Positions 1 to 64,000 of a stretch of DNA of 64,000 nt are shown here, piece by piece. A program made the position numbers and the translations under genes. The DNA is from Fictibacillus terranigra. GTDB taxonomy: Bacteria > Bacillota > Bacilli > Bacillales > Fictibacillaceae. Under the pieces are notes generated by a model that saw only the letters and a program-made list of their open reading frames with translations, ran no database searches and was not told the origin of the DNA. The DNA is taken from NCBI RefSeq assembly GCF_030412265.1, contig NZ_JAUHLN010000001.1, forward strand, positions 682,001 to 746,000, given 5' to 3'. The first letter of the stretch is position 1. Every line of letters begins with the position of its first letter.

Positions 1-92
1 ATTTTTTCGTTTATAATCATGCGGAAACCGGTACAACAAATGTGGTGTATAAACGCAGAGATGGAAAATATGGATTGATCAGCCCGGAATAA
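1..92 (+). CDS. hpf: Ribosome hibernation promoting factor, C-terminal end (partial)
   Basis: Only the last 29 codons are present, read in the frame that stops at 90-92. The peptide contains FFVYNHAETGTTNVVY followed by KRRDGKYGLI, which matches the C-terminal dimerisation domain of the long-form Hpf (B. subtilis YvyD/Hpf). That protein dimerises ribosomes into inactive 100S particles in stationary phase. Known context supports the call: in B. subtilis hpf lies just upstream of secA, the next backbone gene here, although two extra genes separate them in this window. The N-terminal part lies outside the window, so its completeness is unknown. Confidence 0.85.
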   Translation, partial: FFVYNHAETGTTNVVYKRRDGKYGLISPE

Positions 93-110
93 TCAACTAA
101 AACAAAACAG

Positions 111-152
111 CCGGCCAAGGGACGCATCAATTGTCTTTTGCGCCGGTTTTTT
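111..152 (+). terminator. Rho-independent terminator of hpf
   Basis: An outer CCGGC/GCCGG stem continues into a second arm (CAAGGGAC with GTCTTTTG, using G-U pairs) and is followed by six T. It lies 18 bases after the hpf stop. Confidence 0.8.
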
Positions 153-238
153 AATGCCATCTTTTCATGTCCATTCAAAAAAGGACTTTGGCTGCTCAGC
201 AAGAAATGAGTATAGAAAGATAAAAATGGGGGATCTGC

Positions 239-1066
239 ATGCTTTCAGAAAAACAGCTGTCACAAATAAAAAAACTTCAGCAGCAATGCGAATCATTCGA
301 AAACCTGCGATTGAAACTGAACTGGGACATGCTTGAACAGCGGACGGATGAAAGAAAGGAGGACTTTTTTCATTATGAGGCAGGTGAATTAGCTGCATTT
401 ATCGGCCTATACGGTTTCGGAAACAAAGTGGAGATGTGCGGCATGGTCTTTCCAGCACATAGGCGGAAAGGGATTTTCACCTCCTTATTTAAGGAAGCGG
501 CGGAGGCTGTCAAATTCCAGCGATACGAACAGATCCTGCTGAATGCTCCCTCCACTTCACATACTGCAAAGGGATATTTAAAAAAGGTTCCTTGCCGTTT
601 TGCCTTTTCAGAGCATCAGATGAGATGGCAGGAAGGGCCGATTCAGCTGGAAGAGGGGGTCACGTTAAGGCAATCTCGTCCCGAGGACTTTGCGTTTGAG
701 GTTCAGATAGATGTGGATTGCTTTGGATTCCATCCCGATAAGGCCCATGAGTATAACCAAAGCATAAAGAACGACGATAGGCAGCAATTCTACATTATTG
801 AGAACAATGGAAAAGCGGCAGGAAAAGTCCGGGTGGCTGCCGATTCAGGGGAGGCCTGGATCTATGGCTTTGCAGTTGCTCCATCCGAACAGGGGAAAGG
901 GATCGGCCGTAAGATGCTGAAAACCATTATCGCCGATCAGCACCAGCAAGGGAACTCGGTTTTCCTGGAAGTGGAAGCGAAAAATAACCATGCCTTGAAG
1001 CTTTATGAAGCATGCGGCTTTAAAGTGTACTACACACAGGATTATTACCGTTTGTCCAATGGATGA
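239..1066 (+). CDS. Tandem GNAT-domain N-acetyltransferase
   Basis: This 275-residue protein carries two GNAT-like halves. The first has an acetyl-CoA loop-like RRKGIF at residues 75-80; the second has the canonical QGKGIG at 218-223, followed by a C-terminal motif with LEVEAKNNHALKLYEACGF. Family knowledge predicts acetyl transfer from acetyl-CoA to an amine; the substrate is not predictable. The first half is more divergent and may be structural. The start ATG at 239 is preceded by a G-rich Shine-Dalgarno (228-232). It follows the hpf terminator and precedes a dicarboxylate transporter gene with its own ribosome binding site. Together the two genes separate hpf from secA, which are adjacent in B. 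subtilis, so they are probably lineage-specific insertions. Confidence 0.8.
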   Translation: MLSEKQLSQIKKLQQQCESFENLRLKLNWDMLEQRTDERKEDFFHYEAGELAAFIGLYGFGNKVEMCGMVFPAHRRKGIFTSLFKEAAEAVKFQRYEQILLNAPSTSHTAKGYLKKVPCRFAFSEHQMRWQEGPIQLEEGVTLRQSRPEDFAFEVQIDVDCFGFHPDKAHEYNQSIKNDDRQQFYIIENNGKAAGKVRVAADSGEAWIYGFAVAPSEQGKGIGRKMLKTIIADQHQQGNSVFLEVEAKNNHALKLYEACGFKVYYTQDYYRLSNG

Positions 1067-1143
1067 ATCGGGTGAACACTCATTGTGTTTTTCTGCAATA
1101 ATGCCTATAATTTTACATGATCATGAAAAAGGGGATATTAACT

Positions 1144-2397
1144 ATGAAGAGTATTTTAAAGACCTATCGTTTTCCGCTCATTCTTCTGCTGGCAATCGTC
1201 ATCGGAAGCATCATCGGTTTTACGCAAGGTAAGGATGCAGCTGTATTAAAACCGTTTGGTGATATATTTTTGAATGCGATGTTTATGATCGTCGTACCGC
1301 TCGTTTTCTTTTCCATCTCATCCGCGATCGCTTCCATGGGCGGGGTCAAGCGTCTAGGGAAAGTCATGGGCTCCATGTTGGTTGTTTTCCTTTTTACAGG
1401 AGTCATTGCTTCCGTCGTCGCAATGGCTGGAGTTAAAATTTATTCTCCGTCAAAAGGCGTTAACATCGAGCTTGTAAAGCCTGAGGAGGCGGCAGAGAAA
1501 GTTTCACTCGGTGACCAGATCGTTCAAACACTGACCGTATCTGATTTCTCCGAATTGTTTTCACGCTCGAACATGCTCGCTCTAATTTTATTTTCTGTAT
1601 TGATGGGTGTGGCTGTTTCAATGATCGGTGGAAAAGGGAAACCATTCGCTGACTTCCTTAAATCAGGAAGCGAAGTGATGCTGAAGATGGTCAGCCTTGT
1701 GATGTATTATGCACCGATCGGTTTGGGGGCGTATTTTGCAGCATTGATCGGGGAGTTTGGACCAACTCTTCTAGGATCTTATCTGCGCGCCGTTCTGTAT
1801 TATTATCCTCTTGCTATTATCTATTTCTTTGGATTTTTCTCGCTATATGCTTATATGGCCAGTGGTAAAGCGGGTGTCCGCCACTTCTGGAAGAACATGC
1901 TTTCTCCATCATTGACGGCTCTTGCCACTTGCAGTTCAGCTGCTTCCATTCCTGTTAACCTTGAAGCCTCTAAGAAAATGGGTGTGCCGAATGATATTAG
2001 CGAAACGGCTGTTCCTCTTGGTGCAACCCTTCATAAAGATGGGTCTGTCATGGGCGGTGTGCTGAAGATCACCTTCCTGTTTGGGATCTTTGGACATGAT
2101 TTCTCCGGCATCGGCACCTATGTCCTCGTTCTCGTTGTTTCGCTGCTTGTAGGTATGGTCATGGGGGCAATTCCGCAAGGCGGGATGATCGGTGAAATGC
2201 TGATTCTTTCACTCTTTGGATTCCCGATTGAAGCCTTGCCGATTGCTGCCGCGATCAGCACGATCATTGATCCGCCGGCAACCCTGCTGAATGCGACGGG
2301 TGATAACGTGGCAAGTATGATGACAGCACGCCTCGTTGAAGGCAAGAATAGAATGAAAGAAACCGTCATGAGACTTGGCGAACAAAAAGGGGCATAA
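1144..2397 (+). CDS. DAACS-family dicarboxylate/amino acid:cation symporter
   Basis: The 417-residue membrane protein has the fold-defining features of the glutamate/dicarboxylate:cation symporter family (GltP/DctA/DctP type): several hydrophobic helices, the serine-rich re-entrant loop ATCSSAASIP in the middle, and a C-terminal segment with DPPATLLNATGDN that forms the substrate/cation site. It likely imports C4-dicarboxylates or acidic amino acids with protons or sodium across the plasma membrane. The frame opens at 1117, but ATG 1144 is preferred because an AAAAAGGGG ribosome binding site (1126-1134) is correctly spaced from it. The exact substrate cannot be told from sequence. The gene ends in its own strong terminator. 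Confidence 0.85.
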   Translation: MKSILKTYRFPLILLLAIVIGSIIGFTQGKDAAVLKPFGDIFLNAMFMIVVPLVFFSISSAIASMGGVKRLGKVMGSMLVVFLFTGVIASVVAMAGVKIYSPSKGVNIELVKPEEAAEKVSLGDQIVQTLTVSDFSELFSRSNMLALILFSVLMGVAVSMIGGKGKPFADFLKSGSEVMLKMVSLVMYYAPIGLGAYFAALIGEFGPTLLGSYLRAVLYYYPLAIIYFFGFFSLYAYMASGKAGVRHFWKNMLSPSLTALATCSSAASIPVNLEASKKMGVPNDISETAVPLGATLHKDGSVMGGVLKITFLFGIFGHDFSGIGTYVLVLVVSLLVGMVMGAIPQGGMIGEMLILSLFGFPIEALPIAAAISTIIDPPATLLNATGDNVASMMTARLVEGKNRMKETVMRLGEQKGA

Positions 2398-2407
2398 AAG
2401 TTCAGGG

Positions 2408-2433
2408 GCACAGCCATTTAGGCTGTGCTTTTT
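2408..2433 (+). terminator. Rho-independent terminator of the symporter gene
   Basis: Perfect 8-bp stem GCACAGCC/GGCTGTGC with a five-base loop, followed by five T. Confidence 0.9.
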
Positions 2434-2775
2434 AGCAGGTCAGCGAGACCGTTTAAAAGGGCTTTAGGGAGTGCATCCTTAAGGATGAAGGACTTAGACT
2501 CTGCCGATTCAGCCAATCGACATACAGTTTTTGCAATAAAACTTCGAAGAGGTGTAGAGTTTAACGGATTTAGGCTTTGTTAAAGCTTTTTGTAAATTCT
2601 TTTACAATTCCACCATTCATTCCATTTTTCTTTATACTTAGAATCAGAAGTTTGTGAAAGGACGTACGAAAAATCCAATTGACAGCTGAAGAGGCTTCAG
2701 CTTTCTTGTCGTGAAATTCACAAACTGATAGAATAAGTAATAGCACTTATTTCCTGAACAGAGGAGCGTTAGCAG
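2434..2775. other. Intergenic region upstream of secA
   Basis: No supported gene lies in these 342 bases. The only clear structure is an inverted repeat AGCTGAAG/CTTCAGCT at about 2685-2702 just after a TTGACA, followed by a T-rich stretch; it could be an operator or a weak attenuator in the secA leader. No convincing -35/-10 pair with normal spacing was found. Confidence 0.5.
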
Positions 2776-5292
2776 ATGATAGGATTGCTTAAAAAAATTT
2801 TTCCAAGTACGAACGATCGAAATTTAAATAGATACCAGAAGATCGCTGATCAGGTAGATGGACTGGGGGAAGCGCTTAAAGGTCTTTCGGATGATGACCT
2901 TCGTCAAAAAACGGAGGAATTCAGAGCGCGGCTCTCCAAAGGGGAATCACTGGATGCCCTTCTTCCTGAGGCGTTTGCGGTTGTTAGAGAAGCGGCAGAC
3001 CGTGTACTCGGATTGCGTCCGTATCCTGTTCAAATCATGGGGGCAACGGCGCTCCATGAGGGCAATATCGCCGAAATGAAAACCGGTGAAGGTAAAACGC
3101 TGGTAGCGACGATGCCAGTTTATTTGAATGCTCTTGAAGGAAAAGGCGTTCACGTGGTCACTGTCAATGAATACCTTGCGCGCCGTGACTCCGAATTGAT
3201 GAGTCCTCTGTATAACTTCCTCGGCCTTACAGTTGGCTTGAACATCTCCAACCTTTCACGAGAGGAAAAACAGGAAGCGTATGCTGCGGACATTACGTAC
3301 GGTACGAACAACGAGTATGGCTTCGACTATCTCCGTGACAACATGGTTGTTTATAAAGAACAAATGGTTCAGCGTCCGTTGAACTATGCGATCGTCGATG
3401 AAGTTGACTCCATTCTTATTGACGAAGCCCGTACACCGCTGATCATTTCAGGTTCAGCACAAAAGTCTACGGAAATGTACATGATGGCGAATATGTTTGT
3501 CCGCACGCTGAAAAAAGAAGAAGACTACACGGTCGATGTGAAGACGAAGAATGTTCAGCTTACGGAAGAGGGAATTACGAAGGCTGAAAAATATTTTAAC
3601 ATCGATAACCTATATGATTATTCTCATGTTACGTTAAACCACCATATCAACCAGGCGCTAAAAGCCAACATTATCATGATCCTTGATGTAGATTATGTGG
3701 TTCAGGAGGGCGAGGTCGTTATCGTTGACCCGTTCACTGGACGTTTGATGGCGGGACGCCGATACAGCGAAGGCCTTCACCAGGCGATTGAAGCAAAGGA
3801 AGGACTGGAGATTCAGCGCGAGAGCATGACACTCGCTACGATTACCTTCCAGAACTACTTCCGTATGTACAACAAGCTTTCCGGAATGACCGGTACTGCG
3901 AAGACGGAAGAAGAAGAGTTCCGCAACATCTACAACATGGAGGTAGTCGCGATACCGACGAACCGCCCGGTCGCACGTCAAGATAATTCTGATTACGTGT
4001 ATAAATCCATGGCCGGAAAATTCCGTGCCATCGTGAAAGAGATTCAGGATCGCTATGCAACTGGCCAGCCGATTCTCGTGGGTACGGTAGCCGTTGAAAC
4101 CTCTGAATTACTTTCACAAATGCTCCGCAAAAAAGGAATTCCGCATAACGTTTTGAATGCCAAAAACCATGAGCGTGAAGCGGAAATCATTGAAAATGCC
4201 GGCCAGATCGGCATGGTTACCATCGCCACCAACATGGCGGGCCGTGGTACGGATATCAAGCTCGGAGAAGGTGTGCGTGAGCTTGGCGGCCTTCATATCC
4301 TAGGTACGGAACGCCACGAATCACGCCGTATCGATAACCAGCTCCGTGGACGTTCAGGACGTCAGGGAGATCCCGGTTCTTCTCAGTTCTACATTTCCAT
4401 GGAAGATGAACTGATGCGGCGATTCGGTTCAGATAACATGATGAATATGATGGAACGCCTTGGAATGGATGAAGATACGCCGATCGAAAGCAAGCTCGTG
4501 ACCAAAGCGGTTGAATCTGCGCAAAAACGGGTGGAAGGTTCCAACTTCGATGCTCGTAAGCAGCTTCTTCAATACGACGATGTCATGCGCCAGCAGCGTG
4601 AGATCATCTACAAACAGCGCCAGGAAGTGCTTGATGCCGAAAATCTCGGTGATATCGTTCTTCGAATGGTTGACTCTTGTATCGAACGTATCGTTAAAGC
4701 TCATACGGCTGACGAAACGGTTCAGGAAGAATGGGATCTTACTGAGATTGTGAATTATGCTGTGGCTACTTTCTTGAATGAAGATGACCTGACAGTTAAA
4801 GAGATTGAAGGACTCGATCAGGAAGAAATTATCGAGGTGCTGAAAGAAAAAGCGCACCGCGCGTTTGCTGAGAAGGAATCGATGATCGAGCCTGAACATA
4901 TGCGTGAATTTGAAAAAGCGGTCATTCTCCGTTCAGTTGACTCCAAATGGATGGATCACATCGACCAGATGGAACAGCTTCGCCAAGGAATCCACCTTCG
5001 TGCATACGGCCAAAACGATCCTCTTCGCGAGTATCAGTTCGAAGGCTTTGAAATGTTTGAAGCGATGATTGCTGCCATCGAAGAAGAAGTAGCGATGTAC
5101 ATCATGAAAGCTCAAGTAGAGCAGAACATGCAGCGTGAACAAGTCGCTGAAGGTAAAGCGGTTGTTCCGAGCGATAAGCAGGAAACAAAGCGCCAGCCTG
5201 TGAAGAAAAAGCAGGACATCGGCCGAAATGCTCTTTGCCCATGCGGAAGCGGCAAAAAATATAAACAATGTCACGGCGCAGTGGAGAATTAA
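2776..5292 (+). CDS. secA: Preprotein translocase subunit SecA
   Basis: SecA is the cytosolic/membrane ATPase that drives unfolded preproteins through the SecYEG channel. The 838-residue length matches Bacillus SecA (841). Visible features include the Walker A MKTGEGKT at residues 101-108, the DEAD-like DEVDS in the first nucleotide-binding domain, [12 protein letters not shown] in the second, the [13 protein letters not shown] arginine-finger region, and the C-terminal zinc-binding [14 protein letters not shown] that contacts SecB-like partners, lipids and ribosomes. ATG 2776 has a GAGGAG site 10 bases upstream. It is followed by prfB, as in B. subtilis. Nothing is missing. Confidence 0.98.
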
Positions 5293-5302
5293 TCCCGCCG
5301 GG

Positions 5303-5311
5303 TGATATAAT
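5303..5311 (+). promoter_or_regulatory. Extended -10 promoter for prfB
   Basis: TG-A-TATAAT lies just after the secA stop, with no good -35 at 17 bases; the TG dinucleotide is the usual compensation. It would give prfB its own transcript. Confidence 0.5.
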
Positions 5312-5326
5312 AAATGGAAGAAGCAG

Positions 5327-5372
5327 GAGAGTCGGGGTTTAAGACTCTCTTTGCTGTGTTTTTCACAGCAAA
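5327..5372 (+). other. Two adjacent hairpins in the prfB leader
   Basis: GAGAGTC/GACTCTC (5327-5349) is followed immediately by TTTGCTGTG/CACAGCAAA (5350-5372, loop TTTTT). Neither is followed by a proper T-run, so they look like leader structure rather than a strong terminator. Confidence 0.55.
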
Positions 5373-5422
5373 ACAGCAGATACTCACGATTGGGTTACAA
5401 CCAAAAACACGAGGTGGCAGAA

Positions 5423-6521
5423 ATGGAATTAGTAGAGATTAAGCAAGAACTGAACATTATGGCTAAGCGATTAGCGGACTTCAGGGGGTCTCTTTGACCT
5501 CGATAACAAAAAAGCAAAGATAGCAGAGCTCGATGAAAAAATGAGTGCACCGGAATTCTGGGATGACCAGAACGCGGCTCAGACCGTGATCAGCGAAGCG
5601 AACGGGCTGAAAGATCAAGTGAACCAGTTTGAGGATTTAAACGGCCGTTATGAGGACCTTGAAGTGGCACATGAAATGCTGAAGGAAGAACCCGACGCTG
5701 ACATGCAGAAAGAACTGGAGCGCGATTTAAAAGAACTTTCCAACGGGTTAAATACGTTTGAGCTTTCTCTTCTTTTAAATCAGCCTTACGACCGCAACAA
5801 CGCCATACTTGAACTTCACCCCGGAGCTGGCGGAACCGAGTCACAGGACTGGGCATCCATGCTGCTTCGCATGTACACACGCTATGCGGAGCGTAAAGGA
5901 TTCAAGGTAGAGACCCTGGATTATCTGCCAGGTGATGAAGCCGGCGTGAAGAGTGTAACGCTTGGCATCAAAGGCCACAACGCATACGGTTATTTAAAAG
6001 CAGAAAAAGGGGTTCACCGATTGGTTCGGATCTCTCCGTTTGATTCATCCGGACGCCGCCATACCTCATTCGTATCATGTGATGTCGTGCCAGAGATCAA
6101 TGATGATTCTGAAATCGAAGTCCGTACAGAGGATTTGAAAGTGGATACGTACCGTGCCAGCGGAGCAGGCGGCCAGCACGTTAATACGACGGACTCTGCT
6201 GTACGGATTACGCATATTCCTACAAACACGGTTGTTTCATGCCAAACCGAGCGCTCACAGATCAAAAACCGTGATCATGCAATGAAAATGCTGAAAGCGA
6301 AGCTTCTTCAGCGAAAGATTGAAGAACAGCAGGCGGAATTGGCGGAAATTCGCGGAGAACAAAAGGAAATCGGATGGGGAAGCCAGATTCGTTCCTACGT
6401 CTTCCACCCGTACAGCCTTGTAAAAGACCACCGTACGAACACCGAGATGGGAAACGTTCAAGCCGTTATGGACGGCGACATTGAAAGCTTTATTGATGCA
6501 TATCTGCGTTCTAAAATCTAA
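5423..6521 (+). CDS. prfB: Peptide chain release factor 2 (programmed +1 frameshift)
   Basis: RF2 recognises UGA and UAA stop codons and triggers peptidyl-tRNA hydrolysis. Translation starts at ATG 5423 (GAGGTGG site upstream), reads 24 codons and meets an in-frame TGA at 5495-5497. The local sequence AGGGGG-TCT-CTT-TGA-C is the classical frameshift signal: an internal Shine-Dalgarno three bases before CTT TGA C. A +1 shift resumes at GAC 5496 and gives a 365-residue product, matching B. subtilis PrfB (366). The SPF stop-codon anticodon motif and the catalytic GGQ (in [15 protein letters not shown]) are present. Autoregulation follows: low RF2 favours the frameshift. The gene sits directly after secA and ends in a strong terminator. 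Confidence 0.97.
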
Positions 6522-6536
6522 TATGAAGAGAAGATG

Positions 6537-6569
6537 AAGTCTGGCCCTGTTAAAGGGCCAGACTTTTTT
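6537..6569 (+). terminator. Rho-independent terminator of prfB
   Basis: Perfect 11-bp stem AAGTCTGGCCC/GGGCCAGACTT, seven-base loop, then a run of T. Confidence 0.95.
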
Positions 6570-6599
6570 GTATTTCTTGTTTTTGAAAATGACTCGTTT

Positions 6600-6641
6600 T
6601 GCAAGTAAACCTTGTCGAATCGCAAGTAAATCATGTCCAAC
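6600..6641 (+). repeat. 21-bp degenerate tandem repeats, locus A (left part, two units)
   Basis: Units at 6600-6620 and 6621-6641 share the core (T/C)GCAAGTAAA at the same phase. The array resumes on the other side of the IS element at 8066. It begins 31 bases after the prfB terminator. Confidence 0.8.
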
Positions 6642-6723
6642 CTTTTTAGCCCCCTTAATCATTTGGACACGAAATATAAAAAGAAATACACTAAAACTAG
6701 TCAAAGATTAAGGGGACAATCGA

Positions 6724-7047
6724 ATGCCGAAGAAGAAAATCGAAATTATAGAAGATGTGAAAAAGAAACATGTTCGAATGGCGTTGGAATCCGGAAGAAT
6801 GACCTCTATTGCCCGGAAAGCAGGAATATCCCGGAATACATTATCTCAGTGGATGAAGGAGTACGAAGATGAGGTCCGAGAACAGATGGAGGAGGAAGGC
6901 ACCACTGTTTTATCCGATGACCCTTCAAAGGATGAGCTGCTGGAGAAGTATGAACAGGCCATGAAGTTACTTGGAGAGAAAGAACTGGAAGTGGCGATGT
7001 TAAAAAACCTCTTAAAAAAAGGGAATTCTCCATCGAGGAAAAAATAG
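6724..7047 (+). CDS. IS3-family transposase OrfA (helix-turn-helix)
   Basis: A 107-residue protein with an N-terminal DNA-binding helix-turn-helix (ESGRMTSIARKAGISRNTLS, residues about 20-39) and a C-terminal leucine-rich coiled coil (KYEQAMKLLGEKELEVAMLK), as in OrfA proteins that recognise the IS ends. Near its 3' end a run of seven A followed by GGG (about 7014-7023) lies where orfB is open in the -1 frame. IS3 elements typically make the active OrfAB fusion by -1 slippage on such a run. ATG 6724 follows AAGGGGAC. Confidence 0.9.
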   Translation: MPKKKIEIIEDVKKKHVRMALESGRMTSIARKAGISRNTLSQWMKEYEDEVREQMEEEGTTVLSDDPSKDELLEKYEQAMKLLGEKELEVAMLKNLLKKGNSPSRKK

Positions 7048-7103
7048 CAGAAGCCAGGTTATGGATAGAAGAAGGATTCTCTGTAAAGAAAACAACAGAA
7101 TCT

Positions 7104-7958
7104 TTGGAGGTGCATCGTTCCTTGTTTTATTACCATGAAAAGACGGATCAGGAGGAGCTTTCCCCTATAAAAAGGGGCCGCCCGACCCCCGGGTATTCCT
7201 TAACGATAGCTGGAGACAAAGTCTCAGATCTCGAGATTGAAGAGTTTCTCATGGAAGCCATTGAAGGAGAAAAAAGTGCGTATGGGTATCGGAAACTTAC
7301 CCACTATCTCCGCACGGAGAAGCAGCTGGATATTAATCCGAAAAAGGTTTACCGGCTGTGTGCTGGCCTGGATATTCTAATGCAGAAGCGAAAGAGCGGC
7401 CCCTTATATCCCAGAAGACTTGCCAAACAGCATATCATTACGGGGCCTAACCAATTATGGCAGCTGGACATCAAATACGGATCTATCCAGAAGAGTGGCC
7501 GTTTTTTCTTCCTGGCCAGTGCCATCGATGTGTTTGATCGCTGTATCGTAGGATATTATCGAGGGTCGACCTGTCAGGCGTTTTTAAGGCGTCAGATTCA
7601 TTTCTCAGATGAGGATGATTCAATGAATTTAATTATACGGACAGATAACGGCCCTCAGTTTTTAAGCCGGTCCTTCGGAGAATTCTGCCATCATCATTAC
7701 GTTCTACATGAAAGAATCCCACCGAAGTCTCCGGATCTTAATGCCTTTATTGAATCCTTCCACAGCGTGATTGAACGAGAATGTTATCAAGAATATAACT
7801 TTGATTGTTTTGATGAGGCATATTATCGAATAGATGAATACATCGATTTCTATAACAAACGTCGATACCACGGAAGTCTCAACTATATGTCACCTGTTCA
7901 ATATCATGAGTGGTTCAAGGAACATGGCTGTAAAGAAGATATGGTCGTCAATTTATAA
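7104..7958 (+). CDS. IS3-family transposase OrfB (DDE integrase)
   Basis: The rve/DDE integrase domain has all three catalytic residues: D in WQLDIKY, D in RTDNGPQF, and E in AFIESFHS, the last two 35 residues apart (D35E). The C-terminal RRYHGSLNYMSPVQY motif is typical. The frame is open upstream of the nominal TTG 7104 back to the A7-GGG slippery run near 7020, so the natural product is probably the OrfA-OrfB fusion made by a -1 frameshift. No inactivating mutation is visible, so the element may be mobile. Confidence 0.9.
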   Translation: MEVHRSLFYYHEKTDQEELSPIKRGRPTPGYSLTIAGDKVSDLEIEEFLMEAIEGEKSAYGYRKLTHYLRTEKQLDINPKKVYRLCAGLDILMQKRKSGPLYPRRLAKQHIITGPNQLWQLDIKYGSIQKSGRFFFLASAIDVFDRCIVGYYRGSTCQAFLRRQIHFSDEDDSMNLIIRTDNGPQFLSRSFGEFCHHHYVLHERIPPKSPDLNAFIESFHSVIERECYQEYNFDCFDEAYYRIDEYIDFYNKRRYHGSLNYMSPVQYHEWFKEHGCKEDMVVNL

Positions 7959-8065
7959 AAAAGAACTCCATCTTCTTTCAACGACTGAAGATGCAGAACA
8001 AAAAAGTAAAAAACTAAGATAAACGAAGAATAAGAAACTTGTGTCTAAAAATACGGGGGCCAAAC

Positions 8066-8155
8066 CGCAACTGCCAGTGAAAATAGCATTTTCGCAAGTA
8101 AATCATCATATGCCGCAAGTAATTCATGTCGAACTGCAAGTAATGGCAGCATAAG
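8066..8155 (+). repeat. 21-bp degenerate tandem repeats, locus A (right part, four units)
   Basis: Units at 8066-8086 (CGCAACTG variant, plus six extra bases), 8093-8113, 8114-8134 and 8135-8155 share the (C/T)GCAAGTAA core. They are in phase with the two units left of the IS element once the element and one AACC are removed. Confidence 0.8.
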
Positions 8156-8201
8156 AGGCCCCTGCAGTCCAAGATCTCTATCTTTTCTATCTAAATCACA
8201 C

Positions 8202-8240
8202 AAAAAAACGATCCAACCGGGGCGGTTGGATCGTTTTTTT
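8202..8240. terminator. Bidirectional terminator
   Basis: Seventeen-base arms (A7 CGATCCAACC / GGTTGGATCG T7) make a hairpin with U-runs for both strands. It can end the minus-strand gene at 8369-8629. Confidence 0.9.
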
Positions 8241-8368
8241 GTCTTGCGTTCATTTCCTCGTTTAAACTTACCTGTTTCTTTTGCCAGGATAAGCTGCATC
8301 TCCTTTTCGCCTGATGCGTTATGGAGCATTGAGAGGCCATTGTCCATCGTTTACTATGTATACCTTCA

Positions 8369-8629
8369 CTATTGCAGGGGTAAAATCTCCTCGTGTGCCG
8401 GAACATGCCGCTGCAGCACCTCGATCTCATGCTCCAAGTAGGAGATATAATGTTCCATCTGTTCAAAACGTTCGAGTATGGCGTAATGATAGTTGTCCAT
8501 CCCTCGTTCCAGCTTATTGAAATTGGATTCAATGATATCAAGCTTGGCCTGATAACGATCCAGTCTTCCGAGTGCTTCCTCCATACGCTGTAAAAGGAGC
8601 AGATACAGCTTTTTTTCGTCGATTTTCAT
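8369..8629 (-). CDS. Small coiled-coil protein of unknown function
   Basis: This 86-residue, charged protein is almost entirely helical with heptad-like leucine/isoleucine spacing (RMEEALGRLDRYQAKLDII, then QMEHYISYLEHEIEVLQRH), so it probably forms a coiled coil. It has no membrane segment or signal peptide. The ATG at 8629 is preceded by GGAG at good spacing (AAGGAGATGAACCG before the ATG), which supports real translation. I recognise no named family. It reads away from yvjA and ends at the bidirectional terminator, between the repeat array/IS region and the yvjA backbone gene. Confidence 0.65.
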   Translation of the reverse strand: MKIDEKKLYLLLLQRMEEALGRLDRYQAKLDIIESNFNKLERGMDNYHYAILERFEQMEHYISYLEHEIEVLQRHVPAHEEILPLQ

Positions 8630-8823
8630 CGGTTCATCTCCTTCAAGTCCTCGTTATATTGTTACTAGTTTAACTGAAACTTGTCTGAATTTGTAAATAA
8701 TATTTCGACAAATACACTGTACGCCATGAAGCTAAAGGCGCCATGCTGTGTGGCAGCGGGGAGCTGTCTGACCGCGGATGATTTATTTCAATTTTATTCC
8801 TTTACCGCGTCATTGGGATCGCA

Positions 8824-8852
8824 TTCACAGGGCAGAATAGTAGTGATATAAT
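8824..8852 (+). promoter_or_regulatory. Sigma-A-type promoter of yvjA
   Basis: TTCACA, 17-base spacer, TATAAT; a TG one base before the -10 makes it also an extended -10. Confidence 0.65.
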
Positions 8853-8910
8853 GATGCGGGTTTTACCATTTTACGAACTTGAGGGGTTTAGAAAGTAGGG
8901 TAATGTAGCA

Positions 8911-9783
8911 ATGATGACAGCTTTGCGAAGACGTAATGGTGTTTTGCCGCCAAGGGCAGAACTTGCCTTGGAATATATATTTGTAGTGATTGGTTCGGCC
9001 TTTGTAGCACTCGCTTTTTCTGTTTTCTTGCTGCCGAACAAGATTGCTTCCGGCGGGGTGAGCGGAATCAGCACGATCCTTAAATGGGTGGCTGGCTGGG
9101 ATCCCTCCATTGTCCAATGGGCGCTCAACATTCCTTTGTTTTTTGCGGGAATTATGTTTCTCGGAAAACAGTTTGGAGCCAAAACGCTGGTCGGAACAGT
9201 CGTTTTACCGTTGTTCGTTTTTATCTTCAGTGATTGGGGCCCGGCAACCAATGATCCGCTGCTTGGTGCGTTATTCGGAGGATTAGGTGTGGGAGCCGGA
9301 CTTGGCATCGTGTTCCGGGGAAAAGCTTCAACAGGCGGTGTTGACCTCCTGGCACAGATCGTCCACAAATATGCGGGCGTCTCTCTAGGAACATGCATCC
9401 TGTTTATCGATGGGACAATTGTTTGTACATCTGCCCTTGTTTTTGGTCTTGAGAAGGCTCTTTATGCCTTGATCGCCATGTTCTTGACGGCAAAAACGAT
9501 CGATGTCGTGCAAATGGGGCTTGGAGTTTCGAAGGTGGCGCTGATCATCTCTGATCAGGAGGAAGATATGCGCCAGGGCATCCTTACCGAGATTTACAGA
9601 GGGGTGACCAAAATCGATGCGTTCGGCGGGTATACGCAGGATGAACGGCCGATGCTCATGTGCGTGGTCGCACAATATGAGGTGACCAAGCTGAAACAAT
9701 TCGTTAAGAGCGTTGATCCATCAGCATTTATTATCCTGTTGAACGCCAATGAAGTCCTGGGCGAAGGATTCAAGCGTGCGTAA
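8911..9783 (+). CDS. yvjA: YitT-family (DUF161/DUF2179) membrane protein, YvjA-like
   Basis: The 290-residue protein has five or six hydrophobic segments in the N-terminal two thirds, with the family signature LLPNKIASGGVSGISTILK and FRGKASTGGVDLLAQI. A soluble C-terminal DUF2179 domain (about residues 210-290, KIDAFGGYTQDERPMLMCVV) follows. The molecular function of the family is not established. Position between prfB and ftsE matches B. subtilis yvjA. ATG 8911 follows a weak GTAGGG site. In B. subtilis cccB lies between yvjA and ftsE; here it is absent and a cccB-like gene occurs at 33656. Confidence 0.88.
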   Translation: MMTALRRRNGVLPPRAELALEYIFVVIGSAFVALAFSVFLLPNKIASGGVSGISTILKWVAGWDPSIVQWALNIPLFFAGIMFLGKQFGAKTLVGTVVLPLFVFIFSDWGPATNDPLLGALFGGLGVGAGLGIVFRGKASTGGVDLLAQIVHKYAGVSLGTCILFIDGTIVCTSALVFGLEKALYALIAMFLTAKTIDVVQMGLGVSKVALIISDQEEDMRQGILTEIYRGVTKIDAFGGYTQDERPMLMCVVAQYEVTKLKQFVKSVDPSAFIILLNANEVLGEGFKRA

Positions 9784-9794
9784 TAAAAATAGTT

Positions 9795-9827
9795 GCCGGT
9801 GAGCTTTGTTGCTCGCCGGTTTTTTTA
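9795..9827 (+). terminator. Rho-independent terminator of yvjA
   Basis: CCGGTGAGC/GCTCGCCGG with a six-base loop and eight T. Confidence 0.9.
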
Positions 9828-10370
9828 TAGGATTTGCCATTCACATACTGAGGCTTGAAAGAGATCCTCAAGTGTATTTTTCAAAGTAAATGAAAGGAGC
9901 CTGCTATTTGTGAAGCAGAGAAATCTCCTTTACAATAGGCGGTTCAATCCTCCCACTCAAAAGGGTTAAAAAACTGAGAAATGATGGATTTTGTCTAAAT
10001 CTGTGTGCTGTACCGACAGTATAAGTTAAGAACCTGCGAATGGGTATGTTTGTCGGCTAAGCAAAAAGAAGCAGTTTTTGCAGAAGTGAAGGTTTTAAAA
10101 TACCGGGGCTTCCCCGCCACCTCGTTAAATATGCGAATAATGTCGTAATTTTTTCGTCGTATAACTGTAAAGATAGTGAAAAAGTCACTTGTTATTCGAA
10201 AACTGCGTCGAAACTTGAAATGAAACTGTAATAAAATTTACAGTTTCCGATGATATAATAGGAATTACGGGAAAAATCACCGATTTTGTATAAATGGGTT
10301 GAAATAGATTGTCGAATTTAACAGGCGGCTGGGGAAATACGGAGTTCTGAAATTAAGGAAGTGATGAATT
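9828..10370. other. Long intergenic region upstream of ftsE
   Basis: These 543 bases hold no supported ORF. The cytochrome gene cccB occupies this position in B. subtilis, so the stretch may be what remained after its loss or relocation. The last 150 bases contain the ftsE promoter with an overlapping palindrome (listed separately). Confidence 0.55.
10222..10259 (+). promoter_or_regulatory. ftsE promoter with overlapping operator-like palindrome
   Basis: A perfect 10-bp inverted repeat, GAAACTGTAA/TTACAGTTTC (10222-10247), lies three bases before an extended -10 TG-A-TATAAT (10251-10259). It covers the place of the -35 element, as expected for a repressor or activator site controlling ftsEX. 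The binding protein is unknown. Confidence 0.55.
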
Positions 10371-11057
10371 TTGATAGAAATGAAAGACGTATGGAAAACA
10401 TATCCCAATGGAGTTATGGCTTTAAACGGGATCGATATCTACATAGATAAAGGTGAATTTGTTTATGTAGTAGGGCCGAGTGGAGCCGGTAAATCTACGT
10501 TCATCAAGTGCATGTACAGAGAAGAGAAGCCGACAAAAGGTTCGATCCTCATACAGGGCACAGATCTGGCAAAATTAAGGGAACGCAATATTCCTAAGAT
10601 GCGCAGAAAGATTGGAGTAGTCTTTCAGGACTTTAAACTGCTGCCGAAGCTGACAGTATACGAAAATGTTGCTTTTGCACTTGAAGTTATTGAGGAATCT
10701 CCAAAAGTGATCCGCCAGCGTGTCATGGAAGTTCTCGACCTGGTCCGATTGAAAAACAAAGCGCGTTCTTTTCCGGATGAGCTTTCAGGCGGAGAACAGC
10801 AGCGTGTATCGATCGCCCGATCCATTGTTAATCATCCTCCGGTAATCATTGCGGATGAGCCGACGGGAAACCTTGACCCTGAAACAGCATGGGAGATCAT
10901 GGACATCTTTAAGGAAATTAACGAACGTGGCACGACAGTTGTCATGGCCACTCACAATAAAGACATTGTTAACAGTTTTCAAAAGCGCGTAATCGCCATC
11001 GAAGACGGGCGAATCGTGCGTGACGAGCAGAAGGGGGAATACGGTTATGAAGTCTAG
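10371..11057 (+). CDS. ftsE: Cell division ATP-binding protein FtsE
   Basis: The 228-residue ABC ATPase has Walker A GPSGAGKST (residues 35-43), signature LSGGEQQRVSIARS and Walker B VIIADEPTGNLD. FtsE and the membrane protein FtsX form a complex that does not transport a solute but switches on peptidoglycan hydrolases at the surface. The start is TTG 10371 (AAGGAAG upstream), giving MIEMKDVWKTYPNG as in Bacillus FtsE. It overlaps ftsX by 11 bases, indicating coupled translation, and the hydrolase gene at 11987 completes the module. Confidence 0.97.
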   Translation: MIEMKDVWKTYPNGVMALNGIDIYIDKGEFVYVVGPSGAGKSTFIKCMYREEKPTKGSILIQGTDLAKLRERNIPKMRRKIGVVFQDFKLLPKLTVYENVAFALEVIEESPKVIRQRVMEVLDLVRLKNKARSFPDELSGGEQQRVSIARSIVNHPPVIIADEPTGNLDPETAWEIMDIFKEINERGTTVVMATHNKDIVNSFQKRVIAIEDGRIVRDEQKGEYGYEV

Positions 11058-11940
11058 AACCCTAAAGCGTCACTTTACAGAAGCATTTAAAAGTCTTGGG
11101 AGAAATGGCTGGATGTCATTTGCCTCCGTTAGTGCAGTAACGGTTACTTTATTGCTTGTCGGCGTTTTTCTAGTGGTCCTATTAAACTTAAATCATCTTG
11201 CAGGCCAGATTGAAGGCGATGTAGAGATTCGGGCGTATATTGACCGCACGACGAAACAAACGGAATATGCTGATCTTCAGCAAAAGATGGAACAGATTCC
11301 GAATGTGAATGAAGTAAAATTCCAATCCAAAGAAGATGGATTGAAAGAATTGATTAAGAGTCTTGGAGATGAAGGAAAAGCCTTCTCCTCTCTGAAAAAA
11401 GAAAATCCATTGCCGGACGCATACATCATTAAAACAAAGAAGCCTCAGGATACCGCATCTGTCGCTTCTGAAATAGAGAAATTTGACCACATCAAGAAGG
11501 TTGATTACGGCCAGGGAACGGTAGAACGGCTGTTTAAAGTAACAAGCGTGGCCAGAAATGTAGGGATTGTTTTAATCGTTGGATTAATCTTTACAGCAAT
11601 GTTCCTCATTTCAAACACGATTAAACTTACCATTGTTTCCCGCCGCAAAGAAATTGAAATTATGAAACTTGTTGGTGCTACAAATGGCTTTATTCGCTGG
11701 CCTTTCTTCATTGAAGGGTTTGTGCTGGGAGTGCTGGGGGCAGTCATACCAATCCTCGTTGTAGTGTTTGGCTATGAATTCCTGCACGGTTCAGTCAATA
11801 ATCAGCTTGATACCGTCTTTGTCAAACTGATGCCTGTCTATCCGATGGTACTTCAGCTTTCAGCATTGCTGGCTATTATCGGCGGATTGATTGGGGTATG
11901 GGGAAGCATGACTTCCGTACGCAAATTCTTAAGAGTATAA
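11047..11940 (+). CDS. ftsX: Cell division protein FtsX
   Basis: The 297-residue protein (B. subtilis FtsX 296) has an N-terminal membrane helix near residues 20-45, an extracytoplasmic domain of about 110 residues that contacts hydrolases, and three C-terminal helices with SRRKEIEIMKLVGATNGFI, the conserved FtsX/MacB loop. The open frame begins at 11020, but ATG 11047 is chosen because an AAGGGGGA site lies 9 bases upstream inside ftsE. It acts with FtsE to activate a murein hydrolase, here probably the EnvC-like product encoded 46 bases downstream. Confidence 0.96.
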   Translation: MKSRTLKRHFTEAFKSLGRNGWMSFASVSAVTVTLLLVGVFLVVLLNLNHLAGQIEGDVEIRAYIDRTTKQTEYADLQQKMEQIPNVNEVKFQSKEDGLKELIKSLGDEGKAFSSLKKENPLPDAYIIKTKKPQDTASVASEIEKFDHIKKVDYGQGTVERLFKVTSVARNVGIVLIVGLIFTAMFLISNTIKLTIVSRRKEIEIMKLVGATNGFIRWPFFIEGFVLGVLGAVIPILVVVFGYEFLHGSVNNQLDTVFVKLMPVYPMVLQLSALLAIIGGLIGVWGSMTSVRKFLRV

Positions 11941-11986
11941 GTTTTAAAAAACATGAAATCTGGGGTACAAAAGGGGAGGACTTGAT

Positions 11987-13192
11987 TTGAACAGAAAGAT
12001 CGCAGGATTAACACTTTCATTAAGCCTCGCTCTTAGCGGTATTACAGCATACCAATCATCCACGACAGCCAGCGCAGAAACGCTAAAGAGCATACAAGAG
12101 AAAAAAGAGGCGAACAAGAAAAAACAAGGCGCCGCTAACGCTAGACTAAAGCTCAACGAAAAGAACCAGGCAGCTACCAAGAAAGAAATTGAACGCATCG
12201 ATAAATCAACGATGGCTACAGAAAGCCAGATCAAAAAGAAAGAAAGTGAGATTCAATCCACACAGGATCAGATCGATCAGCTGAAGACAGAGATTGATCT
12301 TGTTCAAAAGCGGATCGATAAGCGGGACCAGCTGCTGAAAGAACGCGTCAGCTCCATGTATGAGAGCGGCGGAGCTGTCCAGTATCTTGAAGTGGTTCTC
12401 GGATCCAAAAACTTCGGTGATTTTCTTGACCGTGTGGTCGCGTTAAATCTCATTGCGGATCAGGACCGCCAGCTTTTGGAAGAGCAAAAGAAGGATAAGG
12501 ACCTTTTAGAACAGAAGAAACAAAAGGTTGAAGATCAGCTTTCTGCTCTTAAGGACAAAATGCGGGAGCTTCAGGACCTGAAAAAGCAGCTCGATGCACA
12601 AATGGCAGAGAAAACCCGTTTGATGTCTTCATTAAAGAAAAAGCATTCTGAAATTGAGGACGAAGTGGAAAAGTATGAGCATTCGGCTGAGCTTCTAAGC
12701 AGCCAGGAGAAGGCCATTAAAGAAGAACAAGCTCGAGCCAAACAGGCTGAGGAGCAAAACAGCTCGAAGGGAAGCGCAGGCGGAAATGCTGCGAATACCG
12801 GATCAGGAATGATCATGAAGCCGGCAGCGGGTATCTTTACTTCCGGGATCGGTTCTCGCTGGAACAAGTTCCACGCGGGTGTTGATATTGCCAAGCCAGG
12901 TACAGTTCCGATCTACGCAGCGGCAGATGGTACTGTCATCCGTTCAGATTACTCTTCATCCTATGGAAATGTAATCTTCATTACCCACTCGATCAATGGA
13001 CAAACGTGGACCACGGTTTACGGGCACATGAGAGAGCGTGTCGTTCAGGGCGGTTCTGTAAAACGCGGACAGCTGATCGGATACATGGGGAACACCGGCC
13101 ACTCAACAGGCCAGCACTTGCATTTTGAGCTTCACAAGGGGCCATGGAATGCATCGAAATCCAATGCCGTTGACCCTCGTCCGTATATGTAA
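11987..13192 (+). CDS. EnvC-like murein hydrolase with coiled coil and M23 peptidase domain
   Basis: The 401-residue secreted protein has a signal peptide (residues 1 to about 30, ending TASA), two long coiled-coil segments (35-125 and 155-260) around VSSMYESGGAVQYLEVVLGS, and a C-terminal M23 domain. That domain shows the complete zinc site: H296xxxD300, H347, and H377-L-H379. It is therefore likely an active endopeptidase, or an activator that must be relieved by FtsEX through the coiled coil. The start is TTG 11987 after AAGGGGAGGA. It follows ftsX directly, so co-transcription is likely. A paralogue with the same architecture, also with a TTG start, is encoded at 24537-25811. Confidence 0.92.
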   Translation: MNRKIAGLTLSLSLALSGITAYQSSTTASAETLKSIQEKKEANKKKQGAANARLKLNEKNQAATKKEIERIDKSTMATESQIKKKESEIQSTQDQIDQLKTEIDLVQKRIDKRDQLLKERVSSMYESGGAVQYLEVVLGSKNFGDFLDRVVALNLIADQDRQLLEEQKKDKDLLEQKKQKVEDQLSALKDKMRELQDLKKQLDAQMAEKTRLMSSLKKKHSEIEDEVEKYEHSAELLSSQEKAIKEEQARAKQAEEQNSSKGSAGGNAANTGSGMIMKPAAGIFTSGIGSRWNKFHAGVDIAKPGTVPIYAAADGTVIRSDYSSSYGNVIFITHSINGQTWTTVYGHMRERVVQGGSVKRGQLIGYMGNTGHSTGQHLHFELHKGPWNASKSNAVDPRPYM

Positions 13193-13287
13193 TAAGAGAA
13201 ATATATGGACATAAAAATACAAGCTGTTCATAATATAGAGTAGGAGTTACGGGCGGACACATCAGGTCCATCTCTTACTTTGAAAAT

Positions 13288-13321
13288 TGGCATCGCATCC
13301 GGAAGGTGTGGTGCCTTTTTC
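13288..13321 (+). terminator. Probable terminator between the hydrolase gene and ctpB
   Basis: GGCATCGCATCC and GGTGTGGTGCC pair with wobbles around GGAA and are followed by five T. It ends only about 10 bases before the ctpB ribosome binding site, so it could also attenuate ctpB. Confidence 0.6.
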
Positions 13322-13343
13322 TGCCAAAAATGAGGTGAGCGAA

Positions 13344-14798
13344 ATGAAAAGAAAAGTTGTTGCGCTTCTTATGGTTTTATCGCTTGTAATTGGAGCCGGC
13401 GGAATGTACGGCTATATGCATTGGTCCAATAAAGATCAATCATTGGGCAACGCTGGATCAGTCAGTGACATGAAAAGCACTAAAGCGCCGGTGAATCAGG
13501 AGCAGGAATTTGCGAAGCTTCAAAAAACGTTTGAGCTGATCTCCTCGAGGTATTACCAGAAAGTAGATTCAGAGAAACTGCTTGAAGGTGCGATCGACGG
13601 GATGGTGAAGACATTAAAGGATCCTTATTCCGTATATATGGATGAAGACACGGCCAGCCAGTTTACCCAGTCATTGGATTCCTCTTTTGAGGGAATCGGA
13701 ACTGAAGTGAGCATGGTGGATGGAAAAGTTACCGTAATTGCGCCATTTAAAGATTCCCCTGCCGAACGTTCAGGTGTGAAGCCGAATGACCAGATCATAA
13801 CGGTTGACGGCAAAAGCCTCGAAGGTCTTGATCTGTATGAGGCTGTTTTAAAAATCCGGGGCAAAAAAGGTTCTACCGTTACGCTCGGCATTAAGCGAAC
13901 AGGCGTCAATGATACGCTTAAAATCGACGTGAAACGTGATACCATTCCGATTGAGACAGTGTATTCCAACGTTCAAAAAGTAAACGGCAAAAAAATCGGG
14001 GTTTTAAATATAACGTCTTTCTCTGAGAATACAGGAAACGATTTTAAAGAAAGACTCAGTCAACTCGAAAGCAAGGAGATCCAGGGCCTTGTCATTGATG
14101 TCCGCGGAAACCCGGGCGGTTACCTGAATGCGGTAGACAGCATGCTGAAGGAAATTATTCCGGCAGGCAAACCTTTTGTCCAGATTGAAAACCGACAAGG
14201 GGGCAAAGAGCGCTACGCTTCTCAATTAAAAGAGAAAAAGGATTATCCAATCGTCGGCCTTGTGGACGGGGGAAGTGCATCCGCTTCTGAAATCATGGCA
14301 GCAGCCTTAAAAGAAGCCGGAGGGTACCCGCTTGTTGGTGAAAAGACCTTCGGTAAAGGAACGGTGCAGCAGACCATCGATCTTGGAGACGGCAGCAACG
14401 TGAAGCTGACTCTTGCTAAATGGCTGACGCCTGACGGCAACTGGATCCACAAAAAAGGCATCAAACCCAATTATGCGGTGAAACAGCCGGCTTATTTCTA
14501 CACAAGCCCGCTTACCATTGACAAACCGCTTGTTTATGACATGAACAGCGAGCAAGTAAAAAATGCACAGAAAATGCTTCAGGGTCTAGGCTTTGATCCG
14601 GGACGCACCGACGGCTATTTTGACGAAAAAACACAAATGGCTGTTACCGCCTTCCAAAAAGCCAACAAGCTCAGCCCATCAGGCAAAGTTGATCAAAAAA
14701 CAGCCGGCAAGCTGGAAAGCAAGATCATCACAGAAATCAGAAATAAGAAAAACGACGTCCAGCTCCAAACCGCTTTGGAGATGGCGGCAGAAAAGTAA
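13344..14798 (+). CDS. ctpB: Carboxy-terminal processing serine protease CtpB
   Basis: The 484-residue protein has an N-terminal membrane anchor (residues 5-25), a PDZ domain (about 115-195), an S41 protease domain and a C-terminal peptidoglycan-binding domain (about 400-465, NAQKMLQGLGFDPGRTDGYF). The catalytic dyad is visible: S313 in GGSASASE and K338 in TFGKGTVQ, with Q342. In B. subtilis CtpB (480 residues) cleaves SpoIVFA during sporulation to trigger pro-sigma-K processing. ATG 13344 has a GAGGTGAG site; the frame is open further upstream but without one. The order ftsX-hydrolase-ctpB-minJ is conserved in Bacillaceae. Confidence 0.94.
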   Translation: MKRKVVALLMVLSLVIGAGGMYGYMHWSNKDQSLGNAGSVSDMKSTKAPVNQEQEFAKLQKTFELISSRYYQKVDSEKLLEGAIDGMVKTLKDPYSVYMDEDTASQFTQSLDSSFEGIGTEVSMVDGKVTVIAPFKDSPAERSGVKPNDQIITVDGKSLEGLDLYEAVLKIRGKKGSTVTLGIKRTGVNDTLKIDVKRDTIPIETVYSNVQKVNGKKIGVLNITSFSENTGNDFKERLSQLESKEIQGLVIDVRGNPGGYLNAVDSMLKEIIPAGKPFVQIENRQGGKERYASQLKEKKDYPIVGLVDGGSASASEIMAAALKEAGGYPLVGEKTFGKGTVQQTIDLGDGSNVKLTLAKWLTPDGNWIHKKGIKPNYAVKQPAYFYTSPLTIDKPLVYDMNSEQVKNAQKMLQGLGFDPGRTDGYFDEKTQMAVTAFQKANKLSPSGKVDQKTAGKLESKIITEIRNKKNDVQLQTALEMAAEK

Positions 14799-14811
14799 AA
14801 CTGAAATTGGG

Positions 14812-14842
14812 TTCCGCAGGTTCTTTCCTGCGGAATTTTTTT
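14812..14842 (+). terminator. Rho-independent terminator of ctpB
   Basis: Perfect 9-bp stem TTCCGCAGG/CCTGCGGAA, six-base loop, seven T. Confidence 0.95.
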
Positions 14843-14865
14843 GTTTATCGGGAGATGCGGTGTTT

Positions 14866-14991
14866 GGCACGTAACTGGTGAAAAGTGGCACGTAATGCCC
14901 CTAAACTGGCATGTTAACGATGAAAATCCGAATGTAATCGACAAAAACTGGCACGTAAATCACCAAAACCCGCATGTAAACGCAAAAGAAC
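14866..14991 (+). repeat. 21-bp degenerate tandem repeats, locus B (six units)
   Basis: Six units of exactly 21 bases start at 14866, 14887, 14908, 14929, 14950 and 14971. The first half is conserved (GGCACGTAA or CGCATGTAA variants) and most units end in AAAAct-like sequence; the middle varies. The array begins 24 bases after the ctpB terminator. Unit 5 shares GCA(C/A)GTAAATCA with locus A, so the two loci belong to one family. The remaining intergenic sequence to minJ shows no gene. Confidence 0.85.
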
Positions 14992-15197
14992 CATCCTCTA
15001 TTTCTTCTAATCCAGCAAAAAATGCTTTTCTTTATAAAATGCTGCACATTTTATTACACTCCCGGTTCTTTTCGGGTTATACTTAAAAATATTCAACATA
15101 TAAAGCTTGTGTAAATTTACATTCCAGGCAAGGGCCGGAATTCATACTTAGAATCGATAACCAACGTTGAGAAAAGAAGCATTAAGGAGAGATTTGC

Positions 15198-16397
15198 GTG
15201 ATGGATATTTTTGTAAAGGAACTGCTTCATGGGATAGCAGCTCTTTTTTTACATCCACTATCATACGTGTTTGTGATTGTTGCTTTTGTGATTGGTTTTA
15301 AGCGGGTAAAACGGGAGCGGAAAGAATTTAAAGTAAAAGTCCACCCGGTCATTGATAACTTGATTCAATCGTTTTTTCCCGGACTTCTGATCGGGGTCAT
15401 ATTTTCGGCTGTGCTTCTCGGAGCCGGTGTGGTTGTACCAATGGGAATGGTAGCCTTGATCGGTGTGATGTACGCTTTACTTGGTTTAACCCTGAAAACA
15501 AGATTTTTGAACCCGGCCTATGCGATCGGACTAGCTTCAGTAGTCGCACTTGTCCTTCCTCATGTAACGACAAATGTCGATTTTCTCGATATATGGCTTA
15601 GGGATATCCGCAACACACCTCTTGATGCACTTGGTATTCTCATGTCGCTCCTCCTTATTCAAGAGGGTATCCTGATCATCTGGAAAGGCGCAAAAAGAAC
15701 GTCTCCCCGCCTGCTGAAAGGCAAGAGGGGGCAGTATGTGGGCGCACATGAGGCCACGAGGTTCTGGCTTGTTCCGCAATTCTTTTTGATACCGATCGGT
15801 GCCATTCCAGCCCAGGGAGACTGGCCGATCTTCGGACTGCAGGCTGTCGGATATTCCATCCTGCTCGTTCCGTTTGCTGTAGGCTTCCGCCAGCTCAATT
15901 CTCACTGTCTTCCACAGGAAGCGATTAAAGCGACCGGAAAACAAGTACTGGCTCTTGGAGTACTCATCGCAGCCATTACGCTTGTCGGTATCTATACGGG
16001 CCTTCCGCTTCTTACCGTTATTGCCATATTTGGCGGTACGCTCGGCCGTGAGCTGATTACGGTCATTAACAGCCAGCGTGATGACAATGGCAAGCCTTTC
16101 TTCACACGCAGGAATGAGGGACTTGTCGTGCTAGGTGTAGTGCCTGGCACCCCGGCCGCTAAGATGGGCATTCAGGTAGGGGAAGTCATCATGAAGGTGA
16201 ACGGAGTCACCTTGAATAATGAGCGTGAGTTCTACCGAGCCCTGCAGATTAATGCTGCTTTCTGCAAGCTTGAGGTTTTGGATCATAAAGGGGAAATCCG
16301 TTTTTCCCAACGATCGCTCTATGAGAACGAGCACCACGAGCTCGGTTTGCTGTTCGTGCATGAAATAACGGAAAAGAAGAGTGTAGAAGTTTCATAA
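15198..16397 (+). CDS. minJ: Division topological determinant MinJ (PDZ membrane protein)
   Basis: The 399-residue protein (B. subtilis MinJ 397) has about seven or eight membrane segments, then a cytoplasmic C-terminal PDZ domain (about residues 305-375, VPGTPAAKMGIQVGEVIMKVNG). In B. subtilis MinJ bridges DivIVA at the poles and septum to MinD and so keeps division at mid-cell. GTG 15198 is best spaced from the AAGGAGA site; ATG 15201 directly after it is an equally possible start. Location after ctpB matches B. subtilis. Confidence 0.92.
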   Translation: MMDIFVKELLHGIAALFLHPLSYVFVIVAFVIGFKRVKRERKEFKVKVHPVIDNLIQSFFPGLLIGVIFSAVLLGAGVVVPMGMVALIGVMYALLGLTLKTRFLNPAYAIGLASVVALVLPHVTTNVDFLDIWLRDIRNTPLDALGILMSLLLIQEGILIIWKGAKRTSPRLLKGKRGQYVGAHEATRFWLVPQFFLIPIGAIPAQGDWPIFGLQAVGYSILLVPFAVGFRQLNSHCLPQEAIKATGKQVLALGVLIAAITLVGIYTGLPLLTVIAIFGGTLGRELITVINSQRDDNGKPFFTRRNEGLVVLGVVPGTPAAKMGIQVGEVIMKVNGVTLNNEREFYRALQINAAFCKLEVLDHKGEIRFSQRSLYENEHHELGLLFVHEITEKKSVEVS

Positions 16398-16407
16398 CGA
16401 TGTTTGA

Positions 16408-16434
16408 GAGTGGGTCTAAAACCCACTCTTTTTT
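16408..16434 (+). terminator. Rho-independent terminator of minJ
   Basis: Perfect 8-bp stem GAGTGGGT/ACCCACTC with six T. Confidence 0.92.
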
Positions 16435-16517
16435 AGTCCGAAAAATTGTACAGCCGGGACGATGATCACATTCCTAATTCAACGAACGGGCTGCTGAGTT
16501 TAAGCAATCAACAGCAA

Positions 16518-16526
16518 TGATATAAT
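16518..16526 (+). promoter_or_regulatory. Extended -10 promoter of the SRPBCC gene
   Basis: TG-A-TATAAT, 40 bases before the ATG at 16567; no good -35 seen. Confidence 0.5.
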
Positions 16527-16566
16527 AATGGGGACATTCTTAATCATGGAACTGGAGGAAAATAAG

Positions 16567-17022
16567 ATGAAGCCTATCACGGCCCCCGACCTTTCAACAA
16601 GACCGTTTAGCCTGACAGCCGAGCGACAGATGGATGCGTCACCCGATGTCCTTTTCCAAGCATGGACGAAGAAATTCGACCGTTGGTTTGCAGAACCTGG
16701 GACAGTCTTAATGAAGGGAGAGGTAAACACTGCCTTTTTCTTTTATACATTTTTTGAGGGGAAACGGCATCCGCATTACGGGCGTTTTTTGAGGCTTGAG
16801 AAAGACCGGCTCGTTGAAATCACTTGGGTGACTGGGGCTGGGGGAACAAAGGGATCTGAAACATTGGTTACCGTTGAGCTTAGTCCTCATGCAAACGGTA
16901 CGATACTCCGGCTTACGCACACAGGATTCCCCGATGCGGAATCGAGAGATCAGCATGAACAAGCTTGGCCAATCGTACTGGAAAATCTTGACCTTCGGAT
17001 GACAGAAAGTGATAAGCGGTAG
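16567..17022 (+). CDS. SRPBCC/AHSA1-family protein
   Basis: A 151-residue soluble protein with the Aha1 C-terminal/START-like fold: an N-terminal strand with [17 protein letters not shown], a central [29 protein letters not shown], and an [21 protein letters not shown] helix region near the end that lines the hydrophobic cavity. Members bind small lipophilic ligands; the ligand cannot be predicted. ATG 16567 follows GGAGGAAA at ideal distance; the frame is open upstream to 16528 but lacks a ribosome binding site. It stands alone between minJ and the Fur-regulated transporter. Confidence 0.8.
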
Positions 17023-17044
17023 CTGGTTTTTTCAACAAAACCTA

Positions 17045-17099
17045 TTGACACTCCCCAGATGATTCAATACAATGAAAAGTGATATTGATAATCATTTTC
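17045..17099 (+). promoter_or_regulatory. Promoter and Fur box of the siderophore transporter operon
   Basis: TTGACA (17045-17050), 17-base spacer, TACAAT (17068-17073) form a near-consensus promoter. Directly downstream, TGATATTGATAATCATTTTCA (17080-17100) matches the Fur box (7-1-7, GATAATGATAATCATTATC type). Repression by Fur with Fe(II) and induction under iron limitation are inferred. Confidence 0.88.
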
Positions 17100-17154
17100 A
17101 GTTAAATAAAAAATGCTACACATACATTTATTATGGTTTAAAGGAGGGTGAATG

Positions 17155-17967
17155 ATGTCCAGGCTCTATGCTAAGAATTTGAAGATTGCTTATGGTGAGC
17201 GAGACATCGTCAAAAATCTGGATATCTCCATTCCGGATGGGCAAATTACCACGATTATCGGTCCAAACGGCTGCGGAAAATCAACGGTCTTGAAAACGTT
17301 GTCGCGCATACTTAATCCGAAATCCGGCGTTGTTTATCTTGATGGTAAAGGCATCAGCAAGGAACCGACAAAGCAAATTGCTCAAAAGATGGCAATTTTG
17401 CCGCAGTCTCCTGATTCACCGGAAGGACTTACGGTTGGTGAACTCGTTTCTTACGGAAGATTTCCCTACCAAAAAGGTCTTGGAAAACTTGCGAGAAGAG
17501 ATTTCGAGGTTATCGACTGGGCTCTTGAGGTAACTGGAAATTATGAGTTTAAAGATCGGGCGGTGGATGCCCTGTCAGGTGGCCAGCGCCAGCGTGTATG
17601 GATCGCCATGGCATTGGCACAAGAAACAGATATTATCCTGCTGGATGAGCCGACTACATATTTGGATTTGTCTCATCAGTTAGAGGTACTCGAGCTGTTA
17701 TACCAACTGAATCGTGATCAAAAGCGGACAATTGTGATGGTCATTCATGATTTGAATCATGCGGCGCGGTTTGCTCACCATATGGTTGCGATGAAAGACG
17801 GTGCCATCCTTAAAGAGGGAAGTGCTGAAGAAGTGATGACACGCCAGGTGCTTCGAAATGTTTTCAGTATCGATGCTGAGATTGGTGTGGATCCGAGAAC
17901 AAGGAAGCCCGTATGTCTAACGTATGATCTTATCAAAAGTGTTCAATTAGTAGAGAACTTGGCGTAA
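17155..17967 (+). CDS. Iron-siderophore ABC transporter, ATP-binding protein (FecE/FhuC/YusV type)
   Basis: The 270-residue ATPase has Walker A GPNGCGKST, the Q-loop LPQSPDSPEGLTV, signature LSGGQRQRVWIAMALAQ and Walker B IILLDEPTTYLDLSH. The last motif is typical of the ferric-siderophore/cobalamin importer group. It powers uptake through the two FecCD-type permeases encoded downstream. Two adjacent ATGs (17152, 17155) are possible; the second is better spaced from AAGGAGGG. It is the first gene of a four-gene Fur-controlled cluster. Confidence 0.92.
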   Translation: MSRLYAKNLKIAYGERDIVKNLDISIPDGQITTIIGPNGCGKSTVLKTLSRILNPKSGVVYLDGKGISKEPTKQIAQKMAILPQSPDSPEGLTVGELVSYGRFPYQKGLGKLARRDFEVIDWALEVTGNYEFKDRAVDALSGGQRQRVWIAMALAQETDIILLDEPTTYLDLSHQLEVLELLYQLNRDQKRTIVMVIHDLNHAARFAHHMVAMKDGAILKEGSAEEVMTRQVLRNVFSIDAEIGVDPRTRKPVCLTYDLIKSVQLVENLA

Positions 17968-18001
17968 TCAAACGCCTTTCTTTTTTACAGTTAATTAAGA
18001 A

Positions 18002-18016
18002 TGATTTTTATTGTCA
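18002..18016 (+). promoter_or_regulatory. Possible internal Fur box before the binding-protein gene
   Basis: TGATTTTTATTGTCA matches 11 of 14 fixed positions of the Fur 7-1-7 consensus. It lies 20 bases before the binding-protein start and suggests separate control of that gene, whose product is normally needed in excess. Confidence 0.45.
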
Positions 18017-18035
18017 AATATAGGGGGATACAATC

Positions 18036-18977
18036 ATGAATAAACGCACAAAGAAACTTTTAATCAGCTTTATGACAATGCTTCTAATATTTGCACTTGC
18101 AGCATGTGGCAATAAATCAGAAGACGGTGCAAGTTCTGGTGAAAAAGATTCGAAAAAAGAAACAAGAATTTATAAAGGTGAAAATGGTGATGTTGAAGTT
18201 CCAGCCAAACCAAAGCGTATTGCGATGATGGCTGCTACATACGCAGGAAACTTGCTATCTTTAGGGATTACACCAGTCGCAGTTAATGAATACCCAAAAC
18301 AAAATAAATTTTATGGGAACAAACTGGACAAAGCTGAAGTCGTTACGGCTGATTCTTATGAAAAGCTTCTAGAATTAAATCCTGATTTGATCATTACCTA
18401 TTCTGATGATAAGAACATTAAGAAATACAAAGAAATTGCTCCAACTGTAACCTTGACTTACAACAAGTACGACTACTTAGAACAGCATGTTGAAATCGGA
18501 AAAATCGTTGGAAAAGAAAAAGAAGCAAAAGCATGGGTAGAAGAGTGGAAGAAGAAGGCTGCAGATGCACGTGAAAAAGTTAATTCTGCTATCGGACAAG
18601 ACAAAACATTTATGGTCATGGAAGCATACGGTAAAGATATGTACGTGTATGGGAAAAACTGGGGACGAGGAACGGAAGTAATCTATCAAGCTCTTCAATT
18701 AAAAGCTCCTAAGAAACTAGAAAAAGATGTTTTCGGTCCTGGCTGGAAGGCGATCTCTACTGAAGTGATTCCAACTTACGCAGGAGACTATATCTTTGTC
18801 GGTACTGGTTCTGGCAACCCGGACAACTCATTCATGGAGTCGAACGTATGGAAGGGGCTTCCGGCGGTTAAAAAAGGTCATGCCATTAAGTTCGATTCTC
18901 AATCATTCTACTTCAATGACCCGATATCTCTTGAAAAAGAACTCGATTTCATCGTTAAAGAGTTAACGAAAAAGTAA
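18036..18977 (+). CDS. Iron-siderophore ABC transporter substrate-binding lipoprotein
   Basis: A 313-residue lipoprotein with a signal peptide and lipobox LAAC (lipidated Cys at residue 24), then the FecB/BtuF-type bilobal binding fold (PKRIAMMAATYAGNLLSLGI, LELNPDLIITY). It would capture a ferric siderophore outside the cell and deliver it to the FecCD permeases. The first cysteine is followed by a short Lys/Ser/Glu-rich linker. It lies between the ATPase and the permease genes with an AGGGGG site. The siderophore class (hydroxamate or catecholate) cannot be told. Confidence 0.9.
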   Translation: MNKRTKKLLISFMTMLLIFALAACGNKSEDGASSGEKDSKKETRIYKGENGDVEVPAKPKRIAMMAATYAGNLLSLGITPVAVNEYPKQNKFYGNKLDKAEVVTADSYEKLLELNPDLIITYSDDKNIKKYKEIAPTVTLTYNKYDYLEQHVEIGKIVGKEKEAKAWVEEWKKKAADAREKVNSAIGQDKTFMVMEAYGKDMYVYGKNWGRGTEVIYQALQLKAPKKLEKDVFGPGWKAISTEVIPTYAGDYIFVGTGSGNPDNSFMESNVWKGLPAVKKGHAIKFDSQSFYFNDPISLEKELDFIVKELTKK

Positions 18978-19009
18978 TCATAACGCTTTTATAAAAAAGG
19001 AAATACGCC

Positions 19010-20053
19010 ATGTTCAAAACAAAAACCCAGCTGATAAAAGATCATAAAGTGTATGCGAGGCCAGCGGCAGGCACGGCCTTCTTACTGATTGGATTCGCTC
19101 TTCTGCTCCTAAGTATTGGTCTTGCGGTTTCCGTTGGTGCAGCCAAAATCAATTTTGTTACTGTTTGGAATGCGATTTTAGACTATGATCCTGGCAGGGA
19201 AGCTGACCGCATTATTGTCAGTCTTCGCCTGCCAAGAGAGCTGGGTGCGGCTGCTGTTGGTGCCGCATTTGCAGTCAGTGGGGCGATCATGCAGGGGATG
19301 ACACGCAATCCCCTTGCAGACCCTGGTTTGTTGGGTTTGAACGCCGGAGCAAGCTTAGCTCTAGCTTGTGTGTTTGCTTTTCATACAGGTGCAAACTATT
19401 TTACAGTGATGATTATTTCCTTTATCGGAGCAGGAATTGGAGCCGGACTTGTGTTCGGAATAGGTTCTATGAGCAGAGGGGGATTAACCCCCATCCGAAT
19501 TACGTTGGCAGGAGCCGCTGTTTCCGCGCTGCTTTCTTCGCTGGGAGAAGGTATAGCACTTTACTTTAAGCTTTCTCAAGATCTCGCTTTTTGGACAGCA
19601 GGCGGGGTATCAGGAACAAACTGGTCTCAGTTGAAAATCATAGTGCCAGTGGTCGTTTTGGGTATCGCAGTTGCTGTCGTGTTCTCCAGGCAGTTAACCA
19701 TTCTCAGCTTTGGTGAAGAAGTGGCGAAGGGTCTTGGACAGCGTACGCTGGTAACAAAGGTTGTCCTTATGGCCGCTGTGCTGATCCTTGCTGGTGCCGC
19801 AGTATCGCTTGTAGGAGCGATTGCATTTGTCGGTTTAATGGTTCCCCATATCGTACGCTTCTTGGTTGGGACAGATTACCGCTGGATCATTCCATGCTCC
19901 GCGGTATTTGGAAGTGTTTTGATGGTGTTTGCAGATACATTGGGCCGAACGGTGAATCCTCCATTTGAAACGCCGGTGGGGGCGATCGTTGCCATGATCG
20001 GTGTTCCGTTCTTCCTTTACCTTGCAAGAAGGGGAGGAAGAAAACGATCATGA
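19010..20053 (+). CDS. FecCD-type siderophore permease, subunit 1
   Basis: The 347-residue integral membrane protein has about nine or ten hydrophobic segments and the family motifs RLPRELGAAAVGAAFAVSGAIMQGMTRNPLADPGLLGLNAGA, the hallmark of FecCD/BtuC permeases, and VGLMVPHIVRFLVG near the C-terminus (ATPase-coupling helix). Written motifs are continuous in the protein; residues 64-105 hold the first. It forms a heterodimer with the next product. The ATG at 19010 follows AAAAAAGGA; its 3' end overlaps the next gene by four bases. Confidence 0.92.
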   Translation: MFKTKTQLIKDHKVYARPAAGTAFLLIGFALLLLSIGLAVSVGAAKINFVTVWNAILDYDPGREADRIIVSLRLPRELGAAAVGAAFAVSGAIMQGMTRNPLADPGLLGLNAGASLALACVFAFHTGANYFTVMIISFIGAGIGAGLVFGIGSMSRGGLTPIRITLAGAAVSALLSSLGEGIALYFKLSQDLAFWTAGGVSGTNWSQLKIIVPVVVLGIAVAVVFSRQLTILSFGEEVAKGLGQRTLVTKVVLMAAVLILAGAAVSLVGAIAFVGLMVPHIVRFLVGTDYRWIIPCSAVFGSVLMVFADTLGRTVNPPFETPVGAIVAMIGVPFFLYLARRGGRKRS

Positions 20054-21057
20054 TGAACGCTAGACAGATCAAGAAGATAAGAATGACCACGTTTGTTGCG
20101 ATTCTTTTATTAATAGCAATGTTTGTAATCAGTGTCGCTACCGGATTTGCGTCATTATCTCCAGCAGAGCTGTTTCGGACGCTGATCGGACAAGGTACAC
20201 CGAGAGAGAACCTGATTTTGTTCGAATTCAGGCTGCCGAGAATAGTTGTTGCGATCTTTACCGGGATGGGACTCGCTGTATCTGGTGCCATCCTGCAAAG
20301 CATTACGAAAAACCCGCTTTCAGATCCTGGGATTTTAGGTATTAATGCCGGTGCAGGCCTGATGGTTGTGGTCTATATCATGTTCTTTACGGTAGAAACA
20401 TCAAGTTCTCTTTACATACTGCCTCTTTTTGCTTTGGCGGGAGGCATGGGGACAGCAGCTGTCATCTATATAATGTCTTACATAAAAGGTGAGGGTGTTG
20501 AACCAACAAGGCTTGTATTAGTCGGTGTTGGTTTGGCTGCTGCCCTTTATGGTGCGGCGTTGACGCTATCGACGCGATTAGATATGGAAGATTACTCGTT
20601 CATGGCCAATTGGATGGCAGGAAGAATATGGGGGGATGACTGGACATTTGTCCTGTCATTGCTTCCGTGGATTCTTATTCTGATTCCTCTCACGTTGTAT
20701 AAATCAAATGTGCTGAACATGTTGAGCTTTCATGAGAATGTTTCTATTGGTGTCGGAGTGAATACGGGCAGAGAACGGATCGTCCTTCTCATGATTGCTG
20801 TTTCGCTTGCTTCTGCATCCGTGGCTGTCAGCGGAGGAATTGCATTTGTTGGGCTTTTGGCTCCTCATATTGCAAGATCATTGGTCGGTCCTCGCCATCA
20901 ATCCTTTCTTCCGGTTGCGGCATTGATTGGTTCCATACTGCTCCTTACCGCTGACACGGTCGGCAGAGTCATATTGGACCCGAACGGTATTCCAGCCGGA
21001 ATTATCGTAACCATTATCGGTGCCCCTTATTTTATGTATTTGCTGGCGAAAAAATAG
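20050..21057 (+). CDS. FecCD-type siderophore permease, subunit 2
   Basis: A 335-residue membrane protein homologous to the preceding permease: RLPRIVVAIFTGMGLAVSG, then ITKNPLSDPGILGINAGAG near residues 85-105 and FVGLLAPHIARSLVG near 275. The start overlaps the stop of subunit 1 (ATGA), so translation is coupled. The pair plus the ATPase makes the complete membrane part of the importer. It ends at a strong bidirectional terminator shared with the convergent reductase gene. Confidence 0.92.
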   Translation: MMNARQIKKIRMTTFVAILLLIAMFVISVATGFASLSPAELFRTLIGQGTPRENLILFEFRLPRIVVAIFTGMGLAVSGAILQSITKNPLSDPGILGINAGAGLMVVVYIMFFTVETSSSLYILPLFALAGGMGTAAVIYIMSYIKGEGVEPTRLVLVGVGLAAALYGAALTLSTRLDMEDYSFMANWMAGRIWGDDWTFVLSLLPWILILIPLTLYKSNVLNMLSFHENVSIGVGVNTGRERIVLLMIAVSLASASVAVSGGIAFVGLLAPHIARSLVGPRHQSFLPVAALIGSILLLTADTVGRVILDPNGIPAGIIVTIIGAPYFMYLLAKK

Positions 21058-21063
21058 AGAACT

Positions 21064-21093
21064 AAAAAGGAGCCCCGGCTGGGCTCCTTTTTT
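21064..21093. terminator. Bidirectional terminator between the permease and reductase genes
   Basis: A5 GGAGCCC / GGGCTCC T6 hairpin usable on both strands. Confidence 0.9.
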
Positions 21094-22147
21094 AATTGAT
21101 CATCTGTTTGACTAGCTCACGGTTGCGTTTTTTGAATACTTCGTTGTGAGAAGAAACCATCGCAGCTTCCTGGGCATCAGGCTGGATGAATTGTTTCGCT
21201 TTATTTACTGCATTAGCTGCGTCTTGAAAGGCTCCGGAAATCAAGTTCAATTTACCGTCATGCTTCAGTATATCTCCAGCAGCATACAACCCCGGGACTG
21301 AGGACTCGCTGTTCGAATTGCCTGCGATATAAAAATTGTCTGCAAGGTCAATATTGAGATTGCTATTACCAAGAAGTGATGTATCCTGTTCATAGCCATG
21401 ATTGATGATGACTTCATCTATCGGCAGGTAAGAGATCTCACCGGTTTCATGGTTCGTCAGCTCGATCTGTTCGATCACCTGATGGTTCGGGCACGCGAAT
21501 AGTTTAGAGATGGATGTGTTAAAGATACAGTCCGCACAACTGTTCATAAGTTGGGTCACTTGGGCTTCATGGCCGGCAAGTGTTCCTTTTCTGTACGTTA
21601 AATATACTTTCTTAGCAATATTCACTAATTCATTCGCCCAATCGATCGCTGTATTTCCTCCGCCGGAGATAATAACTGTTTTATCTTTAAAATGCTGAAG
21701 AGACTTCACGGTGTAGTTTAAGTTGGACACTTCAAATCTCTCGGCACCTTCAATCTCAAGCTTCTGCGGGTTTAAGATACCGCTTCCGACCGCTACGATG
21801 ACCGTTTTTGAATAGTGCATCACACCATTTGCGCTTTTCAAGAGAAATATTCCATCTTCATTCCGCGTGATCGATTCTACTTTTTCATTCAAAACAACTT
21901 CTGGGTCGAACGTCAGTCCCTGCTCAACAAGTTTTTCAATAAGCTTTGCTCCTGGAAGCGGAGTGTGTCCGCCCACATCCCAGATCATCTTTTCAGGATA
22001 CACATGAATTTTCCCGCCTAACTGTGGCTGAAATTCAATGATTTTTGTCTTCATTTCGCGAAGACCGCTATAAAAGGCAGAGTATAGTCCTGCTGGACCA
22101 CCGCCAATAATGGTTACATCAAAAATTTGTTCTTTTTCCACTTGCAT
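21092..22147 (-). CDS. Ferredoxin/flavodoxin-NADP+ reductase, thioredoxin-reductase-like (YumC/YcgT type)
   Basis: The 351-residue flavoprotein has an N-terminal FAD Rossmann motif GGGPAGLYSAF and an NADP-binding GGGNTAIDWANEL, plus VPGLYAAGD near the C-terminus. It lacks the CxxC redox site of true thioredoxin reductases, so it belongs to the bacterial type-2 ferredoxin-NADP reductases. Its own Fur box and convergent position next to the siderophore importer suggest that it supplies electrons for reducing siderophore-bound iron or for low-iron flavodoxin systems. That role is inference. The ATG at 22147 is preceded by GAGGAGAG. Confidence 0.88.
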   Translation of the reverse strand: MQVEKEQIFDVTIIGGGPAGLYSAFYSGLREMKTKIIEFQPQLGGKIHVYPEKMIWDVGGHTPLPGAKLIEKLVEQGLTFDPEVVLNEKVESITRNEDGIFLLKSANGVMHYSKTVIVAVGSGILNPQKLEIEGAERFEVSNLNYTVKSLQHFKDKTVIISGGGNTAIDWANELVNIAKKVYLTYRKGTLAGHEAQVTQLMNSCADCIFNTSISKLFACPNHQVIEQIELTNHETGEISYLPIDEVIINHGYEQDTSLLGNSNLNIDLADNFYIAGNSNSESSVPGLYAAGDILKHDGKLNLISGAFQDAANAVNKAKQFIQPDAQEAAMVSSHNEVFKKRNRELVKQMIN

Positions 22148-22171
22148 TCTCTCCTCAGAAAGAAAATAGTA

Positions 22172-22221
22172 TTGATTATCATTCTCAATTAAAATATATA
22201 ATGAATCTCACAATTTTACAA
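22172..22221 (-). promoter_or_regulatory. Promoter and Fur box of the reductase gene
   Basis: On the minus strand TTGTAA (22221-22216), 17-base spacer, TATATT (22198-22193) is followed by TGAGAATGATAATCA (22186-22172), a good Fur-box match. Iron-dependent repression is inferred. Confidence 0.75.
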
Positions 22222-22243
22222 TATTTATTTTCCGCTATAGAAA

Positions 22244-22271
22244 AAGCTTACCCTTCATTAGGATAAGCTTT
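22244..22271 (-). terminator. Hairpin resembling a minus-strand terminator
   Basis: AAAGCTTA-CCC / GG-ATAAGCTTT pair and the minus strand continues with TTTTTC. It would have ended the decayed minus-strand regulator gene upstream (22457-22690). Confidence 0.55.
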
Positions 22272-22456
22272 CTCCACTTTTTCTGCTATTACCCAAGTGC
22301 AGGATTCATTCTTCAATCCTTGTGATGAGGCGGATTCCCTTAAACGTCATATTCATGAAACATTTTTTTCCTGGGGTAATCAAATAAATTTCTGATTTGT
22401 TTCGGTTTTCTTTTATGTGAGAGAGGAGCTTCCAAATTCTTGAAGGAATTGTTCCT

Positions 22457-22690
22457 TCATATAATAGGAAATTGCTCTGGATAGGTAGATATCATCAGCA
22501 TGATGCCTTGAAGGACAGATGAAAAGTATAATGAACGTTTTATCGGTTCCTTAACGCCGATTTTTTCGAACATTTCACATTGAAACTTGAACTGTCTTGC
22601 ACTTTCATCGATCAGCAGTTTGCTGTATTTCGCCACCGCTTGGTCAGATTCCGGCTGTGTCTGAAAGTGGAGATAAAACCGAAGTTGATG
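22457..22690 (-). pseudogene. Remnant of a TetR-family regulator (C-terminal fragment)
   Basis: The minus strand is open with a coherent helical sequence: LRFYLHFQTQPESDQAVAK, KYSKLLIDESARQFKFQ, CEMFEKIGVKEPIKRS, ending LMISTYPEQFPII and stop at 22457. This resembles the C-terminal ligand-binding half of TetR-family regulators. No start codon, ribosome binding site or N-terminal helix-turn-helix is found upstream; the region instead runs into a plus-strand ORF of different character. I interpret it as a deletion scar. The family assignment rests on pattern resemblance only. Confidence 0.5.
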
Positions 22691-22944
22691 AACGTTTACT
22701 TGACAGGGAGCTTGGCCAGCTGCAGTTACACATTCTTAAAGGATTGTTAGAGAAAGAAGCAAAATCAATTTCCAATATGGCAACTCATACTTCGGCCGAA
22801 TCCCAATTCCTTTTAGGGAAAGAAGAAGGGATCAATAAAGCGCAGGAAATGTTGACAGAACTTATCGATAAAACCAGCAGTCTCTATAAACCAAAACGGG
22901 CAAAGGATGTTCATTTAATCCCCAAAAACACGAAGAAGCAATAG
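22690..22944 (+). CDS. Hypothetical protein fragment, probably truncated at its 5' end
   Basis: An open frame encodes a hydrophilic, helix-rich C-terminus (ELGQLQLHILKGLLEKEAK, then SAESQFLLGKEEGINKAQEM, ending in a basic tail). The frame extends upstream to 22597, but that part lies antisense to the TetR remnant and looks non-coding. A GTG at about 22658 could start it, but no ribosome binding site precedes. I recognise no family. It probably lost its 5' end in the same rearrangement that truncated the regulator gene. Confidence 0.35.
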   Translation, partial: ERLLDRELGQLQLHILKGLLEKEAKSISNMATHTSAESQFLLGKEEGINKAQEMLTELIDKTSSLYKPKRAKDVHLIPKNTKKQ

Positions 22945-23118
22945 ATAAGAGAGGTACCTGCGAGTTTTAAGTTTAGCAGGTCTATTCTGCGACCAGTTCA
23001 CATAGTTTCTTGAGGATGCTCGATATAATACCTTTCTCAATATGGAAAGGTCTTTATAAGTTATTTGCTCCGTGATGAATTGGAGAACGGATGGCAACGT
23101 TCGCGAAAACAGGAAAAT

Positions 23119-23160
23119 AAAAAAGGAAAGAGCAAGAGTTCCGTCTGGCTCTTTTCCTGG
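23119..23160 (-). terminator. Terminator of the cupin gene (minus strand)
   Basis: GGAAAGAGC/GCTCTTTTCC arms; read on the minus strand the hairpin is followed by TTTTTT. Confidence 0.65.
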
Positions 23161-23163
23161 GTG

Positions 23164-23192
23164 AAGGCTTTCCTTGAGTGAAAGCCTTTTTT
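23164..23192 (+). terminator. Plus-strand terminator hairpin
   Basis: AAGGCTTT/AAAGCCTT with a nine-base loop and a T-run. No clear plus-strand gene precedes it except the truncated ORF ending at 22944. Confidence 0.6.
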
Positions 23193-23203
23193 GCTATCGC
23201 TGA

Positions 23204-23800
23204 CTAATAAGGCGGGTGATAGAAGGGCTGAGGGTAGTGGCTTCTATAATGAGGATTCTCATTGTACTCCCGATGGCAGTTGCTTGGCGGTCCGATAAAG
23301 GTCGTGGATTGGACCGGAGCGATAGTGTTGATCCATTGTGTTTCATCGAGGCAATACGTATGTGCCATGATATTGGGCGGAGTGAATTTTAAAAGGTCTG
23401 AACCGAGAATGACATCAGGAGTCGGTGAGTTGAAAATGGCCAGCAGGTGAGTTTCATCGGTTGTTGCAACTTCGTAGTGCCACCAGCCCTGGGGGACGTT
23501 TGCGACCTGCCGGGGTCCGATGTGGTAGTGGTGGAATTGTTTCGTGAACGGATTGAAAATAGAAACGGCTGCCCCGCCGGAAATGCAATACACAAGCTCA
23601 GCGGCATTTTGATGATAATGAGGTTCTACCACATTACTCCTGCTCAGGAAAATATCCAATAGAGAAACATTGTCCAAGGTGTTTAACTGCTGAATGCCCA
23701 AGACATTGATAAAATTCTGACTGTCCTTGGTGAACACATTTTGGTTGACATCAGCGGTGTATTGGATCGCTGGAGACGTGTAATCCAAATTTTGCACCAT
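23204..23800 (-). CDS. Cupin-domain protein
   Basis: The 198-residue protein has a single germin-like cupin domain: motif 1 EPHYHQNAAELVYCISGGAAVSIF (His residues and Glu for metal binding, about residues 65-90) and motif 2 VPQGWWHYEVATTDETHLLAIF. The C-terminal tail is rich in Tyr, His and Pro (HPPY), as in some spore-surface proteins. It could be a metal-dependent dioxygenase/decarboxylase-like or a storage/coat protein; sequence cannot decide. The start at 23800 is preferred (GAAAGAAGG upstream); the frame extends eight codons further to TTG 23824. It is monocistronic. Confidence 0.75.
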   Translation of the reverse strand: MVQNLDYTSPAIQYTADVNQNVFTKDSQNFINVLGIQQLNTLDNVSLLDIFLSRSNVVEPHYHQNAAELVYCISGGAAVSIFNPFTKQFHHYHIGPRQVANVPQGWWHYEVATTDETHLLAIFNSPTPDVILGSDLLKFTPPNIMAHTYCLDETQWINTIAPVQSTTFIGPPSNCHREYNENPHYRSHYPQPFYHPPY

Positions 23801-24536
23801 TGTATACCTTCTTTCGTTATGCAAATGGTCGTTACACTACCCTATGGCAGATGCCCAGCGGCCGTGACAATATTTTTTTGGAGCTTACTGGCATTTTTTT
23901 CTCTGTTTACGACTGCAGCCGGGGCTATTTTAATTCCCGGGTTCAAAGTTGGAGAGCCGTAGTGGCTTCCCTTGGTGGTTCCTGTGTGCTGAAGGTGCAT
24001 GGCAGAAAGCAGATGCTGAACGATAAATCGAGACGAAAGCTGGAGAAAGTCCCGGCATTGCTTATTTGTGATAGTCGGTTGAATAAGATAATAGTAATCC
24101 TTTAAAGAGGAGATGTGTGCGTCGCTGGAGGAATGAGAGCAGGCGTGGCAGACCCACCTTCCTCTTTTTCTTTTCATGGGAAGAGTGAAGCAAACCGGGC
24201 CCTGAACGCCCGTGAGAAGGTCGGTTTTAGGGATAAAGAAATATTCGAGGGGATCGAAAATTGATCCAAACAGATAATTCAGATAACTCCGCCGCGCTAA
24301 ATAGGAAGATCAGCCAACCCCGGAATTCCATCAATCACCACCATTCTACAAAGTAAAACCTCCTCATATATGTCAATTAATCACTCATTCTTACAGTTCT
24401 TAGGGTTTTAACGCGGGTTTTGTAACATTTTGATATATAGTTGTAATGTAATTGCCCAAAAACGGCCTCTTCTAAATGATATAATTGCACTTGGGATTAC
24501 GAGGGTGTAGGAGAACGTATGGAGGAGGCAATACCA
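23801..24536. other. Long intergenic region without a supported gene
   Basis: Short ORFs occur on both strands but none has a ribosome binding site or protein-like composition. The only structure I can support is the extended -10 promoter at 24477-24485 for the gene at 24537. The stretch may be decayed coding DNA like its neighbours. Confidence 0.5.
24477..24485 (+). promoter_or_regulatory. Extended -10 promoter of the second EnvC-like gene
   Basis: TG-A-TATAAT, identical to the element before ftsE; the best -35 (TTGCCC at 24452) is spaced too far (22 bases). Confidence 0.5.
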
Positions 24537-25811
24537 TTGAAAAGCAAGGTAATAAAGGGATTATTATCTCTAAGCATTGGCCTGAGCGCTTTTACATACA
24601 CTTCTGCTAACGCGCAAACGTTAAGTGAGATACATAAAAAGCAAGCTGAAAACCAGGCTAAGAAGGAAGAGAAGAACGCAGAAATAAAAGACGTACAAGG
24701 AAAGCAGGACCAAGTCCTTGAGGAACTGCAAAAGATTGAGTCTACTCTTCAAAAGACGTTAAATGATATCCAGACGAAAAAAACAGAAATTGATGAGACG
24801 AAAAACGAGATTCAAAGCTTGAAAGACCAAATCGTCAAGATTCAGAAACGCATCAAAGAACGCGATGCGATCTTAAAAGAGCGTGTCCGTTCCATGTATG
24901 AGAGCGGTGGAGCGGTGAAGTACCTTGATGTCGTACTCGGCTCAAGGAGTTTTGGTGATTTCCTTGACCGTTTGATCTCATTAAATATGATCGCAGAATC
25001 CGATAAATCCATCCTGGAAGACCAAAAGCGCGATAAAGCAGCAGTGGAACAGGATAAAAAGCAAGTAGAACAAAAGCTGAATTCCTTAAATGCGAAGCTT
25101 CAGGAATTGAACGAGCTGAACAGTGAACTGAGCGCACAAAAAGAAGCAAAAAACAGATTATCCGCTTCGTTAAAGAAGAAAGAAACACATCTTCATGAAG
25201 ACGTGACAAGCATCGAAGAGAAAAATGAAATCCTTGCTGCTCAGGAAAAAGCGGTAAAAGAAGAGATGGAAAGAGCGAAAAGAGAAGCAGAACAGCGCAA
25301 ACGTGAAGAAGCAGCCCGTAAAGAGGCAGCGAAACGTGCAGCTCAACAGGAACAACGTAAAGATTCAGCGCCTTCACCAGCGCCGACTCACAGCGAGCCT
25401 AGTGTATCTGCGAATTTTATCTGGCCGGCTAATGGCTACGTTTCATCCCCATTCGGCAAACGTTTTGGCGGAAGTGATTTCCATCCGGGCATCGATATCG
25501 CTGCAGCGGGAGCGAACAACCAGATCTCAGCAGCGGCTTCAGGAACGGTAGCCCGTTCTTACCTATCGTCTTCTTACGGCAATGTTGTCTTTGTTTCTTC
25601 TTACATCGACGGCCAGCTGTATACGACGGTTTACGCCCATATGAGTGAGCGCGCAGTCAGCACAGGACAAAGTGTTACCCAAGGACAGCGTCTTGGAACG
25701 ATGGGCAACACAGGCCATTCCACAGGACAGCATCTTCACTTTGAACTTCATAAAGGTGAGTGGAATTACGCGAAATCCAATGCTGTAAATCCAATCCCAT
25801 ATCTACATTAA
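24537..25811 (+). CDS. Second EnvC-like murein hydrolase (coiled coil plus M23 peptidase)
   Basis: The 424-residue secreted paralogue of the 11987-13192 product has a signal peptide (about residues 1-27, ending SANA), the same coiled-coil core with RVRSMYESGGAVKYLDVVLG, an additional Glu/Lys/Arg-rich helix and a Pro/Ser linker, and a C-terminal M23 domain. The zinc motifs are intact (FHPGIDIA, VYAHM, GQHLHFELH). TTG 24537 is the likely start: GGAGGAGG lies 8 bases upstream, while the ATG at 24519 overlaps that site. It stands alone, away from ftsEX, with its own promoter and terminator, so it may be a second client of FtsEX or be controlled separately by growth phase. Confidence 0.9.
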   Translation: MKSKVIKGLLSLSIGLSAFTYTSANAQTLSEIHKKQAENQAKKEEKNAEIKDVQGKQDQVLEELQKIESTLQKTLNDIQTKKTEIDETKNEIQSLKDQIVKIQKRIKERDAILKERVRSMYESGGAVKYLDVVLGSRSFGDFLDRLISLNMIAESDKSILEDQKRDKAAVEQDKKQVEQKLNSLNAKLQELNELNSELSAQKEAKNRLSASLKKKETHLHEDVTSIEEKNEILAAQEKAVKEEMERAKREAEQRKREEAARKEAAKRAAQQEQRKDSAPSPAPTHSEPSVSANFIWPANGYVSSPFGKRFGGSDFHPGIDIAAAGANNQISAAASGTVARSYLSSSYGNVVFVSSYIDGQLYTTVYAHMSERAVSTGQSVTQGQRLGTMGNTGHSTGQHLHFELHKGEWNYAKSNAVNPIPYLH

Positions 25812-25822
25812 AAAATACTTCA

Positions 25823-25857
25823 GGGAAGCACGGAGCACTCTCCATGCTTCCCTTTTT
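25823..25857 (+). terminator. Rho-independent terminator of the second EnvC-like gene
   Basis: GGGAAGCA/TGCTTCCC with an inner GGAG/CTCC stem and five T. Confidence 0.9.
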
Positions 25858-25880
25858 GTCAATTAAAAAGGGGAGGAAAG

Positions 25881-26780
25881 ATGAAAACCGGCCAAGCTCG
25901 AGGCATTGCAGAAGATTGGGTAAGGGAGAACGCCAGCCCTGAAGATTGGTTTTTGGGTGCCTATTTCAGCGGATCCATCATCGAGCTGTCAGATTACGAC
26001 GAACTGCCGATTGGTTCAGACGCCGATCTCGTTTATCTCAACACCTTTTAAAAACAGCCGAAGAAGTGCTTTCCTCTTACCGCTTGGCAGGCAGTTTTCG
26101 TACGAAGCAATCATCGCTGACCCGACCGGACATCTGCAAAGACTTCAGCTGGATGTTGGTAAGCACTTTGCTGATAAAAAGATGGGTGTTGCCGGTGCCA
26201 AAACGCCATGAGAAGGATTAAAGCGGGGACTCGCAGCGATTCATCCGGAAGCACCCATTCATGAACAAGTAACAAGCGGCTGTTTCCAGCAGGGGGGGTG
26301 ACTCACGTTCTTCTCGCCGCCGCGCTCGCAATCCTACCGTTAGGATTCGCTGCCTCAAAGCACGGGAGGTGTTAGCCTAATACGGACAGGAAAAATTGTA
26401 TAGAGATCTTTTGAAGCTGCAAGGCAGTGAACATTTAACGCGTGAAAAGGTGGAACATCATCTAACAAACCTTGAAACTATTTTTGATGAGACAGCATCG
26501 GTTTCAAGGACGCCGTTCTTTTTCAGTTCGGATATTACCGGGAAGCTGTATTCTGGATCGCTGCGACGTTTGCACGGTGCCACACGATCCTTGCGGCAGA
26601 TGCTGGTCGAGATCTCCGAGAATCACTGGCTCCCGCTTTCAGCCATCTTCTTTCAGACCTTGGCATTGCAAATTTTAAACAAAGCACAGGAAGTCATTGC
26701 GTTCCTCCCGTATGTATGGGGCACCGCAGAAGCCATCATGTCAGCGAACCCTGGCATAATAGATCAGAACAAAGATCAAG
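25881..26780 (+). pseudogene. Decayed nucleotidyltransferase-superfamily gene
   Basis: ATG 25881 with a GGGAGGAAAG site opens a frame (MKTGQARGIAEDWV, then GAYFSGSIIELSDYDELP and GSDADLVY) that resembles the GS...DxD active site of aminoglycoside-nucleotidyltransferase-like proteins. It stops at 26049. Continuations of the same protein are found in changing frames: LPLGRQFSYEAIIADPTG, HLQRLQLDVGKHFADK, YRDLLKLQGSEHLTREKVEH, EAVFWIAATFARCHTILAAD, DLGIANFK, EVIAFLPYVWGTAEAIMSAN. At least five frameshifts and one nonsense change are needed, over about the length of an intact 280-residue gene, so it is dead. The terminator at 26781 remains. Confidence 0.75.
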
Positions 26781-26810
26781 CATGCCGGCAAAATAGCGGG
26801 CATGTTTTTT
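26781..26810 (+). terminator. Terminator of the decayed gene
   Basis: CATGCCGGC/GCGGGCATG hairpin and six T. Confidence 0.8.
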
Positions 26811-26914
26811 CGTCGAAATCACTCTTAAGAGCGATATTGATCCGGTGAAAATTGGTCTATACTGATAAGGCTTTAATAATAGGATGCATCATGGATCGTA
26901 CGGGAGTGGAGCTT

Positions 26915-28498
26915 TTGAAAGTATTTATATTGCTAGTATCAGCCTGGCTGCTGTTTTTGCCGCAGCAAGCGGACGCCCACGCTTTTCTTGTCCAGTCCCA
27001 TCCGTCCGAGGAAAGCAGTCTCGGCACCATGCCTCCTTCCGTGAAGTTAACCTTCAACGAACGATTGGAGAAGGAACTGTACTCTTTGAAAATACTGGAT
27101 GATAGAGGGGATGTGATTACAAAAGAGCCGCGCATGAGTAAGGACCAGCGTTCACTAAGTGTAAGCGTTCCTTCTCAGAAAAAAGGGGTCTACACTGTTC
27201 AATACTCGGTGATTTCAGCTGATGGCCATCCTGTAAATGGCGCTTACCTATTTACAGTGGGCAATACCGCCTCTAAAGGAAGCACGCCAGCTCTGCCCGC
27301 GGGGGAATCAGGAAACCATGAGGAAAATGTATATAATCCCGCCTCATGGCTCGTCAGAACGCTTTATTACATCGCTTTGCTTCTGGCATCCGGCTGGGTG
27401 CTATGGAAGTCGTTTATACCTTTTACCCGGTCTGAACAGAAAGAGGATTATATAAAAAGAGGACGGCAGCTGCAAAGGATCCATCTCCTTTTACTGGCCG
27501 GCTTCATAGGCATACAAGCGAGTGGCCTGCTGAACGGATCGACGTGGAACAAACTGCCGGATCTTCTTATCCATTCGGCTGTCGGGTGGTCCTGGATGCT
27601 GTCACTTGCTGTCGCCGCTGCCGGGTTGTTTTTAACCTGGAGGAGGGCATGGTTTGATATCACCTGGGCCGCACTGCTGCTTCTTGCTAAAAGTTTAAAC
27701 GGACACGCTGCGGGGCAGGAAATGGCGGCAGCAGCTGTTGGGCTTGATGTGCTGCATCTGCTGTTTGCTTCAGTTTGGGCCGGCGGACTCTGCTATTTAT
27801 ATCAAAGCTCACGGAAGAACCAATCTGATGCCGCCGCTTTTATAAGCAGGTTTTCTGCTGCGGCCCTGGTCAGCTTATGTGTGCTGATCGTAACGGGCGT
27901 GCCGTATTCCCTTCTTTTGCTGCCGAGAATCTCTTATATCTGGGACACGGCCTGGGGCATCTTCTTAAGTTTAAAAGCGGTTGCCGTTGTCCTCATTCTC
28001 ATAACCGGGGCTTTCCTTCGCTTTTATTTGAACAAAAGAAACGGACAGGCCTCGGTCAGTACGCTCCTGAAGATCGACCTTTCCTTAATGGCGGCCGTCC
28101 TTATCATTGTTGCTGTGTTCACTCAGCTAAGCCCTAATCCTGAAAACGAGGCACTGAATTGGAAAGAACGTAAAAACGGCGTGCGGCTTGAAATCCATAC
28201 GTCCGTGCTTCAGCCAGGAGCCAATCGCTTTAACGTAAAGACTGTCACAAAAAAGGGAGAACCGGTGATTGAAAAGGCAGAACTGCAATTTCAGTCCTTG
28301 GATCAGCCGAGTGTTCCGAAAATCATTGTCCCGTTGAAACGTGAAAAAGGATCAGACAGCCGCCATTCATCGTACGGAAAAACAGGAGCATATCCGCCTT
28401 TTCCAGGGAAGTGGAGAATAACCATCAGGGTAATAGACGCCGATGTGGATGAGATCTCCGTTTCTAAAGACATTAAAATCTATAAATTGCAGCCATAG
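26915..28498 (+). CDS. ycnJ: Copper import/resistance protein with CopC and CopD domains (YcnJ type)
   Basis: The 527-residue protein has a signal peptide followed by a CopC-like beta domain whose first residue after cleavage is likely the His of AHAFLVQSHP. HPVNGAYLFTVG near residue 105 completes the copper-site region. Eight or so membrane helices of the CopD type follow, then a YtkA-like extracytoplasmic domain (GVRLEIHTSVLQPGANRFNV). B. subtilis YcnJ (541 residues) is a copper importer needed under copper limitation. TTG 26915 with GGAG 8 bases upstream is preferred to the earlier GTG/ATG codons. ycnI follows 20 bases later. The regulator ycnK of the B. subtilis operon is missing here. 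Confidence 0.88.
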   Translation: MKVFILLVSAWLLFLPQQADAHAFLVQSHPSEESSLGTMPPSVKLTFNERLEKELYSLKILDDRGDVITKEPRMSKDQRSLSVSVPSQKKGVYTVQYSVISADGHPVNGAYLFTVGNTASKGSTPALPAGESGNHEENVYNPASWLVRTLYYIALLLASGWVLWKSFIPFTRSEQKEDYIKRGRQLQRIHLLLLAGFIGIQASGLLNGSTWNKLPDLLIHSAVGWSWMLSLAVAAAGLFLTWRRAWFDITWAALLLLAKSLNGHAAGQEMAAAAVGLDVLHLLFASVWAGGLCYLYQSSRKNQSDAAAFISRFSAAALVSLCVLIVTGVPYSLLLLPRISYIWDTAWGIFLSLKAVAVVLILITGAFLRFYLNKRNGQASVSTLLKIDLSLMAAVLIIVAVFTQLSPNPENEALNWKERKNGVRLEIHTSVLQPGANRFNVKTVTKKGEPVIEKAELQFQSLDQPSVPKIIVPLKREKGSDSRHSSYGKTGAYPPFPGKWRITIRVIDADVDEISVSKDIKIYKLQP

Positions 28499-28518
28499 CA
28501 GTGGAAGGAATGGTAAAT

Positions 28519-29151
28519 ATGAAGAAAAAACTAACATCTATTGTAACAGTATGTGCCGCATCACTCTTTATTTTCTCAGGATCGGCAAGTGCGCACGTAG
28601 TCGTATTCCCGCAGCAGACCATGCAGGGCACCTACGAAAAATTTTCCGTGCGAGTTCCCAGCGAGAAGGATGTTCCAACAGTGAAAGTAAAGGTGGAGAT
28701 ACCGAAGGACGTTGAGATCTCCCGTTTTGAACCGATGCCTGGATGGAGATATTCGATCGAAAAGGATTCAAAGGGCCTTATTAAAAGTGTGACATGGACG
28801 GCCGAGGGAAAAGGGATTGCTGCAACCGAGTTCACAGAGTTTAATATGCAGGGTAAAGTAGGGGACAAAGCAAAAAAGATTGTTTGGAAAGCCTATCAGA
28901 AGTACAAGGACGGCAGCACTGTCGCCTGGGAAGGACCAGAGAGTTCTGAAACGCCAGCTTCTGTTACAGAAGTGATGAAAGGTAACGGAGACGCGCATGG
29001 CCATATGCACGGAGCCATGGACGATGAAGAAAAAGAAACAGATGACGATCAAGACAATCAAGACAATTCATCATTGCCGCTGTACCTGTCAGGTGCTGCC
29101 TTACTGCTCAGTTTGATTTCACTCGTTCTTTCTGCGAGAAAAAGAAGATAA
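28519..29151 (+). CDS. ycnI: YcnI copper-binding membrane-anchored protein (DUF1775)
   Basis: The 210-residue protein has a signal peptide ending SASA, then HVVVFPQQTMQGTYEKFSVR. The histidine at the mature N-terminus starts the monohistidine copper site of YcnI. The DUF1775 domain continues to EGPESSETPASV, then a His/Asp/Glu-rich linker (HGHMHGAMDDEE) and a C-terminal membrane helix with a basic end. It probably hands copper to or from YcnJ on the cell surface. ATG 28519 follows AAGGA; spacing to ycnJ indicates one operon. Confidence 0.88.
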   Translation: MKKKLTSIVTVCAASLFIFSGSASAHVVVFPQQTMQGTYEKFSVRVPSEKDVPTVKVKVEIPKDVEISRFEPMPGWRYSIEKDSKGLIKSVTWTAEGKGIAATEFTEFNMQGKVGDKAKKIVWKAYQKYKDGSTVAWEGPESSETPASVTEVMKGNGDAHGHMHGAMDDEEKETDDDQDNQDNSSLPLYLSGAALLLSLISLVLSARKRR

Positions 29152-29159
29152 TGAATCAG

Positions 29160-29187
29160 AGGATCTGCTCCTGCGGATCCTTTTTTT
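29160..29187 (+). terminator. Rho-independent terminator of ycnJ-ycnI
   Basis: AGGATCTGC/GCGGATCCT stem, four-base loop, seven T. Confidence 0.88.
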
Positions 29188-29284
29188 CGGTCGTCTGCTC
29201 CGACCATAAGAGCAAGAATGAGGACGATTTTGAAAGATACAGCTGTTAAAATTAGGGCAGAATACGGAAGAGGTGAGCAATGAG

Positions 29285-30079
29285 ATGGATCAGATAAAGG
29301 TGTTTAACGATTTGCATCAGGGTGAGGATTTGCTTATGTTAGGGAATGCGTGGGATGTGCTGTCTGCCATTTTGATGGAGAAAGCAGGGTTTAAAGCGAT
29401 CGGGACGACGAGCTGGGGAGTTGCGAACACATTTGGGCTCAGTGATGGGGAACGGCTTGAGTTCACGAAGCATCTGAACGTGATCAAAAGTATCGTGGAT
29501 CACGTCAGTATTCCGGTTTCTGCAGACATCGAAGCCGGCTATGGAGAAGAACCTGCGGGGATTGTGGAAAATGTCTTGCGGACAGCCGATGCCGGAGTAG
29601 CAGGCATCAATCTCGAAGATTCATTGAAATCACAAAAAGGCCTCCGTGACATGGTTGAGCATGGAAAGATTCTTTCAATGATTCGAAAAGCGCTCGACAG
29701 CCGAGGCTATCATGATTTCTATGTTAACGCCCGCGTCGACACTTATTTTCAAAGAGAAGATCCGTTAAGCGAGACGCTTGAACGGGCGAGAGTCTATACC
29801 GAAAGCGGAGCAAGCGGAATTTTTGTTCCGGGGGTGGCGGACGAGTATGATATTAAGGAGATGGCATCAAATATCTCCGTCCCATTGAATGTATTGTCAT
29901 TCCCTGGCCTGACAGATGGCCGCCCATTAAAGGAATGGGGAGTCAAACGCCTCAGTTTCGGAAATGCGTTTTCGGACCAGGTGATTGCTATGATGGAAAA
30001 GACAGCCCTGGAGGTCCTTCAAACCGTAAACACAAAACGATTATATGAAGGTGAACATTATGCTTCAGAACCGGTATGA
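29285..30079 (+). CDS. Isocitrate lyase/PEP mutase-superfamily enzyme
   Basis: A 264-residue TIM-barrel enzyme with family motifs: GNAWDVLSAILMEKAGFKAI, GTTSWGVANTFG, VSADIEAGYGE (metal-binding Asp/Glu), GINLEDS and VNARVDTYF. Members cleave or rearrange C-C or C-P bonds of oxaloacetate-, methylisocitrate- or phosphonopyruvate-like substrates. The catalytic KKCGH of true isocitrate lyases is absent, so it is of the oxaloacetate hydrolase/phosphomutase-like subgroup with unknown substrate. ATG 29285 is best placed after GAGGTGAG, although GTG 29273 is possible. Its end overlaps the next gene by 20 bases, so it is translationally linked to the DNA-repair genes. Confidence 0.82.
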   Translation: MDQIKVFNDLHQGEDLLMLGNAWDVLSAILMEKAGFKAIGTTSWGVANTFGLSDGERLEFTKHLNVIKSIVDHVSIPVSADIEAGYGEEPAGIVENVLRTADAGVAGINLEDSLKSQKGLRDMVEHGKILSMIRKALDSRGYHDFYVNARVDTYFQREDPLSETLERARVYTESGASGIFVPGVADEYDIKEMASNISVPLNVLSFPGLTDGRPLKEWGVKRLSFGNAFSDQVIAMMEKTALEVLQTVNTKRLYEGEHYASEPV

Positions 30080-30923
30080 CTTAATTGAGCCTGAAGACAG
30101 CAGGCATGCTGCTTTTTACGAAAAATTGCTGAAGAAGGATAGAAATGAAGGTTATTATATCGGTGTTTCTACAACTGGCATCGCATGCCGTTTTGGATGC
30201 AGTGCCACACCACCCCAAAAGAAGAACACCATTTTTTCCAAAAGGCTGTTTGACCTTATCTGCCTTGGGTTCCGAGAATGCAAAGTTTGCAAACCATCAA
30301 GCGATGGGTCCGAACGAGCGGGACAGGATGAGGATATTCGCCGCTATGAATATGTGAAAGAGGCAAATGAACGGCTGAAAATCGAGAATAATAGGGATTC
30401 GATGCTTACCGAAACTGTAACCTATCAAAGATACTGGACCCCGATCGGTGTAATGATCTCCTGTTTTTATAAAGAAGAATGCTGTTTGCTGGAGTTTATG
30501 GACCGGCGTGAGCTTGCGGCAGAACTGCTTTTCTTAAAAAAGAAGCTGAACGCCAATCTTAAAAAGAGATCAACTTCATTAGGCAGCCGATTAGGTATTG
30601 AGCTGCAAGAGTATTTTGCAGGATTCCGGTATGAATTTTCTATTCCTGCCGCCAGCATTGGAACAGACTTTCAACTGCAGACATGGAAAGCGCTGAGGGA
30701 GATTTCGTATGGCACGACACGCAGCTATAAAGGACAGGCGGAGGTTCTGGGCCGGCCGACAGCCGTAAGGGCAGTGGCGAACGCAAACGGAAAGAATCGC
30801 ATCTGCATCCTTATTCCCTGTCACCGGGTGATCGGGGATAATGGTGATTTGAGAGGGTATGCTGGAGGACTGGACAGAAAACAATTTCTTCTTGAACTTG
30901 AAAATAACAGAAGTTTACAATGA
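30060..30923 (+). CDS. Methylated-DNA-cysteine S-methyltransferase with N-terminal Ada zinc domain
   Basis: The 287-residue protein has a C-terminal Ogt/AdaB-type domain with the active-site LIPCHRVIG (Cys accepts the O6-methyl group of guanine) and TRSYKGQAEVLGRP. Unusually, the N-terminus holds an Ada-type zinc site, CRFGC and CKVC, spaced as in phosphotriester-repairing Ada proteins, but no AraC helix-turn-helix. It thus combines a zinc domain and O6-methylguanine repair in one chain, while the separate adaA-like gene downstream keeps zinc domain plus HTH. ATG 30060 follows GAAGGTGA. Part of a three-gene cluster. Confidence 0.87.
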   Translation: MLQNRYDLIEPEDSRHAAFYEKLLKKDRNEGYYIGVSTTGIACRFGCSATPPQKKNTIFSKRLFDLICLGFRECKVCKPSSDGSERAGQDEDIRRYEYVKEANERLKIENNRDSMLTETVTYQRYWTPIGVMISCFYKEECCLLEFMDRRELAAELLFLKKKLNANLKKRSTSLGSRLGIELQEYFAGFRYEFSIPAASIGTDFQLQTWKALREISYGTTRSYKGQAEVLGRPTAVRAVANANGKNRICILIPCHRVIGDNGDLRGYAGGLDRKQFLLELENNRSLQ

Positions 30924-30949
30924 GGGCATAGGAAGGGGGGCAGAAAGCC

Positions 30950-31498
30950 ATGGCTAATCTATCATTTGAAGAGATGTGGGAAAAGATTATGGCGTGTGAC
31001 AGCTCGTATGACGGTTTATTTTATACCGCGGTTAAAACGACCAAAATTTATTGCCGTCCTTCTTGCCGCTCACGAAAACCGAAAAAAATCAACGTGGATT
31101 TTTATGAAACCATAACCGAAGCGATAGAGGCGGGATTTCGTGCCTGTAAACGATGTCAGCCGGATACCGGGCTGTCTCCGCAGATGGAGCTGGTCACGGG
31201 CGTAAAATCATTTCTTCTGATGCATTATAAAAAACCTCTAATTCTACAGGACATTGCCGATCATGCAGGTGTCAGCCCATTTTACCTGGAACGGCAATTT
31301 AAGCAGGCGACTTCTGACACTCCGCGTACGTATCTCGAGAAGGTCAGGGTAGACAAGGCCGTGCACCTCCTGAAGCATTCCAGCTTGACGAATCTCGAAA
31401 TCTGCTACGAAGCTGGCTTTCAAAGCACGTCTAATTTTTATAAAGTTTTTCGAACGATGATGAACTGCTCTCCGAATGAGTATCGCCGCTTAAGATAA
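30950..31498 (+). CDS. adaA: AdaA-like bifunctional transcriptional activator/DNA repair protein
   Basis: The 182-residue protein has an Ada zinc domain (four cysteines: CRPSC and CKRC, residues about 36-70), which accepts methyl groups from methylphosphotriesters, and an AraC-type double helix-turn-helix (residues about 90-182, IADHAGVSPFYLERQFK and EICYEAGFQSTSNFYKVF). In B. subtilis methylated AdaA activates the adaAB operon for the adaptive response to alkylation. It likely controls this cluster, although its own gene is last in it. ATG 30950 with a GGGGGG-rich site upstream. Confidence 0.9.
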   Translation: MANLSFEEMWEKIMACDSSYDGLFYTAVKTTKIYCRPSCRSRKPKKINVDFYETITEAIEAGFRACKRCQPDTGLSPQMELVTGVKSFLLMHYKKPLILQDIADHAGVSPFYLERQFKQATSDTPRTYLEKVRVDKAVHLLKHSSLTNLEICYEAGFQSTSNFYKVFRTMMNCSPNEYRRLR

Positions 31499-31505
31499 GC
31501 ACTGT

Positions 31506-31545
31506 AAAAAACACTTTCGTGCACACACGAAAGTGTTTTTTTATA
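31506..31545. terminator. Bidirectional terminator between adaA and citA
   Basis: AAAAAACACTTTCGTG and its complement with T-runs on both strands; serves two convergent genes. Confidence 0.92.
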
Positions 31546-31548
31546 CAA

Positions 31549-32655
31549 TCAGTTGTGCTGTACATCTGCCATACTGCGTTCAGGGCCGATGTATACAGAT
31601 TCGGGCCTGAAGATCGCATTGTCTTCAGACTGCTCTAGCACATGGGCAGTCCAGCCTACCATTCGGCTGGCCGTAAAGGTTGGCGTAAACAGCTGTTCAT
31701 CCATTTGAATGGCCTTCATAATCGCGGCAGCATAAAATTCTACGTTCGTATATAATGAACGGCCTGGTTTGAATTCCTGCAATAAAGCAACAGCTGTACG
31801 TTCTGTCTCAAGTGCCAGATCAAGCCACTGGTCTTTTCCCGACATGTTTAAGAGGCGTTCTTTTAAAGCCATCGCCCGTGGGTCAACGGTTTTATATACA
31901 CGATGTCCGAATCCCATCAGCTTCTCACCACGGATTAACTTTTCTCTGATCACTTTTTCAGGGTCGCCTGCTTGCGAAATCTCATCCAAGAGGGCGATCA
32001 CACCAGAGGGTGCACCCCCGTGAAGAGGGCCTTTCATCGTGCCAATGGCCGACGTTGCAGCAGAAACGAGGTCTGATTCTGTCGATGCGGTTACCCTGGC
32101 TGCAAAAGTCGAAGCATTCATCCCATGCTCCAGCGTAAGGATCATATAGGTTTCAAGTGCTTCGGCATGTGCTTTTAATGGTGCTGTACCATTGATCATA
32201 AAGAGATAGTTTTCAACATGATCTAAATCTTCGCGAGGAGAAAGAAAAGGTTTTCCTGCCATTCTTCTTGTGCGGTACGCTATGATACTTGGAACAAGAG
32301 CAGTCAGTCTGATTGCTTGGCTTATGGTAGGTTTCCAGCCATATTTTTCAGTGCCTTCTGAAGAGATAGCGGTTCGGATCACACTCATTAAATCCATCCC
32401 TTTTGGAAGGTGATCAATGACCTCTTTCATGGAGTCACAAAGCACCCGGTTCTGGTTTAACTCGTTCTTCAGTTGTGCTCGTTCAGGTCCACCAGGAAAT
32501 CGTCCATGCCATAGGAAATACGCAGTTTCTTCAAAAGAATAGTGTTTCGTCACTTCTCCGATGTCTAATCCTCTGTACAGCAATTTGCCCTGAATTCCGT
32601 CCACAAGGCTGATGGATGTTTGTGCGGCGACCACACCTTTGAGTCCTTTTTCCAT
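31549..32655 (-). CDS. citA: Citrate synthase (CitA type)
   Basis: The 368-residue enzyme condenses oxaloacetate and acetyl-CoA to citrate. Family motifs are present: HGGAPSGVIALLDEI (catalytic His), MGFGHRVYKTVDPRA (second His and substrate Arg), and the acetyl-CoA-binding C-terminal region RMVGWTAHVLEQ. Length fits B. subtilis CitA (366). The second ATG (32655) is chosen because GGAG lies 8 bases before it; the first (32661) is too close. The divergent neighbour is a LysR regulator as in the B. subtilis citA-citR pair, where CitR represses citA. Methylcitrate synthase activity cannot be excluded. Confidence 0.9.
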   Translation of the reverse strand: MEKGLKGVVAAQTSISLVDGIQGKLLYRGLDIGEVTKHYSFEETAYFLWHGRFPGGPERAQLKNELNQNRVLCDSMKEVIDHLPKGMDLMSVIRTAISSEGTEKYGWKPTISQAIRLTALVPSIIAYRTRRMAGKPFLSPREDLDHVENYLFMINGTAPLKAHAEALETYMILTLEHGMNASTFAARVTASTESDLVSAATSAIGTMKGPLHGGAPSGVIALLDEISQAGDPEKVIREKLIRGEKLMGFGHRVYKTVDPRAMALKERLLNMSGKDQWLDLALETERTAVALLQEFKPGRSLYTNVEFYAAAIMKAIQMDEQLFTPTFTASRMVGWTAHVLEQSEDNAIFRPESVYIGPERSMADVQHN

Positions 32656-32762
32656 GATCATCTCTCCTTTTCCTCTTTGATAACATTGTATAAAATAGAT
32701 ATAATTAAGAAAATTAAATCCTTTTAAAGAACTTGATTAGGATCATTAATAAGGAGATAATA

Positions 32763-33641
32763 ATGGAGTTTAATTGGCTATATACCTTTCTAACGGCAGC
32801 AGAAACGGGGAATTTCAGAAAGACAGCAGAGATACTCTACATATCACAGCCTTCTGTAACCGTTCATATCAAGCAGCTTGAAAAAGAAATCGGGGTATTG
32901 CTTTTCCATCGGGAAGGAAAAAAAGTGAAGCTGACGGAAGACGGGAAGCGCTATTTGGATCATGCGAAAAAGCTCATTTCTGTTTATGAAAGCGGGCTTG
33001 AGGATCTTGCTTCCTTCAGCCAGGGCTATACGAGCAAGCTGGTCCTCGCGATTTCCCCGCTCATTGCGGATACGATTCTTCCTTTTGTTCTGAAGCGATT
33101 TTTAAATAAGCACCCTGAAACCGAAATATCGGTCAGAATCATTGATTCGGAAAATATTGAAAAAGCAGTATTGAAGGAAGAAGTAGACATCGGGCTATCC
33201 TGTCTGCCGACGGCCAATCCTAATTTAATCTGTGAACTCTTATACAAAGACAAGGTAATCTTTGTTTGTACCCATGACGGGAGAGACTCGGAATCCGCCC
33301 CACCTTTGGATGAAGGGGAGATATTGGAATCCAACTATCTGCTGACTCATAACCATCCAGGGTACTGGGGCGGCCTCATAAAAAGCATAAAGGCAAAGCA
33401 TCCAGGTGTACGAATGATGGAAGTTTCCCAGGTGCATATTACAAAAAGATTTATTGTAGAAGGGCTTGGTGTATCCTTTTTGCCAGCCTCTACGGTCAGG
33501 AGAGAACTGCTGGAGGGAAGGATGCTGGAAGTGGACTGCCACTCCATTCAGCTGCCCGATGCGAATACATATGCCCTGGCAAAATACGATCACTCCAAAC
33601 AAAGAGAATTCCTTTCCTTTGTTTCCAACCATCGAATTTAA
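32763..33641 (+). CDS. citR: LysR-family regulator CitR
   Basis: The 292-residue regulator (B. subtilis CitR 291) has an N-terminal winged helix-turn-helix (FLTAAETGNFRKTAEIL, then SQPSVTVHIKQLEKEIG) and a C-terminal periplasmic-binding-like effector domain (about residues 90-290). It is transcribed divergently from citA with a 107-base AT-rich gap that should contain its operator. ATG 32763 follows AAGGAG; the upstream in-frame ATG lacks a site. Function as citA repressor is inferred from synteny. Confidence 0.88.
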   Translation: MEFNWLYTFLTAAETGNFRKTAEILYISQPSVTVHIKQLEKEIGVLLFHREGKKVKLTEDGKRYLDHAKKLISVYESGLEDLASFSQGYTSKLVLAISPLIADTILPFVLKRFLNKHPETEISVRIIDSENIEKAVLKEEVDIGLSCLPTANPNLICELLYKDKVIFVCTHDGRDSESAPPLDEGEILESNYLLTHNHPGYWGGLIKSIKAKHPGVRMMEVSQVHITKRFIVEGLGVSFLPASTVRRELLEGRMLEVDCHSIQLPDANTYALAKYDHSKQREFLSFVSNHRI

Positions 33642-33655
33642 AGGAGAGATAATCA

Positions 33656-33979
33656 ATGAAAAAGAAAATCGCAATGATCAGTATGGCGGTCCTGCTTCTG
33701 GCAGCATGTGCGTCCAACAACGGAGCGGATCAGCAGAAAAAGCATGAAAACCAAAACCGCGAAGCAGCTGACAGTGTGTTCAAGCAAAACTGTGCCAGCT
33801 GCCACGGCAACAACCTTGAAGGAGCAACCGGACCTTCTTTGAAGCATATTGGCAGCAAGTATTCGGAAAAAGAGATCATGAGTATTATTCTGGAAGGGCG
33901 GAAAGGCATGCCGGCTGGAATCCTGACCGGCGGTGACGCCAGGCTTGTGGCGGAGTGGCTGAAGGAAGAACACAAATAA
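33656..33979 (+). CDS. cccB: Cytochrome c551-like lipoprotein (CccB type)
   Basis: The 107-residue lipoprotein has a signal peptide with lipobox LAAC (Cys at about residue 19), a Lys/Asn linker and one haem c domain: CASCHG for covalent haem attachment and a distal Met within RKGMPAG. It carries electrons at the outer membrane face, as B. subtilis CccB (c551). In B. subtilis cccB lies next to ftsE; here that place is empty and the gene follows citR by 14 bases, with an AAAGGAG site overlapping the citR end, so it could be co-transcribed with citR. Confidence 0.88.
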
Positions 33980-34024
33980 GCATCTTAGTGAGACATGCGA
34001 AGACAAACGGAGAGGAATACATAG

Positions 34025-34050
34025 AAAACCGCCCGAACAGGCGGTTTTTT
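34025..34050. terminator. Bidirectional terminator between cccB and cls
   Basis: AAAACCGCC/GGCGGTTTTTT hairpin. Confidence 0.9.
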
Positions 34051-34051
34051 G

Positions 34052-35500
34052 TTATAGGATGGGGGAGAGCAGGCGGGAAATAGATTCTCTGAACCGGATC
34101 CATTTTGAACGCTGCTGATATTGTTCCCATGTCAGCATTCTTGAAAGTTTGACATCCTCATGGAAAGCGTCCATCAGTTTTTTGGCAATCGTTTTGTTGT
34201 AAATAAAAGCATTGATCTCAAAATTGAGTTTTAAACTTCGGATATCGAAATTAGCGGTTCCGACAGAGGATATCTCATCATCGACCACGATCGATTTAGC
34301 ATGGATAAAGCCGTTGTCGTAAATATAGACTTTTGCTCCTGCCTTCAGCAAGTCACCAATGTTCGATAACGATGCCCAGTATACAAAGACATGATCCGGC
34401 TTATTCGGAATCATGATCTTTACGTCTACCCCGGAATGGCAGGCGATCCGCAGCGTGTCCAGCAGGCTGGCGTCAGGAATAAAGTAAGGGGTTTGAATGG
34501 TGATCGAATTTTTGGCCAGGGAGATCATCTTAATGTATCCGTCCTTAATTTGCGGCCATTGGGATTCAGGGCCGCTTGTCACAATCTGCATGCCGATGCT
34601 GCCCTTGCCGATCTCGTCTGGAAAAAGGACCGGGTCATAATCAATATCATGTCCATAAGAGGCTTGGTTCCAGTCCAGAATAAAGCGGGTTTGCATGGAG
34701 TGGACGGCCGTACCCTGGATCTTTAAGTGGGTGTCGCGCCAAAAACCAAACCTCGGATTAAGGCCCAAGTATTCATCGCCAACGTTAAAACCGCCGACAT
34801 ATCCAATCTTTCCGTCGATAATAACGATCTTCCGGTGGTTCCTGTAGTTCATCCTAAAATTAATGAAGGCAAACTTTGTCGGGAAGAAGACTTCGACCTC
34901 TCCTCCTGCTTTTCGAAGCTCTGAAAAAAAGCGCTTGGTGAGCCTTCGTGATCCCAATTCATCGTAAAGAACTCTCACCTTAACTCCCTGCTTCGCTTTT
35001 TCGATCAGCATATCTCTTATTTTTCTGCCAAGATTGTCTTTTTTTATGATGTAATACTGAAGGTGAATATGGTGCTCAGCCTGCTCGATATCCTTAAACA
35101 GGCTCTCGAATTTCTTTTCCCCATCGGTAAATATTTCAACGGAGTTATCTCTGGAAAATGGAGCTTGGTTATTGAGGAGCTGCATGTAGATCAGATCCTG
35201 GCTGGCCCGTTCAGGTTCGTTGCAGAACTCAAAAGAGCCCTCCCTAAGATGTTTCATCTGGCTGTTTAATGTTTTCTCCAAACCGAGCTTTTTTTGGTCA
35301 TCCCATTGAAAAAGCCGATTTCTGCTCAGGTTTTGCCCAAAGAGTAAATAAAGAAAAAAGCCTCCTAAGGGTATGAAGAGCAAAACAAGGAGCCAGGCCC
35401 AAGTGGAGCCGGCATCGCGGCGTTCCCGAAATACGATGACGGCCGCAAGCAATATATTCAAAATGGTAACGAGCATTAGTAAAATAGAAAAAATATGCAT
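34052..35500 (-). CDS. cls: Cardiolipin synthase
   Basis: The 482-residue enzyme has two N-terminal membrane helices (residues about 3-25 and 33-55) and two phospholipase-D HKD motifs: NHRKIVIIDG (H222, K224, D229) and HAKSIVVDDE near residue 400. It condenses two phosphatidylglycerols into cardiolipin and glycerol at the membrane. The start ATG 35500 has AAGGAGA upstream. Next to the osmoprotectant importer OpuA; cardiolipin rises under osmotic stress in bacilli, but no shared control element is visible. Confidence 0.93.
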   Translation of the reverse strand: MHIFSILLMLVTILNILLAAVIVFRERRDAGSTWAWLLVLLFIPLGGFFLYLLFGQNLSRNRLFQWDDQKKLGLEKTLNSQMKHLREGSFEFCNEPERASQDLIYMQLLNNQAPFSRDNSVEIFTDGEKKFESLFKDIEQAEHHIHLQYYIIKKDNLGRKIRDMLIEKAKQGVKVRVLYDELGSRRLTKRFFSELRKAGGEVEVFFPTKFAFINFRMNYRNHRKIVIIDGKIGYVGGFNVGDEYLGLNPRFGFWRDTHLKIQGTAVHSMQTRFILDWNQASYGHDIDYDPVLFPDEIGKGSIGMQIVTSGPESQWPQIKDGYIKMISLAKNSITIQTPYFIPDASLLDTLRIACHSGVDVKIMIPNKPDHVFVYWASLSNIGDLLKAGAKVYIYDNGFIHAKSIVVDDEISSVGTANFDIRSLKLNFEINAFIYNKTIAKKLMDAFHEDVKLSRMLTWEQYQQRSKWIRFRESISRLLSPIL

Positions 35501-35860
35501 AAATTCTCCTTAACAAGCAAGAGTACGGTAGATGTATAACATACCATATTCTCCTTGTATATTCCCAGTTCTTCAAATAATAAGCAGAGGGGCCGGTTGG
35601 ATTTTTTCATAAATAGAGTGTAGCATAATCCCATAAATTTCCGAATAGTTACTCAAAAGAAAGCATATGAAAGGATATTAGAGGATATGTCCATATATGT
35701 AAGTATATTATGGCTATCTGTTGGGATTCCTAATAGTAACTGTCACACACCCTTAAATCAAACGATACATAATTTGGTGCAGCATTGATACTTCTATACA
35801 ATAAAAAAGTTACGGTGAATCGTGGTTGTCGAAAAATGTCGTAAAATTAGAGGTGATGTT
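35501..35860. other. Divergent intergenic region between cls and opuA
   Basis: No ORF is supported. It holds the cls start region and, near its right end, the opuA promoter listed separately. AT-rich without clear repeats. Confidence 0.5.
35774..35802 (+). promoter_or_regulatory. Sigma-A-type promoter of the opuA operon
   Basis: TTGGTG, 17-base spacer, TACAAT, 58 bases before the ATG. Confidence 0.6.
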
Positions 35861-38799
<2,939 letters not shown>

Positions 38800-38808
38800 G
38801 AATGATTG

Positions 38809-38846
38809 AAAAGAGGGCAGCTTCCTGAAAGCTGTCCTCTTTTTTA
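38809..38846 (+). terminator. Rho-independent terminator of opuA
   Basis: AAGAGGGCAGCTT and AAGCTGTCCTCTT arms (one wobble) followed by a T-run. Confidence 0.9.
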
Positions 38847-38920
38847 GATAGACTAATGGCCAAATCCTTCTAATAAACTATAAGGAATACTGCAAATTGT
38901 TTGTTAAGGGGGAGTTCAGC

Positions 38921-39145
38921 ATGAATAACATCAATTGGGTCGTGGGCGATCCATACGTATATCAATCGCTGCAGCCGGCGGTAGGAAAGCCGGTTGTCGT
39001 CCAGACCGAGCGAGGGTCGGTCCGGGGGACGCTTAAACAGGTGGTTCCCGATCATATCGTCGTAGAATCCGCAGGAAACTCATTTCATATCCGCACGCAA
39101 GCGATCATCTGGGTGGTGCCGAATCCTCAGCTTATTCCCGAATAA
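38921..39145 (+). CDS. DUF2642-family protein (YuzF-like)
   Basis: A 74-residue soluble protein with a small SH3/LSm-like beta fold suggested by GKPVVVQTERGSVRGTLKQV and PDHIVVESAGNSFHIRTQ-IIWVVP, the signature of DUF2642. Function is unknown; several members are sporulation-associated. ATG 38921 has AAGGGGGA 8 bases upstream. It lies 58 bases before the manganese catalase gene, in the same direction and without a terminator between, so the two are likely one operon. Confidence 0.75.
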   Translation: MNNINWVVGDPYVYQSLQPAVGKPVVVQTERGSVRGTLKQVVPDHIVVESAGNSFHIRTQAIIWVVPNPQLIPE

Positions 39146-39203
39146 TCCTCCTGGGGACCACATAGGCTTTGAGGTAGTAGAAACACAGCGGGGGTGAAGC
39201 ATC

Positions 39204-40094
39204 ATGATAAAACGTGTGAACAAAATTCAGATCGAACTGCCGCGGCCGGAGCACGGAGACATGAACGGAGCCTCGGCCGTTCAGGAGCTTTTGGGCGGAA
39301 AGTTTGGAGAGATGTCTACACTGAATAATTACATGTTCCAGTCATTTAATTTTCGGGGAAAGAAAAAACTTAAACCTTTTTATGACTTGGTGGCCAGCAT
39401 CACGGCGGAGGAGTTCGGCCATGTGGAATTGGTGGCCAATACGATTAATCTCATGTCATTCGGCAATACGTTTCCGGGTGACCCGGACAGCACACCGCTG
39501 CAAAATGGGAAGGATGCACGCTATTCGCTCCATTTTACGACGACGCCTCAGACTGCCTACCCGGGTGACTCCATGGGCCGCCCGTGGAACGGAGAGTATG
39601 TAACCAATACCGGAAATCTTATAGCTGATCTTCTTCATAACTATCTGTTGGAGATCGGAGCGCGTACCCATAAAATGAGGGTGTATGAAATGACGGAGCA
39701 TCCAACAGCAAGAACCTTGACCGGTTATTTACTCGTCCGGGGAGGCACCCATATTATCGCTTATGCAAAGGCATTGGAAGTAGCAACCGGTGTGGACGTC
39801 GGAAAAATGCTTCCGGTTCCGAGACTCGACAACAGCAAGTTTGATTATGCAAAGAAATTTATGGATCAGGGACTTTATAATGTGCTGTATACGTGGGGAG
39901 AGCCTGAGTACCGCGACATCAGCAAGATCTGGAAAGGAAAGAACCCTGAAACCGGCCAGCAGTTAACGGTCATTGACGGCATGCCGGAAGGGGCTCCCGT
40001 ACCGGACTTTGAAGAACTTCCTGAGGAATTTGCCCCGGGCATCGACCGGGATGATTATGAGCGCATTTTGAAGAGGCTGATGTCGAATTTGTAA
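39204..40094 (+). CDS. Manganese catalase
   Basis: The 296-residue ferritin-like protein shows the di-manganese ligands on a four-helix bundle: a first Glu in VQELLGGKFGEMSTLNNY, EEFGHVE (ExxH) and a second EIGARTHKM (ExxxxH) motif. Length and the C-terminal tail (FEELPEEFAPGIDRDDYE) match the YdbD/YjqC-type non-haem catalases of bacilli. It breaks down hydrogen peroxide; some members sit in the spore coat. ATG 39204 follows GGGGGTGA. It ends in a strong terminator, which is followed by repeat locus C. Confidence 0.92.
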   Translation: MIKRVNKIQIELPRPEHGDMNGASAVQELLGGKFGEMSTLNNYMFQSFNFRGKKKLKPFYDLVASITAEEFGHVELVANTINLMSFGNTFPGDPDSTPLQNGKDARYSLHFTTTPQTAYPGDSMGRPWNGEYVTNTGNLIADLLHNYLLEIGARTHKMRVYEMTEHPTARTLTGYLLVRGGTHIIAYAKALEVATGVDVGKMLPVPRLDNSKFDYAKKFMDQGLYNVLYTWGEPEYRDISKIWKGKNPETGQQLTVIDGMPEGAPVPDFEELPEEFAPGIDRDDYERILKRLMSNL

Positions 40095-40101
40095 GGGGAT
40101 G

Positions 40102-40140
40102 CCGAATCGCCAGTGTATGATGGAGCGGTTCGGTTTTTTT
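40102..40140 (+). terminator. Rho-independent terminator of the manganese catalase gene
   Basis: CCGAATCGC/GCGGTTCGG arms (one G-U) and seven T. Confidence 0.9.
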
Positions 40141-40144
40141 GTGG

Positions 40145-40243
40145 TAATTGAGCCATCCGAGTACAGAATTGAGCCACACTCCAGCTAATTGAGCCAAACT
40201 CAGGAAGAATCAGCCTAAATCGAAATAATTGAACCAAACTACT
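40145..40243 (+). repeat. About 21-bp degenerate tandem repeats, locus C (five units)
   Basis: AATTGAGCC(A) cores start at 40146, 40167, 40187, 40208 (degenerate AATCAGCC) and 40227 (AATTGAACC), giving spacings of 21, 20, 21 and 19. Five bases after the catalase terminator T-run. The core differs from loci A and B, but period and position are the same. Confidence 0.75.
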
Positions 40244-40270
40244 TATTCAGAGTATTTCACTCGGAAAACC

Positions 40271-40300
40271 TTGACATCTGTCCTGAAAGTAAGGTAACAT
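40271..40300 (+). promoter_or_regulatory. Promoter of the structured leader RNA
   Basis: TTGACA, 18-base spacer, TAACAT; predicted start near 40307, just before the conserved-looking stem region. Confidence 0.6.
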
Positions 40301-40306
40301 ACTCTC

Positions 40307-40478
40307 AAACTAAAACATCAACAGCGGCAGAGGGAACAACCCGCAAGGTGCAATATGGCATCGCCGGCCTAATGTTCCGCCGTCTCCAAATTGGTGAATT
40401 ACATAGAGCAAGAGCTGACTAGACATCTAGAGGCTCGTTTAAGCAGATCACGTTCTGTTTAAGCGGGCTTTTTATACG
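40307..40478 (+). ncRNA. Unassigned structured RNA / riboswitch-like leader of a 31-codon ORF
   Basis: A short transcript is delimited by a good promoter and a strong terminator. Pairings visible: CGGC 40325-40328 with GCCG 40379-40382 and GGAACA 40333-40338 with TGTTCC 40373-40378 (outer stem), enclosing CCG/CGG and GGTGC 40347-40351 with GCATC 40358-40362. The 3' part has a 15-bp terminator stem (40433-40447 with 40454-40468, then T5). A competing hairpin GAGC-tga-CTAG-acat-CTAG-ag-GCTC (40412-40436) uses the same GCTC. Mutually exclusive hairpins before a small ORF are the usual riboswitch arrangement. I cannot match it to a known class; it might also act as a free sRNA. Confidence 0.6.
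40433..40473 (+). terminator. Terminator of the structured RNA
   Basis: GCTCGTTTAAGCAGA pairs with TCTGTTTAAGCGGGC over 15 bp allowing G-U, loop TCACGT, then five T. Confidence 0.85.
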
Positions 40479-40502
40479 GGAAAAATAGAGGGAGGAAAGC
40501 GC

Positions 40503-40598
40503 ATGTTCACTTTCTACTGGAGTCTATTGATCTTATTTTGGGTGATCGGACTGTTTATTTGGCATAAAATTTATCCGGATCAAAGAAGAGAGGGATAA
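40503..40598 (+). CDS. 31-residue membrane peptide
   Basis: ATG 40503 is preceded by GGGAGGAAA at good distance. The 31-residue product begins MFTFYWSLLILFWVIGLFIW, a single hydrophobic helix of about 20 residues, followed by a positively charged tail (HKIYPDQRREG), so an N-out/C-in membrane peptide is likely. It lies 30 bases after the terminator of the structured RNA and is probably expressed only by read-through. I recognise no family. Small membrane subunits of transporters or oxidases have this form, but no partner gene is adjacent. Confidence 0.6.
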   Translation: MFTFYWSLLILFWVIGLFIWHKIYPDQRREG

Positions 40599-40634
40599 GT
40601 GAGTAAACTGTCCGTCTGAAACGTAAACATGGAA

Positions 40635-40668
40635 AATCCCCATCCGGGCAGAAGGATGAGGATTCTTA
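40635..40668 (-). terminator. Terminator of the znuA-like gene (minus strand)
   Basis: AATCCCCATCC/GGATGAGGATT (one mismatch); on the minus strand the stem is followed by TTTTCC. Confidence 0.65.
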
Positions 40669-40670
40669 TT

Positions 40671-41615
40671 TTATTGAAGAACTTTTTTTAGAATGTTAAT
40701 GTTTTTTTCCATGAGGCTGATATAGTCTTGTTTACCTGAAATATCTTTTTGAGAGGGTGACTCCAAGTTATGGAAGGACAGGGCCTCGGCACCCACCTCA
40801 GATTTTACTGTATCGGCTACCCGCGGTTTGACATTGTCTTCAAACAAAACATAGCGGATCTGATGTTTCTTTGAAAGATTAATAATTTGCTGCAGCTGTT
40901 TCTGGGTCGGTTCATTGGACGGAGAAAGTCCGGAAATTGGAATCTGTTTTAATCCATATCGCTTCTCCCAATAACCATAAGCAGCGTGTGAAACAAGGAT
41001 TTCTTTTTTATGGCTGCCTTTCATAAGAGTTTTGAAGTCTTGATCAAGAGCAGCGATCTGAGATTTTAAATCCTCAAAGTTTTTCTCATAGTATTCTTTA
41101 TGAGGAGAATCTTTTTTCACCAATGCATTTTTTATGTTTTCCGCCATTTTTATGGAATGTAATGGATCAATAAACACATGGGGATCAACGTCTCCATGTT
41201 CATGATGCTCCTTTTGGCCTTCATGCTCCTCCTGAGCTTCGGCAAGCGATATCCCTTCTGAGGCTTTAACCACCATCGTTTGATCTTGATTCAATGTGTC
41301 GATGGCTTTGTCAGCAAATCCTTCCAATCCTGCTCCGTTATAGATAAAAATATCACCATCAGTCAGTTTGGACATCGTTTGAATCGTGGGTTCGTAGTCG
41401 TGAGGCTCGATACCTGCAGGTACTACATTTTGCACATTAACATACTTGCCGCCGATCTTTGCTGCAAAATCCTCAAGTGGAAAAATAGTCGTATTGATTT
41501 GTATTTTTTTGTTCTTATGAGCTGCTTCCTCGGCCGAACTGGTCTTGTTTTGGCCGGAACAGGCTGCAAGAATAAAAGAAAGAGCAGTGAACATGGCAAG
41601 CCATTTCATTTTCAT
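40671..41615 (-). CDS. Zinc ABC transporter substrate-binding lipoprotein (ZnuA/AdcA-like)
   Basis: The 314-residue lipoprotein has lipobox LAAC (Cys at residue 19), the cluster A-I metal-binding fold with PAGIEPHDYEPT (first His ligand) and DPHVFIDPLHS, and a His/Glu-rich mobile loop (EEHEGQKEHHEHGD) that marks zinc rather than manganese receptors. It would deliver Zn(II) to an ABC permease; no znuB/znuC genes are in the window, so it is an orphan or extra receptor. ATG 41615 is preferred over TTG 41624 by spacing from GAAAGG. A Zur box lies upstream. Confidence 0.88.
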   Translation of the reverse strand: MKMKWLAMFTALSFILAACSGQNKTSSAEEAAHKNKKIQINTTIFPLEDFAAKIGGKYVNVQNVVPAGIEPHDYEPTIQTMSKLTDGDIFIYNGAGLEGFADKAIDTLNQDQTMVVKASEGISLAEAQEEHEGQKEHHEHGDVDPHVFIDPLHSIKMAENIKNALVKKDSPHKEYYEKNFEDLKSQIAALDQDFKTLMKGSHKKEILVSHAAYGYWEKRYGLKQIPISGLSPSNEPTQKQLQQIINLSKKHQIRYVLFEDNVKPRVADTVKSEVGAEALSFHNLESPSQKDISGKQDYISLMEKNINILKKVLQ

Positions 41616-41654
41616 CGTATTCAACCTTTCAATATAAGATCTTACTGAAATATA

Positions 41655-41669
41655 TCGTAATGGTTACGA
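41655..41669 (-). promoter_or_regulatory. Zur box upstream of the znuA-like gene
   Basis: TCGTAATGGTTACGA, a 7-1-7 near-perfect match to the Zur consensus TCGTAATNATTACGA. Zinc-dependent repression is inferred. Confidence 0.88.
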
Positions 41670-41716
41670 TTTGTAAAGAGTTTTTCCTCATCTTCATCTT
41701 ACAAAAATCGCCATGA

Positions 41717-41745
41717 TTGACAGCCCGATGTATAAGGATTACAAT
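41717..41745 (+). promoter_or_regulatory. Promoter of the rpsN2 gene
   Basis: TTGACA, 17-base spacer, TACAAT; the Zur box begins five bases after the -10. Confidence 0.8.
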
Positions 41746-41750
41746 ACAAA

Positions 41751-41765
41751 ACGTAATAATTACGA
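41751..41765 (+). promoter_or_regulatory. Zur box of rpsN2
   Basis: ACGTAATAATTACGA matches 14 of 15 positions of the Zur consensus and covers the transcription start. Confidence 0.9.
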
Positions 41766-41791
41766 TTTAAGTAAGAAAGGAATGATGGATG

Positions 41792-42061
41792 ATGGCGAAA
41801 AAAGCAATGATCGAACGAGAGTTAAAACGTCAGGCGGTCTTTGAGCGCTATGCTGCCAAAAGAGCAGAATTGAAGGCGAAGGGAGATTATGAAGGTTTGA
41901 GCAAGCTTCCTAGAAACGCGAGTCCAACCAGGCTTCATAATCGATGCAAGGTGACCGGACGGCCGAGGGGAGTCCTTCGCAAGTTTGAGATGTCACGGAT
42001 TGCTTTTCGTGAACTTGCTCATAAAGGCCAAATTCCAGGCGTGAAAAAAGCAAGCTGGTAA
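41792..42061 (+). CDS. rpsN2: Zinc-independent ribosomal protein S14 (alternative form)
   Basis: An 89-residue S14 ([14 protein letters not shown]..., [34 protein letters not shown]) of the long type that lacks the CxxC zinc ribbon of the standard Bacillus S14 (61 residues). Under zinc starvation such paralogues replace the zinc form, freeing zinc and keeping ribosome assembly going; this is well established for B. subtilis RpsNB (YhzA), which is Zur-regulated. Two adjacent ATGs are possible (41789, 41792); the second gives the usual MAKK start. Confidence 0.93.
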
Positions 42062-42063
42062 AA

Positions 42064-42105
42064 AGAGAAAGCTTTCTCTCACAAAACGTGAAGAGAAAGC
42101 TTTTT
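42064..42105 (+). terminator. Rho-independent terminator of rpsN2
   Basis: AAAGCTTTCTCTCAC pairs with GTGAAGAGAAAGCTTTT (small bulge), ending in a T-run. Confidence 0.85.
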
Positions 42106-42146
42106 ACTAATTTGCATTAAGCCCATGTCCTCACCGCCCAAATAAA

Positions 42147-42161
42147 ACGTAATGTTTACGA
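42147..42161 (+). promoter_or_regulatory. Distal Zur box upstream of the COG0523 gene
   Basis: ACGTAATGTTTACGA, 7-1-7 dyad. It lies 185 bases before the start codon. B. subtilis yciC (zagA) also has two separated Zur sites with long-range control, so the arrangement looks parallel. Confidence 0.85.
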
Positions 42162-42275
42162 TTTGAATCTTACCATACTCTTTTAAGAAGTAAAGGGGAC
42201 AGCGAAAATCCTTTTGATGAATAGATAATTTGTTTGTTTTTCTAGGTCTGGACCTGCCATCCATGATAAGATAAA

Positions 42276-42290
42276 ACATAATGATTACGA
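42276..42290 (+). promoter_or_regulatory. Proximal Zur box of the COG0523 gene
   Basis: ACATAATGATTACGA, 42 bases before the ATG at 42332. Confidence 0.8.
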
Positions 42291-42331
42291 TTTATAAAAA
42301 TAACAAGCATTTAATGATAGGAGGGCATCAT

Positions 42332-43324
42332 ATGACACAGTCACAAAAAATACCAACCTACATACTAAGCGGCTTTCTTGGCAGCGGAAAAACAACAGTA
42401 TTGCTCAAGATGCTGTCTGACTTTAAAAAGAGGGGGCTTAAGCCGGGCATCGTTCTTAATGAGCTCGGTCAGGTGAATGTAGAAGGGCATATGTTTAAAG
42501 GTGAAAAGATGCTGGAAATGCTGGACGGCTGTATTTGCTGTACGATACAGGACGATCTTCGCGAGGAGCTTCAGTTCTTTTTACAGGAAGAGAACGCTGT
42601 CGATGTATTACTGATTGAAGGTACAGGAGTGGCAAATCCGAAGGAAATTCTTGAAGCGCTGACCGATCCGCGTCTTCTTGACGGTTTTGAAACACAGTCC
42701 ATCATCAGTCTCGCCGATGCGAGCAAGTTCCTTGAGTATCAAAGCATTTTCTCCAGTTCAAGGGAAATACGGGAGATGCTCAATGAACAGATGACGAGCG
42801 CTACGCTTATTCTTTTAAACAAAATGGACCTTGTCAACGAGAAAATGAAAGAAAAGATCTATAAAAAAATTAGCAAGCTATTAAAAGCAGATGTTGAAAT
42901 CATAGAAACGGTCTATGGTGAAGTGGAGCTGGAGGAGCTGTTGAAGAAACGGATGAGCACGATTGCCGTCTCCCTTGGGGATGGAATGGAAGAAACCGGC
43001 CATTCGCATCACAATCATGAACACCACCACCACGAGCACCCTTTTAAAGCGTTTAAAATAGAAGATTTTCCTGCGGTCGAGCGGATCCGCTTTGAAAAAT
43101 GGCTGAAAAAGCTGCCTGGAAGTGTGCTGCGCGGAAAAGGAATGGTATCGCTGGCTTCTCCCTCTGGTCTCTATCAATTTCAATTCGCATCGAAAGAACT
43201 GGAGATAGAACGGATGGAAGACCAGACCTGCCGGACATGCCTGATTTTGATCGGTTATAACATGCCGATTGAGGAAATTCGAACTTCCTTTCAGCAGGAG
43301 GTTCTGCAGACATATAAAGTGTAG
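42332..43324 (+). CDS. COG0523/CobW-type zinc metallochaperone GTPase (YciC/ZagA-like)
   Basis: The 330-residue GTPase has a P-loop GFLGSGKTT (residues 14-22), the metal motif CICC (67-70) that defines zinc-handling COG0523 proteins, the NKMD guanine motif (LLNKMDL), a histidine-rich loop (GHSHHNHEHHHHEHP, about residue 220-235) and the C-terminal CobW domain. B. subtilis ZagA delivers zinc to proteins such as FolE under zinc limitation. ATG 42332 follows ATAGGAGGG; the frame opens 17 codons earlier inside the Zur box. It completes a Zur-controlled island with the znuA-like and S14 genes. Confidence 0.92.
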   Translation: MTQSQKIPTYILSGFLGSGKTTVLLKMLSDFKKRGLKPGIVLNELGQVNVEGHMFKGEKMLEMLDGCICCTIQDDLREELQFFLQEENAVDVLLIEGTGVANPKEILEALTDPRLLDGFETQSIISLADASKFLEYQSIFSSSREIREMLNEQMTSATLILLNKMDLVNEKMKEKIYKKISKLLKADVEIIETVYGEVELEELLKKRMSTIAVSLGDGMEETGHSHHNHEHHHHEHPFKAFKIEDFPAVERIRFEKWLKKLPGSVLRGKGMVSLASPSGLYQFQFASKELEIERMEDQTCRTCLILIGYNMPIEEIRTSFQQEVLQTYKV

Positions 43325-43338
43325 TTGCCCTACAATGG

Positions 43339-43887
43339 CTATTCATTAATGTTCAGAGCGGCTTCCTGCGTTTCCTCTTTAATTTGACCGATGACAGAGA
43401 TAGCAGCGCCCGCAGCTTGGATCCAGCTGCCAGTGATAATTAAGTCATCATTGTCAAAGAAGACAGACGGATGATAGTATCCGCCGTCTTCGAGCAGCTC
43501 ATATGAACCGCCCAGCGCCTGAAGTGAGTTCCCGATGGCCTGCAGGAGATTCCCTATAATATTTTCTGATTGTCCTGCCGTTGTGCTGTCCTCAAATTCG
43601 TCTGCTAAAGCAACCAAACCGCCTAATGCCTGGGTCCAATTTCCCGTTATGATTAAAATGTCCTCGATGTCGCCTTCAAAATCCATAAGAAGACCGGCGA
43701 TGACTGTAACGTTTCCGATCGCCTGAAGTTCATTTCCGATCAGTTCCAGTGAAAACGTTCCTTGCCCGCCGGCTTCAAGTGAATTTCCGGCAGCTTGCAA
43801 TGTATTGACGAAAATTAAGCAGACAGCTAAATTTCCGCACAGAACTGTAAAACATGCTACATTAAATGCATGATGATCAGAGAGCAC
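43339..43887 (-). CDS. Repetitive small-residue-rich protein, DUF6944-like
   Basis: Up to 182 residues made mostly of an imperfect repeat with GN-x-LQA-x-G cores: ANTLQAAG-like start, GNELQAIGN, GNWTQALGG, GNLLQAIGNSLQALGG and GSWIQAAGAA. Spacing between repeats is variable (about 20-45 residues), with acidic linkers. This resembles the DUF6944 repetitive family known from bacilli, of unknown function. The start is unclear: GTG 43887 has no ribosome binding site and overlaps the leader of the divergent gene; the hydrophobic first 30 residues may be partly non-coding. Confidence 0.6.
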   Translation of the reverse strand: MLSDHHAFNVACFTVLCGNLAVCLIFVNTLQAAGNSLEAGGQGTFSLELIGNELQAIGNVTVIAGLLMDFEGDIEDILIITGNWTQALGGLVALADEFEDSTTAGQSENIIGNLLQAIGNSLQALGGSYELLEDGGYYHPSVFFDNDDLIITGSWIQAAGAAISVIGQIKEETQEAALNINE

Positions 43888-43905
43888 GATGAAGGAGGAT
43901 TTATT

Positions 43906-44892
43906 GTGATACGTTTTGGTATAATTGGAACGAACTGGATTACCGATTCTTTTTTGAAAGCAGCAGGGGATCTGGAGGATTTTAAACTGGCTGCCGTCTA
44001 TTCAAGGACGGAGGAAAAAGGCAGAGAGTTTGCGGATAAATACGGGGTGCAGACCGTTTTTACGGATGTGGAAGAGATGGCAAAATCAGAAGCCGTCGAT
44101 GCGGTCTATATCGCCAGTCCAAACTCTTTTCATTCGAAGCAGGCCATCATGCTGATGAATCATGGGAAGCATGTGCTCTGTGAGAAGCCCCTTGCGTCGA
44201 ACGCAGGCGAAGTGAAGGATATGATTGCAGCAGCAAAAGAGAACAAGGTGGTTATGATGGAGGCGCTGAAGTCTACGATGCTTCCAGGGTTCAAGGCGAT
44301 CCAGGAGAGCTTGCCCAGGATCGAAACGATACGAAGATACGTCGGGAACTATTGCCAATATTCTTCCCGCTATGATGCCTATAAAGAAGGAAACATTTTA
44401 AATGCATTTAAGCCCGAGTTTTCGAACGGAGCACTAATGGACTTGGGTACGTATTGCATTTATCCGCTCGTTGTTCTGTTTGGTAAACCGCTCACTGTAA
44501 AGGCAAGCGGGATCATGCTGGAATCCGGTGTCGATGGGGAGGGAAGTGTTCTTCTGACCTATGAGTCGATGGAAGCCGTCATCACCTACTCGAAAATTAC
44601 AGATTCCTTCCTCCCTTCTGAAATTCAAGGGGAGAAAGGGAGTATCGTCATTGACCGGATTCATACCCCGGAGAAAGTAGAGATCCGGCTAAGGGGCGGC
44701 TCGACAGAAGAAGTCTCTCGGACTGCCGATCATGAACCGATGTATTATGAAGCAAAAGAATTCATCTCCTTGATTCAGCAAGGAAAACTTGAATCTGACA
44801 TTAATTCACACTCGAATTCTCTTACCGTCATGGAAATCATGGATGAAATCCGCAGCCAGATTGGAGTTGTCTATCCGAATGACAGTAAATAA
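43906..44892 (+). CDS. Gfo/Idh/MocA-family NAD(P)-dependent oxidoreductase
   Basis: The 328-residue enzyme has an N-terminal Rossmann motif (GIIGTNWITDSFLKAA), the family signature CEKPLASNAGEVKDM (EKP, with catalytic Lys), and a C-terminal alpha/beta substrate domain (LMDLGTYCIYPLV). Members oxidise or reduce sugars, inositols and related compounds; the substrate is not predictable. GTG 43906 is chosen for its AAGGAGGA site; the earlier in-frame ATG lies within the divergent gene. It ends at its own terminator before gtaB. Confidence 0.88.
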   Translation: MIRFGIIGTNWITDSFLKAAGDLEDFKLAAVYSRTEEKGREFADKYGVQTVFTDVEEMAKSEAVDAVYIASPNSFHSKQAIMLMNHGKHVLCEKPLASNAGEVKDMIAAAKENKVVMMEALKSTMLPGFKAIQESLPRIETIRRYVGNYCQYSSRYDAYKEGNILNAFKPEFSNGALMDLGTYCIYPLVVLFGKPLTVKASGIMLESGVDGEGSVLLTYESMEAVITYSKITDSFLPSEIQGEKGSIVIDRIHTPEKVEIRLRGGSTEEVSRTADHEPMYYEAKEFISLIQQGKLESDINSHSNSLTVMEIMDEIRSQIGVVYPNDSK

Positions 44893-44898
44893 CGACAG

Positions 44899-44931
44899 AA
44901 ACCGCTCATCCTTTTAAATGAGCGGTTTTTG
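44899..44931 (+). terminator. Rho-independent terminator of the oxidoreductase gene
   Basis: AAACCGCTCAT/ATGAGCGGTTT stem and five T. Confidence 0.92.
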
Positions 44932-45055
44932 TTTAATTCAGCAGTGAAAATGGAATAGTACCTATCAGATGAAAATGGGGGTTTGGATGAGAGAGCATTG
45001 GTCACACTAATGCATAGATAGGGTACAATTTTGAGGCCTTTGAGGAGTGGTAGAT

Positions 45056-45946
45056 ATGAAAACAGTAAAGAAAGCCATCATTCCAGCAGCCGGGCTTGGT
45101 ACCCGGTTTCTGCCGGCCACCAAAGCGATGCCGAAAGAGATGCTGCCTATTGTAGACAAACCCACTATTCAATATATTGTGGAGGAAGCGATTAGTTCAG
45201 GCATTGAAGATATCCTGATCGTGACAGGTAAAGGGAAACGTGCGATCGAGGATCACTTTGACTATTCCTTCGAACTGGAGCAAAGTCTGTTCAGCAAGGG
45301 CAAGGTGAAGCTCCTTCAGGAAGTTCAACGATCTTCAGAGATGGCGGATATTCATTACATCCGCCAGAAACAGCCGAAGGGACTCGGTCATGCGGTGTGG
45401 AGTGCCAGGAAGTTTATTGGAGACGAGCCGTTCGCCGTGCTTCTTGGTGATGATATTGTACAGTCAGAAACACCATGCATTCGCCAACTGATTCAGCAGT
45501 TCGAGAAAACAGGGTCGTCTGTAATCGGGGTCAAACCGGTACCGGAAGAAGAAACCGATCGATACGGAATCATTGAGACGAAAAAACAATCCGGACGATT
45601 GTATGAGGTTTCTAATTTTGTGGAAAAGCCTGCTAGAGGTGAAGCACCATCAAACCTGGCCATCATGGGGCGCTATGTTCTTACTCCAGAGATCTTTTCC
45701 ATTCTGGATAATCAGGAGATCGGGGCGGGTGGAGAGATTCAGCTTACGGATGCCATCCAGAGGCTGAACCGGAATCGGCATGTGTATGCCTACGAGTTTG
45801 AAGGCGATCGTTACGATGTTGGGGACAAGCTTGGATTTATCATGACGACGATTGAATTTGCTCTGAAAAATAAGGAGCTTAACGAGCCACTCTTGCGTTA
45901 TTTAAAGGAAAAAATGATGGACGTACAGGCCGATCCGAAATTGTGA
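45056..45946 (+). CDS. gtaB: UTP-glucose-1-phosphate uridylyltransferase
   Basis: The 296-residue enzyme makes UDP-glucose, precursor of wall teichoic acid glucosylation, glycolipids and exopolysaccharide. The nucleotide-binding signature [18 protein letters not shown] lies at residues about 11-28, with VEKP and the C-terminal YDVGDKLGF region. ATG 45056 has GAGGAG ten bases upstream; the in-frame GTG 45047 is too close. The two following membrane-protein genes suggest use of the UDP-glucose in surface glycosylation. Confidence 0.94.
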
Positions 45947-45994
45947 TTTTGCCGATTTTACGGCTTATTTTAAACAGAAGGGGTTCTGTGAATT

Positions 45995-47692
45995 GTGAAA
46001 TACTGGCCAGCCTTAAGCCCGGAAAAAAAACATCTGATACTCGCATGGGTGTTCCTGTTTTTCTTCATGGCCCCTCCGTTTATACTTGGCGAGAACTCGC
46101 ATATCCGAGTGCATGATAATATGGATTCTAACATCGCTTGGTATAAGGTGCTAAAAGAGAGCGGCCAGCTATTTGGTCCGATGGATGCGGTTATTCCCCA
46201 AATCATTAACGGGCTACCCCGCAATGCGTTCGGAACGGAGTTCAGCCTGATCCAGTGGCTTCATCACTGGTTTGAGCCGATGACAGCTTACGCAATGAGC
46301 CAGGGAATCACCCGTATTTTTGCGTTCATCGGCATGTATTTGCTGCTGACGAGACATTGGATAAAAGACCAAAAAGCTTATCCAGTTACTGTATGGGTTT
46401 CGCTCACGTTTGCTCTCACCCCCTTCTGGCCTTCGGGCATGCTCAGTACACTCGGGCAGCCCTTGGCACTATGGGCTTTATTAAATATAAGAAAGCACAA
46501 AGACACCTGGAGGGAGTGGCTGATTCTCGTACTACTGCCCTTATATTCCAGTTTTGTGCTTGGTTTTTTCTTTTTCCTAACGGCTGTGGGTTTGCTTTGG
46601 ATGTATGATGCACTGGTAAAAAAGCAGTGGAACCTCCGCTTTTTATTCAGTATCGTACTGATGGTTGCAATCTATCTGATGATTGAATACAGACTCTTGT
46701 ACTCGCTCGTTGTACCTGAAGAACCGACAAGCCGGAATGAGTTTGAGATCGGGCAGCATACATTCTGGCATTCCATGAGGCTGTCTTTTAAGAACTTTTT
46801 TTTGGGCCACACGCATGTTCTCACCCTGCATACAGCGGTCATCATGCCTATTACGTTTGCGGCGCTTTGGAAGCTTTGGAAAGATAGAGGCAGAAACGAT
46901 GATAGCAAAAAGCTTTTCCTATTCCTGTTCGTGCTTAACTTTTTGCTCTCTGTCTGGTATGCCTTCTGGTTTAACAAGGGCTGGGAACCGATTAAAGTCA
47001 GGGTTTCTTTTCTTGCAACCTTCAATTTTGCCCGTTTTCATTTTTTGCGTCCTCTCGTTATTTATGCATTATTTGCTTTGGGATGCTGGGTTTTATGGAA
47101 TAGAGGATCTTGGAGGATATGGGTGAAGGCTGGGATTGCTCTTCAGATTTTTGTTCTGTGCTGCGCTCATGAAGAGATCTATTATCGTTCGGTCGGTGCC
47201 CCGTCCTTTAAGGAGTTTTATGCTGAAAAGCAATTTGAGGAGATCAAGGACTATATAGGCAGTCCTCAGCCATCTTACCGGGTGGCGAGTATAGGGATCC
47301 ATCCTGCCATTGCTCAGTATAATGGCTTCTACACACTCGATACCTATAATAATTATTATCCGTTGTCCTATAAGCATCAGTTTCGGAAGATCATTGCCAA
47401 GGAACTGGATAAAAACCGGGCGTTAAGGAATTACTTTGACCGTTGGGGAAACCGGTGCTATCTGTTCGCAGATGAACTGGGGAAAAAGTATCATTACACA
47501 AAGGATTCAAAAGAAGTGGTTCATCATCTGCAGCTGAACACTAAAGTCTTTACCGAAATGGGAGGACAGTACATTTTTTCCGCATTGCCGATCCGCAATG
47601 CGGAAGAAAATCATCTGCACTTTGTCAGAGCGTTCTCACAAGAAGAATCGGCATGGAAGATTTATTTGTATCGTGCAGAAGCCGTTGAATAA
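45995..47692 (+). CDS. YkoS-like polytopic membrane protein (DUF6044)
   Basis: A 565-residue protein with about eleven hydrophobic segments and a large extracytoplasmic loop after HIRVHDNMDSNIAWYKVL (residues about 35-60) containing PQIINGLPRNAFGTEF. A soluble C-terminal part (about 400-565) follows. This pattern matches B. subtilis YkoS and resembles GT-C-fold glycosyltransferases such as YfhO, whose acidic first loop is catalytic. It may transfer sugars from a lipid carrier to a surface polymer. The GTG at 45995 has a weak AAGGGG site. It lies between gtaB and a gtrA gene, a typical polyprenyl-sugar context. Confidence 0.72.
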   Translation: MKYWPALSPEKKHLILAWVFLFFFMAPPFILGENSHIRVHDNMDSNIAWYKVLKESGQLFGPMDAVIPQIINGLPRNAFGTEFSLIQWLHHWFEPMTAYAMSQGITRIFAFIGMYLLLTRHWIKDQKAYPVTVWVSLTFALTPFWPSGMLSTLGQPLALWALLNIRKHKDTWREWLILVLLPLYSSFVLGFFFFLTAVGLLWMYDALVKKQWNLRFLFSIVLMVAIYLMIEYRLLYSLVVPEEPTSRNEFEIGQHTFWHSMRLSFKNFFLGHTHVLTLHTAVIMPITFAALWKLWKDRGRNDDSKKLFLFLFVLNFLLSVWYAFWFNKGWEPIKVRVSFLATFNFARFHFLRPLVIYALFALGCWVLWNRGSWRIWVKAGIALQIFVLCCAHEEIYYRSVGAPSFKEFYAEKQFEEIKDYIGSPQPSYRVASIGIHPAIAQYNGFYTLDTYNNYYPLSYKHQFRKIIAKELDKNRALRNYFDRWGNRCYLFADELGKKYHYTKDSKEVVHHLQLNTKVFTEMGGQYIFSALPIRNAEENHLHFVRAFSQEESAWKIYLYRAEAVE

Positions 47693-47710
47693 ATTAAAGG
47701 TTGATGAAGA

Positions 47711-48148
47711 ATGAAACATTCATTTGTGCGTTTTTTAATGGTTGGTGTCATCAACACACTTGTCGGACTATCCGTCATCTATCTGTTGATTCATGCAGCC
47801 GGTGCAACGTATTGGATGGCAACGTTTTTGGGAAACACGGTTGGAGCCTGTGTAAGCTATGTGCTGAATCGGATGTTTACCTTTAAGAGTTCCACACCCG
47901 TTGCCGGAAGCATGATTCGTTTTATTATCGTTATACTGCTCTGCTATTTTACAGCCTACTACGCCGGCATACAGATTGCGAAATGGGTGTTTTCAGCTAT
48001 CCTTCCCCTGTCAATGGAGTTTGCCAAAGATGCCGCAGTACTGATTGGAACCGGACTTTATACGGTGTTGAATTATATCGGGCAGAAACGCTTCGTTTTT
48101 AACGAAAAAAACAGTCATGGCAAAGCGGGCTCATTAACTGGAGAGTAA
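47711..48148 (+). CDS. GtrA-family membrane protein
   Basis: The 145-residue protein has four membrane helices and the family pattern FLMVGVINTLVGLSVIYLL at the N-terminus and YVLNRMFTFKS between helices 2 and 3. GtrA proteins are thought to flip undecaprenyl-phosphate-linked sugars for surface glycosylation. It starts 18 bases after the YkoS-like gene with AAAGGTTGATGAAG upstream and is very likely in its operon. The polyprenyl-phosphate glycosyltransferase (GtrB/YkoT type) that normally accompanies it is not in the window. Confidence 0.85.
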   Translation: MKHSFVRFLMVGVINTLVGLSVIYLLIHAAGATYWMATFLGNTVGACVSYVLNRMFTFKSSTPVAGSMIRFIIVILLCYFTAYYAGIQIAKWVFSAILPLSMEFAKDAAVLIGTGLYTVLNYIGQKRFVFNEKNSHGKAGSLTGE

Positions 48149-48158
48149 TAAAAAGTTG

Positions 48159-48500
48159 TTATTTCGTTCCGGGAGCAGGCTGGTCTACACCTTTTACATG
48201 ATGACGATGTCCATCATCTACAGTTGTGTAAAAGTCGTAAAAGTGTACGTGCATGCCGTTGCCAACAGGTATGGGAGGACCAGAATAGGCACGGTAATGG
48301 TGGGTATGCCCATCTTCAAACAAGACATACCCCTCGGTAAAATGGATATGGCCTCCATCCTGCGTGGGAATGGGCGGTGAAGTCACATCAAGACATTGAT
48401 GAACATGATTATCGGCCATGGAAGTATAGTCAACGGAACCATGGTTATGATGGGGAACAAAACCTTGCACAAAATCATTTTTTCCCACTTTGTTGTTCAT
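48159..48500 (-). CDS. ymaF: YmaF-family histidine-rich protein
   Basis: A 113-residue protein with regularly spaced His motifs: PHHNHGSVDYTSMADNHVHQ, DGGHIHFTEG, DGHTHHYRAYSG, NGMHVHFYD and DDGHRHHVKG. These are repeating beta-strand units that probably bind metal. It matches the YmaF family of bacilli, of unknown function. ATG 48500 is chosen for its CAGGAGGA site; the frame extends seven codons further. It lies convergently after gtrA. A neighbouring cation-efflux gene makes a metal-related role conceivable but unproven. Confidence 0.8.
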   Translation of the reverse strand: MNNKVGKNDFVQGFVPHHNHGSVDYTSMADNHVHQCLDVTSPPIPTQDGGHIHFTEGYVLFEDGHTHHYRAYSGPPIPVGNGMHVHFYDFYTTVDDGHRHHVKGVDQPAPGTK

Positions 48501-48579
48501 AGCAGATTCCTCCTGTAACATTGATCTACTTCATAGATATGTTTCCGCAGTGTGTTATTTTCCAGAAATTCATGCTGGA

Positions 48580-48608
48580 TTGCATTTCTGTTTTGAAAAG
48601 AGTATCAT
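48580..48608 (+). promoter_or_regulatory. Promoter of a short leader transcript before the CDF gene
   Basis: TTGCAT, 17-base spacer, TATCAT. A transcript from here would meet the terminator at 48684-48716 after about 100 bases. Confidence 0.5.
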
Positions 48609-48683
48609 TAAAGAACTGGTATTTTTGCCGCAACAAATAAGGATGATGGATATGACGAGCCCAAAATTCAAAATTACATAGTA

Positions 48684-48716
48684 CCCTAAGCCGGAATGGG
48701 CTTAGGGTTTTTTTTT
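48684..48716 (+). terminator. Terminator/attenuator upstream of the CDF gene
   Basis: CCCTAAGCC/GGCTTAGGG and nine T. A 12-codon ORF (starting ATGATGGATATG near 48642, ending TAG at about 48680) directly precedes it and could be a leader peptide. Confidence 0.7.
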
Positions 48717-48747
48717 CCTTCGGGAAACTTTATTTTAGGAGGGGAAC

Positions 48748-49653
48748 ATGGACACTGTAAAAGAAAGAGAAAGGATCGGTAAAAAAGTAGCCTGGCTGGC
48801 TCTGATCAGCAACTGCATATTAACCGTTGGAAAGGTGGCAGTCGGGCTGATGGCAGGAAGTGAATCTGTCTTTGCTGACGGCATTCACTCTGCTGCCGAC
48901 ATTGTCGCTTCCATTGCTGTATTGGCCGTGGTGGGGATTTCCAACAAACCGCCTGATGAAGACCATCCATTCGGGCATGGTAAAGCAGAAGTGCTTAGTG
49001 AGGGTTTTGTAGGCATTATTTTATTTCTTGTTTCGATTTACATTGTCGTTGAAGGCATTCTCGGATTGATGGGAACTCCTCATGCACCTGAATACATTGC
49101 ATTGATTGCAGCTTTATTTTCTTATATAGCAAAGCATCTGTTGTACCATAACTCCATGAAGCTGGGGGAAAAATACAACAGTAAGGCCATCATCGCGATA
49201 GCATTTGACCATAAAGCGGACATTGTCGCTTCACTGGCAGCGTTTTTCGGTGTCATTCTCTCGATGATCGGTGAGCGATTCAACATGCACTTTCTCTTGT
49301 ACGGTGATGCTGCTGCCAGTCTTATTGTTGCTTTCCTTATTTTAAAAATTTCATTAAAACTGCTCGGTTCATCCATTGATGTACTCATGGATAAAAATAT
49401 CGAGAAACCGATGCTGACGCAGTATCGAAAGGTCGTTTTGGAATTTAATGAAGTGAAACGGATCGACCGGATGAGAGCCAGGACACATGGGCATTACATC
49501 ATCCTGGACTTAAGGATTTCACTTAATTATGACTTGAGTATTAAAGAAGGCCATGATATTGCAAGAGAATTAAGAGACGAAATACAAAACAGATTTCCGG
49601 ATACATCAGAAGTATTTATCCATATTAACCCTTACTTCCCTGACAAAAAATGA
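48748..49653 (+). CDS. Cation diffusion facilitator (CDF) metal exporter
   Basis: The 301-residue protein has six membrane helices, with the metal site in helices 2 and 5 (FADGIHSAADIVAS and AFDHKADIVASL) and the signature DEDHPFGHGKAE between helices 2 and 3. A C-terminal cytoplasmic ferredoxin-like domain (about 205-301) senses the metal. It exports divalent cations (Zn, Fe, Mn or Co) in exchange for protons; specificity is undecided, though the D/H pattern H..D and H..D resembles zinc/iron exporters. ATG 48748 follows TAGGAGGGG. The upstream attenuator-like unit may control it. Confidence 0.9.
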   Translation: MDTVKERERIGKKVAWLALISNCILTVGKVAVGLMAGSESVFADGIHSAADIVASIAVLAVVGISNKPPDEDHPFGHGKAEVLSEGFVGIILFLVSIYIVVEGILGLMGTPHAPEYIALIAALFSYIAKHLLYHNSMKLGEKYNSKAIIAIAFDHKADIVASLAAFFGVILSMIGERFNMHFLLYGDAAASLIVAFLILKISLKLLGSSIDVLMDKNIEKPMLTQYRKVVLEFNEVKRIDRMRARTHGHYIILDLRISLNYDLSIKEGHDIARELRDEIQNRFPDTSEVFIHINPYFPDKK

Positions 49654-49679
49654 CACCTTTGACGGGTGTTCTTTTTGTT
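49651..49679 (+). terminator. Probable terminator of the CDF gene
   Basis: ACACC/GGGTGT short stem (with G-U) directly after the stop, followed by TCTTTTTG. Confidence 0.55.
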
Positions 49680-49739
49680 TAGTACAAATCAAATCGGGAA
49701 TAGATTGCATAAAGAAATGCAAAAAGGAGGAGAAGTTGA

Positions 49740-50027
49740 ATGAAATCTATCCATGTGCAGCTTGAATATACGGAAGATGCTCCAGAGACCTTTGATAAAG
49801 ATCTCCGCGTAAAATTAAATGATAACTTAAGTGATCTGGGGCTGAAAGTTGTTTCGATCGGAGACTTTGGTACAGAGGATCAGCTGCCGAGTTCACAGTC
49901 TGGTACAGCAAAGCCCGACGCATCCGGACAGCAGGCAACGATCATCCCGGATAAGAATACTTCTGCAGGCGGACAGTCAACTCCGGATGAGCAGCTTCCC
50001 GGACATGAAAATTCAGGGAAGAAGTAA
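49740..50027 (+). CDS. Hypothetical acidic/hydrophilic protein
   Basis: A 95-residue protein with a predicted small folded N-terminus (residues 1-45, MKSIHVQLEYTEDAPETF, LSDLGLKVVSIGDFG) and a low-complexity tail rich in Ser, Gly, Pro, Gln and Asp. No signal peptide or membrane segment. I recognise no family. Translation is likely: ATG 49740 has a strong AAAAGGAGGAG site and the gene ends in a perfect terminator. Confidence 0.65.
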   Translation: MKSIHVQLEYTEDAPETFDKDLRVKLNDNLSDLGLKVVSIGDFGTEDQLPSSQSGTAKPDASGQQATIIPDKNTSAGGQSTPDEQLPGHENSGKK

Positions 50028-50039
50028 TATTGGTGTTCA

Positions 50040-50067
50040 GGCCTTGTCACAGGACAAGGCCCTTTTT
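50040..50067 (+). terminator. Rho-independent terminator
   Basis: GGCCTTGTC/GACAAGGCC, loop ACAG, five T. Confidence 0.92.
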
Positions 50068-50357
50068 ATTTACAGAGGATGTAAAAAAGATGGGATCTTG
50101 AAGAATCCTTACGCTCTTTAAAGGAGAGGCAGGAGGGATGTCGAAATAAGTATGATCGATAAAGCAATGTCTTTTATAGTAAGATGTCCCCAAAAGGAAA
50201 TGAATTTGTTGAAATAAAAAGGATAAATACATAAATTGTTGAAGATATGAAAGGTATATAATGTGTTGTTTACTCAGTGGTGTGTCTAAAAATACTATAT
50301 TCCGTATGCCAATAGCAAGTAAGCACTACCAATAAAACAGGAATAGAGGTGCTTACC
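50068..50357. other. Intergenic region before the RsbT-like gene
   Basis: About 290 bases with no supported gene and no strong repeat. No convincing sigma-A or sigma-B promoter pair with correct spacing was found. Confidence 0.4.
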
Positions 50358-50777
50358 ATGTTCTATCATCAGGTTACGGTTGACATAACTAAGGAACTGG
50401 ATATATCTATTGCCAGGCAAGAAGGTAAGGAGCTTGCCAGAATCATCGGATTTAATCAAGTCAATCAGGTCAGGATCAAAACAGTGATATCAGAGCTTGC
50501 CAGAAACATTTACCTTTATGCGGGACAAGGTAAAATCATTGTCGAAGCGGTGGAAGAAGTAAAACGGCCAGGGATCAGAGTATCAGCGATTGATTACGGT
50601 CCGGGTATTCAGGATATAGACCTGGCGCTTCAAACGGGTTACACGAGTTCAGGAGGATTGGGAGCCGGTTTGCCGGGTGTCCAAAAATTAATGGATAGCA
50701 TCAACGTTCGATCGACTCTTCATTTGGGAACTGAGATCATAGCCATTAAATGGTGCAGTGAAAAAATGATGAAATAG
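50358..50777 (+). CDS. RsbT-like serine/threonine kinase (GHKL ATPase), orphan
   Basis: The 139-residue protein has the anti-sigma/RsbT ATPase fold: N-box ISELARNIYLYAGQG, G1 box DYGPGI and G2 box GLGAGLPGVQKLMD. Length and sequence resemble RsbT (133), the stressosome kinase that activates RsbU and so sigma-B, more than RsbW/SpoIIAB. No rsbR, rsbS or rsbU gene is near, so its partner is unknown. ATG 50358 follows AGAGGTG. It is close to csbA and a YflT-like gene with a sigma-B-like promoter, which suggests a stress context. Confidence 0.8.
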   Translation: MFYHQVTVDITKELDISIARQEGKELARIIGFNQVNQVRIKTVISELARNIYLYAGQGKIIVEAVEEVKRPGIRVSAIDYGPGIQDIDLALQTGYTSSGGLGAGLPGVQKLMDSINVRSTLHLGTEIIAIKWCSEKMMK

Positions 50778-50906
50778 CCGCCGATTTCCATGAAAGTAAT
50801 GGGAGCAGGCGGCTAAATTAATGGGTATTTAATGGAAAATATTACAAACTGCTTGTCCCTGAACTATAATAAAAATGAAGCCAAATATTAAGGAGAATCC
50901 TTATTT

Positions 50907-51530
50907 ATGATAAAATCTGTAATCTTTGATTTTGATGGCACGCTGGCTGACTCGAAGCGGGTGTTCCTATCGGTGTTTAATCAGCTGGCGGCAAAACATG
51001 GTTTTCGCAGAGTAGATCTAGAAGAGATGGAGTATTTAAGGAAGCTTTCAATGAGGGAAAGGATGAAGCAATTTGACTTCCCGGTGCATAAACTGCCAGC
51101 TTGGAGCACTGAATTTTACGAGCTGTATCATCAAGCGTCTGAGGAAGTGACACTGGTCCCCGGCATGGCTGAACTTTTATCGGAAGTAAACAGCAGGGGA
51201 TATAAAACGGCCATTATATCCTCCAATTCCAGAAAGAACATCGATGCATTTCTAGATAGGAACAGGCTCAGTCCCATGGAAGAGGTCATTTGCTCGAACC
51301 GGCTGTTCGGAAAGGACCGCCATATTAAAAGCTATCTGAAAAGAACCGGTCTGGGAAAGGAAGAAGTGATCTACGTGGGTGATGAAGCCAGGGATATTGC
51401 CGCTTGCCGTAAATGCGGCATTAAAATCATCTGGGTCAGCTGGGGTTATGATGCAAGAGAGGCCGCTGAAAAAGAAAAACCGGATTTCATGGTGTATGAG
51501 CCTAAAGATATTTTAAAGGTCATACACTGA
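50907..51530 (+). CDS. HAD-superfamily hydrolase (subfamily IA)
   Basis: The 207-residue enzyme shows all four HAD motifs: DFDGTLADS (nucleophile Asp in VIFDFDGTL, residues about 6-14), IISSN (motif II), the Lys of FGKDRHIKSY (motif III) and YVGDEARDIAACRKCG (motif IV Asp). A helical cap follows motif I. It probably dephosphorylates a small phosphate ester such as phosphoglycolate or a sugar phosphate. ATG 50907 has AAGGAGAA upstream. Monocistronic, ending at a hairpin. Confidence 0.88.
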   Translation: MIKSVIFDFDGTLADSKRVFLSVFNQLAAKHGFRRVDLEEMEYLRKLSMRERMKQFDFPVHKLPAWSTEFYELYHQASEEVTLVPGMAELLSEVNSRGYKTAIISSNSRKNIDAFLDRNRLSPMEEVICSNRLFGKDRHIKSYLKRTGLGKEEVIYVGDEARDIAACRKCGIKIIWVSWGYDAREAAEKEKPDFMVYEPKDILKVIH

Positions 51531-51540
51531 GCACATGATA

Positions 51541-51567
51541 AACCCTGCGTTAAGGACGCAGGGTTTT
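51541..51567 (+). terminator. Terminator of the HAD gene
   Basis: Perfect 10-bp stem AACCCTGCGT/ACGCAGGGTT followed by a short T-run; it overlaps the 3' end of the small minus-strand ORF. Confidence 0.75.
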
Positions 51568-51687
51568 GACTTGCTGTTTTCGCTTCTTATAAGGCAGAGC
51601 TAAAAATGGCAGCTTTCGTTTATTGCCTTTATAGTGGATAATTTCAAGCAGCTGGTTTAATGCTTTCATCTGGTCAGGTTCATTCAT
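51550..51687 (-). CDS. 45-residue basic protein of unknown function
   Basis: The minus strand encodes a 45-residue peptide beginning MNEPDQMKALNQLLEIIHYK and ending in a Lys/Arg-rich tail (ALPYKKRKQQVKTLRP). ATG 51687 is preceded by GAGGAGGAGG, a very strong ribosome binding site although spaced about 11 bases. The amphipathic N-terminal helix plus basic tail could bind nucleic acid or membrane. No family recognised. It is too short for certainty. Confidence 0.5.
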   Translation of the reverse strand: MNEPDQMKALNQLLEIIHYKGNKRKLPFLALPYKKRKQQVKTLRP

Positions 51688-51754
51688 GATATGGGCGCCT
51701 CCTCCTCTTCATATCAATCTATGAAACAGCAGAGGCAATATGCTTCTTTTTTCT

Positions 51755-52024
51755 CTAGGCTAAATATTCCTGATGAGTGACAGTGTTCAGTAAAATGTAC
51801 TGTCCTTCGATTACAGCCGAGTAAAGCTTAGCCTCGCTTTCCAAAACACCAATCCTGACCAGCTTCTGCTGGATGTTCTTTTCGGAGGGCGGCACCTTGC
51901 TTGTCTCGTAAGGTCCTACGACCAACATATGCTTTGTGTCCATTCCGTCTTTTTTCAATAGTTTCAGCCGATTTAACAATTTCTTTTCAGAAGGGTATAT
52001 GCCGATAACCCTGCGCGTATTCAT
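51755..52024 (-). CDS. YflT-like general stress protein
   Basis: An 89-residue protein starting with VIGIYPSEKKLLNRLKLLK and containing HMLVVGP, which resembles the N-terminal half of YflT/GsiB-type general stress (17M-like) domains that begin with a short strand, a helix and a second strand. The match is moderate. ATG 52024 follows GAGGAGGT; TTG 52030 is a worse start. A sigma-B-like promoter precedes it, in agreement with a general-stress role. Confidence 0.6.
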   Translation of the reverse strand: MNTRRVIGIYPSEKKLLNRLKLLKKDGMDTKHMLVVGPYETSKVPPSEKNIQQKLVRIGVLESEAKLYSAVIEGQYILLNTVTHQEYLA

Positions 52025-52072
52025 GGACAAACCTCCTCAATAATCGCAAATATTTAAATGAATATTCTGTAA

Positions 52073-52101
52073 ATTCCCGAAATAGTTACCCATTGAAACC
52101 T
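52073..52101 (-). promoter_or_regulatory. Sigma-B-like promoter of the YflT-like gene
   Basis: On the minus strand AGGTTTCA (52101-52094), 15-base spacer, GGGAAT (52078-52073), close to the sigma-B consensus GTTTAA-N12-15-GGGTAT. Confidence 0.6.
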
Positions 52102-52255
52102 ATTTCATAAAATTTTCATAGAGCTGCAGTTTTTACATGGCAGGGAGGTATGGTTTAGTACGATCGTCTGCAGGCTTTATACAGGGCGCTTGAGCTGTTT
52201 CAATGTGTTATAGTAAAAATGAGGAAGTATTTGAATAGATAGGGGTAGGCTTGTT

Positions 52256-52486
52256 ATGGTTGAGGTGTTAATGGCAGCGCTTTTGCCGATTGTTTTACAG
52301 CTTATTTTTAACCGGGTGCTCTTTTCAAAGTATCTGCCTGTGTTCATCACGCTGCTTATTATGCTGTTTGCGTTTGATGGACAAAATCAGCCGTTTTATC
52401 TTCAGGCAACAGGATTATGTTCTCTGATGATCGGATATTGGCTTGGGTTGAACATATATAAGAAACAAGCACGCAAAATGAAATAA
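52256..52486 (+). CDS. csbA: CsbA-like small membrane protein
   Basis: The 76-residue protein has two or three membrane helices (residues about 3-20, 28-42 and 50-66) and a basic tail (KKQARKMK). Length equals B. subtilis CsbA (76), a sigma-B-controlled protein of unknown function, and the position just upstream of uvrB is the same. A TauE/SafE gene on the opposite strand lies between them here. ATG 52256 follows TAGGGGTAGG. No clear sigma-B promoter was found in front of it, unlike in B. subtilis. Confidence 0.78.
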   Translation: MVEVLMAALLPIVLQLIFNRVLFSKYLPVFITLLIMLFAFDGQNQPFYLQATGLCSLMIGYWLGLNIYKKQARKMK

Positions 52487-52520
52487 AAGCGTTCGCCTCA
52501 AGAAGGGGCGGACGCTTTTT
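52485..52520. terminator. Bidirectional terminator between csbA and the TauE/SafE gene
   Basis: AAAGCGTTCGCC and GGCGGACGCTTT arms with A- and T-runs on both sides. Confidence 0.85.
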
Positions 52521-53370
52521 TTCGCCAATAGCGAGCGGAATCCTTTAAAAATAAGAAAAGCAGTATCATAATATAGACCGAAACAACGCCGAGGCCGATG
52601 CGGCCGAAATGTAAAAGCTGAAGAAATACGGAAACGATCGTTGCGGCGTAAATTCCGCCGAGATATGTTTCCATTTGGTGATTTTGATAGAGCGCGGTAA
52701 GCCTCGCTCCCAGCTGGGCGCCGATCAATGCGCCAATAATTAATAATAGGCCCATGTGATAGTTGAGCGTGACCGACTGTGCGTAGGTGAGAAAACCGGC
52801 TGCAACAATAGCAAAAACACTCACGAGGCTCGTTCCTACGGCTTTTCTTGGCTGCAGCTTCAATACAGAAATCATCAGAGGCACCATGACAAAGCCGCCG
52901 CCGACCCCGAGGGTGGCAGAAAGGAACCCGCCGGTAAACCCGATCAGCAGGGCCTTCGGGATGGAAAAGGCACTTTCCGCTGGTGCTGCCGCTGGCTTTG
53001 TTCCTTTCTTTTTCCTGAGCAGCTGAACAGCAAAGTATCCCATAAGTATGATATATAAGGCTGGTATAACAATTTTATCCCAATGGTTTTCGCTAAGCCA
53101 CATGACAACAGGGTGTGCTGCCTGTGTGGCAAGCACTCCAGACAAACCAAGGGTAATGGCTGTTTTCCAATAGATATTTTTCATGCGGAGATGGGCAAAT
53201 ACCCCTGAAACACTGGTCCCGATCGAATACATGAGACTGGTCGCAATTGCAGTGACCGGCTCATAGCCAAAAAGTATCAGCACAGGGGTCAAGATAAAGC
53301 CTCCCCCAAGTCCGAAAAAACCGGAAATAATTCCAACCGCAAGCCCCAGAAGAACATAAAGCAATTCCAA
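52498..53370 (-). CDS. TauE/SafE-family sulfite/anion exporter
   Basis: The 290-residue protein has eight membrane segments in two repeats, each with the family glycine-rich motif: GIISGFFGLGGGFILTPVL near the N-terminus and GFLSATLGVGGGFVMVPLM in the middle. Members export sulfite, sulfoacetate or other organic anions; the substrate is unknown. TTG 53370 is chosen because AAAGGAG lies 8 bases upstream; the frame opens 11 codons earlier without a site. It separates csbA from uvrB, which are adjacent in B. subtilis. Confidence 0.85.
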   Translation of the reverse strand: MELLYVLLGLAVGIISGFFGLGGGFILTPVLILFGYEPVTAIATSLMYSIGTSVSGVFAHLRMKNIYWKTAITLGLSGVLATQAAHPVVMWLSENHWDKIVIPALYIILMGYFAVQLLRKKKGTKPAAAPAESAFSIPKALLIGFTGGFLSATLGVGGGFVMVPLMISVLKLQPRKAVGTSLVSVFAIVAAGFLTYAQSVTLNYHMGLLLIIGALIGAQLGARLTALYQNHQMETYLGGIYAATIVSVFLQLLHFGRIGLGVVSVYIMILLFLFLKDSARYWRKKASAPS

Positions 53371-53479
53371 GATGCATTCTCCTTTAGACGTTCTGTCCAA
53401 CATTCAAAGTGTACACCAAGCGGAGAGGGATGAAAATATATTTCACTTGATAAATTCGTTATTTCCAACATTTAACGCG

Positions 53480-53493
53480 CGAATATTTGTTCG
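53480..53493 (+). promoter_or_regulatory. LexA (SOS) box of uvrBA
   Basis: CGAATATTTGTTCG differs at one position from the Bacillus LexA consensus CGAACN4GTTCG. It lies 71 bases before the uvrB start and upstream of TATAAT at about 53524. Confidence 0.85.
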
Positions 53494-53564
53494 TAAAAAT
53501 TAGAGTTTTGCAGTTCAGCTGTGTTATAATCTTATTAGCAAAATTTAGGAACGGAGGTTGTGAA

Positions 53565-55547
53565 ATGAGTGAGTCTTTTCAGCTTGTATCTTCTTACGAA
53601 CCTCAGGGAGACCAGCCTGAAGCGATCCGGAAGCTGGTTCAGGGGATCAAAGAGAAGAAGCAAAAAATGACACTGCTTGGCGCTACAGGTACAGGTAAGA
53701 CATTTACGGTTTCAAATGTCATAAAAGAGGTGAATAAACCAACGCTGGTTATCGCCCATAACAAAACATTGGCAGGGCAGCTGTACAGTGAGTTTAAAGA
53801 ATTCTTTCCGAATAACGCGGTTGAATACTTTGTGAGCTACTATGATTACTATCAGCCGGAAGCTTACATCCCGCAGTCCGATACGTTCATCGAGAAGGAC
53901 GCGAGCATCAACGACGAAATTGATAAGCTCAGACACAGTGCCACCTCCTCGCTTTTTGAACGGAAGGACGTAATCATCGTATCCAGCGTTTCATGCATTT
54001 ATGGCCTCGGTTCGCCGGAGGAGTACAAGAGTATGGTCATTTCCTTGCGCACAGGCATGGAAAGAGACAGGGACCAGCTTCTTCGTGATCTGGTGGATAT
54101 TCAGTACAACCGCAACGACATTAACTTCACACGCGGTACCTTCCGTGTACGCGGAGACGTAGTGGAAATCTTCCCCGCATCCCGTGATGAACGCTGCCTG
54201 CGGGTAGAGTTCTTTGGAGACGAGATCGACCGGATTACAGAGGTGGACGCCCTGACAGGAGAAATTGTCGGGGAGCGGAAGCATGTCGCGATCTTCCCGG
54301 CATCCCACTTTGTTACCCGTGAAGAAAAAATGAAACTGGCGATCCAGCGGATTGAAGCAGAGCTGGAGGAGCGGCTGAAGGAGCTCAATGATGCAGGAAA
54401 GCTTCTGGAGGCACAGCGGCTTGAACAGCGGACCCGCTATGATATAGAAATGATGAGTGAGATGGGATTCTGCTCAGGCATCGAAAACTATTCCCTGCAC
54501 CTGACGCTTCGCCCGATCGGATCCACACCGTATACACTGCTTGATTATTTTCCAGATGATTCTATGATCGTCATCGATGAGTCCCATGTTACCCTGCCTC
54601 AGATCCGCGGTATGTATAACGGTGACCAGGCCAGAAAGAATGTGCTTGTAGAGCACGGCTTCCGTCTGCCGTCAGCCAAGGACAACCGTCCGCTGACGTT
54701 TGATGAATTTGAAGGAAAAGACAAGTTCCAGCATATTTATGTTTCTGCGACTCCAGGCCCTTATGAGGCGGAGCACGCGCCAGAACCGATCCAGCAGATC
54801 ATCCGTCCGACAGGATTGCTGGATCCGACCATTGAAGTGAGGAAGAGCAAAGGCCAGATTGATGATCTTCTTGGAGAGATCAACGATCGTGTGGCGAAAA
54901 ATGAACGGGTGCTCGTCACTACCCTTACGAAAAAAATGTCTGAGGATTTGACAGATTATCTGCAGGAAATGGGTATAAAGGTAAGATACCTCCATTCTGA
55001 AATCAAAACATTGGAGCGGATCCAGATCATCAGGGACCTCAGGCTCGGTGTGTTTGATGTGCTGGTAGGGATTAACCTTTTAAGAGAAGGATTGGATATT
55101 CCTGAGGTGTCACTGGTTACCATTCTGGATGCCGACAAGGAAGGATTCCTTCGTTCGGAAAGGTCACTCATCCAGACGATCGGCCGTGCAGCGCGTAACA
55201 GCAATGGCCACGTTATCATGTATGCAGACCATGTTACGAAGTCCATGGAGATCGCCATCGGCGAAACACAGAGGCGCCGCAACGTCCAATTGAAGTATAA
55301 CGAGGAACACGGGATCACGCCGCAAACGATTAAAAAAGCAGTGCACGATGTCATCCGCGCCACAAAGGCGGCTGAGGAAGCGGAAGAATATACATCTAAA
55401 GCCCCTAAACAAAAAATGAGCAAAAAAGACCGCGAAGCATTTATCGAGCGTCTGGAAGTGGAAATGAAGGACGCAGCACGAAATCTGCAGTTTGAGCGGG
55501 CCGCAGAGCTTCGTGATATGATACTTGAGCTTAAGGCTGAAGGGTAA
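53565..55547 (+). CDS. uvrB: UvrABC system protein B
   Basis: The 660-residue DNA-repair helicase (B. subtilis 661) loads on lesions with UvrA, verifies damage and recruits UvrC. Motifs: Walker [13 protein letters not shown] (residues about 36-47), the beta-hairpin region [12 protein letters not shown], the helicase motifs with DESHVTLPQ and GRAARNSNG, and the C-terminal UvrC-binding UVR coil ([18 protein letters not shown]). ATG 53565 follows GGAGGT; the frame extends 26 codons upstream into the promoter, which cannot be coding. SOS control through the LexA box is inferred. uvrA follows 11 bases later. Confidence 0.97.
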
Positions 55548-55558
55548 GGTGATTGTTG

Positions 55559-58435
55559 TTGTCTACCAACCAGAACATTATAGTAAAGGGTGCACGCGCC
55601 CATAATTTAAAGAATATAGATATTACGATTCCAAGGGATAAACTGGTCGTTCTGACCGGTTTATCCGGGTCAGGAAAATCCTCGCTGGCGTTTGATACGA
55701 TCTATGCAGAAGGGCAGAGGCGCTATGTTGAGTCGTTATCTGCTTATGCCAGGCAGTTCCTGGGCCAGATGGATAAGCCCGATGTCGACTCGATCGAAGG
55801 ACTGTCTCCTGCCATCTCGATCGACCAGAAAACGACCAGCCGGAACCCGCGTTCAACAGTTGGGACTGTAACAGAAATTTATGACTATCTCCGTCTCCTC
55901 TTCGCACGCATTGGCCGGCCGGTCTGCCCGAATCACGGCATTGAGATTACATCACAGACGATTGAACAGATGGTCGACCGTATTATCGAGTACCCTGAAC
56001 GGACGAAGCTGCAGATTCTTGCGCCCGTTGTTTCAGGCCGCAAGGGTGAACACGTTAAAGTGCTCGAAGACATTAAAAAGCAGGGCTATGTCCGTGTAAG
56101 AGTTGACGGTGAACTTCGGGACATCGGCGAAGATATTAAGCTTGAAAAGAACAAGAAGCATTCCATCGATGTTGTCGTCGACCGTATTGTCGTAAAGGAA
56201 GGAATCGCCACACGTCTTGCTGATTCTCTTGAAACAGCGCTGAACCTTGCCAGCGGAACCGTTACGGTCGATGTGATGGGTGAGGAAGAACTCCTTTTCT
56301 CCCAAAACCATGCCTGCCCATATTGCGGTTTCTCAATCGGTGAACTTGAGCCGCGCCTGTTTTCCTTTAACAGCCCGTTCGGTGCATGCCCTTCATGTGA
56401 CGGTCTTGGAATGAAGCTTGAGGTTGATCCTGAACTCGTCATCCCTGACTGGAGCCTGTCGCTGAATGAGAATGCGATTGCTCCCTGGACGCCTGTGAGC
56501 TCCCAGTACTACCCGCAGCTTCTGAAGAGTGTGTGCGGTCATTTTGGAATTGATATGGACGTTCCTGTTAAAGACCTGCCTAAAGATCAGCTCGATAAAG
56601 TCCTTTATGGCAGTGATACCGAGAGAATCCGTTTCCGGTATAAAAACGATTTTGGGCAAGTTAAAACGAATGATATTTATTTTGAAGGCGTTCTGGCTAA
56701 CGTTGAACGCCGCTATAAAGAGACGGGTTCAGATTACATCCGGGAGCAGATGGAAGGCTACATGGGACAAAAAGCCTGTCCTTCATGCAAAGGGTACCGA
56801 TTGAAAAAAGAAGCGCTGGCGGTACTAATCAACGGTCAGCATATCGGTGAAGCCACCGCTCTATCTGTGACCGAGGCGAAAGAATTCTTTGAAAATCTTG
56901 ATCTAACAAACAAAGAGCGCGCGATCGCCCGCTTAATTTTGCGTGAGATCGTTGACCGGGTCGGCTTCCTTGTAAATGTGGGACTCGATTACCTTTCATT
57001 AAACCGTGCAGCTGGAACATTATCCGGAGGAGAAGCTCAGCGTATCCGGCTTGCCACACAGGTCGGCTCAAGGCTGATGGGTGTTCTGTATATCCTGGAT
57101 GAGCCTTCAATCGGACTTCATCAGCGGGATAATGACCGGCTGATCCGCACACTTGAAGAGATGCGCAGCTTGGGGAATACTTTGATCGTCGTAGAACACG
57201 ATGAGGATACGATGCTCGCTGCAGACTATATTATCGATATCGGACCAGGTGCGGGAGCTCATGGAGGAATGATCACTGCCCAAGGCTCCCCGAATGAAAT
57301 TATGGATGATCCGAACTCCCTGACTGGACAATATCTTTCCGGCAAAAAGTTCATTCCGCTTCCAAAAGCGAGAAGGAAGCCGGACGGGAGGAACATCGAA
57401 GTCATCGGTGCTTCTGAAAACAATTTAAAAAACGTAAAGGTAAAAATTCCTCTTGGACTTTTTACAGGGGTAACCGGAGTGTCCGGTTCCGGAAAAAGTA
57501 CGCTTGTTAATGAGATCCTGCATAAAGCATTGGCACAGAAGCTCCATAAGGCCAAGGTTAAACCGGGTGCGCATAAAGAAATCAGGGGCTTGGAGCACGT
57601 GGACAAGGTCATCGACATCGACCAGTCGCCGATTGGAAGGACACCGCGTTCCAATCCGGCTACCTATACAGGTGTTTTTGATGACATCCGGGATGTTTTT
57701 GCATCCACCAATGAAGCGAAGGTCCGCGGATACAAAAAAGGCCGTTTCAGCTTTAACGTAAAAGGCGGACGCTGTGAAGCCTGCCGTGGAGACGGGATTA
57801 TCAAGATCGAGATGCACTTCCTTCCAGATGTTTATGTTCCTTGTGAAGTTTGCCACGGAAAAAGGTACAACCGCGAAACACTGGAAGTGAAATATAAAGG
57901 GAAAAACATTGCGGAAATTTTGGATATGACGGTTGAGGAGAGTGTGGATTTCTTTGCCAATATACCTAAGATCAACCGTAAGCTGGCTACGATTCTAGAT
58001 GTTGGTCTTGGCTATATAAAACTTGGCCAGTCAGCGACGACCCTATCTGGCGGAGAAGCGCAGCGGGTGAAGCTTGCCTCTCAGCTCCATAAGCGTTCAA
58101 CCGGTAAAACGATCTACATTCTGGATGAACCGACAACGGGGCTTCATGTAGATGATATCTCGCGTCTGTTGAAAGTCCTTCAAAGGCTCGTAGATAATGG
58201 GGATTCAGTCGTTGTGATCGAGCATAATCTCGATGTTATCAAACAATGTGACTACCTCATCGATCTTGGTCCCGAGGGCGGAGACAAAGGCGGAACAATT
58301 GTCGGCGCGGGTACGCCGGACAAATTAGCCGGCATCCCTGAGTCACATACGGGCCGTTATCTTGCTCCCATCCTCAAGCGGGACAAGAAACGCATGGACG
58401 CTGTTCTTCAACAAAAAGAATCAGTGACAAAATAA
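55559..58435 (+). CDS. uvrA: UvrABC system protein A
   Basis: The 958-residue damage-recognition ATPase (B. subtilis 957) has two ABC modules: Walker [13 protein letters not shown] and [12 protein letters not shown], signatures [12 protein letters not shown] and [12 protein letters not shown], and zinc fingers (CPYCGF...CPSCDG and CEACRGDG...CEVCHG). It starts at one of three consecutive TTG codons (55553, 55556, 55559); the last is best spaced from AAGGTGAT and gives [19 protein letters not shown]. It works with UvrB and UvrC in nucleotide excision repair. Same operon as uvrB. Confidence 0.97.
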
Positions 58436-58441
58436 AAAACG

Positions 58442-58494
58442 AGTGCCAGGCACCGTGATTACACAAGTGTGTAATCGTGGTGCCTGGCACTTTT
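58442..58494 (+). repeat. Long palindromic GTGCCAGGCACC element, also terminator of uvrBA
   Basis: AGTGCCAGGCACC (58442-58454) pairs perfectly with GGTGCCTGGCACT (58479-58491); inside lies a second stem GATTACAC/GTGTAATC with loop AAGT. A short T-run follows. The outer arm is the GGTGCC-type palindrome seen again, in degenerate form, at 60993-61044. Confidence 0.85.
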
Positions 58495-58519
58495 AATGTA
58501 AAAAAACAGCAGAGCTCTT

Positions 58520-58723
58520 CTATTTTTTTAGAAAAAGTAATAGCTTGTATAAAAGGTAATTTATGAGCACAACGAACAAACTTCCTACGACCGCCGCCAA
58601 GAGCCGTTCCCATGCGGAATAATCGGCGCTGGAATCTCCCAGTGCTCCGAATATGATGCCAGCCAGCATAAGGATGGTTAAAAAACTAAAGAAAGATTTT
58701 ATCGCTTTTTGGGTTGAAAACAT
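58520..58723 (-). CDS. Small membrane protein, two helices
   Basis: A 67-residue protein with two hydrophobic helices (FFSFLTILMLAGIIFGAL and LLAAVVGSLFVVLINYLLYK) separated by a short polar loop (GDSSADYSAWER). I recognise no family. ATG 58723 is preferred because GGAGG lies 5-6 bases upstream; the ATG at 58735 overlaps that site. Convergent with uvrA. Confidence 0.6.
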   Translation of the reverse strand: MFSTQKAIKSFFSFLTILMLAGIIFGALGDSSADYSAWERLLAAVVGSLFVVLINYLLYKLLLFLKK

Positions 58724-58925
58724 GTTATCCTCCATATTGATTTCCCTTACTCTCTCATTTCGAGTGAAGGCATGGGTGCAAAAAATAAGTATCCCTATCT
58801 AAGATAGCCTATAATAAGGGAAAAAAACAAATACACCTGTGAATTTTTAAAGGATGTATATTTCTTAAGTAGAATTAGAAGAAGTAGTCCTTTTCGTTGT
58901 TCTAGATTTCAGGAGGAGACACAGC

Positions 58926-59228
58926 ATGAACCCAAATGTAAGACGTTTTGTATCGGCATTTTGTTATTTCAGCCTGTTTTTTGCACCCTTTCTTTTTCCG
59001 GCGGTCGTTTATTTTGCGGTTCCGGATCAAGAGGTGATCCAGCATGCCAAAAGAGCTTTTTTATCGCATCTTTTCCCGCTTATCGCGATACCGCTGGGGA
59101 TTATCATCTCGGCTGAAACAGAGTTTAATATGAAGGCGATCATCGTGAGTGTGATCTTATTCGGCCTTACTTCATTAGCCATTATGGTGTGGAATATAAT
59201 GCAGGGAATTAAAGTTTTTACCCGATAG
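58926..59228 (+). CDS. yvlA: YvlA-position small membrane protein (DUF4870-like)
   Basis: The 100-residue protein has three hydrophobic segments (about residues 10-28, 45-60 and 68-88) in the pattern of DUF4870/Tic20-like proteins (HAKRAFLSHLFPLIAIPLG). B. subtilis yvlA (108 residues) opens the yvlABCD operon next to uvrBA, and the three following genes match yvlB, yvlC and yvlD. In B. subtilis the operon belongs to the sigma-W cell-envelope stress regulon. No clear sigma-W promoter could be identified here. ATG 58926 follows AGGAGGAGA. Confidence 0.72.
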   Translation: MNPNVRRFVSAFCYFSLFFAPFLFPAVVYFAVPDQEVIQHAKRAFLSHLFPLIAIPLGIIISAETEFNMKAIIVSVILFGLTSLAIMVWNIMQGIKVFTR

Positions 59229-59323
59229 TTGAATGTCAGCATGTATTGACCGGAACAGTAGAAAGCAGCCTAGAATCAGCCGGCGCCGGTTTTTTAAAAC
59301 TTTGAAGGGGGCGTCAATTTCAT

Positions 59324-60382
59324 ATGGAAGAGCGAAAAATGATTTTAACCATGCTTAATGAAGGCAAGATTTCAGCTGAGGAAGCTGAGAAACTATTGCT
59401 CGCGGTTAACCATAAAAAAGGGTTTGCGCTGCCATCCGGGACGTTGACTAATAAATTAAAAAGTACAAAAAAGGATACTTCCAAGGGCTTTAAAATGGGG
59501 AAATTCATCAACAGAGTCGTTAAGCGGATCAAGACGGTTGATTTTGATCTGAACTTTGGTCCGCATGAGGACGTTCACTACATCTTTGAAGACCGTCATG
59601 TTATGTTTGAGGCCATTGATATCGACATTTATAATGGATCCATCACTGTTGTTCCTTGGGAGAGAAACGATGTTCAGATTGAATGTCAGGCGGAAGTCTA
59701 TAAGATTCCGGAAGGCACAGCAGCAAAAACAAAGTTCCGCAACGAAACGTTTTATGATTGTGATGCCACCCGCCTGCGTTTTTACGCCCGAAATAAGCAT
59801 CAGAAAGTAAATGCCGTCATCTCGGTCCCCAAAAAGATTTATCAGGAGATCAAGCTTGTGACGTTTAATGGCGGAATTAAAGTTGGCGATTGTGAAGGCC
59901 GGCAAATGGCTTTAAAAACTACGATTGGCTCGTTGTTCGTCAATAATTGCAGCGGAGAGAAGCTGAAGGCAGAAGCGTCCAACGGAAGCATTACCTTAAA
60001 GGAAAGCGAATGGAAAGAGCTCATTGCTGAGACCATGAATGGTCCGGTTCGCCTGAATGGAAAGGTGGATGACATCCGTATTGAAACCATTAATGGCTCG
60101 ATCTATTATCGATTAGACGCTCCGGCGACTGGATATGCATCTTTAAAAACAGTCACGGGTAAAATAGAAGCAGAATTGCCTGAGTCACTTGAAGTAGAGG
60201 CCAGTTTAAAAACGTATGTCGGAGGCCTGGTCAGTGATTTTGACGGAATGGAAGTCTTGGAGCAAAAAAAGGAAGTAACGAAGAAGTTTCTTCGTTTTAT
60301 TGCTAATAAAGGAAACGAACCGGCTTACCGGATGGAAGCGGAAGCCAAGACAGGATCCATCGCCATTCTGAAGGTTAAATAA
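59324..60382 (+). CDS. yvlB: YvlB-like DUF4097 family protein
   Basis: The 352-residue soluble protein (B. subtilis YvlB 365) begins with the SHOCT-like bundling helix MILTMLNEGKISAEEAEKLL and continues with a repetitive beta-helix of DUF4097 (about residues 95-340). Short strands recur with GSITVVPW, GGIKVGDCEG, TTIGSLFVNNCSG, NGSITLKESEW and NGPVRLNGKV. Such proteins are induced by envelope stress and are thought to act at the membrane with PspC/LiaF-type partners. It is the second gene of the yvl cluster, 96 bases after yvlA; yvlC follows 12 bases later. Confidence 0.88.
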   Translation: MEERKMILTMLNEGKISAEEAEKLLLAVNHKKGFALPSGTLTNKLKSTKKDTSKGFKMGKFINRVVKRIKTVDFDLNFGPHEDVHYIFEDRHVMFEAIDIDIYNGSITVVPWERNDVQIECQAEVYKIPEGTAAKTKFRNETFYDCDATRLRFYARNKHQKVNAVISVPKKIYQEIKLVTFNGGIKVGDCEGRQMALKTTIGSLFVNNCSGEKLKAEASNGSITLKESEWKELIAETMNGPVRLNGKVDDIRIETINGSIYYRLDAPATGYASLKTVTGKIEAELPESLEVEASLKTYVGGLVSDFDGMEVLEQKKEVTKKFLRFIANKGNEPAYRMEAEAKTGSIAILKVK

Positions 60383-60394
60383 AGGAGTGACACC

Positions 60395-60589
60395 ATGAAA
60401 AGACTTGTTCGTTCGAGTGACCGGAAATTAGCAGGTGTATGCGGCGGGATTGCTGATTATTTCTCTGTGGATGCTACCATCATCCGCCTGATCTTCATTG
60501 TTGCTTTGATCGCAACGGCAGTAGCCCCTGTCGTTATCGGTTATTTGATTGCTATGCTTATCATTCCTGAAGAAAGTAGAGTGCAGTAA
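60395..60589 (+). CDS. yvlC: PspC-domain protein (YvlC)
   Basis: The 64-residue protein is a minimal PspC domain: RSSDRKLAGVCGGIADYF followed by DATIIRLIFIVALIATAV and a membrane helix ending in PEESR. B. subtilis YvlC has 65 residues and 51 percent-type spacing of the same features is not computed here; identity is by order and motif. It probably senses or reports membrane stress with YvlB and YvlD. AAAGGAGTGACACC precedes the ATG. Confidence 0.9.
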   Translation: MKRLVRSSDRKLAGVCGGIADYFSVDATIIRLIFIVALIATAVAPVVIGYLIAMLIIPEESRVQ

Positions 60590-60961
60590 ATGTTTAACTG
60601 GTTCATATCTTTACTTGTAAACACCGTTGTTCTCATGGTTGTTGCAGGCTATTATCCACCTTTTCACCTTGAAGGAGCGGGTGCTGCTTTTTTGGCGAGC
60701 GTCATCCTTTCCATCTTTAACTTATTTATTAAGCCTATATTGGTCTTGCTGACCCTGCCCGTCACTGTGCTCACATTCGGGCTGTTCCTTATCGTAATAA
60801 ATGCTATCCTGCTCATGCTGACAGCACAGGTCATGGGGGATCAATTTGATATCGATGGATTTGGAGCCGCCTTTTTGGCAGCCATCATTATCGCCATTTT
60901 AAATCTGCTCATTCAAAACTTTATTATCGAACCTATGCAAAAAAAGAAGCGTTCCAACTAG
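60590..60961 (+). CDS. yvlD: YvlD-like phage-holin-family (DUF360) membrane protein
   Basis: The 123-residue protein has four membrane helices and the family motif FLASVILSIFNLFIKPILVLLT, with a basic C-terminal end (QKKKRSN). B. subtilis YvlD has 124 residues and is the last gene of the yvlABCD cluster. The start codon follows the yvlC stop without gap, so translation is probably coupled. Function is unknown; relatives are small integral proteins involved in envelope stress resistance. Confidence 0.88.
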   Translation: MFNWFISLLVNTVVLMVVAGYYPPFHLEGAGAAFLASVILSIFNLFIKPILVLLTLPVTVLTFGLFLIVINAILLMLTAQVMGDQFDIDGFGAAFLAAIIIAILNLLIQNFIIEPMQKKKRSN

Positions 60962-60973
60962 GGGCGCTTTTTC
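60947..60973 (+). terminator. Terminator of yvlABCD
   Basis: AAGCGTTCC pairs with GGGGCGCTT (two G-U pairs), followed by a T-run; its left arm lies in the yvlD 3' end. Confidence 0.75.
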
Positions 60974-60992
60974 AGATTAATCAATGAGGTGC

Positions 60993-61044
60993 GGTTCCAG
61001 GCACCTTAGAATTGGGGTAGAAAAAGCCTGCGGTGCCAGGAACC
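60993..61044 (+). repeat. Degenerate GGTGCC/GGCACC inverted repeat
   Basis: GGTTCCAGGCACC (60993-61005) and GGTGCCAGGAACC (61032-61044) are near inverted copies, 26 bases apart. Same motif as the palindrome after uvrA, apparently a repeat family of this genome. Confidence 0.65.
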
Positions 61045-61104
61045 ACGGATGGTTAAAAGTCAACGCGAAAATACCAAATGGGCAGCATGGGGAGGGGGTA
61101 TACA

Positions 61105-61602
61105 GTGGAGACTCAAAGGCTGCGGTTCAGGCAGTACACGATGGACGATCTTGAGTTTTATGCGTCTTTGTGGGGACAGCCTGATGTTGTGCGATACATA
61201 GGCAGGGGATTAACCAAAACAAATAAGGAAGCATGGAAAAGTTTAGAGAATTGGATCCTTCCCGGATACAAGAATGGATTGGGACTTTATGTGATCCAGC
61301 TGAAGGAGACAGAGGAGCCGATCGGGCACGCTGGCCTGGTCCGGCAGGTCGTTGAGGGCCGGAAAGAGACGGAGATCGGCTACTGGCTGGCCAAACCCTA
61401 TTGGGGGCAAGGGTTTGCTTCAGAAGCCGCCGCTTTTTTCACGTCCTATGGAAAAAATCAGCTAAAGTACGGCAGGCTGATCTCTCTCATTCATCCAAAG
61501 AATGCAGCGTCGATCGCTGTGGCGAAAAAACTGGGAATGGCCTATGAGAAAACGGTCTTCTTCAATGGAAACCGCACACGTGTTTATGCATCGGGAGAAT
61601 AG
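61105..61602 (+). CDS. RimJ/RimL-type GNAT acetyltransferase
   Basis: A 165-residue acetyltransferase with ETQRLRFRQYTMDDLEFY at the N-terminus (the RimJ/L type start TxRLxLRxxxxxD), GYWLAKPYWGQGFASEAAAFF (acetyl-CoA loop about residues 90-110) and IHPKNAASIAVAKKLGM near the end. It probably acetylates the N-terminus of a protein or another amine. GTG 61105 has GGAGGGGG at good distance; the in-frame ATG 61078 lies in non-coding sequence. Inserted between yvlD and hprK. Confidence 0.83.
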   Translation: METQRLRFRQYTMDDLEFYASLWGQPDVVRYIGRGLTKTNKEAWKSLENWILPGYKNGLGLYVIQLKETEEPIGHAGLVRQVVEGRKETEIGYWLAKPYWGQGFASEAAAFFTSYGKNQLKYGRLISLIHPKNAASIAVAKKLGMAYEKTVFFNGNRTRVYASGE

Positions 61603-61648
61603 CAGACACTAGGGCTGCAGGATGGTAAATTTTTTTCAAAAATGAATT

Positions 61649-61678
61649 TTGTTACCGTAATGTCCTTAGTGTTACAAT
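61649..61678 (+). promoter_or_regulatory. Sigma-A-type promoter of hprK
   Basis: TTGTTA, 18-base spacer, TACAAT, 34 bases before the hprK ATG. Confidence 0.6.
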
Positions 61679-61711
61679 AATAGTGGAATGGATGAAAAAT
61701 AGGAGGAAACC

Positions 61712-62647
61712 ATGGCGAAAGTACATACAAAAGAGTTGATCGATAAATTTCAGCTTGAACTGGTCAGCGGGGAAGAAGGCGTGCACCGTACCATTACGAC
61801 CAGTGATATTTCCCGCCCCGGACTGGAGATGGCTGGGTATTATACCTATTACCCGGCGGAGCGCCTTCAGCTTCTTGGAAAGACGGAACTTTCTTTTATC
61901 AGTGAGCTGCCTTCGCAAATTCGCAGACAGCGGCTGGAGCAGCTGTGCACAGATGAAACACCGGGCATCATCATCTCTCGTGAAATGGAAGTGCCAAAAG
62001 AGCTCCTGATAGCCTCTCATGGGACAGGCGTGCCGATCATGCGGACGAAAATGACCACCACCCGCCTGTCGAGCCGACTGACCAATTATCTGGAAAGCCG
62101 TCTTGCACCAATGACCGCTGTTCATGGTGTTTTAGTTGATATATATGGAATCGGAGTGCTTATTAAAGGAGACAGCGGGGTAGGAAAAAGTGAAACCGCA
62201 CTAGAGCTAGTGAAACGGGGCCATCGCCTCGTTGCGGATGATTCGGTAGAAATCCGCCAGGAAGATGAAGAGACACTCGTGGGGAGTGCACCCGAGCTCA
62301 TCCAGCATCTGCTCGAGATCCGCGGTCTTGGCATCATAAATGTCATGACGCTGTTTGGTGCGGGAGCAGTCCGTAACTATAAAAAGATTTCTCTCATTAT
62401 CAACCTGGAAACGTGGGATTCCAAAAAGGTCTACGATCGTCTGGGTCTTGAGGAAGAGACCATGCCGATACTTGACACTGAGGTGCCGATTCTAACGGTG
62501 CCTGTTCGGCCGGGACGCAACCTTGCTGTCATTATAGAAGTTGCTGCGATGAACTTCCGCCTGAAACGGATGGGTATGAATGCAGCCAAGCAGTTTAACG
62601 ACAGATTGACAGATGCGATCGCATCAGGAGACGATGAAGATTTATAA
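61712..62647 (+). CDS. hprK: HPr kinase/phosphorylase
   Basis: The 311-residue protein (B. subtilis 310) phosphorylates HPr and Crh at Ser46 in response to fructose-1,6-bisphosphate and removes the phosphate when phosphate is high, thereby setting CcpA-dependent catabolite repression. Walker [11 protein letters not shown] is at residues 152-161, followed by RLVADDSVE and the HprK signature [23 protein letters not shown] precedes ATG 61712. First gene of the conserved hprK-lgt-ppaX operon. Confidence 0.97.
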
Positions 62648-62680
62648 TCATAGAAAAGAAAGAAAAAAGGAAGTGGAAAC

Positions 62681-63496
62681 GTGGACTCTAGTATTCAACC
62701 GATCGACAGGGTTGCTTTAGAACTAGGCCCCATAACCGTCTATTGGTATGGGGTGATCATCGGGCTTGGAGCTTTGCTCGGCCTTTGGATTGCCGTCAGG
62801 GAATCTGAACGCCGCGGGCTCGGAAAAGATGCGTTCGTGGACGTCGTCATGTGGGCGGTGCCGATAGCGATCATCTGTGCGCGCATTTATTATGTCTCAT
62901 TTGAGTGGGACTTTTACAGCAAGCATCCCAATAAAATCGTCGCGATCTGGGAAGGGGGCATCGCCATTCATGGTGCGCTCATCGGATCATTTTTAACAGC
63001 TTTTATTTTTTCAAAAATGAGCGGCATCTCCTTCTGGAAGCTTGCGGACATCGCAGCACCGAGCATCATACTGGGACAGGGAATCGGGCGCTGGGGCAAC
63101 TTTATGAATCAGGAGGCACATGGCGGGCCGGTGAGCCGGAGCTTTTTGGAGAATACGCTGCATCTTCCGGATTTTATCGTGAATCAGATGTACATTAACG
63201 GATCGTACTATCACCCTACTTTTTTATATGAATCACTTTGGGATTTAGCCGGATTTGTGATCCTCATGTTACTGAGAAAAGCAAACCTTAAACGGGGAGA
63301 GCTGTTTTTCAGCTATGTGATCTGGTACTCCATCGGGAGATTTTTCGTTGAAGGATTGCGGACGGATAGCCTGATGCTGACATCAAACTTAAGGATCGCC
63401 CAAGTGATCTCACTCGTCCTGATCGTCTTGTCGGTCAGTTTAATCATCTATCGACGCAAAACGGGCATGTCCGAGAAACGCTACCTGGAAGGGTGA
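62681..63496 (+). CDS. lgt: Prolipoprotein diacylglyceryl transferase
   Basis: The 271-residue membrane enzyme moves the diacylglyceryl group of phosphatidylglycerol onto the lipobox cysteine of preprolipoproteins. Motifs: [11 protein letters not shown], the invariant [18 protein letters not shown] (residues about 130-148), and [16 protein letters not shown] near the C-terminus. Seven membrane helices are visible. GTG 62681 follows AAAAGGAAGTGG. It serves the several lipoproteins in this window. Confidence 0.96.
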
Positions 63497-63545
63497 GCCG
63501 CTCGGCTGACCTTTACATAAAACAAAAAACAAGAAAGGAATTCTT

Positions 63546-64000
63546 ATGAAAATCAATACGGCTTTATTTGATTTAGACGGAACACTCATTAATACGAACG
63601 AGCTGATCATTGCCTCCTATCTTCACACGCTTGATAAGTTTTTTCCAGAACAGTACAACCGTGAACATATCATTCCCCTGATGGGTATGCCTCTGACAGA
63701 GACGATGGAACTCTTTGATAAGAACCAAGTGAAGGAACTCATAGAAACTTACAAAGATCATAACCTCTCTCATCACGATGAACTCGTTACAGAGTTTGAA
63801 GGGGTTATTGAAACGATAGAGACGCTGCATAAGAATGGCTATAAACTAGGTATCGTAACAACGAAAATGAGGAACTCGGTTCATTTGGGCCTTAAACTCG
63901 CAGGCCTTGACCGTTTCTTTGAGACGATCGTTACGCTCGATGATGTAGAGCGAGCGAAGCCGGATGCTGAACCTGTGGAAAAAGCGCTGGCACTGCTAAA
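63546..64000 (+). CDS. ppaX: Pyrophosphatase PpaX, 5' part (cut by window end)
   Basis: The first 151 codons of a HAD-type phosphatase: ALFDLDGTLINTNELI (motif I, nucleophile Asp), the cap region with PLMGMPLTETM, GIVTTKMR (motif II) and DDVERAKPDAEP (motif III Lys). PpaX hydrolyses pyrophosphate released by HPr-P dephosphorylation by HprK, which explains the conserved hprK-lgt-ppaX order. ATG 63546 follows AGAAAGGAATT. The 3' end lies beyond the window. Confidence 0.93.
   Translation, partial: MKINTALFDLDGTLINTNELIIASYLHTLDKFFPEQYNREHIIPLMGMPLTETMELFDKNQVKELIETYKDHNLSHHDELVTEFEGVIETIETLHKNGYKLGIVTTKMRNSVHLGLKLAGLDRFFETIVTLDDVERAKPDAEPVEKALALL

Follow-up and report, generated by a model that had tools for sequence, protein, structure and literature searches.

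A leader hairpin overlapping an intrinsic terminator recurs before sulfur genes in the Caryophanales and may be the surviving half of a tandem leader in Fictibacillus terranigra

A small hairpin sharing sequence with the 5' arm of an intrinsic terminator recurs before sulfur genes in the order Caryophanales, with two-sided changes in its apical stem, and one copy lies upstream of a 31-codon reading frame in Fictibacillus terranigra. From this pattern we infer a response to sulfur, a trans-acting factor and a direction of control. The reading that we prefer, and hold with somewhat better than even confidence, is that the F. terranigra leader once held two tandem elements, that an S-box has decayed, and that a sulfur-linked hairpin attenuator, in which a factor-stabilised hairpin prevents termination, is intact. 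A broader claim, for which we see even chances, is that the element, present in 23 families or more, is a so far undescribed attenuator responsive to sulfur, working beside the S-box and CymR on cysH, ssu and related operons through an RNA-binding antiterminator.

The window is the whole stretch of 64,000 nucleotides that was analysed, on contig C8 of the 4.97-Mb F. terranigra genome. NCBI places Fictibacillus in the Caryophanales, an order with the older name Bacillales, and 397 genomes of this order served for the order-wide search. DNA searches at the genus level covered seven Fictibacillus genomes and located the orthologous locus in two of them, G004 and G005. The region of interest is best explained as a leader and the first gene of a small transcription unit, with the features listed in Table 1.

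Table 1. Features of the leader and first gene in the window
Feature	Position	Strand	Basis or remark
Promoter TTGACA-18-TAACAT	40271..40300	+	10/12 consensus matches; TTGACA and 5' flank identical in G004 and G005
Probable decayed S-box (SAM-I) riboswitch with remnant of its own terminator	40310..40398	+	Place of complete S-box and terminator 1 in G004; partial alignment
Antiterminator-type hairpin, core GCUGACUAGACAUCUAGAGGC at 40414-40434	40412..40436	+	Fold, core pattern, covariation
Intrinsic terminator, arms 40431-40447 / 40454-40470, U run 40469-40473	40431..40473	+	5' arm common to hairpin
Ribosome binding site GGGAGGAAAG	40490..40499	+	GGGAGG kept in G004 and G005; G005 without one following A
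31-codon ORF, membrane peptide MFTFYWSLLILFWVIGLFIWHKIYPDQRREG	40503..40598	+	

The leader in F. terranigra

The original prediction had described a promoter, a compact aptamer-like part, a hairpin competing with a terminator, and a micro-ORF with a strong ribosome binding site. Its promoter is present as a promoter-like site, though shuffles of the 1101-base region yield 1.8 sites of this quality on average, and the micro-ORF and its ribosome binding site were likewise found (Table 1). Upstream of the promoter, at 40140-40262, lie degenerate repeats of ATTGAGCCAAACTC; this stretch has four matches in the window genome (G000), itself included, seven in G004 and eight in G005, and none in G001, G002 or G006. 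On the other side, at 40671-43324, are a znuA-type gene (minus strand), rpsN (S14) and a CobW-type GTPase gene, a neighbourhood like that of zinc limitation; in G004 the CobW gene directly follows the peptide gene. A plasmid search gave one unrelated short match, a phage search gave none, and a first search with a 21-nt pattern also returned no matches.

The competing hairpin and terminator both fold better than shuffled sequence. The hairpin segment (40410-40438) reached -11.6 kcal/mol (z -3.2, with 2 of 200 shuffles equally good), and the terminator segment (40431-40478) reached -23.4 kcal/mol (z -7.4, with none of 200). As nucleotides 40432-40436 (GGCUC) are common to both, the two structures are mutually exclusive, in keeping with the competition that had been proposed. 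The terminator had been given 15 base pairs; it is present, but the minimum-energy leader fold gives it 17, and a simple terminator scan of the region did not report it. All 17 pairs are kept in three of three orthologues, with one two-sided and three one-sided pair changes. The covariation among these three sequences, however, stays within chance (171 of 500 shuffles reach the same level). When minimum-energy folds were computed for growing transcripts, the hairpin formed first and was replaced by the terminator at about position 40469. With upstream sequence included, the forced antiterminator differed from the free fold by 1.6 kcal/mol in the window and by 4.4 kcal/mol in G004 and G005; from the core onward, the difference was 3.5 kcal/mol in all three.

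The 5' half of the leader gave a different result. Folded alone, the compact aptamer-like part predicted at 40325-40382 was within chance (z -1.38, with 17 of 200 shuffles equally good). A new riboswitch class with its aptamer there would account for the whole leader (40307-40478) beating its shuffles (z -3.55), but most of that score is due to the terminator, since 40307-40440 alone gave z -1.77. Moreover, S-boxes occupy the orthologous place in both relatives, against which the window aligns with heavy gaps. A similar promoter precedes the S-box (RF00162) in both. That of G004 is complete (71 bits), with P1, its own terminator (CTTCTCCAGATTTGGAGAAGCCTTTTT) and, judged by eye, a possible antiterminator; in G005 the S-box scores 58.6 bits, and P4 and most of the 3' side are deleted. 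We consider a new class scarcely credible, and a novel aptamer at 40325-40382 was rejected on its chance-level fold, on the S-boxes in the orthologues and on its score of 0.5 bits with the genus model described below.

The segment 40310-40398 is instead, on comparison of sequences, probably a remnant of the known SAM-I/S-box class that has decayed in the window species. The window aligns with G004 from the promoter through terminator 2 with large gaps between: P4 and the UAUGAAGCCCG segment are missing from it, P1 has no 3' strand, and terminator 1 has lost its 3' half. Only 1 of 2000 shuffles of window positions 40307-40400 matched the G004 stretch as well as the real sequence did. The strongest local match (AATGTTCCGCCGTCTCCA) falls in the terminator-1 part, and for the aptamer itself the case for descent is therefore one of position and short matches such as AGCGGC-GAGGGA. 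No SAM-I match reached the RF00162 gathering cut-off in the window, and the P1-P4 four-way junction with pseudoknot loop and GAUGAAA-type segment that marks the class was, on alignment with G004, not found there as a whole. A genus S-box model (R1), built from 19 S-boxes (18 of the window genome and the one of G004), gave 51.6-86.6 bits to five held-out S-boxes of the window genome and 61.8 bits to that of G005. At the window place (40327-40351) it gave 0.5 bits, whereas chance matches in the rest of the 441 bases scanned scored as high as 7.4 bits. The window genome carries 23 further S-boxes above cut-off.

The hairpin-terminator across the order

A second covariance model (R2) was built solely from the sequences of the window, G004 and G005; base pairs were specified for the terminator and nowhere else, so that the apical stem was left unpaired. 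It matched 78 of the 397 genomes (E<=0.01); filters were strict, with about 11 candidates scored per genome, and copies may have escaped this count, which also takes in plain terminators. We examined 88 loci (the window, L032, L033, L049 and L146-L229). A pattern that required pairing found the core GC[UC]GA-NNNG-loop-CNNN-AGGC in 70 of them, with GC changed to UC or AC in one locus each. Of these 70 core loci, two are those of G004 and G005 (L032, L033) and the others come from 64 of the 397 genomes; 23 families are represented. The 18 matches without the core were set aside and not accepted as copies of the element, because R2 also matches ordinary terminators; two of them (L214, L221) look near-core. 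A DNA search with the window's own loop, ACAT, matched a single other genome, as most copies carry ACAA, AAAA or ACAAA loops.

The apical stem, which had no part in the pairing of R2, is consistently paired. With a pattern free of any pairing demand, the core was present in 69 of 96 matches, and all 69 had four apical pairs, in seven stem variants: CUAG/CUAG (57), UUAG/CUAA (6), UCAG/CUGA (2), and CCAG/CUGG, CUGG/CCAG, UUGG/CCAA and CUGG/CUAG once each. For covariation we aligned 56 of the 70 cores, leaving out 14 from close relatives, which gave 48 distinct rows. Paired cells made up 99.4% of this alignment, compared with 15-60% in slid control structures, and two-sided changes occurred in three of the seven pairs. 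Ten two-sided cells were observed versus 0.9 in shuffles, a level that none of 500 shuffles attained; this control leaves relatedness in the data, and close relatives account for many of the matches. One of five measures, the number of further pair types, was within shuffles (322 of 500). Compensatory changes at homologous loci, which the original prediction had named as a check, are found in the apical stem.

Overlap with a terminator is equally regular. In 68 of 70 loci the core's GGC is part of a terminator-like hairpin with T after it; shuffling what follows GGC lowers this to 13 of 70, and by a cruder test the count was 63 of 70. This overlap is partly built into the search, as R2 contains the terminator. 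The free fold was more stable than the forced antiterminator in 64 of the 70 loci, with a median difference of 3.6 kcal/mol and a range of 0 to 13. In the six loci with zero difference, some values arose because the terminator segment ended too early.

An inverted repeat of this kind might also be a DNA operator for a sulfur regulator that coincides with the terminator by accident. Such a site would have the same dyad symmetry and sulfur-gene association, and covarying arms are expected of it too. However, U-G occupies the third pair in 40 of 48 rows (C-G in eight) and one row has a G-U in the apical stem, wobbles that a symmetric DNA site would drop. The almost constant sharing of GGC with the terminator, and the fact that an S-box and yezD can come first, which puts the element hundreds of bases from the transcript start, also count against an operator, which we regard as highly improbable.

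Downstream genes and S-boxes played no part in the search, and yet the copies are strongly associated with sulfur metabolism. Outside the peptide locus there are 67 core loci, of which 51 precede cysH (50 recognised by the motif SFG[AIVL]E[GASI], with L049 and L156 confirmed by Pfam, and L204 by reading) and 13 precede other genes with a proven or likely sulfur link. Downstream of the element we found cysC twice (L163 by Pfam, L196 by likeness) and yezD, encoding a DUF2292 protein, directly adjacent four times (L165 by Pfam, three by likeness). Genes seen at one locus each encode SsuE, SsuA, an ABC permease closest to TauC/SsuC, an ABC ATPase, an enzyme of the OAH-sulfhydrylase type, an apparently CysJ-like protein with a flavodoxin domain, and an NtaA/DmoA-family monooxygenase that lies 469 nt from the element. 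NCBIfam cut-offs were passed by SsuE, SsuA_fam, CysH and NtaA/DmoA, and failed by the ABC permease, the ABC ATPase, OscA and a truncated OAH sulfhydrylase, the last of which passes Pfam. One core locus showed no ORF between the element and the end of its contig. In two families the element is followed directly by the gene for a protein of about 110 residues (L169:795-1133 and L212:638-967) with no Pfam or NCBIfam match.

Distances and accompanying signals follow a common plan. The element mostly lies 50-170 nt from the start codon. A same-strand S-box is found 27-456 nt upstream in 49 of the 70 core loci (47 of 67), from 15 families; the 18 loci without the core yielded no S-box. Short upstream ORFs include a YezD-like one in 40 of 70 loci (phmmer, all E<=3.1e-4). 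A scan of the 100 nt before the core in 17 loci, most of them without an S-box, found a promoter-like site in 14, versus 4.9 in shuffles. In L151, L154 and L193 this site ends 15-30 nt before the core, which leaves no room for another structured domain. Leader-peptide attenuation was also considered, as a frame at 40372 ends in the TAG of the window hairpin; it was rejected because, by eye, this frame is not kept in G004 and G005, and because in some leaders with the element the spacing from a promoter-like site is just 15-30 nt. Mutually exclusive hairpins with regulated termination, as originally proposed from the window, thus gain comparative support from the recurrence of the same covarying pair before sulfur genes in 23 families.

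The peptide and its link to the leader

The window copy has both the core and the GGC within a terminator, but no sulfur-assimilation gene was found downstream of it; an orphan 31-residue membrane peptide is there instead. The peptide is 90% identical to its counterpart in G004 and 87% identical to that in G005, and plain counts of synonymous to non-synonymous codon changes are 9:3 and 12:4, respectively. None of the three small proteins tested, this peptide included, matched a curated family. The statement that it belongs to no family holds to that extent, but relatives do exist: the peptide is 37-58% identical to proteins of about 30 residues encoded just before SSS genes. Such relatives directly precede SSS-like genes in nine of nine loci read (L063-L065 and L101-L106, with Pfam SSF in five), a count that leaves out L066 and the weak matches L067-L069. 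In L063-L065 the small membrane protein gene stands behind what looks like an acyl-CoA synthetase gene. The resemblance to these small proteins stops at the peptide, as no symporter adjoins it in the window.

Loss of the S-box raises the question of whether the whole leader is a relic, its hairpin-terminator left from a duplicated cysH-type leader and now regulating nothing. The window has lost its S-box and G005 keeps a truncated one, the peptide is not followed by a symporter (the protein of the window genome nearest to the L065 symporter is 26% identical), and the cassette is missing in G001 and G002, where znuA directly follows the catalase gene. Decay without function is difficult to reconcile with the 37 nt across the hairpin and 5' terminator arm that are all identical between the window and G004, given that 69 of 117 four-fold degenerate sites (59%) differ in the nearby catalase gene. 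This gene also has one 35-nt coding run identical to G004, the next longest being 15. The 9:3 ratio of synonymous to non-synonymous changes in the peptide, and the conservation of promoter and ribosome binding site, further argue against a relic, which we consider unlikely. In G005 the catalase match (L075) covers residues 48-296 and contains a TAA, and the gene may therefore be degrading.

A second question is whether the peptide has anything to do with the hairpin-terminator. A scan between terminator and ORF in the window found no promoter, from which we infer that the peptide depends on read-through. In G004 (L032:1690-2030) and G005, a high-copy repeat of about 300-340 nt that is absent from the window separates the terminator from the peptide. 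With at most 40 candidates scored per genome, the repeat had 43 matches in G004, 53 in G005, 59 in G001, 53 in G002 and 11 in G000. This insertion weakens the link between element and peptide in G004 and G005 and is the main difficulty for read-through. It would suit a trans-acting small RNA of about 165 nt that starts at the 40271 promoter and has the hairpin-terminator as its 3' end, with the peptide unrelated; so would the strong conservation of the hairpin-terminator and the strong terminator in which the conserved piece ends. Elsewhere, however, the element is placed directly before sulfur genes at distances typical of a cis-acting leader, and in the window the ORF has changed mostly synonymously, yet no promoter of its own was seen after the terminator. 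We think a small RNA quite unlikely and retain the attenuator as the preferred reading.

Proposed mechanism and relation to known systems

The attenuator that we propose would consist of a hairpin of 21-22 nt and a terminator, with the hairpin's 3' GGC serving also as the base of the terminator's 5' arm. By default the terminator, predicted to be the more stable state in most folds, would end transcription. Under sulfur limitation, a trans-acting factor would bind the hairpin with its near-invariant GA/A internal loop; the bound hairpin would withhold the GGC from the terminator, and RNA polymerase would read on. The window copy would in this way gate a 31-residue membrane peptide of the kind that elsewhere accompanies SSS symporters. 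Switching appears to need such a putative factor, given the greater stability of the free fold in 64 of 70 loci. The factor is most likely an RNA-binding protein rather than a metabolite, since 21-22 nt is too small for a typical aptamer and since some copies follow a promoter-like site by 15-65 nt. GC, GA, A and GGC are near-invariant, which together with the A-rich loop suggests a sequence-specific binder and not recognition of a bare stem. One speculative candidate, on gene neighbourhood only, is the YezD/OscA-like small protein (DUF2292). YezD scored 39.7 bits against the NCBIfam family 'sulfur starvation response protein OscA', under the cut-off of 85, and a search by sequence gave no convincing solved relative (best E 0.79).

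The RAT hairpins of BglG/SacY/LicT antitermination are also small, contain an internal loop and overlap the 5' arm of an intrinsic terminator, and their leaders may hold nothing else. The element appears to resemble them in being a small internal-loop hairpin that overlaps a terminator 5' arm, but differs in its sequence and in its gene set (sulfur, not sugars), and the antiterminator protein is only putative here. The S-box (RF00162), from which the 5' half of the window leader appears to descend, is commonly found upstream of the element; the element is separate, lies further downstream and is also present in leaders without an S-box in the stretch examined. The PyrR binding site (RF00515) is another leader hairpin with terminator attenuation, but it had no matches at the element, and its two weak matches (E 1.5 and 3.3) overlap the S-box; we therefore rejected a PyrR site. 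A published account of Bacillus methanolicus (PMC4342826) has '(SAM)-(PyrR)' labels, and these may arise from PyrR matches to the S-box.

Searches with Rfam 15 agree with this separation. At the gathering score no family matched in the window, and none matched at the element in 12 loci. At E<=10, the only matches in window positions 40240-40600 were CopA (E 2.1) and PCA3_2 (E 5.2), and among 20 loci there were lone chance-level overlaps with unrelated families (L203, 3.8; on the opposite strand L169, 1.8, and L222, 3.2). Calling the RNA unassigned is thus apt for the hairpin-terminator half, which is outside Rfam 15 beyond chance, but not for the 5' half, the apparent S-box remnant. No description of the element was found among the open-licence papers listed on the element, on cysH leaders, on YezD, on S-box decay and on symporter peptides, and we provisionally regard it as undescribed so far.

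In Bacillus-like bacteria, CymR, OAS/CysL and the S-box are credited with the control of cysteine synthesis. Control of cysH in B. subtilis was reportedly treated by Mansilla et al. in 2000. If our reading is true, a layer of control before cysH and other sulfur genes has been overlooked, and it points to a putative RNA-binding regulator. In Fictibacillus, where the S-box appears to be decaying and the attenuator is kept, the two elements would be naturally separated, and the attenuator's own role should therefore be directly testable.
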